From: Catenuloplanes atrovinosus
GTDB taxonomy: Bacteria; Actinomycetota; Actinomycetes; Mycobacteriales; Micromonosporaceae
NCBI RefSeq assembly: GCF_031458235.1
Contig: NZ_JAVDYB010000001.1
Location: forward strand, 8,519,001 to 8,583,000
Direction of reading: 5' to 3'
Length of the DNA: 64,000 nt
Numbering within the stretch: position 1 is the first letter of the stretch; each line of letters starts with the position of its first letter. The notes below the pieces were generated by a model that saw only the letters and a list, made by a program, of their open reading frames with translations, was not told the origin of the DNA and ran no database searches. Shown piece by piece: positions 1 to 64,000 of the stretch. The position numbers and the translations under genes were made by a program.

Positions 1-116
1 GCCGACTCCTCCGCCGTGGTCGCGTCCGCCCGCATGGACAGGCCGCCGAGCAGGGCGGTCGTCGCCAGGACCGCCACCGACATCGCCACCCAGCGCCAGC
101 GGTAGATGGTCCGCAT
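1..116 (-). CDS. secreted protein, N-terminal 38 residues only (runs off window)
   Basis: Only the first 38 codons lie in the window. The ATG at 116 follows a strong GGAGGTGAG ribosome site (about 118-128 on the minus strand). The visible protein has a basic start (MRTIYRWRW) and a hydrophobic core (MSVAVLATTALLGGL), so it looks like a signal peptide or membrane anchor followed by Ala/Thr-rich mature sequence. No function can be assigned. A perfect 17-bp inverted repeat sits in its leader, just upstream of the ribosome site. Confidence 0.7.
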   Translation of the reverse strand, partial: MRTIYRWRWVAMSVAVLATTALLGGLSMRADATTAEES

Positions 117-136
117 GCGCTCACCTCCGTGTTGTC

Positions 137-188
137 ACCGGTAGGGGCGGGCGAGTGTCTCCCCAGCCCTCCGCCCGCCCCTACCGGT
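137..188. repeat. perfect 17-bp inverted repeat in a divergent intergenic region
   Basis: Arms 137-153 and 172-188 are exact reverse complements (ACCGGTAGGGGCGGGCG), separated by an 18-nt loop. It lies 21 nt upstream of the ATG at 116, so a transcript of the minus-strand gene would carry it as a hairpin before the ribosome site. No T tract follows on either strand, so a 5'-UTR hairpin or operator fits better than a terminator. Confidence 0.6.
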
Positions 189-895
189 AGATCACTGTGC
201 CGGCGCGCCCGGTGGCCGCCGGGTGTCCCGCCGCGCCGCGCGACCGCCCGGCCGGCATCGGTTGACGACGCGACGGCGGTGCCGGCGGGCGGGCGGGAAC
301 TGGTGCACGGCCTCGTCCTTCGTCTGCTGTGGCGCCCGCCGGGCACCGTCGGCTGCCGCGGTGCCCGGCGGGCTCGGAGTTTCGGCTCTCGCGCCTGCGT
401 GGCGCTGAGAGAGAATCTGCCGGATCGCGCGGGCGCCGGTAATCCGTTGTCCGTGCGAGAAGATTGAGCGCTCACTCGTCCGGTCCGGCTGACCGGGTTA
501 CCCCGTTAGGGCTAACGTCCCACGTCGATGTGCGACGAACGGCTCGGTGGCGCGGGCGATCGGCGCGGCGCGCCGGTGGCTGGGTAGGGCTCGCGGTACA
601 ACGCCTTCAACTACGCGCCGCGCGGCCGGTGACGGCGGATGGCGCGGTGTCCGCCGACCCGGGGACGGCGGCACCGGCCGATGTGGATGAATGTCGCATT
701 TCGCCCACCTATGGAAGTCGATGGATCGCAGCCGTTGACGTGGCCGTAGCGTGTCTGCAACATTTGGCGCAGCTGGCTGCAAAATCTGTACAACAAGTCG
801 CCGGATATCAAACGAGTGATCGGAATACCGGCGCAGCATGCGCGCACGTACCCGAAATATCGGCACAAGTCGCCCTTCTCCACCGAAGGACCGCC
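189..895. other. intergenic region without a supported gene
   Basis: About 700 bases between two divergent genes. Reading frames here have no ribosome sites and no recognisable products. The stretch 660-880 is visibly less GC-rich and probably holds the promoter of the glucanase; a TTGACG (735-740) with a weak CAACAT 17 nt later (758-763) is the best pair I see. A short palindrome GTTAGGGCTAAC lies at 505-516. Confidence 0.4.
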
Positions 896-3868
896 ATGAG
901 ACATCGACTGGCCACGCTGCTGGCCGCCGCCGTCACCCTCACCTCGACCGTCCTCGTCGTACCGCCCGCCACCGCGGCACCCGTCAACCTCGCGCAGGGC
1001 AGGACGTTCACCGCGAGCAGCGGTAACGGCTCCTACACCGCGGCCAACGCCGGCGACGGCGACCAGGCCACCTATTGGGAGAGCGCGAGCAACGCCTGGC
1101 CACAGTGGATTCAGGTCGATCTGGGCGCCGCCGCCGCGGTCACCAGCGCGGTGCTCCGGCTGCCCGCCGGCTGGGAGGCCCGCACCCAGACCATCGCGGT
1201 GCAGGACGGCGCGACCGGCGCCACGCTCGCCGCCGCGGCCGGCCGCGCGTTCAGCCCCGGCAGCGGCAACACCGTGACGATCCCGCTCTCCGCCACCGTC
1301 CGCCAGCTGCGGCTGGTCGTCACCGGGAACACCGGCTGGCCCGCCGCGCAACTGTCCACCCTGGAGGTCTGGGGCGAGCGGCCCACCGAGCCGGACCCGG
1401 GCACGAACCTGGCGCAGGGCAAGCCGATCACCGGCTCGTCGGCGATCCACTCGTTCGCCGCGGCCAACGCGAACGACGGGAACGTCGCCACCTACTGGGA
1501 GAGCGCGGCCGGGGCGTACCCGGCCACGCTGACCGTGGCGCTCGGCGCGAACGCGTCGCTCACCTCGGTGACGGTCGCGCTCAACCCGGACGCCGCGTGG
1601 GCCGCCCGCACCCAGAACATCCAGGTCCTCGGCCGCGCCGCGGACGCGACCGCGTTCACCAGCCTGGCCGCGGCCGCGAACCGCGCGTTCGACCCGGCCA
1701 CCGGCAACACGGTGACCATCCCGGTCACGGGCACGGTCGCGGAGGTGCAGCTGCGGTTCACCTCCAACACCGGCGCGCCCGGCGCACAGGTCGCGGAGCT
1801 GCGCGTGTCCGGCACGCCGGTGGCGGAGCCGGCCAGCTCCGACCTGATCGCGTCGCCGGTGAGCTGGTCGCCGGCGAACCCGGCGGCCGGCGCCACGGTC
1901 TCGTTCACCGTCGCGATCAAGAACCAGGGCACGGTCGCGTCCGCGGCCGGCGCGCACGGGATCACGCTGACCGTCCTCAACGAGTCGGGCGCGGTGGTGC
2001 GTACCCTCACCGGCTCCTTCACCGGCGCGATCGCGCCCGGCGCGACCACGGCACCGGTGTCGCTCGGCACCTGGACCGCGGCCAACGGCCGCTGGACGGT
2101 CCGCGTGGTGCTCGCGGACGACGCCAACGAACTGGCCCCGAAGCGGGCGAACAACACCAGCGAGACACCGCTCATCCTGGGCGGCCGGGGCGCCACCATG
2201 CCGTACGCCATGTACGAGGCCGAGGACGGCCAGACCGGCGGCGGCGCGGCCGTGGTCGGCCCGAACCGCACGGTCGGCGACCTGGCCGGCGAGGCGTCCG
2301 GGCGGCGCGCGGTCACGCTGAACAGCACCGGCTCCTACGTCCAGTGGACCACCCGGGCCAGCACGAACACGCTGGTCACCCGGTTCTCCATCCCGGACGC
2401 GCCGGGCGGTGGCGGCACCACGTCCACGCTCAACATCTACGTCAACGGCACGTTCCTCAAGGCGATCACGCTGACCTCGCGGTACGCCTGGCTCTACGGC
2501 CCCGAGTCCGGCCCCAACAACAACCCGTCGTCCGGCCCGCCGCGGCACATCTACGACGAGGCGAACGTGCTGCTGGGCACCACGGTGCCGGCCGGCAGCA
2601 CGATCAAGCTGCAGAAGGACGCGGCGAACAGCGGCCCGTTCGCGATCGACTTCGTCAACCTGGAGCAGGCCACCGCCGCGCCGAACCCGGATCCGGCCCG
2701 GTACGCCGTACCGTCCGGCTTCACCCACCAGGACGTGCAGAACGCGCTGGACCGGGTGCGGATGGACACCACCGGCACGCTGATCGGCGTCTACCTGCCG
2801 AGCGGCGACTACCAGACCGGCTCGAAGTTCCAGGTGTACGGCAAGGCGGTCCGCGTGGTCGGCGCCGGCCCCTGGTTCACCCGGTTCCACGCCCCGGCCG
2901 GCCAGGAGAACACGGACGTGGGCTTCCGGTCCGAGGCGAGCGCGAACGGGTCGGTGTTCGCCGGGTTCGCGTACTTCGGCAACTACACCGCGCGGATCGA
3001 CGGGCCGGGCAAGGTGTTCGACTTCGCCAACCTGGCCAACCAGACCATCGACGACATCTGGGTCGAGCACATGGTGTGCCTCTACTGGGGCGCGAACACG
3101 GACAACATGGTCATCAAGAACTCGCGCATCCGGAACACGTTCGCGGACGGCGTGAACATGACCAACGGCAGCACCGGCAACCTGGTCTCGAACAACGACG
3201 CGCGCGCCACCGGCGACGACAGCTTCGCGCTGTTCTCCGCCATCGACGCGGGCGGTGCGGACGAGCGGGACAACGTCTACGAGAACCTGACCAGCACGCT
3301 GACCTGGCGGGCCGCGGGCATCGCGGTGTACGGCGGGTACGCCAACACGTTCCGCAACATCTACATCGCGGACACGCTGGTCTACTCCGGCATCACGATC
3401 AGCTCGCTGGACTTCGGCTACCCGATGAACGGCTTCGGCGCGGACCCGCCGACCCGGTTCGAGAACATCACGATCGTCCGCGCCGGCGGTCACTTCTGGG
3501 GCCAGCAGACGTTCCCCGCGATCTGGCTGTTCTCCGCCTCGAAGGTGTTCCAGGGCATCCGGATCAGCAACGTGGACATCATCGACCCGACGTACAGCGG
3601 GATCATGTTCCAGACCCAGTACAACGACGCCGGGCAGCCGGTGAACCCGATCACCGACACCGTGTTCACCAACATCTCGATCACCGGCGCCCGCAAGAGC
3701 GGCGACGCGTTCGACGCCAAGTCCGGCTTCGGCATCTGGGCCAACGAGATGCCCGAGGCCGGTCAGGGCCCGGCGGTCGGCGCGGTGACGTTCAACAACC
3801 TGCGGATGTCCGGCAACGCGCAGGACATCCGCAACACCACGCCGCTGCGCATCACGATCAATCCCTGA
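896..3868 (+). CDS. secreted GH87-type alpha-1,3-glucanase (mycodextranase) with two discoidin domains
   Basis: 990 aa. The ATG at 896 follows AAGGA at 886-890 and opens a clear signal peptide (about residues 1-28, ending PATAAP). Domains in order: two F5/8-type C (discoidin) carbohydrate-binding domains (about 29-160 and 170-310), a CARDB-like beta-sandwich (about 315-420), a CBM6/35-like module (about 435-590), and a right-handed beta-helix catalytic domain (about 599-990). Acidic residues D751, D774 and D775 (in FADG and GDDS) have the +23/+24 spacing I recall for the catalytic Asp triad of GH87 enzymes. The expected role is extracellular hydrolysis of fungal or biofilm alpha-1,3-glucan. 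The family call is from the fold and this triad, not from an alignment. A longer in-frame reading upstream lacks a ribosome site. Confidence 0.75.
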   Translation: MRHRLATLLAAAVTLTSTVLVVPPATAAPVNLAQGRTFTASSGNGSYTAANAGDGDQATYWESASNAWPQWIQVDLGAAAAVTSAVLRLPAGWEARTQTIAVQDGATGATLAAAAGRAFSPGSGNTVTIPLSATVRQLRLVVTGNTGWPAAQLSTLEVWGERPTEPDPGTNLAQGKPITGSSAIHSFAAANANDGNVATYWESAAGAYPATLTVALGANASLTSVTVALNPDAAWAARTQNIQVLGRAADATAFTSLAAAANRAFDPATGNTVTIPVTGTVAEVQLRFTSNTGAPGAQVAELRVSGTPVAEPASSDLIASPVSWSPANPAAGATVSFTVAIKNQGTVASAAGAHGITLTVLNESGAVVRTLTGSFTGAIAPGATTAPVSLGTWTAANGRWTVRVVLADDANELAPKRANNTSETPLILGGRGATMPYAMYEAEDGQTGGGAAVVGPNRTVGDLAGEASGRRAVTLNSTGSYVQWTTRASTNTLVTRFSIPDAPGGGGTTSTLNIYVNGTFLKAITLTSRYAWLYGPESGPNNNPSSGPPRHIYDEANVLLGTTVPAGSTIKLQKDAANSGPFAIDFVNLEQATAAPNPDPARYAVPSGFTHQDVQNALDRVRMDTTGTLIGVYLPSGDYQTGSKFQVYGKAVRVVGAGPWFTRFHAPAGQENTDVGFRSEASANGSVFAGFAYFGNYTARIDGPGKVFDFANLANQTIDDIWVEHMVCLYWGANTDNMVIKNSRIRNTFADGVNMTNGSTGNLVSNNDARATGDDSFALFSAIDAGGADERDNVYENLTSTLTWRAAGIAVYGGYANTFRNIYIADTLVYSGITISSLDFGYPMNGFGADPPTRFENITIVRAGGHFWGQQTFPAIWLFSASKVFQGIRISNVDIIDPTYSGIMFQTQYNDAGQPVNPITDTVFTNISITGARKSGDAFDAKSGFGIWANEMPEAGQGPAVGAVTFNNLRMSGNAQDIRNTTPLRITINP

Positions 3869-3877
3869 TCCGCCGAC

Positions 3878-3903
3878 GAGCCGCCGGGTCCGCCCGGCGG
3901 CTC
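3878..3903. terminator. hairpin between convergent genes
   Basis: An 11-bp perfect stem (3878-3888 / 3893-3903, GAGCCGCCGGG) with a TCCG loop lies between the glucanase stop and the kinase stop, and overlaps the last codons of the kinase. No long T tract. It probably serves both strands. Confidence 0.55.
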
Positions 3904-4849
3904 ACGGCTCCGCGCGGTGGCGGCCGGGGAACTCCAGGACGTCGGTGGCGTCGTCCCAGCCGGGCCCGTTCGCCACCTCGCGGACCAGCGGCGCCGTGCC
4001 GGCCAGCGGCACGTAGACCTGGGCGTCCACCGCCTCGGCCAGCAGCAGCGCCACGGCGAAGCTGGTCGGGCGCTCGTCCGGGTCGCGGGATATGCACTGG
4101 AGGCAGAGCTGGGCGACCTCGTCCGGCAGGCCGGCGATCGGCGGCAGCGGCGACGGGTCCACGCCCGGCGGGATCGCGTTCGGCGGCACGCCGGGCAGGT
4201 CGGACGGCGTCCAGGGCAGGCGCCGCGCGAGGCAGAGGTAGAGCAGCACACCGAGCGCGTAGACGTCGGCGGCGGGCGTGGCCGGCGTGATCGTGTCGGC
4301 CTCCAGGCGCTCGGGCGCGACGAACGCGGGCGTGCCGACGATGGTGCCGTCCAGGCCGGAGTCCGGCTCGCCGGCTATCGCGGCGATGCCGAAGTCGAGC
4401 ACCTTGACGCCGGCCGGGGTGAGGATGACGTTGGCGGGCTTGATGTCCCGGTGCACGATGCCGTGCACGTGCGCGGCGGCGAGCGCGGCCGCGACCTCGG
4501 CGCAGACGCGCACCGCGATCCGCCAGTCGATCGGGCCGGCGCGCAGGTGGTCGGCGAGCGTCTCGCCCTCGACCAGCTCCATCACGATGTACGGCGCGGG
4601 CTGTCCGGGCAGCACCGAGGACATGCCGAAGTCGTGCACGCTCGCCACGTTCGGGTGGGCGAGCCGGGCGGCCGAGCGCGCCTCGGTGCGCACCTGCTCG
4701 ACCACGGCGTCGGCCTCGGCCAGGTGCGGAGCGATCAGCTTGACCGCGACCGGGCGGTCCAGCACGTCATCGTGGCCGCGCCACACCTCGGACATTCCGC
4801 CCACGCCGATGCGGTGTTCGAGGCGGTAACGCTCGCCCAGAACGCGCAT
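3902..4849 (-). CDS. soluble Ser/Thr protein kinase (PknB-like catalytic domain)
   Basis: 315 aa, essentially a bare kinase domain with no transmembrane or PASTA segment. Visible motifs: Gly-rich loop GVGGMSEV (15-22), VAVK with Lys37, HRDIKPAN with the catalytic Asp135, DFG at 152-154, and an APE motif after the activation segment. It should phosphorylate Ser/Thr on cytosolic proteins. The ATG is preceded by AAGGAG at a 7-nt spacing. The MFS exporter gene ends 34 bases upstream on the same strand, so the two may be co-transcribed; a functional link is only inferred. No regulatory sensor domain can be seen. Confidence 0.9.
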   Translation of the reverse strand: MRVLGERYRLEHRIGVGGMSEVWRGHDDVLDRPVAVKLIAPHLAEADAVVEQVRTEARSAARLAHPNVASVHDFGMSSVLPGQPAPYIVMELVEGETLADHLRAGPIDWRIAVRVCAEVAAALAAAHVHGIVHRDIKPANVILTPAGVKVLDFGIAAIAGEPDSGLDGTIVGTPAFVAPERLEADTITPATPAADVYALGVLLYLCLARRLPWTPSDLPGVPPNAIPPGVDPSPLPPIAGLPDEVAQLCLQCISRDPDERPTSFAVALLLAEAVDAQVYVPLAGTAPLVREVANGPGWDDATDVLEFPGRHRAEP

Positions 4850-4883
4850 CCCGTACTCCTTCAGACATGAAACGGCCGCTAGA

Positions 4884-6098
4884 TCAGCTACCCGTTCGGG
4901 CCGTGGGCAAACCCGCCGCGAGGGGCGGTTGTGCGCGTTCCATCATTCGCGACACGGACAGGACGAGCAGGCCCGCGACGGAGAGAACCGCGCCCACCCA
5001 GGCGGTGGAGAGGTATCCGTACCCGGCCGCGATCACGACGCCGCCGAGCCAGGCCCCGGCCGCGTTGGCCAGGTTGAGCGCGGAGTGGTTGGAGCTGGCC
5101 GCGAGCGCGGGCGCGTCCGGCGAGGCCGCCATCAGACGCATGGTGAGCGCGGTGCCGATGACCTGGCAGGCCACGCCGATCAGGAAGATCAGCAGGACCG
5201 CGGCCGGGATCCAGGCCGCGGTGGTGGCGAAGAGCACCAGCACGGCCAGCATGCCGATCATGCCGCCGAACAGCGTACCCATGATGGAGTGGTCGGCCAG
5301 CCGGCCGCCGAGCAGCGTGCCGGCGGTCATGCCGACCCCGAAGACCGCCAGCACCCACGGCACGCCGGCGGCCGGCAGGCCGCTGACCTCGGTGAGCGTG
5401 GGCGAGACGTAGCTGTACACCGCGAACATGCCGCCGAACCCGACGATGCCGGTGACCAGCGCGAACCACACCTGCGGGCGGCGGAACGCGCCCAGCTCGG
5501 TGCGGATCGTGGCGTGCGCGGCGGCCGGCACGCGCGGCACCAGGAAGTGCACCGCCACCATGGTCAGCGCGCCGATCGCGGCGATCAGGCCGTACGCCAG
5601 GCGCCAGTGCACGTGCTGGCCGACCGCGGTCGCGGCCGGCACGCCGATGATGTTGGACACGGTCAGGCCCATCATCACGCCGGCCACCGCGCGGCCGGCC
5701 CGCTCCGGCGCGACCAGGCGCGCGGCCACCACGGACGCGATGCCGAAGTACGCGCCGTGCGGCAGCCCGGCGATGAACCGGGCCAGGTAGACCAGTGGCG
5801 CGTTCGGCGCGATCGCGGAGAGGCCATTGCCGGCCAGGAACGCGACCATCAGGCCGAGCAGCAGCAGCTTCCGGTCCAGCCTGGCGGTGAGCGCGGTGAT
5901 CAGGGGCGCGCCGACGACCACGCCGAGCGCGTACGCGCTGATGCCGTACCCCATCTCCGGGATGGAGACGTGCAGCGTGGCGGCCATCTCCGGCAGCAGC
6001 CCCATGGCCGCGAACTCGCTGGTGCCGATGCCGAAGCCGCCGAGCGCGACGGCGGTCAGCGCGATGCCGACCCGGCCTGATCTGATCTCCCCACCCAT
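4884..6098 (-). CDS. MFS transporter, DHA1-type drug/arabinose-efflux family
   Basis: 404 aa with about 12 hydrophobic helices. The N-terminal half has the DHA1-type signature GIGTSEFAAMGLLPEM, and the loop LTARLDRK matches motif A between TM2 and TM3. The family exports small molecules by proton antiport across the plasma membrane; the substrate cannot be read from sequence. It is divergent from the lipase gene (156 bases between starts). The kinase gene follows on the same strand. Confidence 0.85.
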   Translation of the reverse strand: MGGEIRSGRVGIALTAVALGGFGIGTSEFAAMGLLPEMAATLHVSIPEMGYGISAYALGVVVGAPLITALTARLDRKLLLLGLMVAFLAGNGLSAIAPNAPLVYLARFIAGLPHGAYFGIASVVAARLVAPERAGRAVAGVMMGLTVSNIIGVPAATAVGQHVHWRLAYGLIAAIGALTMVAVHFLVPRVPAAAHATIRTELGAFRRPQVWFALVTGIVGFGGMFAVYSYVSPTLTEVSGLPAAGVPWVLAVFGVGMTAGTLLGGRLADHSIMGTLFGGMIGMLAVLVLFATTAAWIPAAVLLIFLIGVACQVIGTALTMRLMAASPDAPALAASSNHSALNLANAAGAWLGGVVIAAGYGYLSTAWVGAVLSVAGLLVLSVSRMMERAQPPLAAGLPTARTGS

Positions 6099-6253
6099 GC
6101 CGGGATCGTGACAGCCGGAGCCGTTGCATTCATAGGACGACCGACACAGCGGACAATCAGTTCATGTTACTTGCGGGTAAAGGAAAAATCACCGTCTATC
6201 TTTGCTGGTAACGAGCCGCCTACGCTCTGCGCACCCCTCATGAGGAGGTTCGG

Positions 6254-7039
6254 ATGGGCAAGTGGGCACTCAGGCTCTCCGTCACCATCAGCACCGTCCT
6301 GGCCGCGATCACCGTCGGGCCGGCCGCGCACGCCGACGCCGCGGTCGACTACGTAGCGCTCGGCGACTCCTATTCGTCCGGCACCGGCGCCACCGGCGCG
6401 ACCGGTACCTGCATGCGCAGCCCCAACGGTTATCCGCAGCTGTGGGCGGACCGGAACGACCCGTCCTCGTTCGAGTTCGTCGCCTGCGGCGGCGCCACCA
6501 CGGACGACGTCCGCGCCACCCAGGTCGCCGCGCTCGACGACGGCACCGACCTGGTCACCATCACGATCGGCGGCAACGACGCCGGCTTCGCGACCGGCGC
6601 GATCTCCTGCGTGCTGGGCAGCGACGAGGTCTGCCTGGGCGTCGTCGAGGCCGCCCGGGTCTACATCCGCACCCAGCTGCCGGGCCGGCTCGACCGCACC
6701 TACGCGGACATCACCGGCCGGGCGCCGTCCGCGCAGGTGGTCGTGCTCGGCTACCCGCGACTGTTCGAGACCGGCGCCTGCCCGGGCGGGCTCAGCCTGG
6801 CCAAGCGCCGGGCGCTGAACGCCGCGGCCGACGACCTCGCCACCGTCACCCGGGAGCGGGCCGAGGCGGCCGGGCTGACCTGGGCGGACACCCGCCCGAT
6901 CTTCGCCGGCCACGGCGTCTGCTCGGCCACGCCGTGGATCAACCGGGTCAACCTGCTCAACCTGACCAGCACGTTCCACCCCAACAACGCGGGGTACGCC
7001 AGCGGCTACCTGCCCACGCTGGAGAGCGTGACGGGCTGA
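6254..7039 (+). CDS. secreted SGNH/GDSL-family lipase/esterase
   Basis: 261 aa, with a signal peptide of about 28 residues (ends AAHADA). Block I GDSYSSG carries the nucleophile Ser39; block III GGND is at 106-109 with oxyanion Asn108; the catalytic His242 is in STFHPNNAGY. Paired cysteines suggest disulfides as in the Streptomyces extracellular SGNH lipases. It should hydrolyse ester bonds outside the cell. The ATG follows GAGGAGG in the leader. A 14-bp hairpin terminator ends the unit. Confidence 0.88.
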   Translation: MGKWALRLSVTISTVLAAITVGPAAHADAAVDYVALGDSYSSGTGATGATGTCMRSPNGYPQLWADRNDPSSFEFVACGGATTDDVRATQVAALDDGTDLVTITIGGNDAGFATGAISCVLGSDEVCLGVVEAARVYIRTQLPGRLDRTYADITGRAPSAQVVVLGYPRLFETGACPGGLSLAKRRALNAAADDLATVTRERAEAAGLTWADTRPIFAGHGVCSATPWINRVNLLNLTSTFHPNNAGYASGYLPTLESVTG

Positions 7040-7044
7040 CCGGC

Positions 7045-7085
7045 ACCACCGCACGGGGGAGTTCGCGCTCCCCGTGCGGTGGTTT
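7045..7085 (+). terminator. intrinsic terminator of the lipase gene
   Basis: Perfect 14-bp stem (7045-7058 / 7070-7083) around an 11-nt loop, followed by a short T run. Confidence 0.75.
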
Positions 7086-7149
7086 AACGCGCCCGGAGCG
7101 GGGGGTATCGATGCGCCGCACCACCGAATCCGAACCCCCGGAGGAAACC

Positions 7150-7305
7150 ATGACGTTCCAGGCCGTCCTCTACGTCATAGCCGTGATCCTGCTGATCCTC
7201 GCCGCGCTGCCGATCGGCACCCGCGGCGTCTCGCTGGCCCTGCTGGGCGCCGCGTCCGCGCTGCTCGCCTACGCCTGGCCGACCATCACCGGCAGCGAGG
7301 CGTAG
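7150..7305 (+). CDS. small hydrophobic membrane protein, 51 aa
   Basis: 51 aa (MTFQAVLYVIAVILLILA...). The ATG at 7150 follows GGAGGAA at a good distance. Two hydrophobic helices (about 4-20 and 26-44) joined by a short PIGTRG turn predict an integral membrane hairpin. No function recognised. It is monocistronic between two hairpins. Strong ribosome site and membrane-like composition support translation. Confidence 0.65.
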   Translation: MTFQAVLYVIAVILLILAALPIGTRGVSLALLGAASALLAYAWPTITGSEA

Positions 7306-7319
7306 CGCCGCACAGACCC

Positions 7320-7373
7320 GTGGCGGGCGGGGCGGGCGCGGCACCCCCTCCGCGCGACCTCCCCGCCCGCCAC
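7320..7373 (+). terminator. long GC-rich hairpin after the small membrane protein
   Basis: A 13-bp perfect stem (7320-7332 / 7361-7373, GTGGCGGGCGGGG) with a 28-nt loop, starting 15 bases after the stop codon. No T tract, so termination is inferred from position only. Confidence 0.45.
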
Positions 7374-7483
7374 GTCCCGGGCCACCGAAGATCCGCTGCA
7401 CTCCGTCTTCACGGCGGACGGGAAATGTCGCAGGGATGTGCCAGACTGCGCACCGACGACATCCTGTGGGAGGACACACCAGC

Positions 7484-8068
7484 ATGACCGACCTTCAGCG
7501 GCTCCAGGCGACGCAGCAGTTCCACGTCCGGCAGCGCATCCGCCTCATGGTCAATCAGTACGAGGTTCGCGCGGTCAACGCGGACGGCTCCGAGGGCGAG
7601 ATGATCGCGTTCGCCCAGCAGAAGCGGATGGCGTTCAAGGAGCAGGTCACGCTCTACACGGACGACAGCAAGCAGGTCCCGGTGCTCGGCTTCAAGGCCC
7701 GGCAGATCATGGACCTGGGCGCGACCTACGACGTGACCGACCCGGGCGGCGCGCCGATCGGCCTGTTCCGCAAGGACTTCAAGGCCTCGCTGCTGCGCTC
7801 CACCTGGATCGTCGAGCAGCCGCACGTGGGCGAGGTCCGCGGTCAGGAGCGCAGCCAGCTGGTGGCGATCCTGCGCCGCTTCATCGACTCGCTCTCCTGG
7901 CTGCCGTACCACTTCGATTTCGTGACCCCGTCCGGCGAGGTCGTCTTCTCCGTGGTCAAGAAGTGGGGCCTCACCGACAAGTACGTGGTCACCGTGCCGA
8001 ACCCGCACATCGACCGCCGGCTGGTCATCGCGATGGCCGTGGCGCTGGACGCGCTGCAGTCCCGCTGA
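7484..8068 (+). CDS. LURP-one-related / scramblase-like beta-barrel protein
   Basis: 194 aa. The ATG at 7484 follows GGGAGGA (about 7468). The fold is suggested by the patterned beta-rich sequence: RQRIRLMVNQYEVR, the FAQQKRMAFKEQVTLYTD segment and the SLSWLPYHFDF region resemble the LURP-one/Tubby C-terminal-like family. No catalytic motif. These proteins are thought to bind lipid or act at the membrane, but the bacterial role is unknown. It is convergent with the heme oxygenase gene, with a 3-base gap. Confidence 0.65.
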   Translation: MTDLQRLQATQQFHVRQRIRLMVNQYEVRAVNADGSEGEMIAFAQQKRMAFKEQVTLYTDDSKQVPVLGFKARQIMDLGATYDVTDPGGAPIGLFRKDFKASLLRSTWIVEQPHVGEVRGQERSQLVAILRRFIDSLSWLPYHFDFVTPSGEVVFSVVKKWGLTDKYVVTVPNPHIDRRLVIAMAVALDALQSR

Positions 8069-8071
8069 TCC

Positions 8072-8725
8072 TCAGCTCGACGTGAGCCGGTGCAGGTCGG
8101 CGAAGACGCGGTTGTTCAGGTCGTAGGCGACCAGCACCTCGGCTATCAGCCGGTCCTGCACCGCCCGGTCCCACGGCGCGGCGTCCAGCAGCGCGCGGTA
8201 CCGGTTCTTGAACTCGTCCGGGTCGCCGAGCGTGTCGAAGCGGTAGAAGCGGGTCCCGTCGACCCCCAGGCCGTAGGCGGCACGCACGGCGTCCCCGATG
8301 TGGAAGCCGCCGGAGAGGTCCCCGAGGTAGCGGGTGTAGTGGTGCGCCACGAACCCGGCCGGGTCACCGAAGCAGGTGGCGGTCATCCGCGCGCGGTAAT
8401 CGAGGGTGCCGGGCGTCGCCTCGATCCGGTCCCGCCAGCCGGCGCCGAGCAGGAACTCCAGGTCCGCGACCAGCTCCGGCAGCCGGGTCAGCTCCGGCGC
8501 GGCGAACGGGCCGGCCACCGGGTCCGCGCGCATCACCTCGGCCGCGGACTCGAGCACCTCGTAGATGAAGTAGTGCTGCGCCACCAGCAGCGCGTAGCCC
8601 TCGCGGTCGAGCTGCCCGGAGGTGAGCGCGGCCAGGTAGCCGGCGCCCTCGGCGGAGCGGTGCGCCCGGCCGGTCTCCCTGCGCAGCCGCAGTGCGAAGG
8701 CCTGGTCGGTGTGCGTCGCGGTCAT
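8072..8725 (-). CDS. heme oxygenase (biliverdin-producing)
   Basis: 217 aa. Chosen start ATG at 8725 with an AGGAG about 10 bases upstream; a longer frame to 8806 lacks a ribosome site. Proximal heme ligand His22 is in RRETGRAHRSAE, and the flexible distal-helix motif GDLSGG is present, as in HmuO/PigA-type bacterial heme oxygenases. The reaction opens heme to biliverdin, CO and free iron for iron acquisition. No heme transporter or ferredoxin gene is adjacent. The following gene (flavin-dependent oxidoreductase) is on the same strand upstream, 88 bases away; cooperation is speculative. Confidence 0.88.
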   Translation of the reverse strand: MTATHTDQAFALRLRRETGRAHRSAEGAGYLAALTSGQLDREGYALLVAQHYFIYEVLESAAEVMRADPVAGPFAAPELTRLPELVADLEFLLGAGWRDRIEATPGTLDYRARMTATCFGDPAGFVAHHYTRYLGDLSGGFHIGDAVRAAYGLGVDGTRFYRFDTLGDPDEFKNRYRALLDAAPWDRAVQDRLIAEVLVAYDLNNRVFADLHRLTSS

Positions 8726-8813
8726 CTGCTGGCACTCCTGGCGTCCGGGGGTAGTTGTGCGCTCAATGGTGCTGGCTAGTCGCCGGGAGCGCCATACCCG
8801 CGGCAAGTAGAGA

Positions 8814-9743
8814 TCACGATGTGACCCGCGGCGTCAGGAACCGGGCGGCCACCTCCTCCAGCACGGCCTCGTCGCCGGCGTACCAGCTGTCCGCGCGCGG
8901 CCAGTGCGTGATCACGTCCGTGAAGCCCAGCTCGGCCGCGCGGCCGTGCGCCTCCGCGAACGCGTCCACACTGCTCATCGAGAAGACCGGCGCGGAGTCG
9001 AGCGTCAGGTAGCGGTCGAGCGAGCCGCGCTCCCGGCCGGCCCCGTCCAGCGCGTCGTCCAGCCGCCGCGACAGCTCCTCCACCGTCGCCCACCAGGCCT
9101 CCTGCTGCGCCCGCAGCTCCGCGCCGGAGGGCGGGGACAGCGACGCGCCGGGCACGCCGCCGGTGGTGACCCAGCCCTGCGCGTGCTTCGCGACCAGACG
9201 CAGGCCGCGCGGGCCGTTCGCCGCCATGATCAGGGGCACCCGCGGGCGCTGCACGCAGCCGGGCAGGTTCCGCGCGTCGACGGCCGCGTAGTGCGCGCCT
9301 CGCCAGGTCACGTGGTCCTCGCGGAGCAGCAGGTCGAGCAGCTCGACGAACTCGGCGTACCGGTCGAAGCGGTTCTTGGGCGTCAGCTCGGGCTCGCCCA
9401 GCACGGCCGAGTCGAAGCCGGTGCCGCCCGCGCCCACGCCGAGCAGCAGCCGGCCCGCGCTGATGTCGTCCAGCGCGGTGACCTCGCGGGCGAACGGCAC
9501 CGGATGCCGGAAGTTCGGCGACGCGACCAGCGTGCCGAGCCGCATCTCGGAGGTGACCAGCGCGGCCGCGGTGAGCGTCGGCACCGCGTCGAACCAGGGG
9601 CCGTCGACCAGCGTGCGCCAGCCGATGTGGTCATAGGTCCAGGCGTGGTCGAAGCCCCACTCCTCGGCCCGGCGCCAGCGCCGCTCCGACTGCCGCCACG
9701 GCTGGTCCTGCAGAATCACGATTCCGATGCGCACGATCGACAC
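8814..9743 (-). CDS. LLM-class flavin-dependent oxidoreductase
   Basis: 309 aa, luciferase-like TIM barrel. Recognisable are RIGIVILQDQ at the N-terminus, EWGFDHAWTYDHI, and SAGRLLLGVGAGGTGFD, all typical of F420- or FMN-dependent LLM enzymes. The substrate is unknown. The first start is GTG at 9743 (another GTG at 9734). Neither has a ribosome site: only about 7 bases separate the start from a 16-bp hairpin that ends the upstream sigma gene. Translation may therefore be leaderless or start at the second GTG. Confidence 0.82.
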   Translation of the reverse strand: MSIVRIGIVILQDQPWRQSERRWRRAEEWGFDHAWTYDHIGWRTLVDGPWFDAVPTLTAAALVTSEMRLGTLVASPNFRHPVPFAREVTALDDISAGRLLLGVGAGGTGFDSAVLGEPELTPKNRFDRYAEFVELLDLLLREDHVTWRGAHYAAVDARNLPGCVQRPRVPLIMAANGPRGLRLVAKHAQGWVTTGGVPGASLSPPSGAELRAQQEAWWATVEELSRRLDDALDGAGRERGSLDRYLTLDSAPVFSMSSVDAFAEAHGRAAELGFTDVITHWPRADSWYAGDEAVLEEVAARFLTPRVTS

Positions 9744-9750
9744 GCTAACG

Positions 9751-9787
9751 CAGGAGACCCGGCACCGAACCGGTGCCGGGTCTCCTG
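9751..9787 (-). terminator. 16-bp hairpin after the sigma factor gene
   Basis: Perfect 16-bp stem (9751-9766 / 9772-9787) with a 5-nt loop. It lies 58 bases past the sigma-factor stop on the minus strand and ends 7 bases before the next gene's start codon. No T tract. Confidence 0.65.
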
Positions 9788-9845
9788 ACGAAACGCGGGG
9801 GCGGAGCTCTCTACGCGTTACCCCCGCTGGCTCGGGTGTGCCGGG

Positions 9846-10652
9846 TCAGTCCACCGCGAGGTGGCCGCGCAGCTTGACCAGCGCCTTCGCCAGCAGGCGG
9901 GAGACGTGCATCTGGCTGACGCCGATCTGGTCCGCGATCTGCGACTGGGTGAGGTTCCCGTAGAAGCGCAGGGTCAGTATCTTCTGCTCGCGCTCGTCGA
10001 GCGCGGCCATCGCCGGGCCGAGCGCGACGCGCAGCTCGGTCAGCTCGTACTCGTGGTCCTCGGAGCCGAGCGTGTCGGCCAGCTCCATGCCGCCCTCGTC
10101 GGTCACCGGCGTGGAGAGCGAGGTCGCGGTGTAGGCACGCGCGCCCTCCAGGCCCTCCAGCACCTCCTCCTCGGTGACGTTGAGGTGGGCCGCGATGTCC
10201 GCGACCGTGGGGGAGCGGCCGAGGTCCTGGGAGAGCGTCGCGTTCGCCTCGGAGATGGCCAGGCGCATCTCCTGCAGGCGGCGCGGCACCCGGACCGACC
10301 AGGTGCGGTCGCGGAAGTGGCGCTTGATCTCGCCGATGATGGTGGGGATCGCGTAACCGGCGAAGTCCACGCCGAACGTCGGGTCGAATCGGTCGACCGC
10401 CTTGATCAGGCCGATCATCGCGGTCTGGACCAGGTCGTCCATCGACTCGCCGCGGCCGGAGAAACGGAGCGCGAGGTGGCGTGCCAGCGGCAGCCAGGCC
10501 TCGATCGTCCGCCGGCGCAGTGCGGATCGCGACGGGTGGGTTTCGGGAAGCGCCGCGAGGGCATTAATGAGTTCGGTGCCCTCGGCTGCGGCCGCGTCGT
10601 GCTCGTGGTCGAACCTCGTCGACCCGTGCGCACGGGTTGCTGCAACGCCCAT
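9846..10652 (-). CDS. RNA polymerase sigma factor, SigB/SigF/SigG (stress/sporulation) type
   Basis: 268 aa. Region 2 (about 48-118) shows DDLVQTAMIGLIKAVDRFD and the -10-reading GYAIPTIIGEIKRHFRD; region 3 is about 120-190; region 4 (about 215-265) shows LDEREQKILTLRFYGNLTQ and the HTH IADQIGVSQMHVSRLL. This is group 3, as in actinobacterial SigF/SigB. The ATG is preceded by GGGAGGA. No anti-sigma or anti-anti-sigma gene is adjacent, which is unusual for the family. A 6-bp inverted repeat (10666-10671 / 10680-10685, GTTAGG...CCTAAC) lies just upstream of the start and could be an operator. Confidence 0.92.
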   Translation of the reverse strand: MGVAATRAHGSTRFDHEHDAAAAEGTELINALAALPETHPSRSALRRRTIEAWLPLARHLALRFSGRGESMDDLVQTAMIGLIKAVDRFDPTFGVDFAGYAIPTIIGEIKRHFRDRTWSVRVPRRLQEMRLAISEANATLSQDLGRSPTVADIAAHLNVTEEEVLEGLEGARAYTATSLSTPVTDEGGMELADTLGSEDHEYELTELRVALGPAMAALDEREQKILTLRFYGNLTQSQIADQIGVSQMHVSRLLAKALVKLRGHLAVD

Positions 10653-10853
10653 GGAGTCCTCCCTCGTTAGGATCTCGACCCTAACCTAAAGAGCTTGCCG
10701 GTGGTAGCCGAAAGGATGAGGTGTCCCAGCGTTTCGGCCCTTTCCCACCGACGGTGTGATACCCCTCCGTGGTCCCGATACGGATATGTCGGGTTTCTTC
10801 GACGCGTAGAGTGATCACGTTGTACCGCACGGGTGACCGATGTGGTGGTGATC

Positions 10854-11294
10854 TCAGCTGGTGCGCGAGTCCATCAGCGCGCGGATGCGCAACGCCGCGT
10901 CCTTGGCGAACCGGACGTACTGCTTACCCCGGTAATCCAGCTGCTCCGAGTACCGCCGGTTCTGCAGCGGCTCCAGGAAGTCGAGCACGACGCCGAGCGG
11001 TTCGCGCAGGTCGTGGACCGTGGACTCGGCCGCCTCCGCGAGCTTGCGGTTCATCTCGCGCAGCCCGGACAGCTCCTGGCCCAGCTCGTCCGCGCGGGAG
11101 GTGCCGGCCCGGACGTCCCGCTCCAGGCGGGCGACGTCGCGCTCCAGGCCGGAGATGCGGTCCCGGAGCGCCTCCGCGGCCACCGCCTCGGCGCGCATCT
11201 CGGCACGCAGCAGCGAGATGCGGGCACGCATCAGGTAGAGCCCGGCCAGTGCGGCGGCGAGCATGATCGACGTGACGACCAACGCGACGGTCAC
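10854..11294 (-). CDS. membrane-anchored coiled-coil protein with a histidine-kinase-like H-box
   Basis: 146 aa. Start taken as GTG at 11294, which opens directly into a transmembrane helix (about 2-22). A strongly heptad-patterned Arg/Glu/Leu region (about 25-90) predicts a coiled coil. The C-terminal part contains HDLREPLGVVLDFLEPL, close to the HisKA phosphoacceptor pattern H[DE]LRxPL, but no ATPase domain follows. No ribosome site, so the start is uncertain. Function unknown; a dimerising partner or remnant of a sensor kinase is one reading. It lies downstream of dapD on the same strand (83 bases). Confidence 0.6.
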   Translation of the reverse strand: MTVALVVTSIMLAAALAGLYLMRARISLLRAEMRAEAVAAEALRDRISGLERDVARLERDVRAGTSRADELGQELSGLREMNRKLAEAAESTVHDLREPLGVVLDFLEPLQNRRYSEQLDYRGKQYVRFAKDAALRIRALMDSRTS

Positions 11295-11377
11295 ACCGAA
11301 GACGCTAGCGCCTGCGGGTGTCCTCCGCTGCGATCGGGTGTGTCCGGAACCGGGCGCGCCGGACACACCCGCGCGGA

Positions 11378-12367
11378 TCAGTCGTTGGTGTGCAGCGCCG
11401 TGTTCAGCTCGATGCCGGTGCCCTTGCGCGGCCGGGCCTCCAGCGCGCCGGTCAGCGAGTTCCGCCAGAACAGGATGTTGGACGCGCCGGAGAGCGTGAC
11501 CGCCTTGACCGCCTCGCCGGACGGCAGCAGCACCTTCGAGCCGGCCGTGACGTACGTCCCGGCCTCGACCACGCAGTCGTCGCCGAGCGAGATGCCGATG
11601 CCCGCGTTCGCGCCGATCAGGCAGCGCTCGCCGATCCGGATCCGCTCCTTGCCGCCGCCGGACAGCGTGCCCATGATCGAGGCGCCGCCGCCCACGTCCG
11701 AGCCCTCGCCGACCACGACGCTCGCGGAGATCCGGCCCTCGACCATCGAGTTGCCCAGCGTGCCCGCGTTGAAGTTCACGAAGCCCTCGTGCATGACCGT
11801 GGTGCCGCTGGCCAGGTGCGCGCCGAGCCGGACCCGGTCCGCGTCCGCGATCCGCACGCCGGACGGGACCACGTAATCGATCATCCGCGGGAACTTGTCC
11901 ACGCCGTACACGGTCAGGTGCCGGCCGGCCGCGCGCTCCAGGATCTGCAGCTCGGAGATCCGCTCGCCCGGGCACGGCCCGGCCGAGGTCCAGGCCACGT
12001 TCGCCAGCAGGCCGAAGATGCCGTCCAGGCTCACCGAGTTCGGCGTGACCAGCCGGTGCGAGAGCAGGTGCAGCCGCAGGTACACGTCGAACGTGTCCTT
12101 CGGCGCGTCGGCCAGCGAGCCGATCACGGTGAGCACCGCCACGGTCCGCAGCCCGGGCAGCGCCTTCGGGCCGAGCACGCCGGCCGGGAGGCCCAACAGC
12201 GCGGCGCCGTCCGCGTCCGGCAGCGGCGTGTTCGCCGGCTGCCCCTCGGCCGGCGCCGCTCCGAGGCCGAGCTTGCCGGCCGGGTACCAGGTGTCCAGCA
12301 CCTGACCCTCGGCCGTGATCGTGGCGAGGCCGATGCCCCAGGCCGCACTAGTAGACACGTCGCTCAC
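11378..12367 (-). CDS. dapD: 2,3,4,5-tetrahydropyridine-2,6-dicarboxylate N-succinyltransferase
   Basis: 329 aa, the length of the actinobacterial (M. tuberculosis-type) DapD. The C-terminal half is a left-handed beta-helix of hexapeptide repeats (for example [20 protein letters not shown], then [20 protein letters not shown]), ending in the conserved SNILFWRNS segment. It transfers succinyl from succinyl-CoA in the lysine/meso-DAP pathway, supplying peptidoglycan cross-links. Start GTG at 12367 has no ribosome site but sits 7 nt after a TACCTT box, so it looks leaderless. It is divergent from dapE with only 24 bases between start codons. Confidence 0.93.
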
Positions 12368-12374
12368 AGGTGAG

Positions 12375-12384
12375 AAGGTACCGT
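12375..12384. promoter_or_regulatory. overlapping back-to-back -10 elements for dapD and dapE
   Basis: TACCGT at 12379-12384 lies 7 nt before the dapE ATG (12392) on the plus strand. TACCTT (12380-12375, minus strand) lies 7 nt before the dapD GTG (12367). Both fit TANNNT and share the central TA base pairs. Neither gene has a Shine-Dalgarno sequence, consistent with leaderless mRNAs starting at the start codons. Confidence 0.5.
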
Positions 12385-12391
12385 GCCACCC

Positions 12392-13464
12392 ATGGCGAAC
12401 CCGCTGACCCCCGACGTGCTGGCCGACCCGGTCGCGCTCACCCGCGCGCTGGTCGACATCGAGTCCGTCTCGCGAAACGAGAAGGAGATCGCCGACTGCA
12501 TCGAGCTGGTGCTGGCGGACGCGCCGCACCTGACCGTGCACCGGCAGCAGAACACGATCATGGCCCGCACCGAGCTCGGGCGCGCGCGCAGCGGGTGGTG
12601 CTGGCCGGGCACGTCGACACGGTGCCGCTGAACGACAACTTCCCGTCCCGGATGGTCGACGACCTGATCTACGGCTGCGGGACCTCGGACATGAAGTCGG
12701 GCACCGCGCTGGCGCTGCACATCGCCATGACCGTGCCCGACCCGCGGTACGACGTGACGTACTTCTTCTACGAGGCCGAGGAGATCGAGTCCGAGTTCAA
12801 CGGGCTGCACCTGGTCTCCCGCGCGCACCCGCAGTGGCTGGCCGCGGACCTCGCCATCCTGCTGGAGCCCACCTACGGCGTGGTCGAGGCCGGCTGCCAG
12901 GGCACCATGCGGGCGCTGGTCCGGACGACCGGCCGGCGCGCCCACTCGGCCCGGTCCTGGCGCGGCGTGAACGCCATCCACGCCGCCGGCGAGGTGCTGC
13001 GCCGCCTCCAGGAGTACGGGCCGCGCACGGTCACCATCGACGACTGCACGTACCGGGAGGGGCTCAACGCGGTCCGCGTCCACGGCGGCGTGGCCGGCAA
13101 CGTGATCCCGGACCGCTGCGAGGTCGAGGTCAACTACCGCTTCGCGCCGGACCGCTCCGAGGCCGAGGCCGAGGCTCACCTGCGCGAGGTCTTCGCCGGG
13201 TACGACCTGGAACTCACCGACTCCGCCCCGGCCGCGCCGCCCGGCCTCACCGCGGCGCCCGCCCGCGAGTTCCTGGCCGCGGTCGGCGAGCGCCCGGCCG
13301 CGAAGCTGGGCTGGACGGACGTGGCCCGGTTCGCCGCGCTCGGCATCCCGGCGCTCAACTTCGGCCCCGGCGACCCCAACCTCGCGCACACCCAGGAGGA
13401 GCACGTCGAGATCGGCAAGATCCGGGACGGCGCCGCGACGCTGCACCGCTGGCTCGCCTCCTGA
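12392..13464 (+). pseudogene. dapE: succinyl-diaminopimelate desuccinylase, frameshifted as sequenced
   Basis: The N-terminus ([20 protein letters not shown]...) is in the frame of ATG 12392 and continues to about 12580. The rest, beginning [12 protein letters not shown], is in another frame to the stop at 13464. The break coincides with an alternating CGCGCGCG run (12581-12588): two bases fewer, or one more, would join the halves into one protein of about 356 aa. The second part has the M20 peptidase zinc motifs ([22 protein letters not shown]). The enzyme releases succinate and LL-DAP in lysine/peptidoglycan synthesis, and is normally essential. A sequencing error in the CG run is more likely than true loss. 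Confidence 0.85.
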
Positions 13465-13474
13465 GCGCCGATGA

Positions 13475-13502
13475 AGAAGGCCCCGCTTCCGCGGGGCCTT
13501 CT
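13475..13502. terminator. bidirectional terminator after dapE
   Basis: Perfect 12-bp stem AGAAGGCCCCGC (13475-13486 / 13491-13502) with a TTCC loop, between dapE and the convergent small ORF. Confidence 0.8.
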
Positions 13503-13504
13503 CG

Positions 13505-13666
13505 TTACGCTGCGCAATCCTGCTTGGACTTCTCCTCGGACGATTCGTCCTCGGGCTCCGCCGTGGCCTCGCCGTCCAGCAGGGCCATTCGTCGTTCGGC
13601 GACGACGTCGCGGATGCGCCGTTGCATCTGACGCCGATGCCGGAGCATCTCGTTCCTGTTGAGCAC
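13505..13666 (-). CDS. small charged protein, 53 aa
   Basis: 53 aa. Start GTG at 13666 is preceded by GGGAGGAG at about 6 nt. The sequence is basic in the first half (RHRRQMQRRIRDVVAERR) and acidic in the second (EPEDESSEEKSK), likely helical. No family recognised. The strong ribosome site and shared terminator support expression. The AT-richer region 13730-13800 upstream probably carries its promoter. Confidence 0.6.
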   Translation of the reverse strand: MLNRNEMLRHRRQMQRRIRDVVAERRMALLDGEATAEPEDESSEEKSKQDCAA

Positions 13667-13882
13667 GGTTGGCTCCTCCCCCCGAGGTGGCCCGGGCGGA
13701 TACCCGGGCGCCGTGCTGCGCATGCTGATGACTTGTGAAGTAAAGACGTTCCTTCCTTAAGTTTGGTTGCGGCCGTCCTTAGTTTCTGTCGAATTTTCCG
13801 CAGATCCGCCCGCGCGGGGTCGGCCGGACGGTCAGATACCCGTCGCCGGCGTGCATTACGGTGATCGCATGAGGGGTGTGTC

Positions 13883-14680
13883 ATGAGCGGTCGCGTACGT
13901 CTGACTCCGGAACGGCACCGTGGCCCGGTCACGCTGCGGCGCGACGCGATCGAGCCGTCCACCGCGGACCAGAAGCTGCTCGACTCCCGGCAACGCGCGG
14001 AGTGGAAGACGAAGGACGCGTGGCGGGCATTACGGATTCTCTCCGAATTCGTGGAGGGATTCGACAGCCTCGCGGATCTTCCGCCCGCCGTGAGCGTCTT
14101 CGGCTCCGCCCGCAGCAAACCGGACAGCGCCGAGTGCGAGACGGCCGAGCGGGTCGGCGCCGCGCTCACCCGCGCCGGCTACGCGGTGATCACCGGCGGC
14201 GGCCCCGGCGTGATGGAGGCGGCTAACAAAGGGGCCAGCGAGGCCGGCGGGCTCTCCATCGGGCTCGGCATCGAGCTGCCGTTCGAGCAGGGCCTCAACG
14301 AGTGGGTCGACGTCGGCATCGACTTCCGCTACTTCTTCGCCCGCAAGACCATGTTCGTGAAGTACGCGCAGGGATTCATCGTGCTGCCCGGCGGCTTCGG
14401 CACCATGGACGAGCTGTTCGAGGCGCTCACGCTGGTGCAGACCGGCAAGGTGACGCGCTTCCCGGTGGTGCTGATGGGCAGCGCGTACTGGCGCGGCCTG
14501 CTCGACTGGCTGCGCGACACGATGGCCGTGGACGGCAAGATCGGACCGGCCGACCTGGACCTGATCTGCCTGACCGACGACGTCGACGAGGCGGTCCGCT
14601 TCATCGTCGAGGCGGACGCCGCACTCGCCGCCGAGCAGTCCGCCGTGGACGACCTGACCAGCGACGTGCGGGACGCCTGA
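13883..14680 (+). CDS. LOG-family (TIGR00730) nucleotide 5'-monophosphate phosphoribohydrolase
   Basis: 265 aa. Rossmann-fold protein with the LOG signature PGGFGTMDE at 169-177 and a preceding GGGPGVMEAANKGA nucleotide-binding segment. Characterised members cleave the N-glycosidic bond of cytokinin or purine nucleotides; for bacterial members the true substrate is often unknown. It has an N-terminal extension of about 65 residues relative to the core. It overlaps the next gene (TGATG), also a LOG protein. LOG genes near dapE are also found in mycobacteria (from memory). Confidence 0.85.
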   Translation: MSGRVRLTPERHRGPVTLRRDAIEPSTADQKLLDSRQRAEWKTKDAWRALRILSEFVEGFDSLADLPPAVSVFGSARSKPDSAECETAERVGAALTRAGYAVITGGGPGVMEAANKGASEAGGLSIGLGIELPFEQGLNEWVDVGIDFRYFFARKTMFVKYAQGFIVLPGGFGTMDELFEALTLVQTGKVTRFPVVLMGSAYWRGLLDWLRDTMAVDGKIGPADLDLICLTDDVDEAVRFIVEADAALAAEQSAVDDLTSDVRDA

Positions 14681-15228
14681 TGGCCGCGATCTGCGTGTTC
14701 TGCGCGTCCGCCGACGCGATCGAGCAGCGCTGGCTCGACCTGGCCACCGAGACCGGGCGGCAGATCGGGGCCCGCGGCCACACGCTGGTCTCCGGCGGCG
14801 GCTGCGTCGGCATGATGGGCGCGGTCGCGGACGGCGCGCGGGCCGCCGGGGCGTACACGCTCGGGATCATCCCGCAGTCGCTGGTCGACATGGAGGTCGC
14901 GGACACCGCCTCGGACGAGCTGGCCGTGACCGACGGCATGTTCTCCCGCAAGGCCATGATGATCGAGAAATCGGACGCGTTCATCACGCTCCCCGGCGGC
15001 CTGGGCACGCTCGACGAGCTGTTCGAGGTCTGGACCACCGGCTCGCTCGCGATCCACCGCAAGCCGATGGTGCTGGTCAACCCGGACGGCTTCTACGACG
15101 GGCTGCTGAGCTGGCTGCGCACGCTCACCGACACGCGCTTCGTCCGCGAGGGCGCCATGGCCGAGCTGATCGTGGTCGACTCGCTGGACGCCGCCTTCGA
15201 GGCCATCGAGCCGCGCCTGGCCGGCTGA
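14680..15228 (+). CDS. second LOG-family protein (TIGR00730)
   Basis: 182 aa, core-length LOG protein with SGGGCVGMMGAVADGA and the catalytic motif PGGLGTLDE at 105-113. Its ATG at 14680 overlaps the stop of the preceding gene (TGATG), so the two are translationally coupled. The paralogous pair may form hetero-oligomers or act on related nucleotides; this is inference. Start and length match the typical family better than a longer upstream reading. Confidence 0.87.
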   Translation: MAAICVFCASADAIEQRWLDLATETGRQIGARGHTLVSGGGCVGMMGAVADGARAAGAYTLGIIPQSLVDMEVADTASDELAVTDGMFSRKAMMIEKSDAFITLPGGLGTLDELFEVWTTGSLAIHRKPMVLVNPDGFYDGLLSWLRTLTDTRFVREGAMAELIVVDSLDAAFEAIEPRLAG

Positions 15229-15307
15229 CCGGGGCCGTACCCGCCCGGCATAACGGCCCGGACCAGGCGATATCCGGCGTGTCGGTGGGTCGTGATGAGA
15301 TAGCGCG

Positions 15308-18300
15308 ATGACTGTGCTGCCCCGGCGGACGTATCGGCTGGTGCGACGGCCACCGGCCGCCGCGCCGCCGCTGCTGCCGGACGCCGCCCACGACCGGATC
15401 GTCGCCCACACGGACGGTCCGCTGCTGGTGGTCGGCGGCCCGGGCACCGGCAAGACCACCACGCTGGTCGAGGCCGTGGCCGCGCGCGTCCGGGCCGGCA
15501 CCGACCCGGAGCGCATCCTGGTGCTCACGTTCGGCCGCCGCGCCGCGCAGGCGCTGCGTGAGCGGATCGAGGCCCGGGTCGCCGGCCTCGCCGACCGCGA
15601 CGTGGTCCACCAGCCCACGGTCAGGACCTTCCACGCGTACGCGTACAGCCTGCTCCGCCGCGCCGCCGCCGCCCGCGGCGAGCCGTCCCCCCGCCTGCTC
15701 ACCGGCCCCGAACAGGACCTGGTCATCCGCGAACTCCTGGAGGTCGTCGGCGACCCGGACGCGATCACGCCACCACCGGCAGCCGGCACGCGCTCCCCGC
15801 GGTACCGCGAGCCTTCCGCGCCCGGGCCACGACCGGACGATCCCGCGGACGATTTCGCCGACGAGGTGGACCGCGCGAGCGAGCCGCGGTCCGGCAGCCC
15901 GGTCTCCCGCGACGACGGGGACCGCGCGAGCGAGTCGCGACCGGGAGGCCGCACATCCCGCGACGACGACGCCGGCGCTGACGACCGGCGGGCCGGCGCG
16001 CCGCGCGCCGGTGTGACCGGCGTCGCCGGGCGCGAGGAGGTCGCGGGACCGGCCGGTGACGATCCCTACGGCTGGCCCGCCGGGCTCCGGCCCGCGCTGC
16101 GGACCAGGGCGTTCGCCACCCAGCTCCGCGACCTGATGCTGCGCGCGGTCGAGCGCGGCATCGGCCCGGCCGACCTCAGCCGCCTCGGCGAGCGGCTCGG
16201 CCGCGACGACTGGCCGGCCGCGGCGCGGTTCCTCCGCGAGTACGCCGCGGTCCTCGCGCTGCGCGACACCACCGGCCGGGCCGCGGCCGCCTACGACGCG
16301 GCCGAACTGGTCCGCGCCGCGATGACGCTGCTCACCGACGACCCCGAGCTGCTGGAGTCGGAGCGGCGGCGGATCGCGCACGTGTACGTCGACGAACTGG
16401 CCGACACCGACCCGGCCCAGGTCGCGCTGCTGCACCTGATCGCGGGCGGCGGTCTGCCGCTGGTCGCGTTCGCGGACCCGGACTCGTCGGTCTACGGCTT
16501 CCGCGGCGCCGACCCGTCGATAGTGGCGGCCTTCCCGGCCCGCTTCCGCACCGCCTCCGGCGCCCCGGCCGCGACCGTCACCCGCACGATCTCCTACCGC
16601 GCCCCCCAGGGCCTCCTCGACGCGCTCCGCCGCGTCGGCCGCCGCCTCCGCGGCCCGGTCACCCACCGCCACCTCACCGTGCCCCCACCGCCGCCCGCTC
16701 CTCCGTCCGCCTCCGATGCCGTCGCGCCGGATGAAGCGGCCGGCCTCACGACCGCGACCGTGACCGGCGGAAACGAGATCGCGGCGGGCGATGCCGTGAG
16801 CGGCGGGAACGAGGTCGCGGCGGGCGATGCCGTGAGCGGCGGGAACGAGGTCGCGGCGGGCGATGCCGTGAGCGGCGGAAACGAGACCGCGGCGGACGAT
16901 GCGGTGACCGGCGGAAACGAGGTCGCGGCGGGCGATGCCGACGACGCGGGAAAAGCCGCCGCACACGGCGAGGCGGGTTCCCAGGTAGGCGAGAGCATCG
17001 CCGGTGAGATCCCGCGCTCCGACGACGCCGTCGCCCACCGGGCGACCGCCGGGGCCGGTGGGGCGAGCGCCGCCGTCGGTGAGGACGTCGTCGATCCGAG
17101 CGACGCCGCAGAAGCGGCCGACGCCGCCAGGACCGGCGGCACCGCGGAGACCGACGACCCCACCGGGACCCCGAGTGCCGCCGAGACGGAGGACACCGGG
17201 AATCGCGCGGGCGCCGCCGCGATCGGCGACACCGGCGCGAGCGGCGAGGAAGCCGTGCGGGTGCGGACGTTCCGCTCCGCGGTGGCGGAGTCCGCCTACG
17301 TGGCGCACGCGCTGCGGGAGGCGCATCTGCTGCGCGGGATTCCCTGGTCGCGGATGGCGGTGGTCGTACGGTCGACGATGTTGCAGTTGCCGCCGCTCCA
17401 GCGGGCCCTGCACGCGGCCGGTGTGCCGACCGTGACGTACGCCGAGGATCTGCCGCTGCATCTGCAGCCCGCGGTGGCGCCGCTGCTGCTGGCGTTGCGC
17501 TGCGCGCTGGAGCCGGACGCGCTGGACGAGGACGCGGCGGTGACGCTGCTGCACTCGCCGCTGGGTGGCGCCGACCCGCTGGCCGAGCGGCGGCTGCGCC
17601 AGGGGCTGCGCGCGCTGGCACACCGGACCGGCGACCGGCGGTCGTCCGGCGAGCTGATCGCGGCGGTGCTGCGGGACCCGTCGCCGCTGGACGGCGTGGA
17701 CCGGCGGTGGGCCCGGCCCGCCCGGGCCGTCGCCGCGCTGCTGGAGACGGTCCGGCGGGCCGCGGCCGACCCGCGGAACTCGGTCGAGGACGTGCTGTGG
17801 GCGCTGTGGCGGGCGACCGGCCTGGCCGACCGCTGGTACGCGGCCAGCGTGCGCGGGACGCCGCCGCGCGCCGGCGAGAGCGGCCACGTGGAGCGGGCGC
17901 GCGCGGACGCGGCCGACCGCGATCTCGACTCGGTGCTGGTGCTGTTCGACGCGGCCGCGCGGTTCGCGGACCGGCTGCCCGGCGCGCGCACCGAGGTGTT
18001 CTTGGACCACGTGCTCGGCCAGGACCTGCCGGCCGACTCGATCGCGCCGTCCGCGGACCGGGGCGACGCGGTGCGCCTGCTCACCGCGCATGCGGCGAAG
18101 GGCCTGGAGTGGGACGTGGTCGCGATCGCGGGCGTGCAGGAGGGCGTGTGGCCGGACCTGCGGCTGCGCGGCAGCCTGCTCGGCTCCGAGCGCCTGGTCG
18201 ACCTGCTCTCCGGCCGGACCGCGCCGGAGGCGGCCGCGCTGGCCGGGCAGACGTCCGCGCTGCTGGACGAGGAGCGCCGGCTGTTCTACGTGGCCGCGTC

Positions 18301-19447
18301 CCGGGCGCGGCGGAGTCTGCTGGTCACGGCCGTGGCGTCCGCGTCGGTGGGCACGGCGGACGGCGAGGAGCAGCCCAGCCGCTTCCTGCACGAGATCGGC
18401 GCGGAGGACGACGTACCGGCCGATGATTTCGATCTTCAGGGGCAGCGGCTGCCGCGCGCGCTGACGCTGGCCGCGCTGGTCGCGGAGTTGCGGACCGCGC
18501 TGACCGATCCGCGGTCGGGCGCGCACCGGAGGCGGGCCGCGGCCGGGGAACTCGCCCGGCTGGCCGCGGCCGGCGTGCCCGGCGCGCACCCGGACGAGTG
18601 GTGGGGCCTGCGCGCGCTCTCCGACGACCGGCCGCTGGCCGACGACGGCGAGCCGGTCCGGGTTACGCCGTCCACCATGGAGGGTGCGCTCCGGTGCAGC
18701 CTGCGCTGGCTGTTGGAACGGCACGGCGGCAACCCGCCGGCCGGCCCGGCGCAGGGGATCGGCAACCTGGTGCACGCGGCCGCGATGCTGGCCGAGGACG
18801 CGAACGCGGACCGGGAGCGGCTGATCGAGTACGTGGCCGGCCGCTTCCCGATGATCGAGCTGGCCGCGCGCTGGCTGGCCGGCCCGGAGCAGTCCCGGGC
18901 CGAGGGCATGGTCGACAAGCTGCTGCGCTGGCTGGCCGCGAACCCGCGCCGGCTGCTGGCCATCGAGCACGAGTTCGCGGTGCGCCTGGACGACGGCACG
19001 AAACGCCCGATCGACCTGGTCGGCCGGGTGGACCGGCTGGAGGTCGACGACGCCGGCCGGCTGGTCGTGGTGGACCTGAAGACCGGCCGGTCGACCGCGG
19101 TGACCACGGCGGACGTGGCCGAGCACCCGCAGCTGGCCGGCTACCAGGCCGCGGTCGAGGCGGGCGGGTTCGCGGACTTCGGCGTGGAGTCCGGCGGCGC
19201 CGCGCTGGTGCAGCTCGGCACGGACACCAAGGCCGCGCGCGAGCAGAGTCAGGGCGCGGTCGCCGACAGCCCGGACCCGGGCTGGGCGGAGGAGCTGGTC
19301 CGCCGCACCGCGGACACGATGGCCGCGTCCACGTTCTCCGCCGTGGTCAACAAGAAGTGCCGGACCTGCCCGGTGCAGACCGCCTGCCCGGTCTCCGGCC
19401 GCGGCCGGCAGGTCGTCGAACCCCCCACCAGGAGACCGGGTACGTGA
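15308..19447 (+). CDS. adnA: AdnA-like UvrD-family helicase / RecB-type nuclease
   Basis: 1379 aa. Walker A GGPGTGKT at 43-50, Walker B VYVDELADTD, later SF1 motifs including AHAAKGLEWDVV, and a C-terminal RecB-like nuclease domain with D1256-L-K1258. Four cysteines (C1130, then C1351-x2-C1354-x5-C1360) match the iron-sulfur clamp of AddB-type nucleases. With the next gene it should form the AdnAB complex that resects DNA double-strand breaks. Two low-complexity insertions (about 155-260 and 455-645) make it longer than I recall for mycobacterial AdnA (about 1050 aa). The stop overlaps the next start (GTGA). Assignment of A versus B rests on gene order. Confidence 0.87.
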   Translation: MTVLPRRTYRLVRRPPAAAPPLLPDAAHDRIVAHTDGPLLVVGGPGTGKTTTLVEAVAARVRAGTDPERILVLTFGRRAAQALRERIEARVAGLADRDVVHQPTVRTFHAYAYSLLRRAAAARGEPSPRLLTGPEQDLVIRELLEVVGDPDAITPPPAAGTRSPRYREPSAPGPRPDDPADDFADEVDRASEPRSGSPVSRDDGDRASESRPGGRTSRDDDAGADDRRAGAPRAGVTGVAGREEVAGPAGDDPYGWPAGLRPALRTRAFATQLRDLMLRAVERGIGPADLSRLGERLGRDDWPAAARFLREYAAVLALRDTTGRAAAAYDAAELVRAAMTLLTDDPELLESERRRIAHVYVDELADTDPAQVALLHLIAGGGLPLVAFADPDSSVYGFRGADPSIVAAFPARFRTASGAPAATVTRTISYRAPQGLLDALRRVGRRLRGPVTHRHLTVPPPPPAPPSASDAVAPDEAAGLTTATVTGGNEIAAGDAVSGGNEVAAGDAVSGGNEVAAGDAVSGGNETAADDAVTGGNEVAAGDADDAGKAAAHGEAGSQVGESIAGEIPRSDDAVAHRATAGAGGASAAVGEDVVDPSDAAEAADAARTGGTAETDDPTGTPSAAETEDTGNRAGAAAIGDTGASGEEAVRVRTFRSAVAESAYVAHALREAHLLRGIPWSRMAVVVRSTMLQLPPLQRALHAAGVPTVTYAEDLPLHLQPAVAPLLLALRCALEPDALDEDAAVTLLHSPLGGADPLAERRLRQGLRALAHRTGDRRSSGELIAAVLRDPSPLDGVDRRWARPARAVAALLETVRRAAADPRNSVEDVLWALWRATGLADRWYAASVRGTPPRAGESGHVERARADAADRDLDSVLVLFDAAARFADRLPGARTEVFLDHVLGQDLPADSIAPSADRGDAVRLLTAHAAKGLEWDVVAIAGVQEGVWPDLRLRGSLLGSERLVDLLSGRTAPEAAALAGQTSALLDEERRLFYVAASRARRSLLVTAVASASVGTADGEEQPSRFLHEIGAEDDVPADDFDLQGQRLPRALTLAALVAELRTALTDPRSGAHRRRAAAGELARLAAAGVPGAHPDEWWGLRALSDDRPLADDGEPVRVTPSTMEGALRCSLRWLLERHGGNPPAGPAQGIGNLVHAAAMLAEDANADRERLIEYVAGRFPMIELAARWLAGPEQSRAEGMVDKLLRWLAANPRRLLAIEHEFAVRLDDGTKRPIDLVGRVDRLEVDDAGRLVVVDLKTGRSTAVTTADVAEHPQLAGYQAAVEAGGFADFGVESGGAALVQLGTDTKAAREQSQGAVADSPDPGWAEELVRRTADTMAASTFSAVVNKKCRTCPVQTACPVSGRGRQVVEPPTRRPGT
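16766..16945 (+). repeat. five in-frame 36-bp repeats inside adnA
   Basis: Five tandem 36-bp units encode GGNEVAAGDAVS-like 12-residue repeats, within a long insertion between helicase motifs. Units 2 and 3 are near-identical; unit 5 is degenerate. Being a multiple of three, copy-number change would not shift the frame. Confidence 0.85.
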
Positions 19448-22400
19448 CGGATCAACCCGCCCTCTTCGCCGCGGCGGAGAAGCCGCGCCGGATCAGGGCC
19501 GATGCCGGGCCCCGGTTCACGCCCGGCGAACTGGCCCGGCTGCTGCGGCTGCACGCGCCCACGCCGGAGCAGGCCGCGATCATCTCCGCGCCGGTGGAGC
19601 CGCTGCTGGTGGTGGCCGGCGCCGGGTCCGGCAAGACCGAGACGATGGCCGCGCGCGTGGTCTGGCTGGTGGCCAACGGGTACGTACGCCCCGAGCAGAT
19701 CCTCGGCCTGACGTTCACCCGCAAGGCCGCGGGCGAGCTGGCGCACCGCGTCCGGACCCGGCTCGGCCAGCTGGTCCGCCGCCTGGGCCGGGAGATCGCG
19801 GGCGAGCCGACCGTGGCGACGTACCACTCGTACGCGGCCCGGGTGGTCACCGAGCACGGCCTGCGCGGGGGATTCGAGCCGTCCACCCGGCTGCTCACCG
19901 AGGCGTCCCGCTGGCAGCTGGTCGACATGCTGGTCCGCAACTTCCCGGGCGACCTGGGCGCGGTCGGCCGCGCCCCCGGCACGATCACGGACGCGGTGCT
20001 GGCGCTCTCCGGTGAGCTGGCCGAGCACCTGGTCAGCACGGACGAGCTGGCGAGCTGGACCGGGCGGTTCATCGGCGAGGTGCGCGGCGTGCCGGGCTCG
20101 CCGGGGAAGCCGGTGCGCGACGTGCTGTCCCGCCAGCAGGCCCGGCTCGGCGTGCTGCCGCTGGTCCGCGCGTACGAGGCGCGTAAGGCCGAACTGGAGG
20201 CGATGGACTTCGGCGACCAGCTCGCCCGCGCCGCGCGCGTCGCCCGCGACCACCCGGAGGTGGGCCGGATCGAGCGGGACCGCTACCGGGTGGTGCTGCT
20301 CGACGAGTACCAGGACACCAGCCACGCGCAGGTGGTGATGCTGCGCGCGCTGTTCGGCGACGGGCACCCGGTCACCGCGGTCGGCGACCCGTGCCAGTCC
20401 ATCTACGGCTGGCGCGGCGCCAGCGCCGGCACGCTGGACCGGTTTCCCGGGGACTTCACGCACCGGGACGGGCGGATCGCGCCGACCAGCGCACTGACCA
20501 GGTCGTGGCGGAACCGGCCGGAGATATTGGAGATCGCGAACGCGCTGTCGCTGCCGCTGCGCACCGCGGGCGCGCGGGTGGCGGCGCTGCGGCCGACGCC
20601 GGGCACGGCCGAGCCGCTCGGCGGGCACACGGTCCGGGCCGCGCTGCTGTCCACGCACGACGCGGAGGCGGACTGGATCGCCGACGGGATCGTCCGGGCC
20701 TGGCAGGCCGCGGGGGAGGACGACGCCGCGCTGCCGGAGGAGATCCCGGTCGAGAAACGGCCGACGACCGCGGTGCTGGTCCGGCTGCGCAGCCAGATCC
20801 CGGTGATCGAGGACGCGCTGCGCGCCCGCGGCGTACCCGTGGAGGTCGTGGGTCTGGGTGGCCTGCTGGACACGCCCGAGGTGCGCGACGTGGTGAGCAC
20901 GCTGCGGGTGCTGGCCGACCCGGCCGACGGCGCGTCGCTGCTGCGGCTGCTCACCGGCCCGCGCTGGCGGATCGGGCCGCGCGACCTGGTGGCGCTGCAC
21001 CGGCGCGCGCAGCGGCTGGCGGCGGCGCGCCGCGACGAGGCCGAGGACACCGTGATCCGCGATCCGCTGGACGAGGCGACGCTGGTCGAGGCGCTGGCCG
21101 ACCTGGGCCTGCCGCAGCAGTACTCGGCGGAGGGCTATCACCGGCTGCACGCGTACGCGGCCGAGCTGGAGCTGCTCCGCGACCGCCTGGACCAGCCGCT
21201 GCCGGACCTGGTCGCGGACGTGGAGCGGACCATCGGCCTGGACGTGGAGGTGGCGGTGCGCGCGTCCGCGGCCGGGGACGCCGGCCTGGCCCGCGCGCAC
21301 CTGGACGCGCTCGGCGACGTGGCGGCCCGGTTCGCCGGCGAGGCGGACGGCGGCACACTCTCCGGTTTCCTGGCGTTCCTGGCCGCGGCCGAGGAGGAGG
21401 AGCGCGGGCTCGCGCCCGGCCAGGTCGACGTGGTCGAGGGCGCGGTGCAGATCCTCACCGCGCACGCGGCGAAGGGCCTGGAGTGGGACGTGGTCGCGGT
21501 CGCCGGGCTGACCCGCGACGTGTGGCCGGGCCCGGTCCGCGCGTCCGATCACTACCTGGCCGGCATCGGCGTGCTGCCGTTCCCGCTGCGCGGCGACCGG
21601 GACGGGCTGCCGGCGCTGGACCTGTCCGGCGCGGAGACGCAGCGCGACGTGGCCGGCGCGCTGGAGCGGTTCGCGCGGGACTGGCGCGAGCACGACGAGC
21701 GCGAGGAGCGGCGGCTCGCCTACGTGGCGGTGACCCGGCCGCGCCGGCTGCTGCTCTGCTCCGGCTACTGGTGGGGCGACCGGGTCGTCCGGCCGCGCGG
21801 CGCGTCCGTGTTCCTCGAGGAGATCCGCGCGTCGTGCCTGGCCGGTCACGGCGACGTCCCGGTCTGGGAGCCGCCGCCGGAGCCGGGCGCGACCAACCCC
21901 GGAGCATCCGCCGCGGTACGCGCGGAGTGGCCGTCCGACCCCCTCGGCGCGCGCCGTCCCGCGCTGGAGGAGGCGGCCGACCTGGTCCGCGAGCTGCTGG
22001 CGGCGGAGCAGGCCGCGCCGGAGGAGCCGGCCGAGCCGCCGGCGGTGAGCCCGCTGGAGGAGGCGCTCGGCGCGCCGCCCGCGCCGTCCACCGAGGACGC
22101 CCCGGAGTCCGCCCCGGCGGAGGCGGCGGACGCGACCGATCCGGCCCTGGAGGCGGAGATCGCGGGCTGGCGGCGGGAGGCGGACCTGCTGCTGGCCGAG
22201 CGCGCCGAGCACGCCCGCCGGGACGGCCCGCTGGAGGTGGCGCTGCCCGGCCACCTCTCCGTGTCGCAGCTCGTCACGCTGCACCGGGACCCGCAGGCGC
22301 TGGCCCGCGCGCTGCGCCGGCCGATGCCGGCCGCGCCCGCGCCGTACGCGCGCCGCGGCACCGCGTTCCACGCCTGGCTGGAGCAGCGCTTCGGCACCGT

Positions 22401-22863
22401 ACGCCTGCTGGATCTGGACGAGTTGCCCGGCGCGGCCGACGCGGACGCCGCGGCCGACACCGAACTGGCCGACCTCCAGGCGCGCTTCCTGGCCGGCGAG
22501 TGGGCGGACCGGACGCCGATCGAGGTGGAGGTGCCGTTCGCGACCGTGATCGGCGGCGTGGTGGTCCGGGGCCGGATGGACGCGGTGTTCGCCGCGCTCG
22601 GCGGCCGGTACGACGTGGTCGACTGGAAGACCGGCGCGCGGCCGTCCGGCGAGGCGGCGCGGGCCGCGGCGGTGCAGCTGGCCGCGTACCGGCTGGCCTG
22701 GGCCGCGCTGGCCGGCGTGCCGGTGGAGCACGTGCGGGCCGCGTTCTACTACGTGCGGGACGACGTGACGGTGCGCCCGGCGGACCTGCTCGACCGGGAG
22801 GCGCTGACGGAGCTGGTCGAATCCGTCCCGTCCGCGCGATCCGTTTCGCCGATTCGGTCGTAG
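19444..22863 (+). CDS. adnB: AdnB-like UvrD-family helicase / RecB-type nuclease
   Basis: 1139 aa. Start GTG 19444 overlaps the adnA stop. Walker A GAGSGKT at 59-65, VVLLDEYQDTS (Walker B), GDPCQSIYGWRGA, TAHAAKGLEWDVVAV, and a C-terminal RecB-like nuclease core YDVVDWKTG with D1060/K1062. Unlike its neighbour it lacks the CxxCx5C cluster. Partner of AdnA in ATP-dependent end resection. An acidic Glu/Ala/Pro linker (about 855-905) precedes the nuclease domain. The longer open frame upstream within adnA is not the gene. Confidence 0.9.
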   Translation: MTDQPALFAAAEKPRRIRADAGPRFTPGELARLLRLHAPTPEQAAIISAPVEPLLVVAGAGSGKTETMAARVVWLVANGYVRPEQILGLTFTRKAAGELAHRVRTRLGQLVRRLGREIAGEPTVATYHSYAARVVTEHGLRGGFEPSTRLLTEASRWQLVDMLVRNFPGDLGAVGRAPGTITDAVLALSGELAEHLVSTDELASWTGRFIGEVRGVPGSPGKPVRDVLSRQQARLGVLPLVRAYEARKAELEAMDFGDQLARAARVARDHPEVGRIERDRYRVVLLDEYQDTSHAQVVMLRALFGDGHPVTAVGDPCQSIYGWRGASAGTLDRFPGDFTHRDGRIAPTSALTRSWRNRPEILEIANALSLPLRTAGARVAALRPTPGTAEPLGGHTVRAALLSTHDAEADWIADGIVRAWQAAGEDDAALPEEIPVEKRPTTAVLVRLRSQIPVIEDALRARGVPVEVVGLGGLLDTPEVRDVVSTLRVLADPADGASLLRLLTGPRWRIGPRDLVALHRRAQRLAAARRDEAEDTVIRDPLDEATLVEALADLGLPQQYSAEGYHRLHAYAAELELLRDRLDQPLPDLVADVERTIGLDVEVAVRASAAGDAGLARAHLDALGDVAARFAGEADGGTLSGFLAFLAAAEEEERGLAPGQVDVVEGAVQILTAHAAKGLEWDVVAVAGLTRDVWPGPVRASDHYLAGIGVLPFPLRGDRDGLPALDLSGAETQRDVAGALERFARDWREHDEREERRLAYVAVTRPRRLLLCSGYWWGDRVVRPRGASVFLEEIRASCLAGHGDVPVWEPPPEPGATNPGASAAVRAEWPSDPLGARRPALEEAADLVRELLAAEQAAPEEPAEPPAVSPLEEALGAPPAPSTEDAPESAPAEAADATDPALEAEIAGWRREADLLLAERAEHARRDGPLEVALPGHLSVSQLVTLHRDPQALARALRRPMPAAPAPYARRGTAFHAWLEQRFGTVRLLDLDELPGAADADAAADTELADLQARFLAGEWADRTPIEVEVPFATVIGGVVVRGRMDAVFAALGGRYDVVDWKTGARPSGEAARAAAVQLAAYRLAWAALAGVPVEHVRAAFYYVRDDVTVRPADLLDREALTELVESVPSARSVSPIRS

Positions 22864-23027
22864 TGGCTTGGTAAGGAGCCGTACGGCCGATGCGCGGCGA
22901 TGTTCGGGTGAGGGGATGGGTCCGATGGGCGACTGTGCACGACCCCTTGACACGACATGCTATGCGCTTGGGCGAGACGTTGAGATATGTCAACTCGTCG
23001 TCGGATAACGCAAACGGGGGTTCTGCG

Positions 23028-23219
23028 GTGAGCAACGGAAAGGGCGGGATACGGGAGATGACGCTGGTCTTCACGCTGGCGTTGCTGGGGGTGGGGCTGG
23101 CCTCGCTGCTGGCGTTCATTCCCTGGTACGAGACGTCCGCGGCGGAGAGCGCGATAGTCGACGTCCGGATTCCACTCTTCGACCCGCCCGACTCGGCGGC
23201 ACAGGGTTCGGGGCGATAG
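23028..23219 (+). CDS. small single-pass membrane protein, 63 aa
   Basis: 63 aa. Start GTG 23028, with a G-run (23015-23020) as a possible ribosome site; an internal ATG (EMTLVFTLALL) is an alternative. One hydrophobic helix (about 11-32) then an Asp/Pro-rich tail. No family recognised. Upstream DNA has a TTGACA (22947-22952) without a good partner -10 box, and a short inverted repeat GTTGA...TCAAC near 22979-22994. A strong terminator follows immediately. Confidence 0.6.
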   Translation: MSNGKGGIREMTLVFTLALLGVGLASLLAFIPWYETSAAESAIVDVRIPLFDPPDSAAQGSGR

Positions 23220-23223
23220 CGAG

Positions 23224-23253
23224 AAGGGGCGGTCCGCGACGGACCGCCCCTTT
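23224..23253. terminator. bidirectional intrinsic terminator
   Basis: Perfect 12-bp stem (23224-23235 / 23241-23252) with a 5-nt loop, A/T flanked, between the small membrane protein and the convergent TauE gene. Confidence 0.85.
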
Positions 23254-24185
23254 CACGTTCGGTTCGCGGCGGCGCGGTGCCTCTCCGCCTCGGCGTCGAT
23301 CGCCTCGGCCGTCTCCAGGTCGCGGTAGGCGCGGTACTGCGCGAGCGAGTACGCGATCGCGGCGGCCCAGATCAGGCAGATCACCGCGTAGACCGGGTAC
23401 CGGACGGTGTCCGGCGCGTCGATCCAGTCGCTGCGCAGCAGCGAGCGCGTGTTGGTCAGCACGATGACGCCGCCGACCGCGGAGCCCAGAATCCGCGGCG
23501 GGATGTGCCGGACCAGCCAGGCCGCGATCGGTGCGGCCACCACGCCGCCGAGCAGCAGCGCCGCCACCCACACCACGTCGATGTTCTCGCGGCCGATGCC
23601 GGCCAGGAAGCCGGCGCTGGCCGCGATCGCCACGACGAACTCACTGGTGTCGATGGAGCCGATCACCTTGCGCGGCTCCAGGCGCCCGCTGGCCAGGATG
23701 GCCGGCGTGCCGACCGGGCCCCAGCCACCGCCGCCGGTGGCGTCCACGAAGCCGCCGAACAGGCCGAGCGGTGCCAGGAAACGCTTGCGCAGCGGCTGGC
23801 CGAGCCGGCCCCGGGGCAGGCCCCACGCGGTGAACCGGACCAGGATGTAGACGCCCAGCGTCAGCAGGATCAGCGCCATGATCGGCGCCGCGACCTCGGT
23901 GGAGAGGTGGGAGAGGAACGTCGCGCCGGCGAACGCGCCGATGCCGCCCGGAATGCCGATCTTCGCGACCACCCGCCAGTCGACGTTGCCGAACCGCCAG
24001 TGCGCCGCGCCGGAGACCAGCGTGGTGCCGATCTCCGCCAGATGCACGGTCGCGGACGCCGCGGCCGGGTTCGTGCCGATGGCCAGCAACAGCGTGGTGG
24101 AGGTGACGCCGTACGCCATGCCGAGGCTGCCGTCGACGAGCTGGGCGCCCAGCCCCACCAGGGCGAGCAGGACGAGTTTCCGCAT
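23253..24185 (-). CDS. TauE/SafE-family sulfite/organosulfonate permease
   Basis: 310 aa with about 8 hydrophobic helices. Conserved features include GLGAQLVDGSLGMAYG at the N-terminus and GGFVDATGGGGWGP at the repeat boundary, typical of the TSUP (TauE/SafE/YfcA) family that moves sulfite or sulfonates. ATG 24185 is preceded by GGAAGGAG. It follows an Rrf2 regulator and a sulfonate-type ABC transporter on the same strand (17-base gap to the regulator), suggesting one sulfur-metabolism operon. Confidence 0.87.
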   Translation of the reverse strand: MRKLVLLALVGLGAQLVDGSLGMAYGVTSTTLLLAIGTNPAAASATVHLAEIGTTLVSGAAHWRFGNVDWRVVAKIGIPGGIGAFAGATFLSHLSTEVAAPIMALILLTLGVYILVRFTAWGLPRGRLGQPLRKRFLAPLGLFGGFVDATGGGGWGPVGTPAILASGRLEPRKVIGSIDTSEFVVAIAASAGFLAGIGRENIDVVWVAALLLGGVVAAPIAAWLVRHIPPRILGSAVGGVIVLTNTRSLLRSDWIDAPDTVRYPVYAVICLIWAAAIAYSLAQYRAYRDLETAEAIDAEAERHRAAANRT

Positions 24186-24202
24186 GTGCCGCTCCTTCCG
24201 TG

Positions 24203-24637
24203 CTACGTGGTCGCCGCCCCCTGGCGGGACTTGGTGAGCAGGTCGGCGAGCGTGGCCGTGTCGACGACCTCCTCGATCGCCTCGTGCACGGCCAGCCACA
24301 CGTCGGTCAGGCCGGCCGCGACCCCGTGATAGCCGGCCGCGTCCGCGGGCAGCCCGCGGACCATGGTCAGCGAGCCGCTCACCGCCCGCAGGACGTCGCC
24401 GACCGTGATCTCGTCGGCCGGCCGGACCAGTGCGTAGCCGCCCTCGACGCCGCGGTGGCTGTGCAGCAGACCGGCCCGGCGCAGGTCCAGCAGGATGCCC
24501 TGGAGGAAGCTGAGCGGGATCTCCTGGGCGGACGCGAGCGCGGCCGCCTTGACCAGCTCGCGGGTCTCCCCGCGGTCGGCGTCCGCGATGGCCAGCATCG
24601 CGCGGACCGCGTAGTCGCTGCGCGCCGAGACGTACAT
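24203..24637 (-). CDS. Rrf2-family transcriptional regulator
   Basis: 144 aa. N-terminal winged helix (YVSARSDYAVRAMLAIAD, then IPLSFLQGILLDLRRAGLLHSHRGVEGGYAL). It lacks all cysteines, so it cannot hold the Fe-S cluster of IscR/NsrR; in that respect it resembles CymR, a sulfur regulator. It is embedded between a TauE permease and a sulfonate-type ABC transporter, so control of sulfur-source uptake is the likely job. A candidate operator is seen upstream of the transporter operon at 27377-27393. Confidence 0.88.
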   Translation of the reverse strand: MYVSARSDYAVRAMLAIADADRGETRELVKAAALASAQEIPLSFLQGILLDLRRAGLLHSHRGVEGGYALVRPADEITVGDVLRAVSGSLTMVRGLPADAAGYHGVAAGLTDVWLAVHEAIEEVVDTATLADLLTKSRQGAATT

Positions 24638-24652
24638 GCGGGTCTCCTACCG

Positions 24653-25537
24653 TTAGCTGTTGCGGTCCAGCAGTCCCCAGCGGCGCCGGATGGCCCGGTC
24701 CGCGGCGCCGAACGCGGCGTCCGCGAGCAGGCCGAAGACCAGGATCGCGATCATGATGGAGATGAGCCGTTCGGTGTCGCTGAGCTCGCGCGCGTACTGC
24801 AGCTGCGCGCCGATCGACGTCTTGGTCGCGATCACCACCAGCAGCTCGCCGGCCATCAGGCTGCGCCAGGCGAACGCCCAGCCCTGCTTGAGCCCGGCGA
24901 CGATGGCGGGCAGCGCGGCCGGCGCGATCACGTACCGGTAGAGGTTGATCCCGCGCGCGCCGATGTTGTGCCCGGCACGGCGCAGCAGCGGCGGCACGTA
25001 GTCGACGCCGTGGATCACGCCGTTCGCGATCGAGGGCGCGGCGCCGAGCACCACCACGAAGAAGATCGCCTGCTCGCTGAGCTGGTAGAGCATGATGGCC
25101 AGCGGGAACCAGGCGATCGACGGCATGGTCTGCAACGCGGTGATCATCGAGCCGATCGCGGCCCGCAGGATTCTGCTGCTGGAGACCGCGAGGCCGAGCA
25201 CCAGGCCGACGACGACCGCGGCCGCGAAGCCGACGCCGGCCCGCCGCGCGGTGGTGCCCACGCCGGACCAGAACGCCTCGGACCGCACGTAGTTCCAGAG
25301 GTCCGGGAACACCCGGTCCGGGCCGGGCAGCGTCCAGACCGGCTTCCACCCGGACCAGACCACGATCTGCCAGATCAGGACGGCGAGCGCGATCGCGGTG
25401 AGCTTCGGCCAGGTCTGGAACCAGATCCTGCTGGCCCGGGACGGCCCCTTCTCCCGGCTGGCGATCTCGAGCGCGTCGAGCCCGGAGATCGCGTCGGTCT
25501 TCGGCGCGCCCGTCGAGCTGAGCGTGTCACTGGCCAT
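24653..25537 (-). CDS. ABC transporter permease, nitrate/sulfonate/taurine type (SsuC-like)
   Basis: 294 aa. After a soluble stretch of about 40 residues there are about 6 hydrophobic helices and the BPD inner-membrane signature in PSIANGVIHGVDYVPPLLRRA. It is the membrane channel of the importer encoded with the upstream ATPase and lipoprotein. Its ATG at 25537 overlaps the ATPase stop by 11 bases, implying coupled translation. Confidence 0.88.
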   Translation of the reverse strand: MASDTLSSTGAPKTDAISGLDALEIASREKGPSRASRIWFQTWPKLTAIALAVLIWQIVVWSGWKPVWTLPGPDRVFPDLWNYVRSEAFWSGVGTTARRAGVGFAAAVVVGLVLGLAVSSSRILRAAIGSMITALQTMPSIAWFPLAIMLYQLSEQAIFFVVVLGAAPSIANGVIHGVDYVPPLLRRAGHNIGARGINLYRYVIAPAALPAIVAGLKQGWAFAWRSLMAGELLVVIATKTSIGAQLQYARELSDTERLISIMIAILVFGLLADAAFGAADRAIRRRWGLLDRNS

Positions 25538-26303
25538 GGCGGATGACCTCCCTGCGCAGCCGGTCGGTGACGTCGGCCGCGATCGCGGCGACCTCGGGCG
25601 CGTCGATGCGCCGGGGCCGCGGCGCGTCGACCGTGGTTTCGTGGATGATCCGGCCGGGCCGGCTGGAGAGCAGCACGATCCGGTCCGCCAGCCGGGCGGC
25701 CTCGCGCACGTTGTGCGTCACGAACAGCACGGTCAGCTGGCGCTCCAGGTAGATGCGCTCCAGCTCGTCGTGCAGGATGTCCCGGGTCATCGCGTCCAGC
25801 GCGCCGAACGGCTCGTCCATCAGCAGCACGGGCGTGTCCAGCGCCAGCGTGCGGGCCAGCGCGACCCGCTGCCGCATGCCGCCGGAGAGCTGGTGCGGCC
25901 GGTGTCTGCCGAAGTCGCCCAGGTGCACGGTGCGCAGCAGCTCCGCGGCCTTGTCCCGGCGCTGCTGCCGGTTCAGCCCGCGCAGCTTGAGCGGCAGCTC
26001 CACATTCGCGCCGACGCTCAGCCAGGGGAACAGCGCCGACTCCTGGAACATCAGACCGGGCCGCGCGCCGCCGGCCACCTCGATCGAGCCGCCGGTGGGC
26101 GAGTCGAGCCCGGCGACCAGGCTGAGCAGCGTGCTCTTGCCGCAGCCGGACGCGCCGACCAGGCAGACGAACTCGCCGGGCCGGACCGTGAGATCGAGGC
26201 CGTCCAGTGCCAGGACCGCCTCACTGCCGCGACCGTAGACCTTGGTCACCCCGGAGAGCGCGACCGCGGCGGTCGCGCTCTCCTTCACGGGCACGGCCGT
26301 CAC
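25527..26303 (-). CDS. ABC transporter ATP-binding protein, nitrate/sulfonate/taurine type (SsuB-like)
   Basis: 258 aa. Walker A GASGCGKST, Q-loop MFQESALFPW, signature LSGGMRQRV, Walker B VLLMDEPFGALD and the switch His in FVTHNVREA. It powers sulfonate-type import. GTG start at 26303 overlaps the stop of the binding-protein gene (GTGA). Part of the operon running binding protein, ATPase, permease, Rrf2, TauE. Confidence 0.9.
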   Translation of the reverse strand: MTAVPVKESATAAVALSGVTKVYGRGSEAVLALDGLDLTVRPGEFVCLVGASGCGKSTLLSLVAGLDSPTGGSIEVAGGARPGLMFQESALFPWLSVGANVELPLKLRGLNRQQRRDKAAELLRTVHLGDFGRHRPHQLSGGMRQRVALARTLALDTPVLLMDEPFGALDAMTRDILHDELERIYLERQLTVLFVTHNVREAARLADRIVLLSSRPGRIIHETTVDAPRPRRIDAPEVAAIAADVTDRLRREVIRHGQ

Positions 26304-27355
26304 GGCTGTGCGACCTCGGGCTGTCCGGCGGCCTTCAGGGCCTCGTTCAGGTACGACAGGTCGTAGAGGCCGTTCAGGTCGACCGGCTGGGTGAGCTCCA
26401 CCGCGACGGCGTGGTCCAGGCCGGTCTTGAGCGAGGACGCGATCGGGTCGTTGGTGAACTCGATCGTCTTCCAGGCCTGCGCGATCAGCTCCAGGTCCAG
26501 CGGCTTTCCGGTGATCTTGCCGATGTGGTCGGAGATCGCCTTCTGCGAGTCCGCCTCGTTGGCGTGCAGGTAGTCGTTCGCCGCCACCTGGCCCGCGACC
26601 AGCGCCTTGACCACGTCCGGGTGCGCCTTGAGGAACTTGGTGCTGACGATCAGGTTCGTGATCACGAACTTGCCGTCCGGCCACAGGTCGCGCTCGTCGA
26701 CCAGGACCTTGCCGCCCTCGTTGACCAGCCGGGAGACGAACGGCTCCGGCACCCACGCGCCCTGGATCGCGCCGCTGCGGAACGTCTCCACGGTCTGCGC
26801 GTTCTCCTGCGGCACGATCGAGACGTCGCCCCCGCCCTCCTTGGTGGCGGTGAGGCCCTTCTCCTTCAGCCAGTAGCGGAACGCCACGTCCTGCGTGTTG
26901 CCCAGCTGCGGCGTGGCGATCTTCTTGCCCTTGAGGTCCTCGACGCCGTTGATGTCCGGCTTGACCACCAGCGCGACGCCGCCGGACGCGGAGCCGGAGA
27001 CCACCCGGACCGCCTCGCCGTTCGACTTCGAGTGCGCGTTGACGGTCGGGTTCGGCCCGATGTAGGTGGCGTCGATCGCGTCCGAGAACAGCGCCTCCAC
27101 CGCGGCCGGGCCGGCGTTGAAGGTCTTGGTCTCGAGCGTGACGTTGCTGCCGAGCTTGTCCTGGAAGATGCCCTTTTCCACGCCCACGACGGCGGAGGCG
27201 TGCGTGATGTTCGGGAAGTATCCGAGCCGCAGCGTGACCGGACCACCGTCCGCGCCGGCGGCCTCGTCGGAGCTGCCGCAGGCGGCGAGCGCGCCCACGG
27301 TGGCCGTGGCGAGTGCCACGGCGGCGGCCAGGGTTCGCAGCCGAAGAGAGCTCAT
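26300..27355 (-). CDS. lipoprotein substrate-binding protein, nitrate/sulfonate/taurine type (SsuA-like)
   Basis: 351 aa. Lipobox LAAC with Cys26 at the end of a signal peptide. The mature part has the SsuA/NMT1-like pattern: VTLRLGYFPNITHASAVVG, DATYIGPNPTVNAH, and GAWVPEPF. It captures the sulfur- or nitrogen-containing substrate outside the membrane. Ligand is inferred from the neighbouring TauE and Rrf2 genes, so a sulfonate is likelier than nitrate. First gene of its operon; the AT-rich leader carries promoter-like and operator-like sequences. Confidence 0.9.
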   Translation of the reverse strand: MSSLRLRTLAAAVALATATVGALAACGSSDEAAGADGGPVTLRLGYFPNITHASAVVGVEKGIFQDKLGSNVTLETKTFNAGPAAVEALFSDAIDATYIGPNPTVNAHSKSNGEAVRVVSGSASGGVALVVKPDINGVEDLKGKKIATPQLGNTQDVAFRYWLKEKGLTATKEGGGDVSIVPQENAQTVETFRSGAIQGAWVPEPFVSRLVNEGGKVLVDERDLWPDGKFVITNLIVSTKFLKAHPDVVKALVAGQVAANDYLHANEADSQKAISDHIGKITGKPLDLELIAQAWKTIEFTNDPIASSLKTGLDHAVAVELTQPVDLNGLYDLSYLNEALKAAGQPEVAQP

Positions 27356-27369
27356 CGAGATCCAATCCA

Positions 27370-27398
27370 GATATTGCCTACTTGTTTGATAGGAACAA
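27370..27398 (-). promoter_or_regulatory. promoter and possible Rrf2 operator of the sulfonate-uptake operon
   Basis: On the minus strand TTGTTC (27398-27393) and AATATC (27375-27370) lie 17 bases apart and could be -35 and -10. Between and overlapping them is the inverted repeat CCTA-N9-TAGG (27377-27393) in an unusually AT-rich stretch. A repressor bound here would block polymerase. The Rrf2 protein encoded in the operon is the obvious candidate. Confidence 0.4.
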
Positions 27399-27500
27399 TC
27401 GATTCAGTGGTGCTTCCCGGTCAAGGTGATGTCCAGATACTGGGAAGGTGGTCCGGGAGCGTCGGAAGCCGACCGCGCCGGAAAGCGCTAATGTCGCAGG

Positions 27501-28811
27501 GTGGCCCGGAGATCCAACAAAATAGCCGCGACGCGGTACCCGGTGGAGCGCCTCACGCTCCCGAACGGACTGCGCGTCGTCCTGGCCCCCGACCGCAGCG
27601 CACCCGTGGTCGGCGTGGCCGTCGTCTACGACGTGGGCATCCGCTCCGAACCCGAGGGGCGCACCGGTTTCGCCCACCTCTTCGAGCACCTGATGTTCCA
27701 GGGCTCGGCGAACCTGGAGAAGCTGGCGCACTTCCGGCACGTGCAGGGATCCGGCGGTACGTTCAACGGCTCCACCCACCTCGACTACACGGACTACTTC
27801 GAGGTGCTGCCGAGCAACGCGCTCGAGCGGGCGCTGTTCCTCGAGGCGGACCGGATGCGCGGCCCCCGGCTCACCGAGGAGAACCTGCGCAACCAGGTCG
27901 ACGTGGTCAAGGAGGAGATCCGCGTCAACGTGCTGAACCAGCCGTACGGCGGGTTCCCCTGGCTGACGCTGCCGCCGGTCATGTTCGACACGTTCCCGAA
28001 CGCGCACGACGGGTACGGCTCCTTCACCGACCTGGAGAGCGCCACCGTCGCGGACGCGGCCGACTTCTTCGAGCGGTACTACGCGGCCGGTAACGCGGTG
28101 CTCACCGTGGCCGGCGACATCGACGTGGCCGAGACGACCGCGCTGATCGAGCGGCACTTCGGCAGCGTGCCCGCGCGGCCCGCCCCGGCGCGCCCGTCGT
28201 TCGACGAGCCCGACCTGACCGCGGAGCGGCGGAAGTCGTACACGGACCGCCTGGCGCCGCTGCCCGCGGTGGCCGCGGCCTGGCGGGTGCCGGACCCGGT
28301 CGCCGACTTCGCCGGCTACCTGCCATACGTGGTGCTCGCCGAGGTACTCACCGACGGCGACGCGTCCCGGCTGGTCGAGCGCCTGGTGCTGAAGGACCGC
28401 TCGGTCACCAGCGTCGGCGGCTATCTCGGCTTCATGGGCGAGCCGTTCGAGGTACGCGACCCCACCGCGCTGCTGCTCCAGGCGCACCTGCCACCGGGCG
28501 GCGACACGGACAAGCTGCTCCGCACGGTCGACGAGGAGCTGGACCGGCTGGCCCAGGACGGCCTGGCCGCGGGAGAACTGGCCCGCACCCAGGCGCGGAT
28601 GGCCACCCACCTGCTGCGCGACACGGACGCGGTGCTCAGCCGTACCCTCCGGATGGCCGTGCTGGAACAGCAGCGTGGCGAGCCCGGCCTGCTCAACGAG
28701 CTGCCCGTGCTGCTCGCCGAGGTCACCGAGGAGCAGATCCGCGCGGCCGCGGCCGCGCTCCGGCCGGAGCGCCGGGCCACCATCGAGGTCATTCCGGGAG
28801 CGGCGCGGTGA
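27501..28811 (+). CDS. M16-family zinc metallopeptidase, catalytic subunit
   Basis: 436 aa. Inverted zinc motif HLFEH at 59-63 (HxxEH) with the downstream conserved glutamate region (EADRMRGP ... VVKEEIRVN). Belongs to the pitrilysin/PqqL/processing-peptidase family that degrades peptides. GTG start at 27501 has no ribosome site but lies 6 nt after TAATGT (27489-27494), suggesting a leaderless mRNA. It overlaps the next gene (GTGA), which encodes the non-catalytic partner, as in two-subunit bacterial M16 proteases. Confidence 0.9.
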   Translation: MARRSNKIAATRYPVERLTLPNGLRVVLAPDRSAPVVGVAVVYDVGIRSEPEGRTGFAHLFEHLMFQGSANLEKLAHFRHVQGSGGTFNGSTHLDYTDYFEVLPSNALERALFLEADRMRGPRLTEENLRNQVDVVKEEIRVNVLNQPYGGFPWLTLPPVMFDTFPNAHDGYGSFTDLESATVADAADFFERYYAAGNAVLTVAGDIDVAETTALIERHFGSVPARPAPARPSFDEPDLTAERRKSYTDRLAPLPAVAAAWRVPDPVADFAGYLPYVVLAEVLTDGDASRLVERLVLKDRSVTSVGGYLGFMGEPFEVRDPTALLLQAHLPPGGDTDKLLRTVDEELDRLAQDGLAAGELARTQARMATHLLRDTDAVLSRTLRMAVLEQQRGEPGLLNELPVLLAEVTEEQIRAAAAALRPERRATIEVIPGAAR

Positions 28812-30175
28812 GTCCGACCACAGTGAAGCCGGTCAAGGTTCCGGCGATCGTGACCGAGCTGCCCGCTTTGGGCCCGGCGACCACGCTGCACCTGCCCAAG
28901 GAGGCCGAGGCGACGCTGCCGAACGGGCTGACCGTGATCGCGATCCGGCGGCCGTCCGTGCCGCTGGTCGAGGTGCGGCTGCGCATCCCGTTCGGCAAGG
29001 CGCACCCGGCCCGCGCCGCCATGCTCGCGCAGACCATCCTGTCCGGCACCGACACCATGACGTCCGTGGAGATCGCGGCCGCGCTGCAGACCGTCGGCGG
29101 CGGGCTCAGCGCGGGCGTCGACCCGGACCGGCTGCTGCTCGCCGGAAACGGTCTGGTCAGCGGCCTGGGCCGGATTCTGGAGCTGCTCGGCGAGGTGCTC
29201 ACCGCGGCCCGCTACCCGGCCGAGGAGGTCGCCACCGAGCGCGCCCGCCTGGTCGACCACATCCAGGTCGCGCAGAGCCAGCCGCAGCACGTGGCCCGCA
29301 CCGCGCTGCTCCGGCGGATCTACGGCCGGCATCCGTACGCGAACCAGCTGCCCGAGCCGGAGCAGGTCAAGGCCGTCCGGCCGGCCCAGCTGCGCGCGCT
29401 GCACTCCGAGCGGGTCCGCCCGGCCGGCGCCACGCTGGTGCTGGTCGGCGACATCCAGCCGGCCAAGGCGATCGACACCGCGGAGCAGATCCTCGGCGGC
29501 TGGGCGATCGGCGGCGACGTGCCCGCGTCCAAGTGGGAGCTGCCGGCCGTACCGTCGCTGGTCCCCGGTCCTCTGATGGTCGTCGACCGGCCGGAGTCGG
29601 TGCAGTCGTCGCTGCGGATGGCGCTGCCCGCGGTGCACCGCACGCATCCCGACCACGCCGCGCTGCTGCTCGCCAACCTGATCTTCGGCGGCTACTTCTC
29701 GTCCCGCTGGGTGGAGAACATCCGGGAGGACAAGGGGTACACGTACGGCCCGCACTCCGCGATCGAGCACCTGGTCGCCGGTTCCTCCCTCACGGTCGCG
29801 GCGGACGTGGCCACCGAGGTCACCGGCCCCGCGATGCTGGAGACGCTGTACGAGCTGGGCCGCCTCGCCAGCCTGCCGCCCGGCGCGGAGGAACTGGAGC
29901 AGGCCCGGCAGTACGCGCTGGGCAGCCTCCGGCTCGGCGTCGCCACCCAGGCCGGGCTCGCCGGGCTGGCCGTCACCTACGCCGGCGCCGGCCTGCGGCT
30001 GGACCACCTGGCCGAGCACTCCGCCCGGCTCGCCGCGGTCACCATGGACGAGGTCGCCGCCGCGGCCGCCACCTACCTGGCCCCGGCCCGCGCGGTCACG
30101 GTCGTGCTCGGCGACGCCGAGCGGATCGCGGCCCCGCTCGCCGCCCTCACCCCGATCGAGAAAGCACAACCGTGA
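28808..30175 (+). CDS. M16-family peptidase, non-catalytic partner subunit
   Basis: 455 aa, same fold as the preceding gene (TLPNGLTVIAIRRPSVPLVEVRLRIPFG...), but the HxxEH motif is absent (the equivalent stretch reads HPARAAMLAQT). It keeps the C-terminal R/Y region (YFSSRWVENIREDKGYTYG) used for substrate binding. It therefore probably forms a heterodimer with the catalytic subunit. Coupled by GTGA overlaps to both neighbours. Confidence 0.88.
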   Translation: MSPTTVKPVKVPAIVTELPALGPATTLHLPKEAEATLPNGLTVIAIRRPSVPLVEVRLRIPFGKAHPARAAMLAQTILSGTDTMTSVEIAAALQTVGGGLSAGVDPDRLLLAGNGLVSGLGRILELLGEVLTAARYPAEEVATERARLVDHIQVAQSQPQHVARTALLRRIYGRHPYANQLPEPEQVKAVRPAQLRALHSERVRPAGATLVLVGDIQPAKAIDTAEQILGGWAIGGDVPASKWELPAVPSLVPGPLMVVDRPESVQSSLRMALPAVHRTHPDHAALLLANLIFGGYFSSRWVENIREDKGYTYGPHSAIEHLVAGSSLTVAADVATEVTGPAMLETLYELGRLASLPPGAEELEQARQYALGSLRLGVATQAGLAGLAVTYAGAGLRLDHLAEHSARLAAVTMDEVAAAAATYLAPARAVTVVLGDAERIAAPLAALTPIEKAQP

Positions 30176-31107
30176 CGCAGGAACGCCCGGGCCCGCCGCT
30201 GGCACGCACCACGCTGGACCGCTCCGCCCACCGGCGGCGCGACGCCGCATGGCTTGCCTCCGCCTGGGAGCGGGCCCGGGTGCTGGTGCTCGACACCCGC
30301 GCCGGGGGCCGCACGCTGATCTCCGACGACCACCGCCTGGTCCTGTTCACGCCGGAGAGCGCGCCGGACGTCGACCCCGCCGCCCGGATGTTCCTCGGCG
30401 AGGAGCCGGACGGCGGCCCGGTCTTCGCCATCGACGCGCCGCTCCCCACGGTCCCCGGCGCCACCCCCGCCAACCTCCGCGACGTCGGCCACCAACTGGA
30501 CGACCGCGACGCCGGCCTGATGACCACCGCGCTCGCGCTGGCGAACTGGCACGCGGCCTACGGCTTCGCGCCCGGCACCGGCAACGCCACCCGCGCCCAC
30601 GAGGCCGGCTGGAGCCGCATCGACGACGGCGGCAAGCAGGTGTGGCCACGCACCGACCCCGCCATGATCGTCCTGGTCCACGACGGCGTACCCGGCCCCG
30701 ACGGCCGCTGCCTGCTCGGCAACAACGCGGCCTGGGCCGGCGCGCCCGACATCCGGCGCTTCTCCTGCCTCGCCGGCTACGTCGAGCCCGGCGAGTCCGC
30801 GGAGGCCGCGGTGATCAGGGAGGTGGCGGAGGAGGTCGGCCTGCCGATCAGCCGCGTCTCGTACGTCGCCAGCCAGCCGTGGCCGTTCCCGGGCTCGCTG
30901 ATGCTGGGCTTCAACGCCATCGCGGACCCGTCCCTACCGGTCACGGTCGACCCGGAGGAGATCGTCGAGGCCCGGTGGTTCACCCGCCGCGAGATCGGAA
31001 CCATCTTCGACGGCGGCGAGGTGCTGACGCACGACGGGCGCCGGGTCGGGCTCCCGATGGGCGCCTCCATCGCCCACTACCTCATCGTCACCTGGCTCTC
31101 CTCCTAA
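30172..31107 (+). CDS. nudC: NudC-like NAD(H)/NADH-capped RNA pyrophosphatase (Nudix)
   Basis: 311 aa. Nudix box spans 202-224 (GYVEPGESAEAAVIREVAEE...). It is followed by the NudC-type motif SQPWPFPGSLMLGF. The family hydrolyses NADH to NMNH and AMP and removes NAD caps from RNA. The zinc-ribbon region expected before PRTDPAMI has no cysteines here (GTGNATRAHEAGWSRIDDGG), so the structural zinc is lost. GTG start overlaps the M16 gene stop. nudC next to mrx1/uvrD2 and adnAB is, from memory, also the mycobacterial order. Confidence 0.87.
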   Translation: MTQERPGPPLARTTLDRSAHRRRDAAWLASAWERARVLVLDTRAGGRTLISDDHRLVLFTPESAPDVDPAARMFLGEEPDGGPVFAIDAPLPTVPGATPANLRDVGHQLDDRDAGLMTTALALANWHAAYGFAPGTGNATRAHEAGWSRIDDGGKQVWPRTDPAMIVLVHDGVPGPDGRCLLGNNAAWAGAPDIRRFSCLAGYVEPGESAEAAVIREVAEEVGLPISRVSYVASQPWPFPGSLMLGFNAIADPSLPVTVDPEEIVEARWFTRREIGTIFDGGEVLTHDGRRVGLPMGASIAHYLIVTWLSS

Positions 31108-31564
31108 CCACCGCCCGCTCCCGCACCCTCCGCGTGCCGTCGCACGGCGCTCGCGTGGCCCCGTGCGCGTTTCACGCTCCGCTCGCGCCCTCCGCGCGGC
31201 ACTCACGCGCCGTCCGCGCGGCACTCACGCGCCGTCCGCGCGGCGCTCACGCGCCGTCCGCGTGGCGCTCACGCCGTCCGCGCGGCACTCACGCGCCGTC
31301 CGCGCGGCGCTCACGCGCCGTCCGCGTGGCGCTCACGCCGTCCGCGCGGCACTCACGCGCCGTCCGCGCGGCGCTCACGCCTTCCGCGGCACTCACGCCC
31401 TCCGCGCGGGACTCACGCGCTCTCCGCGCGGCGTGCCGTCCGTGCGGGACTCGCGCGTCCCCTGCGTGCGGCCCCTCGCGCCCTCGGATCGCGCCCGTCG
31501 CGTGCTCTCCGCGCGTCGATCAGGCCGTATTCGCGTGATTGGAGATCAGACCGCCGGAATCCCG
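31108..31564. repeat. about 22-bp tandem repeat tract in a gene-free interval
   Basis: From about 31176 to 31445 the sequence is a run of roughly a dozen imperfect 19-22-bp units of the type ACTCACGCGCCGTCCGCGCG. A higher-order 63-bp period (22+22+19) appears twice. Open frames across it are low-complexity Arg/Ala/Ser products of the repeat and are not credible proteins. The remainder to 31564 shows no gene. Confidence 0.75.
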
Positions 31565-31867
31565 CTAGATCGACGCGCGTGGGGGGTGGGGGGTGTCGGG
31601 GAGGGGGTGCAGGTCGCGGGCCTGCCAGGCCTTGGGGTCGCCGACGCGGATGATCTTTACGCGCTGTCGGCCGGAGCGCACCGAGCCCATGGCGGACAGT
31701 GCTCGCGCGAGGTCCAGGGCGGCGGCCCGATCCTGTGCCAGGACGGTCTGGCGCCGGGGCTCGGGTGTGGTCCGCTCGTCACGCACCGACTTGCCGTCCG
31801 CCCACACGGACTCCATCGCCCCCGCCTCCACCGGCCGGATATCGGTGCGGACGATCAGATAGCGCAT
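31565..31867 (-). CDS. hypothetical protein, 100 aa
   Basis: 100 aa, start ATG 31867 with a GGGGAG ribosome site. Begins MRYLIVRTDIRPVEAGAMES and continues with a charged helical part (LAQDRAAALDLARALSAMG) and a basic C-terminus. No family recognised. It is not DUF397, the usual partner of DUF5753 regulators. The open frame continues upstream to 32308, but that part looks like random high-GC reading. Confidence 0.5.
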   Translation of the reverse strand: MRYLIVRTDIRPVEAGAMESVWADGKSVRDERTTPEPRRQTVLAQDRAAALDLARALSAMGSVRSGRQRVKIIRVGDPKAWQARDLHPLPDTPHPPRASI

Positions 31868-32838
31868 GATCCACTCCCCAGCGATGCCGTAACCCTCCGT
31901 GATGGCATCGTGCACTTCCCACCAGAGTGGAATTTGCAACCGTCCACCACGGACATGTCTATGACAGCCATTCGGCCCCGACAAGCGCCAGGATTTCCGG
32001 TTCGCCCAGCGCCACCCGATCGGGTGAAAACATCTCACTTTCCGTAATGTTCCTCGTATTGGTGGGTGGCCGCCACGTCCGTCGTGCGGACACTTGGACG
32101 GGCCAACCACCGGGAGGTGCCCACCACGGGCACGCCGAGGCGTCCGGGCGCGCCACCCCGGTGGGCGGTCACGTGGAGTGTCCGCAACACCGCCCATCGA
32201 TACCGCGGTGCAGACCTCCGGTTGGTCCCGCCGACGTTCCGGTGGCACGTCGGGGCTCGTGCGGAGAAGCGCCGTACATGCCGGGGAGAAAGATCCGTCC
32301 GTGGTCATGGTGGCCGGCGTCCAGAGTCGATTCTCGGAGCGAAAAGCCCTCGATCGTCATGAAGCACGACGAGTTGATGATCGATTGTCTCGGCGAAGGA
32401 CGATGATCGGCGGCCGTATACGTGAATGAGAGGAAATATCGGGCGCGGCGCGCCGACCACGCGTCCGAGGTTGCGCCCGCCGCACCGGACGGGTGAAGAG
32501 GCGAATCGGCGGCAGACCGCGAGAAGCGTCTGGTACGGAGATCTCGGCAGACCGGCTGCGGGCGGCGTCTGGCGAGTACGGGGTTTAGACCCCGGCGGAA
32601 CCGGCTCCGGCGCGGCGGCCGGAGCGGAGCGCCAGCGGAGTCGGAGGCCGCCGCGCGGTTTGCCCGCGGGAGCATGCGGGCCGCACCAGGCCGGGAGCGG
32701 GAATATCGGGTTTCAAGGTCGTCCCGGAACCGGCGCAGTGCCCGCGGGCCGCACCGCGCCGGAACCGGGAGTCGAGGTCCGCGATCGTCCCGGGTCGGCA
32801 CGACGCACGCGGCTCCCGGCCGCGAGGCAGGCGGAAAG
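31868..32838. other. intergenic region without a supported gene
   Basis: About 970 bases. The frames present (for example on the minus strand 32169-32801) are Arg/Pro/Ala-rich, lack ribosome sites and show no family. 31900-32070 and 32330-32430 are less GC-rich and may carry promoters. Near 32680-32810 a GGGCCGCACC...GCCGG pattern occurs twice in diverged form. Confidence 0.4.
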
Positions 32839-33783
32839 CTAGATCTCCGACGGCCGCCGCTGCCCCGGTGGGCGGGCCGCCGTGTGCAGGGTTTCCGCCG
32901 CCTCGGTGAGCCAGTCCATCGAGTCCTCCGGGGAGAGGGCCGCGTCGCGGAGCCAGTCGTAGACGGTGGCGTAGTGGCGGACCTCGTGGGGCTCGTTGAC
33001 GAACATGTCCCGTTCGAGGGTTTCGACGGCGACCGTCTCCGGGTCCTGCGGGTCGGCGAAACGGTACATCGAGAAGCTGGTGTGGACGAGGTACCAGTTC
33101 GCGATGGTGGCCGAGTTCGGCAGGATGCGGATCGTGACGTTGGGCAGGGAGCCGATGCGGCGGAGGTGGGCCGCCTGGCCGCGGAGGATCTCGGGTGGGC
33201 CGGCCCGGCCGGTGAGCGCGGTGTCCTCGAGGACCGCGTCGTAACGTGGCGCGTCGAGGCGGCGGGTGAGCAGGGCCTGGCGGGCGATGCGGGCGTGGAT
33301 CTGGTTCTCCAGGGCCTCCGGGTTCTGGCCGTCGACGCCGGGGTTGGCCAGCGGGCGGGCGGAGACCAGGCGGAGGCGCGCGTACTCCGGGGTCTGGAGC
33401 AGGCCGGGGATGTGGCAGGGCGCGTACTCCCGGATGTCGACGCAGCCGGCCTCCAACTCGGCCCAGTCGCGTTGCTGCGGGGTCATCACCGGGTACGCCC
33501 GGAGCCAGGCGCGGGTGTTGCCGGCGTCCCGCGTGATCGCTATCAGCTCGTCGCGGGACGGGCCGGACACGCCGTAGAGGTCGAGCAGGTCGAGCACGTC
33601 GCCGAGGTCCGGGCGGCTGCGGCCGTTCTCCAGGCGCGAGAGCTTGGACGCGGAGGCCCAGCCGATCCGCTCGATGACCTGGTCGCCGGTGAGGCCGGCG
33701 GTCTCGCGCAGCCGACGCAGCGCCTGTCCGAGCCGGCGTCGCCGCACGATCGGGCTCGGGGCAGGGGCCACTGCAACCTCCAC
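32839..33783 (-). CDS. XRE-family HTH regulator with DUF5753 domain
   Basis: 314 aa. N-terminal HTH (LGQALRRLRETAGLTGDQVIERIGWASASKLSRLENGRSRP) followed by the DUF5753 ligand/protein-interaction domain (for example HIPGLLQTPEYARLRL and MYRFADPQDPETVAVETL). This actinomycete-specific family usually sits beside a small DUF397 protein; none is visible here. It lies in the accessory stretch between nudC and the mycoredoxin remnant, so it was probably acquired. Confidence 0.88.
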   Translation of the reverse strand: MEVAVAPAPSPIVRRRRLGQALRRLRETAGLTGDQVIERIGWASASKLSRLENGRSRPDLGDVLDLLDLYGVSGPSRDELIAITRDAGNTRAWLRAYPVMTPQQRDWAELEAGCVDIREYAPCHIPGLLQTPEYARLRLVSARPLANPGVDGQNPEALENQIHARIARQALLTRRLDAPRYDAVLEDTALTGRAGPPEILRGQAAHLRRIGSLPNVTIRILPNSATIANWYLVHTSFSMYRFADPQDPETVAVETLERDMFVNEPHEVRHYATVYDWLRDAALSPEDSMDWLTEAAETLHTAARPPGQRRPSEI

Positions 33784-33912
33784 GCGTCGTCAATCGTTCC
33801 GCCAGCGTCCATTATGAACCGCCTCATTGTTGCGCGGGGGCCATGGGACGTGCGTGTTGGTCAATTGTCGAGCGCGCAGAACAATAGAAATACGCACTTA
33901 TCCACCGAATGC

Positions 33913-33952
33913 TACGGCCGCCGATCGTAAATGATCACGATCGGCGGCCGTA
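33913..33952 (-). terminator. 16-bp hairpin downstream of the severed mycoredoxin 3' end
   Basis: Perfect 16-bp stem (33913-33928 / 33937-33952, TACGGCCGCCGATCGT) with an 8-nt loop, 15 bases beyond the mycoredoxin TAA on the minus strand. It is most simply the original terminator of that gene, now cut off from its promoter by the element. Confidence 0.7.
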
Positions 33953-33966
33953 TATCGCTGAGAGCG

Positions 33967-34062
33967 TTACGCGGTGAGCGCGGCGAGGTGCGCCTTCACC
34001 TGAATGATCGACGGGTTGGTGAGCGCGGAGCCGTCCTCGAACCGCACGGTGGGCACGGTCTG
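33967..34062 (-). pseudogene. mrx1: severed C-terminal fragment of mycoredoxin (original 3' end)
   Basis: 32 codons ending in TAA. The translation runs QTVPTVRFEDGSALTNPS... and ends AALTA. It continues the TVPTV (cis-Pro) motif of glutaredoxin-type proteins and fits the DGS.LTNPS ending I recall for mycobacterial Mrx1. It has no start: the frame runs straight into the integrative element at 34055-34062. The N-terminal part of the same gene is 8.45 kb away at 42504-42658. This is the left junction (attL). Confidence 0.85.
34055..34062. other. attL core
   Basis: ACGGTCTG shared with 42504-42511. To its left is chromosomal mycoredoxin sequence, to its right element sequence leading into the integrase gene. 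Confidence 0.75.
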
Positions 34063-34075
34063 TAGAGTTGCCCCA

Positions 34076-34096
34076 CTGGCTGAGGTGATCAGCCAG
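34076..34096. promoter_or_regulatory. 8-bp inverted repeat just upstream of the integrase gene
   Basis: CTGGCTGA (34076-34083) and TCAGCCAG (34089-34096) are perfect reverse complements around GGTGA, ending 5 bases before the integrase ribosome site. A possible operator or an attP arm site; no more can be said. Confidence 0.4.
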
Positions 34097-34111
34097 CAAG
34101 GGGAGGAACCA

Positions 34112-35830
34112 TTGAACAAGCCAAGAGCCCTGGGTGTCGTCCGCCTCTCGGTCTCGAACGAGAACCAGACGGGCGAGGAGACACAGCGTAGGCGCATCAC
34201 GAAGAGGGCCGAGAGCGACGAGATGGAGATGGTCGGCTGGGCGGTCGACATCGACGTCTCCGGCTCCACGTCGCCGTGGATGCGTCCGTCCATCGGTAAC
34301 TGGCTCACGAACCGCAAGGACGAGTTCGACCACATCATCGTCTTGAAGATCGACCGGATCGCTCGGTCGGTCCGCCACCTCACGGAGCTGATGGAGTGGT
34401 GCTCGAAGCACGGCAAGGGCCTCATCTCGTGCGAGGAGGGCTTCGATCTGTCCAAGCCGTGGGGGAAGGTGGTCGTCCAGATCCTCGCGGTTGTGGCGGA
34501 AGCTGAGCTGGACGCGATCACCGCACGGATCAGAGCTTCGCGGGAGGCGATGCGGCAGCAGGGACGGTGGCCAGGCGGTCTGGTTCCGTTCGGCCGACGG
34601 TCCGTGAAGGGCTCAGACGGCTTCACGCTGGAGCTTGATCCCGAGTACGGTCCCGTCCTCAAGGAGATGATCCGGCGATTCATCGACACGCCCAGCTTCT
34701 CGGGGGTGGCGCAATGGCTCAACGAGCAGGAGATCCCCACGGTCCAGGACATCGCTCGTCTCCGGTCGGCCAGAGGTGAGAGCACGACGCGTCTGATCGC
34801 TCCGGAGGCCAGAGGCAGGAAGTGGCTGCCGAACGCGGTTCAGGCGATCCTCACCAACCGGTCTCTCCTGGGCGAGTACCAGACGGCCGATGGTTCCGTT
34901 CTGCGAGGTGACGACGGCGCACCCATCATGAGATCGCAGCCGGTCCTCGGCATGGAGGAGTGGGCCGTCCTCCAGGACGCGGTGAACTCCGTGAAGTACA
35001 AGAAGCCGCGAGGGTCATCCTCCGCCCTGCTCGGAGTCGCGTTCTGCCTCACGTGCGGCAATCCCCTGTACTTCACGAAGGCGGAGCCGGCCCGTAGCAG
35101 AAAGGCGCGATACCGATGCCATGGCAACAAGAGCAAGGGGCAGCCAGCGTGCAAGGGTGCGGCGCTCACTGCGGAGCGCCTGTACGCGTGGCTGGAGGAG
35201 TTGCTTCTCATACAGATCGGCGACCTGGAGATCATGGAGTCGGTCACGAAAGCGGGTGACGACGAGCAGGCCCGCAAGCTCGCGATCATCGACGGCGAGA
35301 TGAACCAGCTCACGAAGGAGTTCCGGGCTGGTCGCCTCGAAGCAGTGGCCTACGCCTCCCAGGTTGCCCAGCTTGCCAACGACCGGGAGCAGGCGTTGAA
35401 GGCCGGTAAGGCCAAGCCGGTGACCCAATGGGTCCCAACAGGGGAGACCTACGGCAACTGGTGGAAAAGGTCAACCGAGGAGGAGCGGCGGGAGTTCCTG
35501 ACCAGGCGTGGGTTCAAGGCGTATGCCGGTATGGGCTTGCTCGTAATCACTCCCGGGGATCTGCTTGGCTTCCTTGAGCAGCGTCAAGCAATCAGTTTCG
35601 GTGACGTGCCTGCCGAAGCCTTCGGTAAGCCGCATCTCTGGTGGGATAGAGGCGATTATGAGACCCTCGAAGAGGCGAAGGACAAGCTTTACGCCTCGGG
35701 CTTCTTCACCCGGTTCTTTCAGGACCTGCCAGCCGATGCGCCACGCGCGATCATTGATGTAAGCGATAACCTTTACCTGCCTCGGAATAGCGAATCCGAC
35801 GCAATCGCAGATACCCGCTTGTCGAGTTAG
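34112..35830 (+). CDS. int: large serine recombinase (phiC31-type integrase)
   Basis: 572 aa. Start TTG at 34112, placed by GGGAGGA at 34101-34107. Catalytic domain RALGVVRLSVSNENQTGEE with nucleophile Ser13 and downstream KIDRIARSVRHLTELMEW; then the recombinase domain, a zinc ribbon (CLTCGNPLYF ... YRCHG ... ACKG), a coiled-coil segment (about 400-450) and a long C-terminal region. This enzyme class integrates DNA at short attB/attP sites without host factors. The gene begins about 50 bases from attL, the standard position. Codon use is less GC-rich than the chromosome. Confidence 0.92.
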   Translation: MNKPRALGVVRLSVSNENQTGEETQRRRITKRAESDEMEMVGWAVDIDVSGSTSPWMRPSIGNWLTNRKDEFDHIIVLKIDRIARSVRHLTELMEWCSKHGKGLISCEEGFDLSKPWGKVVVQILAVVAEAELDAITARIRASREAMRQQGRWPGGLVPFGRRSVKGSDGFTLELDPEYGPVLKEMIRRFIDTPSFSGVAQWLNEQEIPTVQDIARLRSARGESTTRLIAPEARGRKWLPNAVQAILTNRSLLGEYQTADGSVLRGDDGAPIMRSQPVLGMEEWAVLQDAVNSVKYKKPRGSSSALLGVAFCLTCGNPLYFTKAEPARSRKARYRCHGNKSKGQPACKGAALTAERLYAWLEELLLIQIGDLEIMESVTKAGDDEQARKLAIIDGEMNQLTKEFRAGRLEAVAYASQVAQLANDREQALKAGKAKPVTQWVPTGETYGNWWKRSTEEERREFLTRRGFKAYAGMGLLVITPGDLLGFLEQRQAISFGDVPAEAFGKPHLWWDRGDYETLEEAKDKLYASGFFTRFFQDLPADAPRAIIDVSDNLYLPRNSESDAIADTRLSS

Positions 35831-36467
35831 TCGATGCGTTATGGGCTCTCTTCGGAGAGCCTATAACCGTCTATATGCGCTTCCTTCATGGCTCAGGCTT
35901 GGCTCGGGTGTTATATCAATATTCCGGGCGGCGGGCTTTTCCTTCGCTGGTTATCGGATATTACCCAGAAGCCCCCGTAGGGGGTCATTGGCAGCTATGC
36001 GGCTAAACCGTAAACGGCTATAGCGGCTATGGAGCTGAAATTGTAAACGGTTGGCTGGGTTAACGGTAAGCGGCTAAACCAGCTTTGCAGTAGAAGACCC
36101 CGTAGGGGTCTATACAAAGGGTAAACAGCATAACTGCGAAGCAGTTATTCCGGTTTCGCACGCGCGCGAGGCCGCAGGTTTGGGCTGGTCGAGGGTGGGC
36201 TGGAGGGTCGGATCGCCGCTCTCGACATCCGCCACCGCCTCAGCGGCCTTCTGGCGTGCTGGGTGGGTCTACCCTAGACCCGGGTACCCTCCAGGCTCGT
36301 TCGGGCCGCAGCGTGGATCTCAGGCCCCCTGGCGACCCCGTCATGATCTTCGGTGGGGGCGTCGGTAGCCAACTCTTGAGCATACCGCCGTCGGTCCCTG
36401 CTGAGCAACCAGGGTGCTCCGCGCTGAGGGTCTTCTGTCGGCACATTGCTTTGCCGCAGACGTCGGG
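35831..36467. other. gene-free AT-richer region of the element with hairpins and short repeats
   Basis: About 640 bases between the integrase and the kinase gene. It holds a terminator (35838-35867), perfect hairpins AGACCCC-GTA-GGGGTCT (36095-36111) and ATAACTGC-GAA-GCAGTTAT (36130-36148), and short direct repeats: CGGCTAAACC at 36000 and 36071, GTAAACGG at 36010 and 36043. The cluster looks like an origin, transfer or protein-binding region rather than coding DNA. From about 36180 to 36467 the sequence is more GC-rich and I see no gene with a ribosome site. Confidence 0.5.
35838..35867 (+). terminator. integrase terminator
   Basis: 13-bp stem with one G-T pair (35838-35850 / 35855-35867) and a TTCG tetraloop, 7 bases after the integrase stop. 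Confidence 0.75.
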
Positions 36468-37271
36468 TTAGCAACGTAGCCGGAATGCCTCCCATTCGGC
36501 CGAGGCGTCAACCATGCGCTCGGTCCAGGGATCTGTGCTGCCCTTGCCGATATGAGACCATAGCCTCGCGTTTGCTGTTGCAAACTCGTTGAGTCCTTCG
36601 GCTGTCGCCATTTGCCATGTCGGCACTTTGCTTGCCCAGCGTTCGGCCGAGGGTGGCTGATGCCCGGATGCGATAAGCCAAATTACCCAGTAGGCGGCAT
36701 CGAGCCATGGGGCACCTCGGGTGGCCCATCCCCAATCAACGATCCGAGCTTTCCCTTTGTATACGATGATGTTGGCGTTGTTAAGATCGGTGTGCAGTAG
36801 GGAGTCGCCGATGAAGTGGTGAACGCTACCGGGGCGAACGTAGGCTTGAAGTCGCTGGCCGGCATCCCGCAACTCAATGTCCGGGCGCGGGATTTCGCTC
36901 ATCTGGGTTAAGAGGTCGACGACTACCGGGACATGAAATGAGCTGGGGCTGTAATCGGCCACGCTGCCTTGCAACATCTCGAAGACGAGTACGTCCCAGC
37001 CGTCTTTCACGACTCGCCCATGAAGCTTCGGCGCAACTGCGTGCACGTGCGGCGCGACTTCGGCTTCTCTTGCCTGCGTCCATGACCATCGGTCGCCGGA
37101 TCGGAGCGCCTTGACGAAGAAATGCCCCTTGGCGCTCGCCAGTTTCACCCCCACCGCGCTGTTGAAGCCTTCGGCTACCGGCTCAACGGTGATCGGGGTT
37201 CCTGTGATCTGCTCAATGGCGGCACGGGTCCCTACGGGCAGGGCGTCATACGAGACTCGATGAACTGACAT
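36468..37271 (-). CDS. APH-family phosphotransferase in the putative RiPP operon
   Basis: 267 aa. Start ATG 37271 preceded by AGGAAG. Aminoglycoside-phosphotransferase/choline-kinase fold: Lys54 in FFVKAL, catalytic loop HTDLNNAN (160-167, Asp162 as base), and metal-binding VDWGWA with Asp179. The family transfers phosphate from ATP/GTP to small-molecule hydroxyls; the substrate is unknown. It is the last gene of the set radical SAM, peptide, kinase on the minus strand, separated from the peptide gene by 80 bases with a 9-bp hairpin. It could modify the peptide product or confer self-protection; both are inference. Confidence 0.82.
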   Translation of the reverse strand: MSVHRVSYDALPVGTRAAIEQITGTPITVEPVAEGFNSAVGVKLASAKGHFFVKALRSGDRWSWTQAREAEVAPHVHAVAPKLHGRVVKDGWDVLVFEMLQGSVADYSPSSFHVPVVVDLLTQMSEIPRPDIELRDAGQRLQAYVRPGSVHHFIGDSLLHTDLNNANIIVYKGKARIVDWGWATRGAPWLDAAYWVIWLIASGHQPPSAERWASKVPTWQMATAEGLNEFATANARLWSHIGKGSTDPWTERMVDASAEWEAFRLRC

Positions 37272-37294
37272 GTGAACTTCCTGGTCGACCGGAT

Positions 37295-37331
37295 GGCCCT
37301 GGGACGTCTGGCACGACAACGCCCCAGGGCC
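37295..37331 (-). terminator. hairpin between the peptide gene and the kinase gene
   Basis: 9-bp perfect stem GGCCCTGGG / CCCAGGGCC (37295-37303 / 37323-37331), beginning 21 bases after the peptide stop on the minus strand. No T tract follows. It may attenuate or stabilise the transcript 3' end so the peptide is made in excess of the kinase. Confidence 0.4.
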
Positions 37332-37351
37332 TTACCGGGTTGTGGCCGTGC

Positions 37352-37516
37352 CTAGCGGTAGGGGTTGTCGTCGCCGCAACCGCGCTGGTTGCCGCCGGTC
37401 AGGTCGTCGATCTGCGTGATGACGACCCCGGTGGGCTCCGGCGCGGGCACCGAGCGGATCACGGTGCTGAGCGCCTGCTGCGGGCGGCTGATGATCTCGA
37501 CCGGGACGGGGCTCAT
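37352..37516 (-). CDS. candidate RiPP precursor peptide, 54 aa
   Basis: 54 aa. ATG 37516 overlaps the stop of the radical SAM gene (ATGA) and has an excellent AAGGAGG site. The first part looks like a leader (MSPVPVEIISRPQQALSTV, then a Pro/Ala hinge VPAPEP and VVITQIDDL). The C-terminal part has a compact core-like stretch TGGNQRGCGDDNPYR with the only Cys (Cys47), a GG at 41-42, and a terminal Tyr-Arg. A tiny gene translationally coupled to a SPASM radical SAM enzyme is the hallmark of a ribosomally made, modified peptide. I do not recognise the core from any named class. Confidence 0.75.
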   Translation of the reverse strand: MSPVPVEIISRPQQALSTVIRSVPAPEPTGVVITQIDDLTGGNQRGCGDDNPYR

Positions 37517-38637
37517 GAAGCCTCCTTCATGCCGTGCTGACAGTAGTGACTGAGTGGAGCCTTCGCCTCCTGGTACACCCGTGCCATGGGTCGGCATACC
37601 CGGCAGGTGGATGAGAGCTTGCAGCCCGTGCATCCACCTGTGCGAAGCATCTGGGCGTCTGCGATGCCGGGCAGACGCAATAGCCCTTGCGGGCCTTCGG
37701 TGATCAAGCTGATGGGGTTGTCCCGGCCGACCTTGCACATCGTCGCGAAACCGTGCGGGTCGACGTGGAACGACGTGTGTCCCGCCGGGCAGCCCTGGAA
37801 GACATCGCTCTTGCCGATCAGGTCGGGAACCTGCGCAGCGAGCGTCGAACCCTTGCCGGTGTAGGTCGGCGAGATGGAGGCGTACTCCTTGAACCGCAGG
37901 CCGAGATCTCGCACCATCGCTCGCATCTCGTCCAGCTCGGCGACGTTGTGCTTGGTGATGATCAGGGTGACATCGACGGGAAGCCCGGCTTCAGCCGCCG
38001 CGACGAGCCCGCGATAGGCGTTCTTGAACGCCCCTCGTGTCTGCGTCAGGGCGTCGGCGGTCTCCGGGCTTGCCCCGTACATCGACACGGTGATCTTGTG
38101 CGGCTGACGCCTTCTGAACGCGTCCAGCAGGTCTTCCCGGTGGAGGCGGGAGCCGTTGGTCAAGATCTCCATCATCATCCCGGCCGCGTGGGCCCGCTCG
38201 TACGCAGGCACGAAGTCCGGGTCGATGAGCGGTTCGCCGCCGGTGATCTCAAACCAGATCACGCCCATGTCGCGCAGCATGTCGATCAGGCGAAGCTTGT
38301 CCGCGAGCGGTAGTCCGGCGAAGGGCCGTTGTTCGAGGTAGCAGTGCTCACAGGAGAAGTTGCATCCCTTGTTGATCTCCCATGAGGCGCGGCTGTACGT
38401 GACCGGCAGGACCGACGGTGGCCGGACCACAAGCGCCTCATTGACCGGGCGCGCCGCCAGGTCCAATCCCCACGCCTGTCGCGCTACCTCGGCGAACCAG
38501 CCGGGCGTGACCGCGTTCTGATCGGCCAGGTTGGCAAGCTCGGCGTAGTACCTGGAGGGAAGCTGCATAGCCGCGTTCTGACCCGCCCGGACAGCGATGA
38601 ACTTGTCCTCCTGCGGACTGACGATTGCCTGGTACAT
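37513..38637 (-). CDS. radical SAM / SPASM-domain peptide-modifying enzyme
   Basis: 374 aa. ATG 38637 has AGGAGG upstream; a longer frame lacks a site. Radical SAM cluster motif C92-NFS-C96-EH-C99, then ITGGEPLIDPDF (GGE motif). The C-terminal SPASM domain has seven cysteines: C283, C301 (with G296, the CX9-15GX4C pattern), C336, C339, C345, C348, C366, enough for two auxiliary 4Fe-4S clusters. About 80 residues precede the barrel and might bind the leader peptide. Such enzymes form thioether, C-C or C-O links in peptides using S-adenosylmethionine. It overlaps the 54-aa peptide gene by 4 bases. Confidence 0.92.
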   Translation of the reverse strand: MYQAIVSPQEDKFIAVRAGQNAAMQLPSRYYAELANLADQNAVTPGWFAEVARQAWGLDLAARPVNEALVVRPPSVLPVTYSRASWEINKGCNFSCEHCYLEQRPFAGLPLADKLRLIDMLRDMGVIWFEITGGEPLIDPDFVPAYERAHAAGMMMEILTNGSRLHREDLLDAFRRRQPHKITVSMYGASPETADALTQTRGAFKNAYRGLVAAAEAGLPVDVTLIITKHNVAELDEMRAMVRDLGLRFKEYASISPTYTGKGSTLAAQVPDLIGKSDVFQGCPAGHTSFHVDPHGFATMCKVGRDNPISLITEGPQGLLRLPGIADAQMLRTGGCTGCKLSSTCRVCRPMARVYQEAKAPLSHYCQHGMKEAS

Positions 38638-38675
38638 CGGTCCTCCTGTCCTGGTCAGTGGTGGCGCGTGAGCGC

Positions 38676-38717
38676 GGGCGGGCGTGACGGGGGCGGGGGC
38701 ATCCGCCACGCCCGCCC
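38676..38717. repeat. 11-bp hairpin upstream of the radical SAM gene
   Basis: GGGCGGGCGTG (38676-38686) and CACGCCCGCCC (38707-38717) flank a 20-nt loop, in the 130-base gap between the small CxxC-protein gene and the radical SAM gene. Could weakly separate transcription of the two. Confidence 0.4.
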
Positions 38718-38767
38718 ACTCCCGTCAGGAGGGCCGGCTCATGACGGGCTTCGAGAGGGCTCGGATT

Positions 38768-39049
38768 TCAGCGGGAGGTCGCGTCGACCAGGCGGTTAGG
38801 CGTTCGGGGAATCCAGCCCATGAACCGAGGCCAGAAGTCGATGTCGGCGAGCTTGGGGTGCCGGACCGCATCCGCGATGGCTTCATGCATGTGGGCTGCC
38901 ATGTACATCCGGAGTAGGAGCCGTGAATGCCGGAAGGTCCTCAACAGCGCAGCGCGTCTCTCCTCGCACGGCCACGCCTGACCACAGCTCGACACCTTGC
39001 ACGTCCAGCCGGGTCGCGAGGGAGCGTGGAGAGTCGCTGTCTCAGCCAC
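38768..39049 (-). CDS. small protein with paired cysteines (often labelled 'flavin reductase' in actinomycete elements)
   Basis: 93 aa. Start GTG 39049 with GGAGGAG upstream. N-terminal RPGWTCKVSSCGQAWPCEERRAALL contains C-x4-C-x5-C, typical of a short Streptomyces family with the pattern W.C..C...WPC, and the C-terminus ends in the FMGWIPR motif often seen there. Databases often call these flavin reductases, but no flavin-binding motif is visible. It is transcribed toward the radical SAM gene, divergent from the HTH-PRTase gene. Confidence 0.65.
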   Translation of the reverse strand: MAETATLHAPSRPGWTCKVSSCGQAWPCEERRAALLRTFRHSRLLLRMYMAAHMHEAIADAVRHPKLADIDFWPRFMGWIPRTPNRLVDATSR

Positions 39050-39335
39050 CGGTTCTCCTCCTGACCGTTGCCGCCCGCCGCCCCTCGCTCGGATGCTGAG
39101 AGCGGCGGGCGGGGCACTGGTGTGTCGATGAGGTGCCTCGACGCGAAAACGATCGCATCTGCGCAAGCTCGGACACACCTCTGTGGTCGGTCATGGACGA
39201 TCGGATCTGTGTGTAGGGCTGAGCTGCGGATACGCCCATGATCGATGCGGCTTGCCCATTCGAGTGGGCAACAGTAGCGTGGCCGTCACGACCGGTGATG
39301 ACGGATGGCTCGGCATCGGTGACGGAGAGGCCGGA
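39050..39335. promoter_or_regulatory. divergent control region in the element, with a promoter for the HTH-PRTase gene
   Basis: 286 bases between divergent starts. On the plus strand TTGCCC (39252-39257) and TAGCGT (39275-39280) are 17 bases apart, a good -35/-10 pair, 56 bases before the ATG at 39336. The minus-strand promoter for the peptide operon must also lie here but I cannot place it. Confidence 0.5.
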
Positions 39336-40469
39336 ATGGGCGCAGCGGCACAACGCAGCCAGTCCCCGCAGGCGCGCGGACGAGAGCTGGCACGGCAGGG
39401 CAAGGATCTCTACATCGAGTTCGGGTCGGTCAGCGCCGCCGCTCGCGAGCTGATGAACCGGCACCAGGATCTGCCCAGCATCCAGGCACATCGGTACGCG
39501 GCGGGGCTGTCACAGGATCAAGCCGCAGCCCGGTACAACACCGTTGCCGGTAATCAGACGACTCTTGGTGGAACGACCATCAACGCGTGGGAGAGCTGGG
39601 CGCGAGCGCGGGGAAGCGCGGGAGCCGGATCGCCACCGTCGTTCGCCAGTCTGCTGATCCTCGCGACCGCGTACGGGCGTGGCCCGCATGGCACCGCAGA
39701 CGAGACCATCTCGCCGAGTGACCTTGTGCAAGAGGCGTACGAGAAGCTGGCTCCCGAGGACCAACTCGCGCTGAAGAGCGTGGCCGCTCGTCCCTCCATG
39801 ACCGCCACCAGCGACGCGCTCCAGCCGCGTAACGCCGTCGTCGGCGGGTCGCCGGGCGTGGACAACATCATCGGGCCGGACTTCAACCTCCAGGCGCCTA
39901 CGATCGACAACGGGAATCCAGCCATCTGTGCGTTCTCGTTGCCCAACCCGAATCCGGGCCAGCTACTCGATCTCACCTGGAACACGTTCGGCTTCGGCGT
40001 CCAACGCCTGATGAAGCAGATCAAGAGCCTCGGACGACGGCTCAACGCCGACATCTGCTTCGGGGTCAACGAGGCGGGTCTGGTGATGGCGACCTTCCTC
40101 GCCTCAGCCCAGTTCAACCGGTCCGCTATCGGGTACCTCCGGTGCCACCGGGTGAAGAACGAGGTGACCTTCACCAAGGAGTCCCACTACCCGGAGACGG
40201 TCGAAGCGCCAGTCATCGTCATCTGCGACTTCGAGGTGAAGCACGCGGACGTGGTGGGCTTGGTGGCGCGTGAGCTGCGAGCCCGCTACCCGGGAGCGGA
40301 ACTGTACTTCGCCGTCTTCGGCGCGATGACGAAGGGCAACTCGTTGGAGGTAGAGAGCTTCGACGATCTGACCGGAGCGACGATTATGAAGGCCGCTAAC
40401 TTCGAGGCCGTATTCATCGCCGCGACCATGAGCCCACCCGGCATCGAACCACCGCTTGAGCTGCGTTGA
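39336..40469 (+). CDS. HTH protein fused to a phosphoribosyltransferase-like domain
   Basis: 377 aa. ATG 39336 follows GGAGAGG; the frame is open further upstream without a ribosome site. The N-terminal part (about 20-120) has an HTH-like helix set (ELARQGKDLYIEFGSVSAAARELM ... GLSQDQAAARYN, broken here). The C-terminal part (about 200-375) resembles a type I PRTase: ICFGVNEAGLVMATFLAS, then VIVICDFEVKHADVVGLV where PRPP-binding loops normally read DD..TTG. The acidic pair is reduced, so it may bind rather than convert PRPP. A ligand-sensing regulator of the cluster is one reading. Confidence 0.62.
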   Translation: MGAAAQRSQSPQARGRELARQGKDLYIEFGSVSAAARELMNRHQDLPSIQAHRYAAGLSQDQAAARYNTVAGNQTTLGGTTINAWESWARARGSAGAGSPPSFASLLILATAYGRGPHGTADETISPSDLVQEAYEKLAPEDQLALKSVAARPSMTATSDALQPRNAVVGGSPGVDNIIGPDFNLQAPTIDNGNPAICAFSLPNPNPGQLLDLTWNTFGFGVQRLMKQIKSLGRRLNADICFGVNEAGLVMATFLASAQFNRSAIGYLRCHRVKNEVTFTKESHYPETVEAPVIVICDFEVKHADVVGLVARELRARYPGAELYFAVFGAMTKGNSLEVESFDDLTGATIMKAANFEAVFIAATMSPPGIEPPLELR

Positions 40470-40486
40470 CCGTTGGAGAGGCACTG

Positions 40487-41416
40487 ATGGATCAAGCCAG
40501 GAACGTTCCCCCGCAGGCCATGAAGATCGCCGAGATGGTCAGGTCGGTGATGCTGGAACTGCGACCCCGCCTCGTAGAGGCTGCGCTGACCGGCCGGCGG
40601 GGCGAGAGCGAGAACCTGCGCCACGCGGACAACTTCCTGTCTGAGCACGACCTGTGGATGCACCAGCGTTACCGGGAACTCCTCACCCCTGTTCTCGGCA
40701 CGTTCGTCTACGCATCGGAGGAAGCAGAGCCGGAGGTGATCGGCGACGACCCCGATCCTGATCTGTGCGTGCTGGTGGACCCGCTCGACACGAGCGAACT
40801 CGCCGTGCGGGGTGTGCTCGGCTACACGCACGTCATGGTCTACTCGCGTACTGCGGCCCAACCGGTGATCGCCGTTGTCGGCGACATCTTCCACCACCTT
40901 CAGCTCTACGTCGGCGCACGGGATGAACAGGGCATCGACCGAGCCTTCGTCGTGACCGCAGATGGCGAGACCTACGAACTCGGTCCGCGTCCACCAAAGC
41001 GGCTCGCCGAGTCGATGGTGACCAACTTCCTGATGAAGCCGGGTGAACGCTTCCTCCCGCTCTCGCAGAAGACTCAGCTCATGAACACCCTCGACGAGCC
41101 GTCAGAGGACGGCAAGAGCCGGGGACGTATCGGCGTGGACTTCGGCTCCGTCAGCCTCTGTCACGTCGCCGCAGGCATGACCGAGGCCGTCATCGAGTTT
41201 GCCAAGGGCTTCGCCGTCTGGGACCTCGCGCCAGGCCACTACATCCTGCACGCCGCCGGAGGAACCGTGCTCGACCTGGACGGCGCTCCCGTACCGCTCG
41301 ACTATCGCTTCGGCTCGTTCGACGAGATCACCAAGGCCATGGACCGGCGACAGCGGTTCGTCGCTGCGGGAAGTAGCGAACTAGCGGCGGAAATTGTCAC
41401 TGCGCTTCGCTCCTGA
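40487..41416 (+). CDS. inositol-monophosphatase-like (FIG superfamily) phosphatase
   Basis: 309 aa. ATG 40487 with GGAGAGG upstream. Metal-binding elements are recognisable: E78-E79 in YASEEAE, DPLDTS at 98-103 (DPxD pattern), and W245-D246 in AVWDLAPGHYILHAAGG. This superfamily removes phosphate from inositol, sugar or nucleotide (PAP) monophosphates using Mg2+. 17 bases after the HTH-PRTase gene, so in one operon. Together with the kinase in the opposite operon it suggests a phosphorylated intermediate; that is inference. Confidence 0.78.
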   Translation: MDQARNVPPQAMKIAEMVRSVMLELRPRLVEAALTGRRGESENLRHADNFLSEHDLWMHQRYRELLTPVLGTFVYASEEAEPEVIGDDPDPDLCVLVDPLDTSELAVRGVLGYTHVMVYSRTAAQPVIAVVGDIFHHLQLYVGARDEQGIDRAFVVTADGETYELGPRPPKRLAESMVTNFLMKPGERFLPLSQKTQLMNTLDEPSEDGKSRGRIGVDFGSVSLCHVAAGMTEAVIEFAKGFAVWDLAPGHYILHAAGGTVLDLDGAPVPLDYRFGSFDEITKAMDRRQRFVAAGSSELAAEIVTALRS

Positions 41417-41715
41417 CGGAGGCATTTGACCAGCTCAGGGGTTGTGCAGGCTCGTTCTAACCCGTTCAGAAAGACTCTGAAACTGTGGCGGAATCTGAGC
41501 TGCTATTACCTGCCGGTCCTCGGATGAAGGCGTTAGGGGTCATACCCCCACCCTCATGTGCAGGCAAACGTCCTGCTCGGAGGGTGTTCAAAAACGAAGG
41601 ATTATGAGACGGCTCTGCCGGAGGGCTGAGCGAGGCTGAGACCTTGTCCATAACCCGTCTCGAAACGTGGCTTGCGGGCTTGATGTTTCGAGACGAGTTA
41701 TGAGACAGTCTGTGC
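41417..41715. other. intergenic region before the resolvase gene
   Basis: About 300 bases, AT-richer than the chromosome. It contains two copies of TTATGAGAC (41602-41610 and 41698-41706) and a long inverted repeat (41649-41702). No open frame with a ribosome site. Confidence 0.5.
41649..41702. repeat. 18-bp inverted repeat upstream of the resolvase (candidate res/crossover site)
   Basis: Arms 41649-41666 and 41685-41702 match at 17 of 18 positions (CATAACCCGTCTCGAAAC / GTTTCGAGACGAGTTATG), separated by 18 bases. The right arm ends 14 bases before the resolvase ATG. The outer half-site TTATGAGAC recurs at 41602. Position and symmetry fit a binding site for the serine resolvase or its own operator. 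Confidence 0.6.
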
Positions 41716-42309
41716 ATGGCGATACCCGCTGGCGTCGGCCAGCTCATTGGATATGCCCGTGTCTCCACCAATGCACAGGACGCACAGCTACAGCGAGACG
41801 CACTCGCTGAAGTCGGGTGTGCCCGGGTCTTCGAGGACAAGGCGAGCGGCAAGAACACCGACCGCGTGGGCCTCGCTGCCGCGTTGGACTATGCGCGGCC
41901 TGGCGACACCCTGTGCGTCTGGAAGTTGGACCGTCTCGGTCGTTCGGTGAAGGACGTTCTCACCATCGCGGACGATCTCCATGGGAGGGACATCGGGCTG
42001 CGCATCCTCACCGGCAAGCTCTCCGGGGTCTATACGCCTACCGGTGAGGGCAAGTTCTTCTTCACCATGATGGCCGCCTTCGCGGAGCTGGAGCGTGACA
42101 TCATCCGCGAGCGCACCCGCGCGGGGCTGGATGCCGCGAAGGCTCAGGGGCGGACCGGCGGGCGGCCAACGGTCGTCAATGAAGACATCTTGACGGTTGC
42201 GCGCGCTCGGCGGGCGAAGGGTGAGAGCGTCAACTCCATCGCCAAGGTGCTGGGAGTCTCGCGGGCGACGCTGCATCGGCACCTCGCGGAGCCCGCAGAG
42301 GGGCACTGA
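41716..42309 (+). CDS. small serine recombinase (resolvase/invertase family)
   Basis: 197 aa. Catalytic N-terminus LIGYARVSTNAQDAQLQRD with nucleophile Ser17, then VWKLDRLGRSVKDVL and the E-helix AFAELERDIIRERTRAGL. C-terminal HTH GESVNSIAKVLGVSRATLHRHL. It lies at the right end of the element, about 200 bases from attR, opposite to the large integrase. Likely roles are resolution of element dimers, inversion of a segment, or an excision aid. The inverted repeat upstream is its candidate target. Confidence 0.9.
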   Translation: MAIPAGVGQLIGYARVSTNAQDAQLQRDALAEVGCARVFEDKASGKNTDRVGLAAALDYARPGDTLCVWKLDRLGRSVKDVLTIADDLHGRDIGLRILTGKLSGVYTPTGEGKFFFTMMAAFAELERDIIRERTRAGLDAAKAQGRTGGRPTVVNEDILTVARARRAKGESVNSIAKVLGVSRATLHRHLAEPAEGH

Positions 42310-42394
42310 GCCGCGAGCCTGCGACACGGGGAGGCCGGTTGTCGACCGTCCGCGTACCGCAGGCTCAGGCGATCTCAGGTCTGTCGAGCTGCGA

Positions 42395-42658
42395 TCAAGC
42401 GACCGGAGCCGTACCCGCGATGGCTTCCTTGACTTGCTTGATCGTCGGGTTTGTCATTACGATTTCGCTTCCGCCAGTTGGGGGAACAATGCGGACCGTG
42501 GGAACGGTCTGGTTGCCGCCGTTCACGCCGCGGACGAACGCGGCCGCCTCCTCGTCCGCCTCGATGTCCACCACCCGGTAGCCGATGCCCTCGCGGTCGA
42601 GCTGCGACTTCAGGCGGTGGCAGTAGCCGCACCAGCTCGTCGAGTACATGGTCAACAT
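42395..42658 (-). CDS. mrx1: hybrid mycoredoxin (glutaredoxin-like) with element-encoded C-terminus
   Basis: 87 aa. Start ATG 42658 with GAGGAG upstream (another ATG at 42676). Active site C10-GY-C13 and the cis-Pro motif TVPTV. Actinobacterial mycoredoxin reduces mycothiol mixed disulfides on proteins. Residues 1 to about 50 are outside the element; from about Q50 the sequence crosses attR and the last third (from VRIVPPTGGSEIV...) comes from the element, keeping the TNP motif of the original tail. The native tail remains as a fragment at 33967-34062. The AT-richer codons from 42395 to 42490 fit foreign origin. Confidence 0.87.
   Translation of the reverse strand: MLTMYSTSWCGYCHRLKSQLDREGIGYRVVDIEADEEAAAFVRGVNGGNQTVPTVRIVPPTGGSEIVMTNPTIKQVKEAIAGTAPVA
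42504..42511. other. attR core
   Basis: ACGGTCTG, identical to 34055-34062, inside the QTV codons of the hybrid mycoredoxin. Element sequence lies to the left, chromosomal sequence to the right. Confidence 0.75.
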
Positions 42659-42783
42659 CGCAGGCTCACTCCTCATGGCAGACGCTGGTCACCCGATCAT
42701 CACCCTCAACCAGCGATGATGTGCGGATAATCCCGCGCCCGGCGTGCGGTCGCGGCGCCGATCATGTCCTAGGCTCGGACGCC

Positions 42784-44922
42784 GTGGGTGACAGCGTCAT
42801 ATCCGGGCTCGACCCGGATCAGCTCAGGGCGGTGACCGCGCCCGCCGGCGCGGTGTGCATCCTGGCCGGCGCGGGCACGGGGAAGACCCGGGCCATCACC
42901 CACCGGATCGCGCACCGCGTGGTGTCCGGCGAGATCGCCGCCCGGCACGTGCTGGCGGTCACGTTCACCGCACGCGCCGCGGCGGAGATGCGCGCCCGGC
43001 TGGCCGCGCTCGGCGTGCCCGGCGTGCAGGCCCGGACGTTCCACGCGGCCGCGCTGCGCCAGGTTCGCTACTTCGCGCCCCGGATCCTGGACGGCCGGGC
43101 GATGCCGCGGCTTCTGGAGAGCAAGGCGCGGCTGGTCACGCTGGCCGCCGGGCGGGCCGGCGTGCGCGCGGACCGGATCACCGCGCGGGACCTGGCCGGC
43201 GAGATCGAGTGGGCCAAGTCGTCCCTGGTCGAGCCGGGGGAGTACCCGGTCGCCGCGGTCAAGGCGACGCGCGAGCCGCCGCTGGCGCCGGAGCGGGTCG
43301 CGGAGGTGTTCGCGGAGTACGAGCGGCTCAAGCGCGCCCAGGGCGTAATCGACTTCGAGGACATGCTGCGCGCCGCGGTCTGGGGCATCGAGGAGCACGC
43401 GGACGTGGCCGAGGAGATCCGGTCGCAGTACCGGCACCTCGTGGTCGACGAGTACCAGGACGTGAACCCGCTGCAGCAGCGCCTGCTCGACGCCTGGCTG
43501 GGCGGACGGGACGACCTCACCGTGGTGGGCGACGCCAGCCAGACCATCTACTCGTTCACCGGCGCCACCTCGTCGTACCTGATCGACTTCGCCCGCCGGT
43601 TCCGGGACGCGACCGTGATCCGGCTGACCCGCGACTACCGGTCCACGCCGCAGGTGGTCGGGCTGGCCAACGCGGTGATCGCGGCGGCCCGGGGTGCGGA
43701 GGCGCGGCTGCGGCTGGAGCTGGTCGGCCAGCGCCCGCCGGGGCCGGAGCCGGAGCTGCGGATCTTCGCGGACGAGCCGGACGAGGCGGCCGCGGTGGCG
43801 CGCCGGTGCGTGGAGCTGATCAGGTCGGGCGTGCCGGCGCGGGAGATCGCGGTGCTGTTCCGGACGAACGCGCAGTCCGAGGCGTACGAGGCGGCGTTCA
43901 CCGACGCGCGCGTGCCGTACGTGGTGCAGGGCGCGGAGCGGTTCTTCGAGCGCGCCGAGATCCGCCAGGCGATGGTCGCGCTGCGCGCCGCCACCCGGTC
44001 CACGCCGTCCGGCACGCCCTTGCGTACCGCCGTGGTGGACGCGCTGGCCGCGACCGGCTGGGCGCCGGACACGCCACCGCCGGGCGGCGCGGCGCGCGAG
44101 CGGTGGGAGGCGCTGGCCGCGCTGGTGCAGCTCGCGGAGGAGTTCGCGGCGGTCCCGGAGATCCAGCCGATCGGCGAGGGCGGGGCCGTGCAGCGGGACG
44201 CGACGCTGGCCGGCTTCAACGACGAGCTGGCCCGGCGCGCGGCGCAGCAGCACGCGCCCGCGCTGGAGGGCGTCACGCTGGCCTCGCTGCACTCCGCGAA
44301 GGGCCTGGAGTGGGACGCGGTGTTCCTGGTCGGGCTCGCGGACGGCACGCTGCCCACCGCGTACGCGCGGACGCCCGAGGCGCTGGAGGAGGAGCGCCGG
44401 CTGCTCTACGTGGGCGTCACCCGCGCCCGCCACTGGCTGTGGCTCTCCTACGCGCAGAGCCGGTCGCCGGGTGGCCGGCCGCGGCGCCCCTGCCGGTTCC
44501 TGCCGAGCTTCGAGCGGCCGTCGCCGGGCCGGCCCGCGCAGGAGAGTCGGAAACCTGACCGGCGCCGGGTCCCGGTCGCGTCCTGCCGGGTCTGCGGGGC
44601 CACGCTGCTGGCCGGCGCGGACCGCAAGCTGGGGCGCTGCCCGAACTGCCCCAGCGACCTGGACGAGGAGCTCTACGAGCGGCTGGTCGACTGGCGCGCG
44701 CGGGTCGCCGGCGGGCAGAAAGTTCCTGCGTACGTGGTGTTCACGGACGCGACGCTGGTGGCGCTGGCCGAGCGGCGGCCGAGCCGGCCCGAGCAGCTGC
44801 TGGAGATCGCCGGGATCGGGCCGCGCAAGCAGCGGCTGTACGGGGAGACCGTGGTGGCCCTGATCGGCGGCGCGACCGTCGATGACGTGACCGTCCAAAA
44901 AACTTCTGAGAACCCGCGTTAA
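42784..44922 (+). CDS. uvrD2: ATP-dependent DNA helicase UvrD2
   Basis: 712 aa. SF1 helicase motifs: Walker A GAGTGKT (29-35), VVDEYQDVN, GDASQTIYSFTGA, and LHSAKGLEWDAVFLVGL. Then a tetracysteine knuckle (C601, C604, C619, C622) and a C-terminal HRDC domain (about 635-705, with LLEIAGIGPRK). That layout is the mycobacterial UvrD2 signature. Unwinds DNA 3'-5' in repair. GTG start 42784 lies 8 nt after TAGGCT (42770-42775) and lacks a ribosome site, so leaderless translation is likely. Divergent from mycoredoxin, as in mycobacteria (from memory). Confidence 0.93.
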   Translation: MGDSVISGLDPDQLRAVTAPAGAVCILAGAGTGKTRAITHRIAHRVVSGEIAARHVLAVTFTARAAAEMRARLAALGVPGVQARTFHAAALRQVRYFAPRILDGRAMPRLLESKARLVTLAAGRAGVRADRITARDLAGEIEWAKSSLVEPGEYPVAAVKATREPPLAPERVAEVFAEYERLKRAQGVIDFEDMLRAAVWGIEEHADVAEEIRSQYRHLVVDEYQDVNPLQQRLLDAWLGGRDDLTVVGDASQTIYSFTGATSSYLIDFARRFRDATVIRLTRDYRSTPQVVGLANAVIAAARGAEARLRLELVGQRPPGPEPELRIFADEPDEAAAVARRCVELIRSGVPAREIAVLFRTNAQSEAYEAAFTDARVPYVVQGAERFFERAEIRQAMVALRAATRSTPSGTPLRTAVVDALAATGWAPDTPPPGGAARERWEALAALVQLAEEFAAVPEIQPIGEGGAVQRDATLAGFNDELARRAAQQHAPALEGVTLASLHSAKGLEWDAVFLVGLADGTLPTAYARTPEALEEERRLLYVGVTRARHWLWLSYAQSRSPGGRPRRPCRFLPSFERPSPGRPAQESRKPDRRRVPVASCRVCGATLLAGADRKLGRCPNCPSDLDEELYERLVDWRARVAGGQKVPAYVVFTDATLVALAERRPSRPEQLLEIAGIGPRKQRLYGETVVALIGGATVDDVTVQKTSENPR

Positions 44923-44927
44923 TTCGT

Positions 44928-44957
44928 TTGCCCTCTCGCACGGGAGGGGCATAGCCT
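44928..44957 (+). promoter_or_regulatory. whiB7 promoter, WhiB7-autoregulated type
   Basis: TTGCCC (44928-44933) and TAGCCT (44952-44957) with an 18-base spacer, and an AT-rich block TTAATTCGTT directly upstream of the -35. WhiB7-dependent promoters are known for an AT-rich stretch at that position contacted by the AT-hook. It overlaps the uvrD2 stop and would give a leader of about 660 nt before whiB7. Confidence 0.55.
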
Positions 44958-45042
44958 CAGATCACACCTCACCGGCAGCGGGTCTTCTTGCTGCTCGGAG
45001 GGGTTGGAAACCGTATTCGTCAACGGCTAGTGGAGAGAGAAG

Positions 45043-45456
45043 GTGACCCCCGTGGAGATCTACACGATGCTGCAGATCCCATCGATGTCCCCTGCCCTCC
45101 TGCTGTCCGTTGCCGGTCCGGTCCGGTCCGAGTGCCCCGTGGCGCCCGCGTCCTCGCCGACGCATGTGTCCCCGTGGCAGGTCCGGTCGATCGTGTCCGA
45201 CGTGCCGCAGCGACCGCAGGTGGATCAGGTCCGCACCCAGGCCGAACTGGTGCGGGACCCGCAGTCGGTGGCATATGGCGCGCTCGATGCCCAGGGCACC
45301 GGTGTGTCCCTGGTCAACAGCGGCAACGAGTCCCTTCAGGGCCGCAATGGCTCTATGGGAAGCAACAAGATCTCGGGCAACAAGGGCATGACCGTCGAGA
45401 CGAAGCGAGCCTTCGGCGGTGCCCGCGGTGTTCCACCTCGAGGAAGGCCGGTCTGA
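45043..45456 (+). CDS. upstream ORF in the whiB7 leader (137 aa, possibly regulatory only)
   Basis: GTG 45043 with a GGAGAGAG ribosome site opens 137 codons (in-frame ATGs at 45067 and later could give shorter versions). The product shows no domain. Its TGA (45454-45456) falls inside the first stem of the attenuator hairpins, so a ribosome at the stop would alter folding of the downstream terminator. Upstream ORFs controlling whiB7/wblC by ribosome-dependent attenuation are known in mycobacteria and Streptomyces. Confidence 0.6.
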   Translation: MTPVEIYTMLQIPSMSPALLLSVAGPVRSECPVAPASSPTHVSPWQVRSIVSDVPQRPQVDQVRTQAELVRDPQSVAYGALDAQGTGVSLVNSGNESLQGRNGSMGSNKISGNKGMTVETKRAFGGARGVPPRGRPV

Positions 45457-45527
45457 CACTCAGACCAACCGGCTCACCTCGAGGCCGCGGAACCCGCTTA
45501 CCGGGATCCGCGGCCTTCGTCATTTTC
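45435..45527 (+). promoter_or_regulatory. whiB7 attenuator: anti-terminator and intrinsic terminator hairpins
   Basis: First hairpin: GCCGGTCTGA (45447-45456) pairs with TCAGACC/CCGGC (45460-45473) with an AA bulge. Terminator: GAGGCCGCGGA (45481-45491) pairs with TCCGCGGCCTT (45507-45517), with an inner CCCG/CGGG stem, followed by CGTCATTTTC. The palindrome CCTCGAGG occurs on both sides (45436 and 45477) and could give an alternative fold. When ribosomes stall in the upstream ORF, read-through into whiB7 is expected. Confidence 0.7.
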
Positions 45528-45621
45528 AGAAGCCCGCACCTCGGGTTCGGAAATGACTCCGACCCCCGTACGAAGTCGGAAGCGATCTACGAGATCGAAG
45601 CGAGAGAGAGGTGACCGGGCG

Positions 45622-45987
45622 ATGAGTCTGGCCCTTGCCGTGCTCGACACGAACGTCGAGCTGGAGGCGAACCTGCCCTGTCGGAAGTTCGACCCCGACC
45701 TGTGGTTCTCGGATGTCCCGGCCGAGCTCGAGCTGGCGAAGTCGCTCTGCGGGGACTGCCCGCTGCGCAACGCCTGCCTGGCCGGCGCCGTGGACCGCGC
45801 GGAGCCGTGGGGCGTCTGGGGTGGCGAGATCTTCGAGCGTGGCGCGGTCGTTCCGCGCAAGCGGCCCCGTGGCCGTCCGCGCAAGGAGGACGCCGCGCGC
45901 GACGCCGAGCTGCGCACCGAGGTCGAGGCGCGGATGGAGGCCAGTGGTCTGGCCGAAACCCGCAGCAACGTCCGGCTGGCGGCCTGA
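45622..45987 (+). CDS. whiB7: antibiotic-responsive transcription factor WhiB7
   Basis: 121 aa. Four iron-sulfur cysteines C20, C43, C46, C52, the GVWGG turn at 64-68, and a C-terminal AT-hook RGRPRK at 83-88, which distinguishes WhiB7 from other Wbl proteins. It binds SigA at promoters with AT-rich elements and activates intrinsic antibiotic-resistance genes. ATG 45622 follows GAGAGAGGTG. Preceded by a long attenuated leader and placed next to uvrD2, its usual neighbour. Confidence 0.93.
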   Translation: MSLALAVLDTNVELEANLPCRKFDPDLWFSDVPAELELAKSLCGDCPLRNACLAGAVDRAEPWGVWGGEIFERGAVVPRKRPRGRPRKEDAARDAELRTEVEARMEASGLAETRSNVRLAA

Positions 45988-46081
45988 CATGCACCCGATC
46001 AGCGTCGACGCCGGTCACCGACCGGCACTGCACCTCGAGATGAACACCGGAATCACTGCTTCCCCGAACGGAGCCGGCAAG

Positions 46082-46222
46082 ATGCAACTACTTCACGAAG
46101 CGCTGTCGAGGGTACGAATGCGACAGCCTCAGTCCGTGACCCGGAGCGCTGAGGCACCTCGATCCGCCCGTCGCGTCGCGATGGAGGCCCGCCAGCGGGC
46201 CGCCCGCGAACTGCGCGGATAA
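46082..46222 (+). CDS. small basic protein downstream of whiB7, 46 aa
   Basis: 46 aa, ATG 46082 with GGAG 8-11 bases upstream (an in-frame ATG at 46040 is an alternative). MQLLHEALSRVRMRQPQ then Arg-rich helix (ARRVAMEARQRAARELRG). Similar short 'M.LLHEAL.R.RM' proteins are, from memory, common in Micromonosporaceae and of unknown function. It precedes a good terminator, so it is likely the last gene of the whiB7 unit. Confidence 0.55.
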   Translation: MQLLHEALSRVRMRQPQSVTRSAEAPRSARRVAMEARQRAARELRG

Positions 46223-46238
46223 CCATTCGGTATTCACC

Positions 46239-46274
46239 GCCCCTCGGCCGCACCGCGGCCGAGGGGCCTTTCTC
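46239..46274. terminator. intrinsic terminator after the whiB7 unit
   Basis: 12-bp perfect stem GCCCCTCGGCCG (46239-46250 / 46256-46267) then CTTTCTC. Convergent with the ABC1 kinase stop at 46273. Confidence 0.82.
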
Positions 46275-47619
46275 ATGCCGAGAAGCCCGGCAGCCACTCC
46301 TCGACGATGTCGCGGTAGCGCGCCTTCGCCTCCAACTGGGAGAGCACGCCGATCGAGCCCATCGTCACGCGGTGCAGCAGCAGGTAGGACGGCGGCAGGT
46401 TGAGGTGCCGGCTGAGCTGGTAGGCCGGGCTCCTCGGGTTGCCCAGCCGGACCGCCTCGCCGCGCAGCCAGGCGCGGGTGAACTGGAACTCCTCCTCGAC
46501 CACCGGCGCCAGCATCGGCCGCAGGAAGTCCAGCAGCGCGGGCCCGTCCAGGTTGTCGTCGTCCGGCTTGACGAAGCCCTCCTCGACCAGGCCGGCCAGC
46601 ACGCCGTCCGCGTCACCGGCGAGCGCCAGCGAGAGCAGCCGGCCGACCGGCTCGGGCAGGCCGTCCGGCAGCCGCGCCACCGCGCCGAAGTCGATCACAC
46701 CGAGCCGGCCGTCCGGGAGAATCCGGAAGTTGCCGGGGTGCGGGTCCGCGTGCAGCAGGCCGCAGCGCCGGGGCGCGGAGAAGTGGAGCACCGCCATCAG
46801 CCGGCCGGCCTCGTCGCGCTCCTCCTGCGTGCCGCCGGAGATGACGGCGGAGAGTGGGGTGCCGTCGATCCACTCGGTGACCAGCACGTGCGGGGTGGCG
46901 CGGATCACCTCGGGGACGTAGATGTCCGGGTCCTTCGCGTACCCGGCGTGGAAGGCGCGCTGGGTCTCCGCCTCCAGCTCGTAGTCGAGCTCCTCGGTTA
47001 TCCGCTCACGCAGCTCGACGATCAAGGGCTTCACGTCGATGCCGGGCTGGATCGCGCGGAACATGCCGGCCATCCGGGACAGCTGCTTCAGGTCGGAGAG
47101 CAGTGCGTCGCCGGCACCCGGGTACTGGATCTTCACGGCGACGGCGCGGTCCGGCGTGCGCCTCCGGCCGCGGCCCGGGGGTGGCGAGCGCCACACCGCG
47201 CGGTGCACCTGCCCGATGCTCGCCGCGGCGGCCGGCACGTCGTCGAACTCGGCGAAGTTCGCCCGCCAGTCGTCGCCCAGCTCGGCCGCGAGCACCCGGT
47301 GCACGCTGGCGGCGGGCAGCGGGGGAGCGGCCTCCTGCAGCTTGGTCAGCGCCTGACGGTACGGCCCGGCCAACTCGTCCGGCAGCGCGGCCTCGAACAC
47401 CGAGAGCGCCTGCCCGAACTTCATCGCACCGCCCTTGAGCTGCCCGAGGACGCTGAACAGCTGCTCGGCCGTACGCTGCTGGATCTCGGCGGATATGACG
47501 TCGGAGGCCATGCCGGTGACGCGCTTCCCCAGCCCGAGCACGGTCCGGCCGGCGAAGCCGAGCGGAAGACTGGCGAGCTTGGCGGTGCGAGCGGCCGCCC
47601 GTCGGGGAATATCGGTCAC
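46273..47619 (-). CDS. ABC1/UbiB-family atypical protein kinase-like
   Basis: 448 aa. ABC1 family features: AMKFGQALSV (the KxGQ motif), PAAAASIGQVHRA (Ala-rich loop), VAVKIQYPG, LHADPHPGNF catalytic loop and VIDFGAVARL. Members such as UbiB/Coq8 are ATPases linked to isoprenoid-lipid or quinone metabolism; the actinobacterial role is unproved. Located between whiB7 and a TOMM-like protein; the mycobacterial homologue also sits beside whiB7 (from memory). ATG at 47619, 4 bases after the upstream gene's stop. Confidence 0.88.
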   Translation of the reverse strand: MTDIPRRAAARTAKLASLPLGFAGRTVLGLGKRVTGMASDVISAEIQQRTAEQLFSVLGQLKGGAMKFGQALSVFEAALPDELAGPYRQALTKLQEAAPPLPAASVHRVLAAELGDDWRANFAEFDDVPAAAASIGQVHRAVWRSPPPGRGRRRTPDRAVAVKIQYPGAGDALLSDLKQLSRMAGMFRAIQPGIDVKPLIVELRERITEELDYELEAETQRAFHAGYAKDPDIYVPEVIRATPHVLVTEWIDGTPLSAVISGGTQEERDEAGRLMAVLHFSAPRRCGLLHADPHPGNFRILPDGRLGVIDFGAVARLPDGLPEPVGRLLSLALAGDADGVLAGLVEEGFVKPDDDNLDGPALLDFLRPMLAPVVEEEFQFTRAWLRGEAVRLGNPRSPAYQLSRHLNLPPSYLLLHRVTMGSIGVLSQLEAKARYRDIVEEWLPGFSA

Positions 47620-47623
47620 CAGA

Positions 47624-48718
47624 TCATTGTGCCTGGGCTTTCGTGAACGTGTCGGGCTGGAAGCGTGGAGATCGGCGATGCCGCCGCCCGCAGTCGCACA
47701 CCGGGTGCTGCGCCCAGCGGCGCCGCCGCATCCGGGACGGCCCGTCGATCTCGGTCGCCGCGCCGATCGTCTCCGGCGCGTCGCCGTCCAGGTACGCCAG
47801 CGTCTGCTCCGCCGCGTACGCCGCCGCGGCCAGCACGGTGGCGGCGCCGCCGGTCGGGCCCTCGCGGCCCGGGCGCGGCACCAGCTGCGCCGCGAGCGCG
47901 GGCCAGGCCGGATCGCGGTCGCGCCGGTGCAGTTCGAGGCAGCGCAGGCAGGGCACGCCCGCGCTCGGGACCAGCGGGCCGACCACCATCGTGCCGTCGC
48001 GCGCGGCGACCAGCAGGTGTGCCTGCCGGCGCTGGGCGAACCCGGCCGCCAGCACGGGCGCGGGCCGGTCCAGCCCGAGCTGGACGACGAGCGCGGCCCG
48101 GCCGCGCGGCACCGGGCCGGTCCGCACGTCCGGTGCGACGCGGGTGATCGCGGCCGTCACCGCGCGTGCCCGTGCGGGCGGCGGGTCGCCGGTCGCGACC
48201 GCGCCGCCGGCCGTGTCGGACGGCAGCACCGGACCGGACAGCGCGGCATGAATCCGGCCCACGCCGGCCTGGGCGAGCGCGACCGCGATCGGCCCGGCGG
48301 CCGGACCGGGCCCGGTGATCGTGACGTCCGCCGCGTATCGCCGGCGCAGCACCTGGGCCGGGTTGTCCACAGGCGGGGCGTCACCCAGCGCGATCGCGGT
48401 GGCCTCGCCGGACAGCCGCGCGCGGACCTCGCCGGGCAGCCGGGCGGGGAGGAAGTGGTGCGCGCCGAGCAGCAGGCCGGCATCGAGGAGCTCGCGGAGC
48501 AGGCCGCGGGCCTCCGCCTCGGAGAGGCCGAGCCGGTCGGCGTGCCGCAGGATGGTGCCCTCCGACCTGGTGCCGTCGACCAGGTCGAGCAGCTCGCCGA
48601 CGGTGCCGGCGGCCGGCCGGAGCACGACGCCGCGCCGGGCGTCCGTGCCGAGCTGGAACGTCTGCGGATCGCGCCACAGCCGGGTGAGGCCGGGGATCAG
48701 CATCGGGCGATAGACCAT
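47624..48718 (-). CDS. TOMM leader-binding / ThiF-like (cyclodehydratase C-protein-like) orphan
   Basis: 364 aa. N-terminal winged-helix-like part (LRPAAGTVGELLDLVDGTRSEGTILRHADRLGLSE, broken here), then a degenerate ThiF/E1-like fold with GPGPAAGPIAVALAQAGVG, and zinc-type cysteines CLRC (about 269-272) and CDC near the C-terminus. This matches the partner proteins of azole-forming YcaO enzymes. No YcaO or precursor is nearby, so its role here is unclear. It is 4 bases upstream of the ABC1 kinase on the same strand. Confidence 0.7.
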   Translation of the reverse strand: MVYRPMLIPGLTRLWRDPQTFQLGTDARRGVVLRPAAGTVGELLDLVDGTRSEGTILRHADRLGLSEAEARGLLRELLDAGLLLGAHHFLPARLPGEVRARLSGEATAIALGDAPPVDNPAQVLRRRYAADVTITGPGPAAGPIAVALAQAGVGRIHAALSGPVLPSDTAGGAVATGDPPPARARAVTAAITRVAPDVRTGPVPRGRAALVVQLGLDRPAPVLAAGFAQRRQAHLLVAARDGTMVVGPLVPSAGVPCLRCLELHRRDRDPAWPALAAQLVPRPGREGPTGGAATVLAAAAYAAEQTLAYLDGDAPETIGAATEIDGPSRMRRRRWAQHPVCDCGRRHRRSPRFQPDTFTKAQAQ

Positions 48719-48758
48719 GGGTCACACCGTGTCACCCGGGACGGGTCGTCCCACCGGG

Positions 48759-48820
48759 TTATCCACAGGCCCGCACTGCTGTGCACCGTGTTATCCACAG
48801 AACTCGGCGGGTTATCCACA
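48759..48820 (+). promoter_or_regulatory. cluster of three DnaA boxes
   Basis: Three perfect TTATCCACA boxes in the same orientation at 48759-48767, 48791-48799 and 48812-48820, in the gap between the TOMM-like gene and DUF5679. A fourth, TTGTCCACA (the actinobacterial consensus), is at 48363-48371 inside the TOMM-like gene. No dnaA/dnaN genes are near, so this is not the origin; a DnaA-controlled promoter or titration site is possible. Confidence 0.7.
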
Positions 48821-48892
48821 GGCTGTGTGTGTCCCCGTACTTACTCAACGTGGCGGAGTCGTCGCTGGTGACGGCCTCGGCCGGAAAAGCCG

Positions 48893-48914
48893 AGGGGCGG
48901 CCGGAGCCGCCCCT
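48893..48914 (-). terminator. terminator of the DUF5679 gene
   Basis: 9-bp perfect stem (48893-48901 / 48906-48914). On the minus strand it is followed by CGGCTTTTCC, a usable U run. Confidence 0.65.
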
Positions 48915-48929
48915 GCCAAGCGTCGCGGA

Positions 48930-49100
48930 TCAGGCCTTGTTGGCCTTGCCGAGGATGCGGTTCATGGTCGTACCGCAGACCGGGCACTTGCCCTTGGCCA
49001 TGTTCATCCCCGTCTTGGAGACCTCCACGGAGCCCTCGAAGTCCCGCTTCTCCTTGCACTTAACGCAGTACCCGTTGTAAGTCTGGGTCTTGGTGGCCAC
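48930..49100 (-). CDS. DUF5679 zinc-ribbon protein, 56 aa
   Basis: 56 aa with CVKC (12-15) and CPVC (39-42), a small zinc ribbon typical of DUF5679. Sequence GYCVKCKEKRDFEG and AKGKCPVCGTTMNRILGK are strongly conserved in actinobacteria. Function unknown; ribosome or nucleic-acid association is often suspected for such ribbons. Start GTG 49100 with GAGGGG upstream; a longer frame is not convincing. Confidence 0.85.
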   Translation of the reverse strand: MATKTQTYNGYCVKCKEKRDFEGSVEVSKTGMNMAKGKCPVCGTTMNRILGKANKA

Positions 49101-49545
49101 GGTGCCCCTCCTCAGTTTCGGTGACCGGCTTGCCGCACCCCGGTGTCTCCGGCGCGGCGACCTCGTTCGGCGCCGGCTGTTCGATGTGACCGCCGCCGGC
49201 GGGTCGCGGTCCTCGCGGACCCCTACCCAGCCGGGGCCGATTCCATGTCCGGTGCGTACGCCGAGGTGGAGTCTGCCCGTCGTATTGCCCGGTTTTGGGC
49301 AGGTTCGCGCGGACACGCCGGAGAAGCTTTGCCGGCCGTCCACCTCGGTGATCAAAAGAGTCCACCCCCGATGCTCAACCGTCCGAACCGCCGGGTAGTC
49401 TCGCCGTGGCACCAAATTTTTTTCGGACTCCATGCCCTAAAGAGGACTTTTTGGGCGCGGCTCACCCGGATGGCTCTTGCGAACACCTGGTGACTAGGGA
49501 TTAGCGTGCCGATGTGAACGGAACCCGGGGCTCCGCGGGCCGGTA
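49101..49545. other. intergenic region, promoter-like but no gene
   Basis: 445 bases between divergent genes. Frames present lack ribosome sites. 49405-49500 is AT-rich (AAATTTTTTTC near 49416) and probably carries promoters for one or both neighbours. No hairpin of note. Confidence 0.4.
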
Positions 49546-50076
49546 ATGGCTGCTACGCGGAAGCCGGTCGTCGAGGTGCGGCGCAGTCAGCGTCGTCGCC
49601 GGACGGTGTCCGCCTATCGGGACGGCGAACGCGTGGTCGTCCTCATCCCCGACCAGTTCTCCCGCGCCGAGGAGACCGAGTGGGTCGACAAGATGCTCGC
49701 CCGCCTCGCCGCCCGTGAGGAACGCCTCCTCCGCACCGACGCCGAGCTCCTCGCCCGCGCCCGCCGCCTGATCGCCCGCTACCTCGACGATCACCGCGCC
49801 CTGGTTCTCCCCGACAGCGTCCGCTGGGTCACCAACCAGAACGGCCGCTGGGGCTCCTGCACCCCCGCCGACCGGACCATCCGCATCTCCCACCGCATCC
49901 AGGAGATGCCCGAGTGGGTCATCGACTACGTCCTCCTCCACGAACTCGTCCACCTCGTCGTCCCCAGCCACAACGCCCGCTTCTGGGACCTGGTCGGCCG
50001 CTACCCCCGCACCGAACGCGCCCGCGGCTACCTGGAGGGCATCTCCGCCGCCACCGGCATGGTCCTCGACGACTGA
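49546..50076 (+). CDS. YgjP/DUF45-type (M48-like) metallopeptidase
   Basis: 176 aa. Zinc motif HELVH at 132-136 with a third ligand region SHNARFW (His143) and the conserved NQNGRWGSC motif about 30 residues earlier, the signature of the YgjP/WLM-like family. Predicted cytosolic metal-dependent protease of unknown target. The start ATG has no clear ribosome site. Confidence 0.85.
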   Translation: MAATRKPVVEVRRSQRRRRTVSAYRDGERVVVLIPDQFSRAEETEWVDKMLARLAAREERLLRTDAELLARARRLIARYLDDHRALVLPDSVRWVTNQNGRWGSCTPADRTIRISHRIQEMPEWVIDYVLLHELVHLVVPSHNARFWDLVGRYPRTERARGYLEGISAATGMVLDD

Positions 50077-50180
50077 ACCCCTCCCTTCCCCGATACCCCG
50101 TCCCGGCGGCTCACCTCCCGCATGCTCCCGCGGGCACCGGTCGTCGCTGGCGCTCCTCCCTGCACGCGCCGTGGCCGCAA

Positions 50181-50420
50181 GCCCTCGCCCTTCCCGCGAA
50201 GCCCTCGTCTTTCCCGCGAGGCTCTCGTCTTTCCCGCGAGGCTCTCGTCTTTCCCGCGAGGCTCTCGTCTTTCCCGCGAGGCTCTCGTCTTTCCCGCGAG
50301 GCTCTCGTCTTTCCCGCGAGGCTCTCGTCTTTCCCGCGAGGCTCTCGTCTTTCCCGCGAGGCTCTCGTCTTTCCCGCGAAGCTCTCGTCTTTCCCGCGAA
50401 GCCCTCGCCTTTCCGCGCGG
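50181..50420. repeat. 20-bp minisatellite, 12 units
   Basis: Twelve head-to-tail 20-bp units. Seven consecutive copies (50221-50360) are exactly GCTCTCGTCTTTCCCGCGAG; the outer units differ at one to a few positions. Each unit contains CTCG...CGAG and can form a small stem. No spacers, so not CRISPR. Confidence 0.95.
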
Positions 50421-50836
50421 GCGATGCGGTGTTTCCCGTGGGCGGCCGGATTCTGGCGTTGCCTGAACGGTGGCGGCGCCTGGCGCGATCGGGATTCGGC
50501 GCTGCGGCGGTGGCGACGTCCGCGCTCGCCTGTCGTGGGCGGGAAAGCCGGCGGCGAACGGAGCCGGTGATGCCGAGGGATTGCCAACGATGGGGAATCG
50601 CCTCGGCCGTTGCCGTCGCGTCCGTTCTGGCGATCGTCTCGGCGGTCGCCATCGGGTCCGCTCCGCCATGGCGGGCACTCCGTGCCCGAAATTTCGTGTT
50701 ATTGCGTTCGGCAGGGGAATTAGTGCATCCGCAGGATTGCGAACCTGCGCCACCTTGCGCATGGGTCGAGGCCGTGGGTGTTGGCGGGATGTGTGGATGG
50801 CCTGAATGGTGTTGATAACTCGATCATAACCTGTAG

Positions 50837-50893
50837 CTATGTGAGCCTCAGGCACGTTATTCGGGCGGAATTACGTGCCTGAGGCTCACATAG
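50837..50893. repeat. perfect 21-bp inverted repeat
   Basis: Arms 50837-50857 and 50873-50893 are exact reverse complements over 21 bp (begin CTATGTGAGCCTCAGGCACG), with a 15-nt AT-rich loop. It lies about 40 bases upstream of the DUF559 gene. Could be a terminator-like hairpin, an operator, or a small mobile-element remnant. Confidence 0.85.
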
Positions 50894-50932
50894 TGAGGTG
50901 GATCGAGAAAGGATACGTGAAGTGTCATACGG

Positions 50933-51871
50933 GTGCGGCAGGATGTCGGCGTGGCTCGATTGGCTTCAGTGCCCATGCAGCTCCGGATCAGGCCGTTTCG
51001 TGGCGATCGCGCGGTCTCCGGCGGGCTGATAACGCGGCGGCAGTTGCAGTCGGCGGCGTGGCGTCGGCTCTTTCCCCAGGTTTATGTGGAGGATGCGGCA
51101 TTCGTACCCGACGATCATCGGTTGTGGTGTGAGGCCGCGGCATTGCTGTTGCCGCCGGGTGCGGCGATCAGTGGAGACAGTGCCGCGTTTCTCTGGGGCG
51201 CGGCCTCGCCGCGGTGGAACGCGCCGGTCACCGTGACAGTGCCGCGATCGCGGAGGCTGGAGTCGGGACCGCGGCTCTCGGTCACGTGCCGCACGCTTCC
51301 CGCGGAGGACGTCGCGGAGTTCGGGGGCCTGCCGGTGACGACTCCCCTGCGCACCGCGTTCGATCTCGGGCGGCAGTCCGACCGGCGGCGTGCGATCGTG
51401 GCGCTGGACGCGTTCCTGCACCACCGAATGGTGGAGGCGGGGAAACTGGAGGCGTTCGCACGGGGGCGTGCCCGGTGGCCCGGCAACCGGCGTCTCCTGG
51501 AGCGGCTGGCCGAGGCGGAACCGCTGACGGAGTCGCCGATGGAGACGCTGCTGCGACTGCTGATCACCGATGCCGGGCTGCCGCGGCCGTTCGCCCAGGT
51601 CGAGGTCACGACGGACGGCGGCCGCTGGCTGGCCCGCGTCGATCTCGCCTACCCCGACCTGCGGATCGCCATCGAGTACGAGGGCGATCATCACCGCGAG
51701 CGGGACACCTTCCGGCGCGACATCACCCGCAAGCGGACCCTCGAAGCAGCCGGCTGGCTGGTGCTCCGTTTCACGGCCGACGACGTCCTTCGCCGACCAG
51801 CCGACACGGTCGCGATGATCGCCGAAACGCTCCACCGGCGCGAAGCCCGGCAACCATCCGCCTCGCCCTGA
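50933..51871 (+). CDS. DUF559 (Vsr-like endonuclease fold) protein with AbiEi-like N-terminus
   Basis: 312 aa from GTG 50933 (an ATG at 50975 is equally possible; neither has a clear ribosome site). The N-terminal part (SGGLITRRQLQSAAWRRLFPQVYV, broken here) resembles the wHTH of AbiEi-type antitoxins. The C-terminal part has the PD-(D/E)XK-like DUF559 core: ARVDLAYPDLRIAIEYEGDHH ... RDITRKRTLEAAGWLVLRFT. This pairing is frequent in actinobacteria in variable regions; activity is undemonstrated. The last 27 codons are echoed in the repeat array immediately downstream. Confidence 0.8.
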   Translation: MRQDVGVARLASVPMQLRIRPFRGDRAVSGGLITRRQLQSAAWRRLFPQVYVEDAAFVPDDHRLWCEAAALLLPPGAAISGDSAAFLWGAASPRWNAPVTVTVPRSRRLESGPRLSVTCRTLPAEDVAEFGGLPVTTPLRTAFDLGRQSDRRRAIVALDAFLHHRMVEAGKLEAFARGRARWPGNRRLLERLAEAEPLTESPMETLLRLLITDAGLPRPFAQVEVTTDGGRWLARVDLAYPDLRIAIEYEGDHHRERDTFRRDITRKRTLEAAGWLVLRFTADDVLRRPADTVAMIAETLHRREARQPSASP

Positions 51872-52838
51872 CCGATTCGACGCCTTCGCCCGATGTGGTG
51901 CCGGCGATCATCCGCCTGACCCGGCTGCTGCCCCCGGATCGAGATCACCTCGGATATCCGGCCGCAACCAGCGGACGCGGTTGCGGTGATGGCCGGGACG
52001 CTCCGCCGGTGCGAAGGGCGGCAACCGTCGACCGGAGTTGGCTGTGGCGGTTGGCGCTTCGCCGGTGTGGTGGGTGGTGATTGACCGTATGGGCCGGTGA
52101 CTGGCCTCGGGTCGAGATGGCCTCTGACGTCGGGCGGCACCCGGCGGACGCGGTTGCGGTGATGGCCGGGACGCTCCGCCGGTGCGAAGGCCGGCAACCG
52201 TCGACCGGAGTTGGCTGTGGCGGTTGGCGCTTCGCCGGTGTGGTGGGTGGTGATTGACCGTATGGGCCGGTGACTGCCTCGGGTCGAGATGGCCTCTGAC
52301 GTCGGGCGACGCCCGGCGGACGCGGTTGCGGTGGTCGCCGGGACGCCCCGCCGGGTGCGGAGGTCGGCAATGATCAACGGGATCTGGCTGTGGCGGTCGG
52401 TGCTTCGCCGGGTGAGGGCTGTCCGTCTAGGCCGGTGGCTGGCCCCGGTTGAGATCCCTCTGACGTCGGGCGGCGGCCAGCGGACGCGGTCGCCGGGACA
52501 CTCCGCCGATGCGGCGGCCAGCGGACGCGGTTGCGGTGATGGCCGGGACGCTCCGCCCGGCGTGTAGGCCGCAACCGTCGACCGGAGTTGGCTGTGGCGG
52601 TTGGCGCTTCGCCGGGTGTGGTGGGTGGCGGTTGTTCGTCTGCGGGCCGGTGGTCGGCTTCGGGTTGAGGTGGCTTCCGGCGGTGGGCGGGGGAGCGGCG
52701 GACGCGGTTGTGGTGATGGCCGGGGTGCTGCGCCGGTGTGGACGCAGGCAACCGGAGACCGGAGTCGGGTGGGTGGGCAAGGCCTTCGCCGGGGGTTGTC
52801 GGCGGGAGTGTGGGGGAGGGGCGGGATAGCGTGAGGGG
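51872..52838. repeat. degenerate tandem array of about 173-205-bp units derived from the DUF559 gene tail
   Basis: Five imperfect units, recognisable by CGGACGCGGTTGCGGTGATG-type starts near 51972, 52145, 52317, 52522 and 52699 (periods about 173, 172, 205 and 177). Each begins with a segment that, in frame, reads like the DUF559 C-terminus (PADAVAVMAGTLRRCEGRQP versus PADTVAMIAETLHRREARQP in the gene). The rest of each unit (GGAGTTGGCTGTGGCGG...) is not in the gene. No independent gene is supported here. Confidence 0.8.
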
Positions 52839-53435
52839 ATGACGCGGCGGGTGGTGGTGGCGGTGTTGGTGCCGGTGAGGTGGGCGCCGCCGGGGGTGGA
52901 GATCGGACGGTGGCGGGCGGCGCTGGCGGAGGATGTGGTGGATCTGCTGCGGGGGCTGGCGCAGGTGGATGCGGCGATCGCGGTGACGGGGGAGGATGCC
53001 GGGCTGGCGGAGGCGATCAGCTGGCCGGGGATGCCGGTCTACCGGGTCGGGAGCCTGCGGGCGGGGGAGATCTTCGCGGAGGCGGCGGCGGACGGGTATC
53101 AGCAGGCGGCGCTGGTGGCGGGGGATGCGCCGAATCTGCCGGGGCTGACCGTGGGGAAGTTGCTGCGGCCGCTCACCACCAGGCCGCTGGCGGTCGCGCG
53201 GGCGGACGGGGGGCCGGGGCTGGTCGGGGTGGCGGCGGCGCTGCCCGTACCGTCGTGGCTGCCGGATTTTGATCTTGATGAGGGGGATCCGGGGGCGTTG
53301 CGCCGGGCGGCGGAGCGGCCGGAGCACGTGGGATCGGCGCCGGAGTGGCGAAGGCTGCGCACGCCGGACGACCTGCACGCGCTCGATCCCGCCGTGGAGG
53401 GCTGGGACGTGACCCGGGCCCTCCTCGGCGGCTGA
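52839..53435 (+). CDS. DUF2064 / MobA-like nucleotidyltransferase-fold protein (tentative)
   Basis: 198 aa. RVVVAVLVPVRWAPPGVEIGR at the start and QQAALVAGDAPNLPGLTVGKLL in the middle match the pattern of DUF2064 GT-A-like proteins, where GTDCP/GDAPNLP carries the metal-binding acid. Substrate unknown. ATG 52839 follows GAGGGG. Convergent with the DUF2342 gene (20 bases). Confidence 0.6.
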   Translation: MTRRVVVAVLVPVRWAPPGVEIGRWRAALAEDVVDLLRGLAQVDAAIAVTGEDAGLAEAISWPGMPVYRVGSLRAGEIFAEAAADGYQQAALVAGDAPNLPGLTVGKLLRPLTTRPLAVARADGGPGLVGVAAALPVPSWLPDFDLDEGDPGALRRAAERPEHVGSAPEWRRLRTPDDLHALDPAVEGWDVTRALLGG

Positions 53436-53455
53436 CGAACCGGCTGGACGAGGAC

Positions 53456-54688
53456 TCAGTCGTCCGAGGCGGGGGGCAGGTCGTCCAGCTCGGCGATGTC
53501 GAAGTCGAGCTGGGAGCGGGCGAAGACCTCGGGGTGCGCGAAGTCGTCGTCGGTGGGGAGCAGGTCGGGGTGGCTCCAGACGGAGTCGCGGCCGGCGACG
53601 CCGCGGTGCTCGGTCAGCGCGGCCCACAGTGCGTTGGCCTCGCGCAGGCGGCGCGGGCGCAGCTCCAGGCCGACCAGGGCGGCGAACGTCTGCTCGGCCG
53701 GGCCGCCGGCGGCGCGGCGGCGGCGGAAGGCCTCGCCCAGACGCACCACGTTGGGCAGGCGGTCGGCGACGGCGGAGTCGACCACGTGGCAGACCCAGCC
53801 CTCGACCAGCGCGAGCGCGGTCTCCAGGCGGTTGAGCGTGGCCTGCTGCTGCGGCGTGTCCTCGGGGCTGAAGATGCCCTCCAGCGCCATCACCTGCATC
53901 GACTCGGGGTTGCCCGGGTCGATGCGGCCCATCGCCTCCTCGATCGCCTCGCGGTTGACCGTGATGCCGGCCGCGTACGACTCGACGGCGCCGAGCACGT
54001 GCGCGCGCAGCCACGGGACGTGCTCGAAGAGGCGCTGGTGGGCGGCCTCGCGCAGCGCCACGTACAGCCGGACCTCGTCCTCGGGGAGCTCCAGGCCCTT
54101 GCCGTACTGCGCGATGTTCGCCGGGACGAGCGCGGCCATGCCGGCGGGGCCGAGCGGGAGGCCGATGTCGCCGGCGGAGAGCACCTCGGCGGCGAGCGAG
54201 CCGAGCGCCTGGCCGAGTTGGCCGCCGAAGAGCGCGCCACCGAGCGTGGCGACCATCGACTGCATCGGGCCGAGCTGGGCGCGCGCCTCCTCCGGCACCA
54301 GGTCGCCCATGGCGGAGACCATCCGCCCGGCGACCGGGTCGCACAGCTTCTTCCAGACGTCGAGCGTCCGGTTCACCCACTCCGTCCGGTTCCACGCGAC
54401 GGAGGAGCGGATGCCGGAGGGCAGCGCGGAGGCGGGCTCCAGCCAGAGGTCGGCGAGGCGCAGCGCCTCCGAGACCGAGTTCCGCTCGTACGGCGAGACG
54501 GACGGGTCCCCGTTCGCGGCGAGCTGGCTCAGCGCCACCTGCTTGGCGAGATCCCAGTTCACCGGGCCGCTGCCCGGCGACGCGAGGAGCTGTTGCAGCT
54601 GCGCCATGAACTGCCGCATCTGCTGCGGGTCGTTGGGGTCGGGCGGCTGCGCGCCCGGCAGGGCGAAACCGAACGGGATGTCAGGCAC
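53456..54688 (-). CDS. DUF2342 zinc-dependent metalloprotease-like protein
   Basis: 410 aa. N-terminal Pro/Gln-rich segment (QPPDPNDPQQMRQFMAQLQQ), then an all-helical body with Gly-rich helix (VATLGGALFGGQLGQALGSL), REAAHQRLFEHVPWL that contains the H...H zinc pattern, and ALVEGWVCHVVD. These match the DUF2342/coenzyme F420 biosynthesis-associated family, with the mycobacterial homologue next to the PDZ/S16 gene (Rv3195 from memory). Activity unproved. Divergent from the PDZ gene. Confidence 0.82.
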   Translation of the reverse strand: MPDIPFGFALPGAQPPDPNDPQQMRQFMAQLQQLLASPGSGPVNWDLAKQVALSQLAANGDPSVSPYERNSVSEALRLADLWLEPASALPSGIRSSVAWNRTEWVNRTLDVWKKLCDPVAGRMVSAMGDLVPEEARAQLGPMQSMVATLGGALFGGQLGQALGSLAAEVLSAGDIGLPLGPAGMAALVPANIAQYGKGLELPEDEVRLYVALREAAHQRLFEHVPWLRAHVLGAVESYAAGITVNREAIEEAMGRIDPGNPESMQVMALEGIFSPEDTPQQQATLNRLETALALVEGWVCHVVDSAVADRLPNVVRLGEAFRRRRAAGGPAEQTFAALVGLELRPRRLREANALWAALTEHRGVAGRDSVWSHPDLLPTDDDFAHPEVFARSQLDFDIAELDDLPPASDD

Positions 54689-54806
54689 GTGTCAACGGTA
54701 CGCGCGCGGAGCCGGTTCGTGCCGGTCCCGGCCTTGCGCTCATAGCGAATCGGTAGCGGATACACAGGAAACGACCAGCCGCCCCGCTGTGGGTACGCTC
54801 AGCGGC

Positions 54807-55814
54807 ATGAAACGTCGCGGCTTCACGGTTCTCGTCGGTGCGCTCATCACATTCGTGCTGACCATGGCCGCCGTGTACGCCCCGATCCCGTACGTGATCC
54901 TCAAGCCCGGCCCGACCGTCGACACGCTCGGCAAGGAGAAGGACGCGGACGTCATCCAGATCTCCGGCACCGAGACCTCCACCTCCGCGGGCCAGCTCCG
55001 CCTCACCACGGTCGGCGTGCAGCCCGAGCCGAACCTGGTGAGCGCGATCCTGGGCTGGTTCGACGGCACCGAGGCGGTCGTGCCGCGCGAGCTGATCTAC
55101 CCGCCGGACGAGACCGAGGAGCAGGTCGACCAGCGCAACGCGGAGGAGTTCCAGGCGTCGCAGACCACCGCGGAGACGGCCGCGCTGCGCGAGCTCGGGC
55201 TGCCGATCCTGGTCGCCGTGGCGAAGGTGTCGGACGACGGCCCGTCCGTGGGCAAGCTGCAGGCCGGCGACGTGATCAGCGGGGTGGACGGCGAGACGGT
55301 CGACTCCGCGCCGCGGCTGACCGAGCTGGTCCGGGCGAAGCCGGCCGGGACGCTGCGCACGCTCGACGTCACGCGCGCCGGGCAGAAGCTGGCCGTGCAG
55401 ATCACCACGCAGGAGATGGACGGCCAGCCGCGCATCGGGGTGGAGATCGAGGAGAAGCCGCCGTTCCAGCTCGAGATCAAGCTCGACGAGATCGGCGGCC
55501 CCAGCGCCGGGCTGATGTTCACGCTGGGCATCATCGACAAGCTCAAGCCGGAGGATCTGACGGGCGGAAAGATCGTCGCGGGTACGGGCACGATCGACGC
55601 GGACGGCAAGGTGGGCGAGATCGGTGGCATCCCGCAGAAGCTGGTCGGCGCGAAGCGGGCCGGTGCCGAGCTGTTCCTCGTCCCCGCGGGCAACTGCGAG
55701 GAGGCCAAGCGGAACGCGGTGGACGGCCTGCCCATGTACCGAGTGGCCACGCTCGATGACGCGCTGTCCGCGCTGGAAGCCGTGCGCGCCGGCCGTACCC
55801 CGGAGCTTTGCTGA
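54807..55814 (+). CDS. membrane-anchored PDZ / Lon-like (S16) serine protease
   Basis: 335 aa. One N-terminal transmembrane helix (about 8-28), a PDZ domain (about 130-200, GKLQAGDVISGVDGE), then an S16 Lon-like domain with nucleophile Ser233 in GGPSAGLMF and the catalytic Lys in the GGIPQK segment (about 278). A periplasm-side protease, Rv3194c type. ATG 54807 lies 7 nt after TACGCT (54794-54799) with no ribosome site, suggesting a leaderless mRNA. Followed by UPF0182 in the order known from mycobacteria. Confidence 0.9.
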   Translation: MKRRGFTVLVGALITFVLTMAAVYAPIPYVILKPGPTVDTLGKEKDADVIQISGTETSTSAGQLRLTTVGVQPEPNLVSAILGWFDGTEAVVPRELIYPPDETEEQVDQRNAEEFQASQTTAETAALRELGLPILVAVAKVSDDGPSVGKLQAGDVISGVDGETVDSAPRLTELVRAKPAGTLRTLDVTRAGQKLAVQITTQEMDGQPRIGVEIEEKPPFQLEIKLDEIGGPSAGLMFTLGIIDKLKPEDLTGGKIVAGTGTIDADGKVGEIGGIPQKLVGAKRAGAELFLVPAGNCEEAKRNAVDGLPMYRVATLDDALSALEAVRAGRTPELC

Positions 55815-55971
55815 GTTTTTCCTGTAAGACCGGCATTTGTGAGACCAGAACGTGAGCGAGGCGCGTGACGACTCCTGTGACCACAGGCCGTAGTCTTGTC
55901 CTTGTTCTACAGACAACTCCGGCCGGAAGGCACCGGCTGGCGCAGGACCTATAGCGGGCGGAGAGCCAACC

Positions 55972-58900
55972 GTGGTAGTGCGTAACAGTCCCCTACCGAG
56001 GATGAGCCGGCGTGGCCGCGCGACCATCGGCGTCCTGATCGGGGTGTTCGTCCTGTTCACCCTGCTCGGCTGGGGCGTCGATGCCTGGACCGACTGGTTG
56101 TGGTTCGACGAGGTCGCGTTCACGCAGGTCTTCACCGGCAAGCTGATCACCCAGCTGCTGCTCTTCCTGTCCGTCGGCGCGGCCATGGCCGTGATCGTCG
56201 GCGGCAACCTGTACCTGGCGTTCCGGCTGCGCCCGATGCTGCGGCCACCGTCCGCCGAGCAGGCCACGCTGGAGCGGTACCGGATGGTGCTGACGCCGCG
56301 GGTCGGCACCTGGATCGCGGTGCTGTCCGTCATCGTCGGCCTGTTCGCCGGGCTCTCCGCGCAGAGCCGCTGGCAGGACTGGCTGCTGTTCCGCAACAAG
56401 CAGCCGTTCGGCGTGACGGACCCGCAGTTCGGCGTGGACGTCGGCTTCTACGTCTTCGAGTACCCGTTCTACCGCTACGTGCTCGGCGTCGCCTTCACGG
56501 CCGTGGTGCTGTCCGTGATCGGCGCGCTGGCCGTGCACTACATCTTCGGCGGCGTGCGGCTGCAGGGCATCGGCGACCGGATGACCGCCGCCGCCCGCGC
56601 CCACCTGACCTCGCTGGTCGCGCTGTTCGTGCTGCTCAAGGCAGTGGCGTACGTGCTGGACCGGCGCGCGCTGCTGCTCAACCACAACAGCGGCACGGAC
56701 CTCTACGGCGCGGGGTACGCGGACATCAACGCGCTGCTGCCGGCCAAGGAGATCCTGGCGTACATCTCCGTGGTGGTCGCCATCGCGATCATCGTGTTCT
56801 CCAACGCGGTCATGCGGAACCTCACCTGGCCCGGCGTCTCGCTGGCGCTGCTCGGCATCTCCGCGGTCGCGATCGGCGGCATCTACCCGTGGGCGGTGCA
56901 GACCTTCGAGGTCAACCCGAGCATCCGGGACAAGGAGGCCGAGTACATACGGCACAGCATCAACGCCACCCGGGACGCGTTCGGCATCGCCGCCAGCGAC
57001 GTGCAGGCGTTCGGCGCGAGCAATCTGACCCCGCCGGCCGAACTGTCCACCGACCCGGACGTCGTACCGAACATCCGGCTCCTCGACCCGCAGCTCGTCT
57101 CCGAGACGTACACGCAGCTCCAGCAGGTCCGTGGCTTCTACGACTTCGGCCAGAAGCTGGACATCGACCGGTACCAGGTCGACGGCAAGAGCCAGGACTA
57201 CGTGGTCGGCGTCCGTGAGATCAACTACGGCGAGCTGACCGACCAGCAGAACAACTGGATCAACCGGCACACCGTCTACACCCACGGGTACGGGCTGGTG
57301 GCCGCGCCGGCGAACCGGGTGGTCTGCAACGGCCAGCCGTACTTCGTCTCCGGCTTCCTCAACGACGCGCAGCCGGACCCGGCGCAGGCCGAGCAGCAGG
57401 CCGAGTGCAACTCCAGCGAGGAGCTGATCAAGGTCGAGCAGCCGCGGGTCTACTACGGCGAGCAGACCCGCGACGAGGCCAACGACTACGCGATCGTCGG
57501 CGCGGGCGCGGAGGGCCGGCCCGTCGAGTTCGACCGCCCCGGCGCGAACAACAGCGACACGTACTACACGTACACCGGGTCCGGCGGCATCCCGATCGGC
57601 TCGCTCACCCGCCGACTGCTCTACGCGGTCAAGAACGCCGAGACGAACTTCCTGCTCTCCGACGCGGTCAACGAGAACTCCCGGCTGATGTACGTGCGCG
57701 ACCCCCGCTCCCGGGTGGAGAAGGTCGCGCCGTTCCTGACCATCGACGGCGACCCGTACCCGTCCGTGGTGGACGGCAAGATCGTCTGGATTCTGGACGG
57801 CTACACGACGTCGGCGACGTACCCGTACTCGCAGCGGATCAACCTGCAGACCGAGACCGAGGACGCCACCACCGGCGTCGGCGCGTTCGCGCTGGCCGGC
57901 CAGGACGTCAACTACATGCGCAACTCGGTCAAGGCGACCGTCGACGCGTACGACGGCACGGTCACGCTCTACGAGTTCGACACGCAGGACCCGGTGCTCA
58001 AGGCGTGGAACCAGGCGTTCGGCGGCGACCTCGTCAAGCCGAAGTCGGAGATCCCGGCCGCGCTCGCCGAGCACCTGCGCTACCCGGTCGACCTGTTCAA
58101 GGTGCAGCGCAACCTGCTCTCCCGGTTCCACGTGACCGACCCGGGCGGCTACTTCACCGGTGACGACTTCTGGGCGGTGCCGAACACGCCCGGCCAGTCC
58201 GAGTCGCCGTCCAAGCAGCCGCCGTACTACCTGAACACGCAGCTCGGCACGCAGACCGACACGACGTTCCAGCTCACGGCCGCGCTCAGCCCGGCCAAAC
58301 GGCAGAACCTCGCCTCGATCATGTCCGGCTGGTACGACGCACAGGGCAACCCGCAGCTGCAGGTGCTGGAGTTACCCGACTCCACACCCGTGCTCGGCCC
58401 GGAACAGGTCTTCCAGCGGATGACCACCGAAGGCGACGCGCGAACCGCGATCAGCCAGCTCACCGCGGACGGCGCGGCCCGGATCGACTACGGCAACCTG
58501 CTGTCGCTGCCGTTCGGCAACGGCATCCTCTACGTCGAGCCGATCTACGTGCAGAGCAACGACGAGAGCGCATACCCGCTGATGCAGCGCGTCCTGCTCT
58601 CCTACGGTGACGGCAAATACGTGGTGCTCGCCAACAACATCAGCGAGGGCATCAACACGCTGGTCGACCGCGCCAGACGCGGCCAAACCTCGGCGCCCTC
58701 CACACCCGAGCAACCCGGCGGCACCCCGTCCACACCGCCACCGTCCGGCTCCGCCACGCCCACCGCGCCGGCCAGCCCCACGCCGACCGTGACCGGGGCA
58801 CCGCCACCCGGCAACGTCACGCTCGACCAGGCCGCCCAGCGCGTCCAGGCCGCGATCACGGAGGTGCGGGAGGCGCAGAAGTCCGGCAACTTCGACCGGT

Positions 58901-58989
58901 ACGGCAAGGCGCTGACCGAACTCGACGAGGCCATGAAGCAGTGGGACGCGGCCCAGCGGTCCGCCACCTCACCCAGCCCACAAGGCTGA
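55972..58989 (+). CDS. UPF0182 family integral membrane protein
   Basis: 1005 aa. About seven transmembrane helices in the first 320 residues (ATIGVLIGVFVLFTLLGWGV and others), then a large extracytoplasmic domain with repeated conserved blocks (ASDVQAFGASNL, NRHTVYTHGYGLV, LPFGNGILYVEP), and a Pro/Thr/Ser-rich linker (about 900-945) before a C-terminal helix. UPF0182 is widespread in actinobacteria but without a settled function. GTG start 55972 with GGCGGAGAG upstream. Ends at a strong terminator. Confidence 0.9.
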   Translation: MVVRNSPLPRMSRRGRATIGVLIGVFVLFTLLGWGVDAWTDWLWFDEVAFTQVFTGKLITQLLLFLSVGAAMAVIVGGNLYLAFRLRPMLRPPSAEQATLERYRMVLTPRVGTWIAVLSVIVGLFAGLSAQSRWQDWLLFRNKQPFGVTDPQFGVDVGFYVFEYPFYRYVLGVAFTAVVLSVIGALAVHYIFGGVRLQGIGDRMTAAARAHLTSLVALFVLLKAVAYVLDRRALLLNHNSGTDLYGAGYADINALLPAKEILAYISVVVAIAIIVFSNAVMRNLTWPGVSLALLGISAVAIGGIYPWAVQTFEVNPSIRDKEAEYIRHSINATRDAFGIAASDVQAFGASNLTPPAELSTDPDVVPNIRLLDPQLVSETYTQLQQVRGFYDFGQKLDIDRYQVDGKSQDYVVGVREINYGELTDQQNNWINRHTVYTHGYGLVAAPANRVVCNGQPYFVSGFLNDAQPDPAQAEQQAECNSSEELIKVEQPRVYYGEQTRDEANDYAIVGAGAEGRPVEFDRPGANNSDTYYTYTGSGGIPIGSLTRRLLYAVKNAETNFLLSDAVNENSRLMYVRDPRSRVEKVAPFLTIDGDPYPSVVDGKIVWILDGYTTSATYPYSQRINLQTETEDATTGVGAFALAGQDVNYMRNSVKATVDAYDGTVTLYEFDTQDPVLKAWNQAFGGDLVKPKSEIPAALAEHLRYPVDLFKVQRNLLSRFHVTDPGGYFTGDDFWAVPNTPGQSESPSKQPPYYLNTQLGTQTDTTFQLTAALSPAKRQNLASIMSGWYDAQGNPQLQVLELPDSTPVLGPEQVFQRMTTEGDARTAISQLTADGAARIDYGNLLSLPFGNGILYVEPIYVQSNDESAYPLMQRVLLSYGDGKYVVLANNISEGINTLVDRARRGQTSAPSTPEQPGGTPSTPPPSGSATPTAPASPTPTVTGAPPPGNVTLDQAAQRVQAAITEVREAQKSGNFDRYGKALTELDEAMKQWDAAQRSATSPSPQG

Positions 58990-59001
58990 CCCGTCAGTTC
59001 C

Positions 59002-59035
59002 ACGACCCCCGGCGGCCACCGCCGGGGGTCGTTTT
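59002..59035 (+). terminator. intrinsic terminator of the UPF0182 gene
   Basis: 14-bp perfect stem (59002-59015 / 59019-59032) with a 3-nt loop, then TTT. Confidence 0.88.
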
Positions 59036-59075
59036 GCAGGCGGCGGAGTCGCTGAGGTAGTGTTCTAGAAGCCGA

Positions 59076-59149
59076 CGCGGGGTGGAGCAGCTCGGTAGCT
59101 CGCTGGGCTCATAACCCAGAGGTCGCAGGTTCAAATCCTGTCCCCGCTA
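59076..59149 (+). tRNA. tRNA-fMet (initiator, anticodon CAT)
   Basis: 74-nt cloverleaf without encoded CCA. Acceptor stem CGCGGGG pairs with CCCCGC except the first position (C1 with U72), the unpaired 1-72 position of initiators. Anticodon stem has three G-C pairs next to the loop (GGG ... CCC), anticodon CAT at 59110-59112, T-loop GGTTCAAATCC. These features distinguish initiator from elongator tRNA-Met. Confidence 0.92.
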
Positions 59150-59157
59150 CGAGGGTC

Positions 59158-59201
59158 GAGGGGCGCCTGTTCACGGAAAGCGTGAACCGGTGCCCCTCTT
59201 T
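59158..59201 (+). terminator. tRNA terminator
   Basis: 18-bp stem with one mismatch and one G-T pair (59158-59175 / 59181-59198), GAAAG loop, then TTT. Starts 9 bases after the tRNA. Confidence 0.88.
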
Positions 59202-59227
59202 GCATTCTGCTCCGGGGCCGAGCCCCG

Positions 59228-59420
59228 GAAACCCCGCGGACGGTGGGTGCGTTTGCGTGGGGCGGTTGCGGGCGCTGGGTGGTGGGCGTCGTGAAACCCC
59301 GCGGACGGTGGGTGCGTTGCGTGGGGCGGTTTCGGGCGCTGGGTGGTGGGCGTCGTGAAACCCCGCGGACGGTGGGTGCGTTGCGTGGGGCGGTTGCGGG
59401 CGCTGGGTGGGTGGGCGGCG
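59228..59420. repeat. three tandem copies of a 64-65-bp unit
   Basis: Units start at 59228, 59293 and 59357 (GAAACCCCGCGGACGGTGGG...), nearly identical. No credible gene spans them. They lie between the tRNA terminator and the serine hydrolase gene. Confidence 0.9.
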
Positions 59421-59551
59421 TGCTGCTGGTCATGGGGGGCGTATCACCGACCCCGCGCGCCGACGGCCAGCAGACCCGCCCCCAGGTACGCAGAAGACAC
59501 CAACGGCGAGGGTCCCCGGGCCGCGTGAAAGGCGGGCCGGGGAGCCGTGGG

Positions 59552-60616
59552 TCAGTCGAAGATGGTGCGGATCAGGGTGTTGAGGGCGGTGGGGAAGATC
59601 TCTGCCGGGTTGATGGGGGCGTCGCCCATGGTGATGCCGGCGGTCATGGTCGTGGTGGCGTCGGGGGTGCTGTACATGAGGGCGCCGTAGCCGCCGGGGG
59701 CGCCGCCGTTGTGGTGGTGGACGGTGCGGTGGCCGAGGTCCTGGACGAAGATGCCGAGGCCGTAGCCGAGCGGGCCGGTGGGGGTGAGCATCTCGGCCAG
59801 CAGCTGGGCGGGGAGCAGGTCGCCGCGGTGCAGGGCGGTGAAGAACGTCTGCAGGTCCCGGGTGGTCGAGATCATGCCGCCGGCGGCGGGGAGCATGGAG
59901 AGGTTCTGGCGGGACACGTCGGTGACGGTCCAGTCGTCGCCGTCCTGGTAGCGGTAGTAGCCGTGCGCGTACGGATCGGGCAGGTCCGTGATCTCGCCGG
60001 CCAGGACGGTGTCGCGGAGGCCGAGCGGGCGCAGGATGCGGCGGGCCAGCTGGTTGCCGTACGTGTCGCCGGTCAGCCGCTCGATCAGCAGCGCGGCCAC
60101 GGTGTAGTTGGTGTTCGAGTAGCTCCAGTCCGTGCCCGGCGCGAACCGCGCCGGCTTGGACAGTGCCAGTGCCACCAGCTCCTCGGGCCGGTAGGACCGC
60201 AGGCGGGTCTCCACCCACTCGCGGCCGGTGGCGGGGATGCCGGGGACGAACGTGCCGTCGGCGTAGTACTCGCCGGTGTAGTTGAACAGGCCGCTGGTGT
60301 GCTGGAGCAGCATCCGCGCGGTGATGCGGCCGTCCAGGTCGAGGGTCGGCAGATGGCCGGCGATCGGCGCGTCCAGGTCGATCAGGCCCTCGGCGCACAG
60401 GTGCAGGACGGCCGTGGCGGTGAAGGTCTTGACGACGCTGCCGGCCCAGAAGTGGCCGTCGATCGGCGGCGGGCCGGGCTCGCCGAGCGCGCGGACACCG
60501 GCGCTGCCGGCCCACTCGCCCCGCTCGTCGCGGACGCGCAGGTGCAGCCCGGCGAAGCCGGCGTCGACGAACGTCTCGACGGCCCGCTGCAGGTCCGGCC
60601 GGTCACGGTAGGTCAT
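59552..60616 (-). CDS. serine hydrolase, beta-lactamase / class C (AmpC/PBP4-like) family
   Basis: 354 aa. SxxK motif S60-VV-K63, second motif YSN (in WSYSNTNYT) and third motif HNG (HHNGGAPGG). No signal peptide, so probably cytosolic; such enzymes act as esterases or D-aminopeptidases as often as on beta-lactams. Start ATG 60616 with AAGGAG; an upstream in-frame GTG overlaps the DUF4097 gene. Second gene of an operon after DUF4097. Confidence 0.87.
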   Translation of the reverse strand: MTYRDRPDLQRAVETFVDAGFAGLHLRVRDERGEWAGSAGVRALGEPGPPPIDGHFWAGSVVKTFTATAVLHLCAEGLIDLDAPIAGHLPTLDLDGRITARMLLQHTSGLFNYTGEYYADGTFVPGIPATGREWVETRLRSYRPEELVALALSKPARFAPGTDWSYSNTNYTVAALLIERLTGDTYGNQLARRILRPLGLRDTVLAGEITDLPDPYAHGYYRYQDGDDWTVTDVSRQNLSMLPAAGGMISTTRDLQTFFTALHRGDLLPAQLLAEMLTPTGPLGYGLGIFVQDLGHRTVHHHNGGAPGGYGALMYSTPDATTTMTAGITMGDAPINPAEIFPTALNTLIRTIFD

Positions 60617-60639
60617 GTCGGTGCTCCTTGTCGGGGTGG

Positions 60640-61302
60640 TCACAGGCCGCGGGCGGTGATGTCGCCGTACGCGGTGGTGGCGTGGATGGCGAGCGCGGCG
60701 CCGGCGCCGCGGGTGTTGCGGAGCGAGTTGTGCACGCGGCCGTGGCCGGTGCCGGCGTCGAGGGAGGCGTCGCGGGCGGAGCCGATGGAGATGTCGCCGT
60801 GCTCGGTGCGGAGCGTGACGGTGCCGGTGACGGCCTCGGCGACGCGCAGGTCACCCCGCCGGGTGGTGATCGCCGCGGGCCCGCCGAGCCGGCCGACCGT
60901 GACGTCGCCGGCCTGCACGGACAGCCGCGCGCCCGCGGTCTCGTCGAGCGTGACCGTGCCGTGCGCGCCGTCGAACACGACGTCGCCGAGCCGGCCCACG
61001 CCGCGGAATTCGGCGCTGGCCGTCGTCGCCTCGACCCGGGAGCCGGCGGGCAGCCGCACCGTCACCTCGACGGAGCCGGTGGCGCCGAGCAGCCCGGCCG
61101 GCTTCGGCGCCGCGATCCGCAGGACGCCGTCGTCGTAGGCGACCTCGACGCGCTGCGCGGCCGTGACGTCGCGGGCCCGGGCGGCGTCCGCCGGCCGGAC
61201 CTCGACGGTGGTGTCGGCGCGGTCGGCGGCGATCAGGCTGATCCGTCCGGCGGGAATGTCCAGGACGGCGGAGACGGGCGCGGGGGTGGCGTACGTGTGC
61301 AT
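60640..61302 (-). CDS. DUF4097-family beta-helix protein
   Basis: 220 aa. ATG 61302 with GAAGGAG. Repeating beta-strand pattern with alternating small residues (GDVTVGRLGGPAAITTRRGDLRVAEA, broken here; RTEHGDISIGSA) typical of DUF4097/DUF4098 adhesin-like beta-helix proteins. No signal peptide or catalytic motif. Co-transcribed with the serine hydrolase downstream, and divergent from a GbsR/MarR-like regulator that probably controls both. Confidence 0.82.
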   Translation of the reverse strand: MHTYATPAPVSAVLDIPAGRISLIAADRADTTVEVRPADAARARDVTAAQRVEVAYDDGVLRIAAPKPAGLLGATGSVEVTVRLPAGSRVEATTASAEFRGVGRLGDVVFDGAHGTVTLDETAGARLSVQAGDVTVGRLGGPAAITTRRGDLRVAEAVTGTVTLRTEHGDISIGSARDASLDAGTGHGRVHNSLRNTRGAGAALAIHATTAYGDITARGL

Positions 61303-61406
61303 CGTGAGGCTCCTTCGATCAGCTCTTTCCGACACCGGAAACGCTACGTTGCTTTTCGATCCAAGGAAACACGTTCTTTGCGCTGTTTGGGACTAGCAGC
61401 AGCTCA

Positions 61407-61433
61407 GCGGCCATTAATCATTGCAATGGCCGC
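61407..61433. promoter_or_regulatory. palindromic operator candidate in the divergent control region
   Basis: GCGGCCATT (61407-61415) and AATGGCCGC (61425-61433) are perfect 9-bp arms around a 9-base spacer. GCAGCAGCT flanks it on both sides (61396-61404, 61432-61440), and TTGCAATGG occurs within it and again near 61465. It lies between the DUF4097 and regulator starts. Confidence 0.5.
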
Positions 61434-61529
61434 AGCAGCTAATGCAACGTACCCACCGGGGGTGTTGCAATGGAAGGGTAGTGAACGCTATGGTGGCGGC
61501 TCACGGCGGGACGCGAGGAGGAGGTGGCG

Positions 61530-62270
61530 ATGCCGGGAGGCAGGCTCACCCCGCAGGAACGGCAGCAGATCGCGCTCGGACTGGCCGACGGCCTCGCCTA
61601 CGCGGAGATCGCCCGGCGCCTCGACCGTCCGACGTCGACCGTCACCCGGGAGGTCATGCGCAACGGCGGGCCCACGGCGTACCGTGCGGATCTGGCTCAT
61701 CACGCCACCGAGCGGCGCGCCCGGCGCCGGCGGACGGCCGCGGCCGGACCGGCCGGCGCGCCGCCGCAGCCGCACGGGCGCGACGCCGAGGCCGTGCGGG
61801 AGTACGAGGAGACGTTCGCCGCGGTCTTCATGCAGTCGGGGCTGCCCCGGATGACCGCCCGGACGCTCGCGGCGCTCTACACCGCGGACACCGGCAGCCT
61901 CACCGCGTCCGAGCTGGCCGCGCGGCTGCGGGTCAGCGCGGCGTCGGTCTCCAAGGCGGTCGCGCTGCTCGCCGGGCAGGGTCTCATCCGGCGGGAACGC
62001 GACGAGCGGCGCCGCGAGCGCTACGTGGTCGACGACGAACTGCTCTACCAGTCGACGATGGCCAGCGCCCGGTCCACCGCCCACCTCGGCGAGATCGCCC
62101 GGCAGGGCGTGAGCGTGCTCGGCGCGGGCACGCCGGCCGCCGCCCGGCTGGAGAACATCGCCCGCTTCGTCGACTTCGTCTCCGAGGGCATCGCCCGCGC
62201 CGCGAACCAGGCCCGCGAGATCCTGCGCAGCGGGCCCGGCCCGGACGGCGAGGTCACCGCGCCGGAGTGA
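61530..62270 (+). CDS. HTH regulator, GbsR/MarR-type with an IS30-like N-terminal HTH
   Basis: 246 aa. ATG 61530 with GAGGAGGAG; an in-frame GTG at 61524 is an alternative. N-terminal Tra8/IS30-like HTH (GGRLTPQERQQIALGLADGL, then EIARRLDRPTSTVTREVMRN), and a central winged helix (LTASELAARLRVSAASVSKAVALLAGQGLIRRERD, broken here) of GbsR/MarR type, followed by a helical C-terminus. Likely a repressor of the divergent DUF4097/hydrolase operon and perhaps the ABC exporter, whose gene converges and overlaps it by 17 bases. Confidence 0.83.
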   Translation: MPGGRLTPQERQQIALGLADGLAYAEIARRLDRPTSTVTREVMRNGGPTAYRADLAHHATERRARRRRTAAAGPAGAPPQPHGRDAEAVREYEETFAAVFMQSGLPRMTARTLAALYTADTGSLTASELAARLRVSAASVSKAVALLAGQGLIRRERDERRRERYVVDDELLYQSTMASARSTAHLGEIARQGVSVLGAGTPAAARLENIARFVDFVSEGIARAANQAREILRSGPGPDGEVTAPE

Positions 62271-63966
62271 GCGGACGCGGGGTGGCGATGCGCAGCGCCT
62301 CGACCAGGCGGCGGTAGAGGTCGTCGGTCTCCAGCAGCTGCGCGTGCGTGCCCTGGGCGCGCACCCGACCCGCCTCCAGCACCACGATCCGGTCCGCGTC
62401 GAGCACGGTGGAGAGGCGGTGCGCGATGGTGACGACCGCGCCGGTGCGGGACTGGGCGCGCACGCACTCCTGGAGCGCCTGTTCGGTGAGCGCGTCCAGT
62501 TGCGCGGTGGCCTCGTCGAGCAGCAGGACCTCGGGGGTACGGATGACGGCGCGGGCCAGTGCGACGCGCTGACGTTCGCCGCCGGAGAGCTCGGTGGCGG
62601 AGAGCGGCGTGTCCAGGCCCTGCGGGAGCGCGGCGACCCGCTCGGTGAGCCGGACCGCGGCCAGCGCGGCGGCCAGTTCCTCGTCGGTGGCGTCCGGGTG
62701 GGTGAAACGCAGGTTGTCCCGGATGGTGCCGGGAACCAGCGGCGTCTCCTGCTCGACGTACGCGAAGCGCGACCTGACCTGGTGCGATCCGTAGGGCACG
62801 CCGTCCAGCAGCAGGGTGCCGGAGGTGGGCTCGACGAAGCGCAGGACCAGCGAGAACAGCGTGGTCTTGCCGGCGCCGGACGGGCCCACCACCGCGGTGT
62901 GGCCCAGGCGAGGGATGGTCAGGTCGATCTCGTGCACGGCGTCCGGGCCGTCCGGCGCGTACCGGGCGGTGACCCGGCGCAGCTCCAGCACCGCGTCCGG
63001 CCGGGCGGAGTCCGGCGGCGGGCCGGTGAAGTCCTCGGTGGGCAACTCGTCGATCGTGCGCAGCCGGGCCGCGGCGGCCATCCCGGCCTGGAGCGTGGTC
63101 AGGTTCTGGGTGATCTCGGTGGCCGGGCCCATCAGCTGGAAGAGATACAGCAGGAACGCGATCAGGCTGGACACCTCCAGCAGGCCCAGCTCCACCCGCC
63201 AGGCGCCGAGGCCGAGGATCACGATGATCGCGAGCTGGATGCCGGTCCAGGAGACGGTCCACACCTTGGCCGCCTGGTGCGCGGCGTGCAGGCCGTGCCG
63301 GAACGCCTCCGAGGCGGCCGCCACGATCCGGCCGGACTGGCGCTCCTCCGCGCGGCTGGCCTTGACCGTCCGGATCGCGCGGATGCTGCCCTCCAGCGTG
63401 CCGCCCAGTTCGCCGATCGAGGCCTGCGCGGCCTCCTGCGCGCGGCCGATCGACGGCAGCAGCGTCACCATCACGGCGCCGACCAGCAGCACGGCCAGGA
63501 GCGTGCTGCCCAGCAGCACCGGGTCGAGCACGGCCATCAGCACCAGCGTGGCCAGGAAGCCGAGCACGTTCGTGACCAGGCTGACCACGCTGGCGGCCGC
63601 GTCGTGCAGCAGCGCCGGGTCGGAGGTGGCGCGGGTGACCAGCTCTCCGGTCGGGCGGCCGGTGAGCGCGCCGACCCGGGCCGCGAAGTAGCGGCGGACC
63701 ACGGAGACGCGCGCCTCGTAGACGATCCGCTCGGCCAGTGTGGCCATCATCATCCACTGCCGGAACGAGATCACGGTGCCGACCACGACCAGGCCCACCA
63801 GCACCGCGACCGGGCGGCCCGGGAAACCGCCGTCGCCGAGCGAGTCGATGATCTCCTTGGCGGCCAGCGGCGTGGCGAGCCCGGCCGCGCTTCCGAGCAG
63901 ACCCAGGACCAGACCGATCAGGAGGGTACGGCGGTGCGGGCGCAGATACCCGATTAAGACAGTCAT
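62254..63966 (-). CDS. ABC exporter half-transporter (permease-ATPase fusion, MsbA/LmrA type)
   Basis: 570 aa. Six transmembrane helices (about 1-300) followed by an ATPase domain: Walker A GPSGAGKTT, Q-loop YVEQETPLVPG, signature LSGGERQRVALARA, Walker B EVLLLDEATAQLD, and switch His in IAHRLS. Acts as a homodimeric exporter of lipophilic compounds; substrate unknown. ATG 63966 lies just downstream of a palindrome. The 3' end overlaps the convergent regulator by 17 bases. Confidence 0.9.
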   Translation of the reverse strand: MTVLIGYLRPHRRTLLIGLVLGLLGSAAGLATPLAAKEIIDSLGDGGFPGRPVAVLVGLVVVGTVISFRQWMMMATLAERIVYEARVSVVRRYFAARVGALTGRPTGELVTRATSDPALLHDAAASVVSLVTNVLGFLATLVLMAVLDPVLLGSTLLAVLLVGAVMVTLLPSIGRAQEAAQASIGELGGTLEGSIRAIRTVKASRAEERQSGRIVAAASEAFRHGLHAAHQAAKVWTVSWTGIQLAIIVILGLGAWRVELGLLEVSSLIAFLLYLFQLMGPATEITQNLTTLQAGMAAAARLRTIDELPTEDFTGPPPDSARPDAVLELRRVTARYAPDGPDAVHEIDLTIPRLGHTAVVGPSGAGKTTLFSLVLRFVEPTSGTLLLDGVPYGSHQVRSRFAYVEQETPLVPGTIRDNLRFTHPDATDEELAAALAAVRLTERVAALPQGLDTPLSATELSGGERQRVALARAVIRTPEVLLLDEATAQLDALTEQALQECVRAQSRTGAVVTIAHRLSTVLDADRIVVLEAGRVRAQGTHAQLLETDDLYRRLVEALRIATPRPLTPAR

Positions 63967-63976
63967 GTATCAGAGT

Positions 63977-63992
63977 GGAACACTCATGTTCC
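63977..63992. promoter_or_regulatory. palindrome upstream of the ABC exporter
   Basis: GGAACA-CTCA-TGTTCC, perfect 6-bp arms, 10 bases from the exporter ATG. A plausible repressor operator near the window edge; the promoter lies beyond it. Confidence 0.45.
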
Positions 63993-64000
63993 GTTCTGGT

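Follow-up and report, generated by a model that had tools for sequence, protein, structure and literature searches.

The locus

A radical SAM enzyme, a very small peptide and a kinase encoded side by side raise the question of whether they make a ribosomally synthesised, modified peptide (RiPP) of a family already named, and of what the third enzyme would do to it. We have examined such a gene set in Catenuloplanes atrovinosus, within a stretch of 64,000 nucleotides analysed as a whole (the window). The three genes lie on the minus strand and are transcribed in the order maturase, peptide, kinase. The gene for the radical SAM/SPASM maturase (374 aa, 37513–38637) begins with an ATG at 38637 and ends with a stop codon at 37513–37515 that overlaps the ATG of the precursor peptide gene (54 codons, 37352–37516) as ATGA (...AAGGAGGCTTCATGA). 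A perfect Shine-Dalgarno sequence, AAGGAGG, precedes this second ATG, and the overlap together with this site bears out the translational coupling that a reading from the sequence alone had proposed. The same reading had placed a kinase downstream of the peptide. The ORF is there, listed at 36468–37319, it codes for an APH-fold kinase, and in alignment with relatives the ATG at 37271 is a likelier start than the listed one at 37319. Between the precursor stop and the kinase start there is an RNA hairpin (37295–37331, minus strand) with a 14-bp stem and a 9-nt loop. Scanning the locus for promoters gave none and an Rfam search of it matched no family; two terminator-like sites were detected, both within the maturase gene (shuffled sequences give 1.5).

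A peptide gene behind every maturase

That homologous peptides should accompany related enzymes was the point on which the sequence-only reading had staked its proposal. We searched with the enzyme alone and then inspected the region directly behind it in 103 loci, namely the best 80 of 270 relatives on genome contigs, 15 viral contigs, seven of the eight plasmid records with 80% coverage (two of them from one strain) and phage Success. A small ORF was found in all 103 loci, 100 by pattern and three, with variant ends, on reading, so that a precursor gene and its modifying enzyme are conserved together throughout. The C-terminal motif, C-x(1-3)-[DNE]-[DSN]-x-P-[Y/H/F/N] followed by a stop codon, was counted 103 times in the 9.5 million frame-bases of these loci, each time where it was expected, so the placement of the peptide is not a matter of chance. 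Within the 64-kb window it occurs once, and it was absent from the other radical SAM genes inspected in this genome (nine records at eight distinct places, which are 8 of the 18 other PF04055 matches), where the window peptide has a single copy. With 50 further, partly redundant records from searches of the family and the class added, the peptide was called in 150 of 153. The three exceptions comprise a rearranged locus, L030, and a locus at a contig end, L033, neither with a readable precursor, and L172, which runs out at a contig end with GCGDDNPYR but no stop.

The maturases examined include 127 distinct full-length proteins, which are not independent events; the family, class and contig sets overlap, and near-copies are present (L129/L130 and L135/L136/L137/L141). 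Within the family the enzyme was detected in 26 of 300 genomes (E<=1e-20), within the class in 17 of 394 sampled genomes (E<=1e-60) and within the phylum in 6 of 396, all of these in the same class; the genome of the window is included each time. A plasmid search at the DNA level gave no useful new record. The peptide of the window matched no family in NCBIfam, Pfam, PHROG or PADLOC, nor did that of phage Success in PHROGs, and for these four libraries the earlier description of the system as unclassified is accurate. Among the titles listed by searches of the openly accessible literature with motif strings and combined terms, none dealt with this cassette; the motif strings matched only three unrelated cancer papers. 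The cassette thus appears to define an unnamed RiPP family.

Leader and core

The peptide had been described as a leader-like N-terminus followed by a compact core. Its C-terminus, RGCGDDNPYR, is indeed conserved, but the TGGNQ included in the proposed core varies, and the conserved part of the core is approximately RGCGDDNPYR. Two forms prevail among the relatives, GC[G/N/S]DDNPY[R/N/Q], as in the window, and [K/E/M]C[S/N]C-x-[A/S]-GDDNP[H/Y/F/N]. Nearly universal are a Cys, an acidic residue or Asn one to three residues later, a second Asp, Ser or Asn, a Pro two positions further and then Tyr, His, Phe or Asn. All precursors read have the Cys at this position, and a possible acceptor at short spacing from it, C-x(1-3)-[DEN], was found in 150 of the 153 loci; one class of cassettes has the exact CX3D spacing (CSCDAGDD).

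The core is more constrained than the leader, as expected of this organisation. Taking the last nine residues as core, pN/pS values for core and leader were 0.31 vs 0.81 in one length class (8 sequences) and 0.36 vs 0.70 in another (16 sequences), with pairs that are not independent; a third class was left out, having no synonymous core differences among its four sequences. The leader half is conserved as well. A loose pattern finds a VxVEI-like motif (VPVEI in the window) near the N-terminus of 93 of 94 distinct homologous precursors; a DxxExL-like motif was found in 87 of 94. The leader-binding domains of RiPP maturases (RREs) usually dock in this N-terminal region. Precursor lengths as called, taking the first in-frame start codon near the end of the maturase gene, were 38–74 aa.

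The maturase

The enzyme had been read as a SPASM protein with the ten expected cysteines, and exactly ten were counted: C92, C96 and C99 in the CX3CX2C motif of the radical SAM cluster, and seven SPASM-type residues. C283, C301, C336, C339, C345 and C348 are kept in all 51 aligned proteins and C366 in 50, the remaining row being gapped there; nine of the ten are therefore found in 51/51 rows and the tenth in 50/51. The final cysteines are spaced CX2CX5CX2C, compared with CX2CX5CX3C in the textbook SPASM motif, and the whole pattern fits 46 of the 51 rows. Pfam recognises a Radical_SAM domain. In the structural model (mean pLDDT 81.2, poor at 254–282 and 332–345) we distinguish an RRE-like portion (about residues 1–75), a barrel (about 83–255) and the SPASM region (about 283–366). 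Residues 1–70 are modelled as three strands followed by three helices, which is the make-up given for RREs in PMC8326336. This order fits a leader-binding domain, as judged from the model; a sequence-profile search for an RRE in the maturase gave nothing relevant.

The best solved structural match of the model was SkfB (E 8.3e-17), followed by BlsE, which is not a RiPP enzyme, SuiB and CteB (5why, which we take to be CteB), with TM-scores of about 0.5–0.6. SuiB and CteB are among the top seven matches, the alignments to RRE-bearing enzymes are long, and the fold also resembles EpeE. Modest as these scores are, the resemblance to RiPP maturases and the peptide in 103 of 103 loci agree with the earlier view that this is the architecture of a ribosomally made, modified peptide. 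The known classes compared do not account for the enzyme. At E<=1 the NCBIfam scan returned 54 families, of which the best 25 were examined; the models for heme b/d1, StsB, AlbA, PQQ and WgkB were far under their cut-offs. The pVip models of PADLOC, which stand for viperin defence, match only the radical SAM core (residues 85–243, 56.5 bits), and we rejected this assignment because of the seven SPASM cysteines, the precursor and a third gene coding for an APH-fold kinase and not a nucleotide kinase.

A predicted crosslink at the core cysteine

We consider it rather probable that the cassette represents an unnamed RiPP family with a radical crosslink between Cys and Asx, tailored by a kinase or a GNAT and carried as cargo of a mobile element. 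The maturase would bind the leader of the 54-aa peptide through its N-terminal RRE-like domain and, by 5'-deoxyadenosyl radical chemistry, would join the core Cys to the following Asp or Asn in C-x(1-3)-[D/N]-D-N-P, most likely as a ranthipeptide-like thioether. The third enzyme, an APH-fold kinase or a GNAT, would act next, the kinase probably by phosphorylating the core Tyr, a step that would complete the product or else make it harmless to the carrier cell.

Ranthipeptides (freyrasin/PapB, SCIFF/CteB, NxxcA) are the closest parallel. They share a SPASM maturase with an N-terminal leader-binding domain and a core Cys near Asp or Asn, down to the CX3D of one cassette class here. PapB joins the Cys sulphur to the beta carbon of Asp in CX3D and also accepts CX0D to CX6D, according to PMC9413430. 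Unlike ranthipeptides, the cores here place their one or two Cys at the very C-terminal end, with no multiple repeats, end in DxNP[Y/H] and are accompanied by a kinase or GNAT gene, and the thioether is predicted. Other points count against this reading: confidence in the model is low for the SPASM region, identity to SkfB, SuiB and CteB is 13–16%, and in NxxcA, according to PMC8326336, Cys23 is linked to the preceding Asn20, an acceptor before the Cys, whereas the one proposed here comes after it. Sactipeptides (SkfB, AlbA), whose thioether is at the alpha carbon, provide the best structural match, but the maturase is far under the AlbA and StsB cut-offs. The streptide maturase SuiB is similar in its fold with RRE and SPASM domains. 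The streptide core pattern is a Lys/Trp pair, which these cores lack. The predicted product lends itself to experiment, since the core is short enough for synthesis and a single enzyme and a single peptide suffice for reconstitution.

The hairpin and the third gene

The hairpin of the window (-36.2 kcal/mol with flanks, z -3.25) is a regular part of the cassette. The 70 nt after the precursor stop gave a fold with z<-2 in 113 of 125 loci, compared with 7 of 125 random places, and perfect arms of at least 7 nt were found in 104 of 125 loci and in 94 of 635 random places. The hairpin is retained in the three loci devoid of the third gene, and so more likely ends or protects the message for maturase and peptide, or dampens expression downstream, than belongs to that gene. 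With these two genes translationally coupled, the hairpin would set the third gene apart from them.

Of the 103 loci, 63 have a kinase as third gene and 37 a GNAT; in the other three the gene is cut off by a contig end (L074) or neither gene is present (L113 and L044). The kinase model (pLDDT 97.1) has the APH fold, and the K, HTDxxxxN and DW residues are invariant or nearly so among relatives, which corresponds to the K, HxDxxxxN and D(W) of APH kinases, even though PF01636 was matched at E<=0.01 by only 15 of 36 kinase members. Fold and catalytic residues are thus shared with self-resistance and small-molecule kinases of the APH family (APH(3'), corramycin phosphotransferase, LicA), the difference being that here the gene is coded beside a peptide maturase.

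We have compared the third gene with the end of the core over the 127 distinct maturases, leaving out L074 and L172, which are at contig ends. When the kinase is present the last core position is Tyr in 87 of 87 distinct cassettes, two of which have a GNAT as well. When it is absent and there is enough flank (n=38), His is found in 27, Phe in 5, Asn in 2 and Tyr in 4. Among the cassettes with enough flank and neither gene, L044 and L180, with single-Cys cores, end in Phe and L113 ends in Tyr. No more than four kinase changes and three Tyr changes are seen on the tree, with which an independent-pairs test of kinase against Tyr was not significant, and a Tyr-to-Phe change in L138 beside L129, neither of them with a kinase, counts against a link. 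Because the changes are so few, the kinase-Tyr association is suggestive.

A different role for the third gene would be self-immunity. The crosslinked peptide would be toxic, a weapon of competition or addiction, and the kinase or GNAT would inactivate it in the carrier. The two alternating genes represent the two classic folds of antibiotic-inactivating enzymes (APH and AAC/GNAT), the seven best structural matches of the kinase include APH(3')-IIa and corramycin phosphotransferase, the hairpin separates the third gene from the other two, and the cassette is carried by a phage, by plasmids and by the island of the window. However, L044, L180 and L113 would leave their carrier unprotected, two cassettes have both enzymes, and recurrent exporter or uptake genes were not found near the cassettes. 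No exporter or leader peptidase was seen among the ORF clusters common to at least 10 of 85 loci (Pfam named only five cluster members), so that the product must be taken to act inside the cell or to be exported by host proteins. Genes for an S66 peptidase, a Zn protease, an MFS protein and a metalloprotease lie near single loci (1/103 each, the source locus itself), and relatives of a phage membrane protein near 3 of 103. We regard immunity as a serious alternative, though on balance unlikely. The exchange of kinase and GNAT offers in any case a direct test of whether folds of antibiotic inactivation serve as RiPP tailoring or as immunity.

Alternatives for the chemistry and the role of the peptide

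The maturase might also change a single residue, by epimerisation, hydroxylation, backbone cleavage or decarboxylation at the Asp or Asn, and form no crosslink. The Asx residues and the Pro are about as conserved as the Cys, and EpeE and BlsE are among the enzymes of similar fold. EpeE-type epimerases use a Cys thiol donor. The maturase of the window has no Cys outside its cluster motifs, which argues against such a mechanism. The presence of the Cys in every precursor also favours a crosslink over this alternative, as do the thioethers of NxxcA and freyrasin described in PMC8326336 and PMC9413430, and we judge the single-residue change unlikely.

The neighbouring genes bring in another possibility, that the modified peptide is a signal. 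We clustered without bias the ORFs of the 85 loci that have flanks of 3.5 kb to either side and recovered the maturase (85), the kinase (51) and the GNAT (32), together with shadow frames. In 32 of the 85 loci, kinase and GNAT cassettes alike, there is upstream a divergent HTH gene of weak TPR similarity; two further clusters, each named from a single member, are a HATPase_c_2 protein (21 loci) and a NUDIX protein (20 loci). Counting HTH genes of any of six kinds up to 4.5 kb upstream, 54 of 94 loci have one. For reference, five genomes of the Streptomyces group contain 56 such HTH/TPR genes in 38.8 Mb, a density that predicts fewer than one in the upstream flanks of 85 loci. The 32 observed are far above chance, although the estimate is rough and the loci are related. 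The regulator could read the peptide in the manner of RRNPP proteins (NprR, Rap and the phage protein AimR), with the third enzyme tuning or switching the signal. When 29 members were aligned, 20 matched HTH_31 and 16 TPR_2, and their profile weakly matched the TPR stretches of RapJ, NprR and RapH, beside those of unrelated TPR proteins. But the TPR scores are mostly under the Pfam cut-offs and say nothing of a peptide ligand, 53 of the 85 loci have no such regulator, and exporters and importers were not found near the cassettes. In the window the divergent gene (39183–40469, plus strand), by eye an HTH plus phosphoribosyltransferase-like protein, has no TPR and no significant match in NCBIfam or Pfam. 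Signalling is thus a rather improbable role.

Going back to the tailored, crosslinked RiPP that we favour, a more elaborate version of it can be proposed only tentatively. The kinase of this phage and island RiPP would phosphorylate the core Tyr, which would give way to His, Phe or Asn after loss of the kinase, often with a GNAT in its place. The product would be a weapon with exchangeable immunity, or else a signal switched by phosphorylation or acylation and read by the HTH/TPR regulator, a modified-peptide counterpart of arbitrium.

Mycofactocin (MftC) and PQQ (PqqE) suggest instead that the peptide is a scaffold from which the region of the C-terminal Tyr is attacked, cut out and phosphorylated or acylated as a small molecule. 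The top NCBIfam family of the maturase is that of mycofactocin (TIGR03962), PqqE was found too, most cores end at Tyr or His or one residue beyond, and the kinase has LicA, a choline kinase, as its second structural match. Nevertheless, 87.7 bits are a third of the cut-off of 265, so the enzyme was not assigned to that family, and the annotated neighbourhoods inspected contain no mft or pqq companions. The mycofactocin precursor ends in CGVY, an ending that is missing here, and in some cassettes His, Phe or Asn replaces the Tyr. We find the scaffold quite doubtful. That the small ORF should encode an accessory subunit of the maturase, or a protein with a regulatory or structural function, as its conserved leader half might suggest, is very improbable given its more constrained last residues, its lengths of only 38–74 aa, its translational coupling in the window and the RiPP-maturase matches of the enzyme.

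The integrated element and other carriers

The cassette of the window was described as carried by an element, and the comparison with two strains of the same genus, G047 and G006, confirms it. Both have an empty site that joins what in the window are positions 34062/34074 to 42491/42497. The element ends were taken from these empty sites, a search for repeats having given nothing useful, and they delimit about 8.45 kb (34055–42511) bordered by identical 8-bp copies of ACGGTCTG (34055–34062 and 42504–42511) inside a mycoredoxin gene, where the copies fall in the codons for QTVPT. The element supplies a substitute 3' end for this gene, and the original end is left at about 33967–34062. In G067, a close relative, the element is found at the identical position; a third strain of the genus, G084, is free of the cassette but retains a 140-nt piece.

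From left to right the element comprises a large serine recombinase at its left end (34004–35830, plus strand, as the ORF is listed, though translation probably begins further in), the cassette, a short ORF, a pair of genes divergent from it (39183–41416, plus strand) and, at the right end, a small recombinase of the resolvase/invertase type (41716–42309, plus strand, by library match). The pair consists of the HTH/phosphoribosyltransferase-like gene mentioned above and one for a protein of the inositol-phosphatase family (40466–41416, plus strand, by library match). Their homologues occur in few loci: those of the short ORF, the HTH protein and the phosphatase were found upstream of the cassette in 4 of 103, and that of the small resolvase in 1 of 103. 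In Actinoplanes flavus (L051) both recombinases lie near the cassette.

The cassette is therefore mobile in the element of the window, and the copies on the phage, viral contigs and plasmids are so by virtue of their replicon. Any of six recombinases tested was within the flanks in only 10 of the 103 loci, and it is a part of the family that resides on mobile elements. Among these carriers phage Success, isolated on Streptomyces lividans, opens tests of phage-host or phage-phage conflict, or of phage signalling; its maturase, 38-aa peptide and kinase are genes 3, 2 and 1, located at one end of the genome.

The target gene of the element

The element that carries the cassette interrupts a mycoredoxin (glutaredoxin-like) gene, which lies in two parts at 33967-34062 and 42395-42676 of the window and is split at the codons for QTVPT. 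A substitute 3' end for this gene is provided by the element itself, and the original end is found as a remnant on its far side. In a third congener (G084, locus L158), a genome from which the cassette is absent, we have found between the flanks (around 5168-5307) a 140-nt match to positions 41277-41416 of the window, which may be what an earlier insertion, of this element or of a relative, left behind.

Genes accompanying the cassette

Inside the element there is also a divergent, overlapping gene pair (39183-41416), made up of a gene for a protein that looks, on reading, like an HTH joined to a phosphoribosyltransferase, and a gene of the inositol-phosphatase family. The first of these proteins gave no significant match in the libraries searched. 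Among the 103 loci examined with the enzyme alone as query, 4 have homologues of both genes upstream of their cassette.

Other recurrent neighbours were seen among the 85 loci with 3.5 kb available on both sides. In 32 of them the cassette adjoins a divergently oriented gene for an HTH protein with weak TPR repeats (for example L098, 5777-7129). Such genes accompany kinase and GNAT cassettes alike, and at a frequency far above that predicted from their density in five genomes. Upstream of the cassette, a HATPase_c_2 gene recurs in 21 loci (L087, 6840-7412) and a NUDIX gene in 20 (L058, 5416-6030). Locus L046 belongs to an 11.85 Mb Nonomuraea replicon (NZ_LT559118.1) entered as "plasmid I" in the plasmid collection; given this size, it is probably the chromosome.

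Genomes with two matches to the enzyme or a rearranged gene

Seven genomes contained two matches each to the radical SAM enzyme, not counting the rearranged G145. Both matches were long and at separate places in five of them (G051, G173, G399, G461 and G480), and one of the two was partial in G203 and G529. The last genome (L163/L184) also has GNAT and kinase together in one cassette, and its third-gene reading frames appear broken into overlapping pieces. In G145 (L030/L038) the radical SAM gene is in two pieces on opposite strands, separated by a few hundred bases, as after an inversion.
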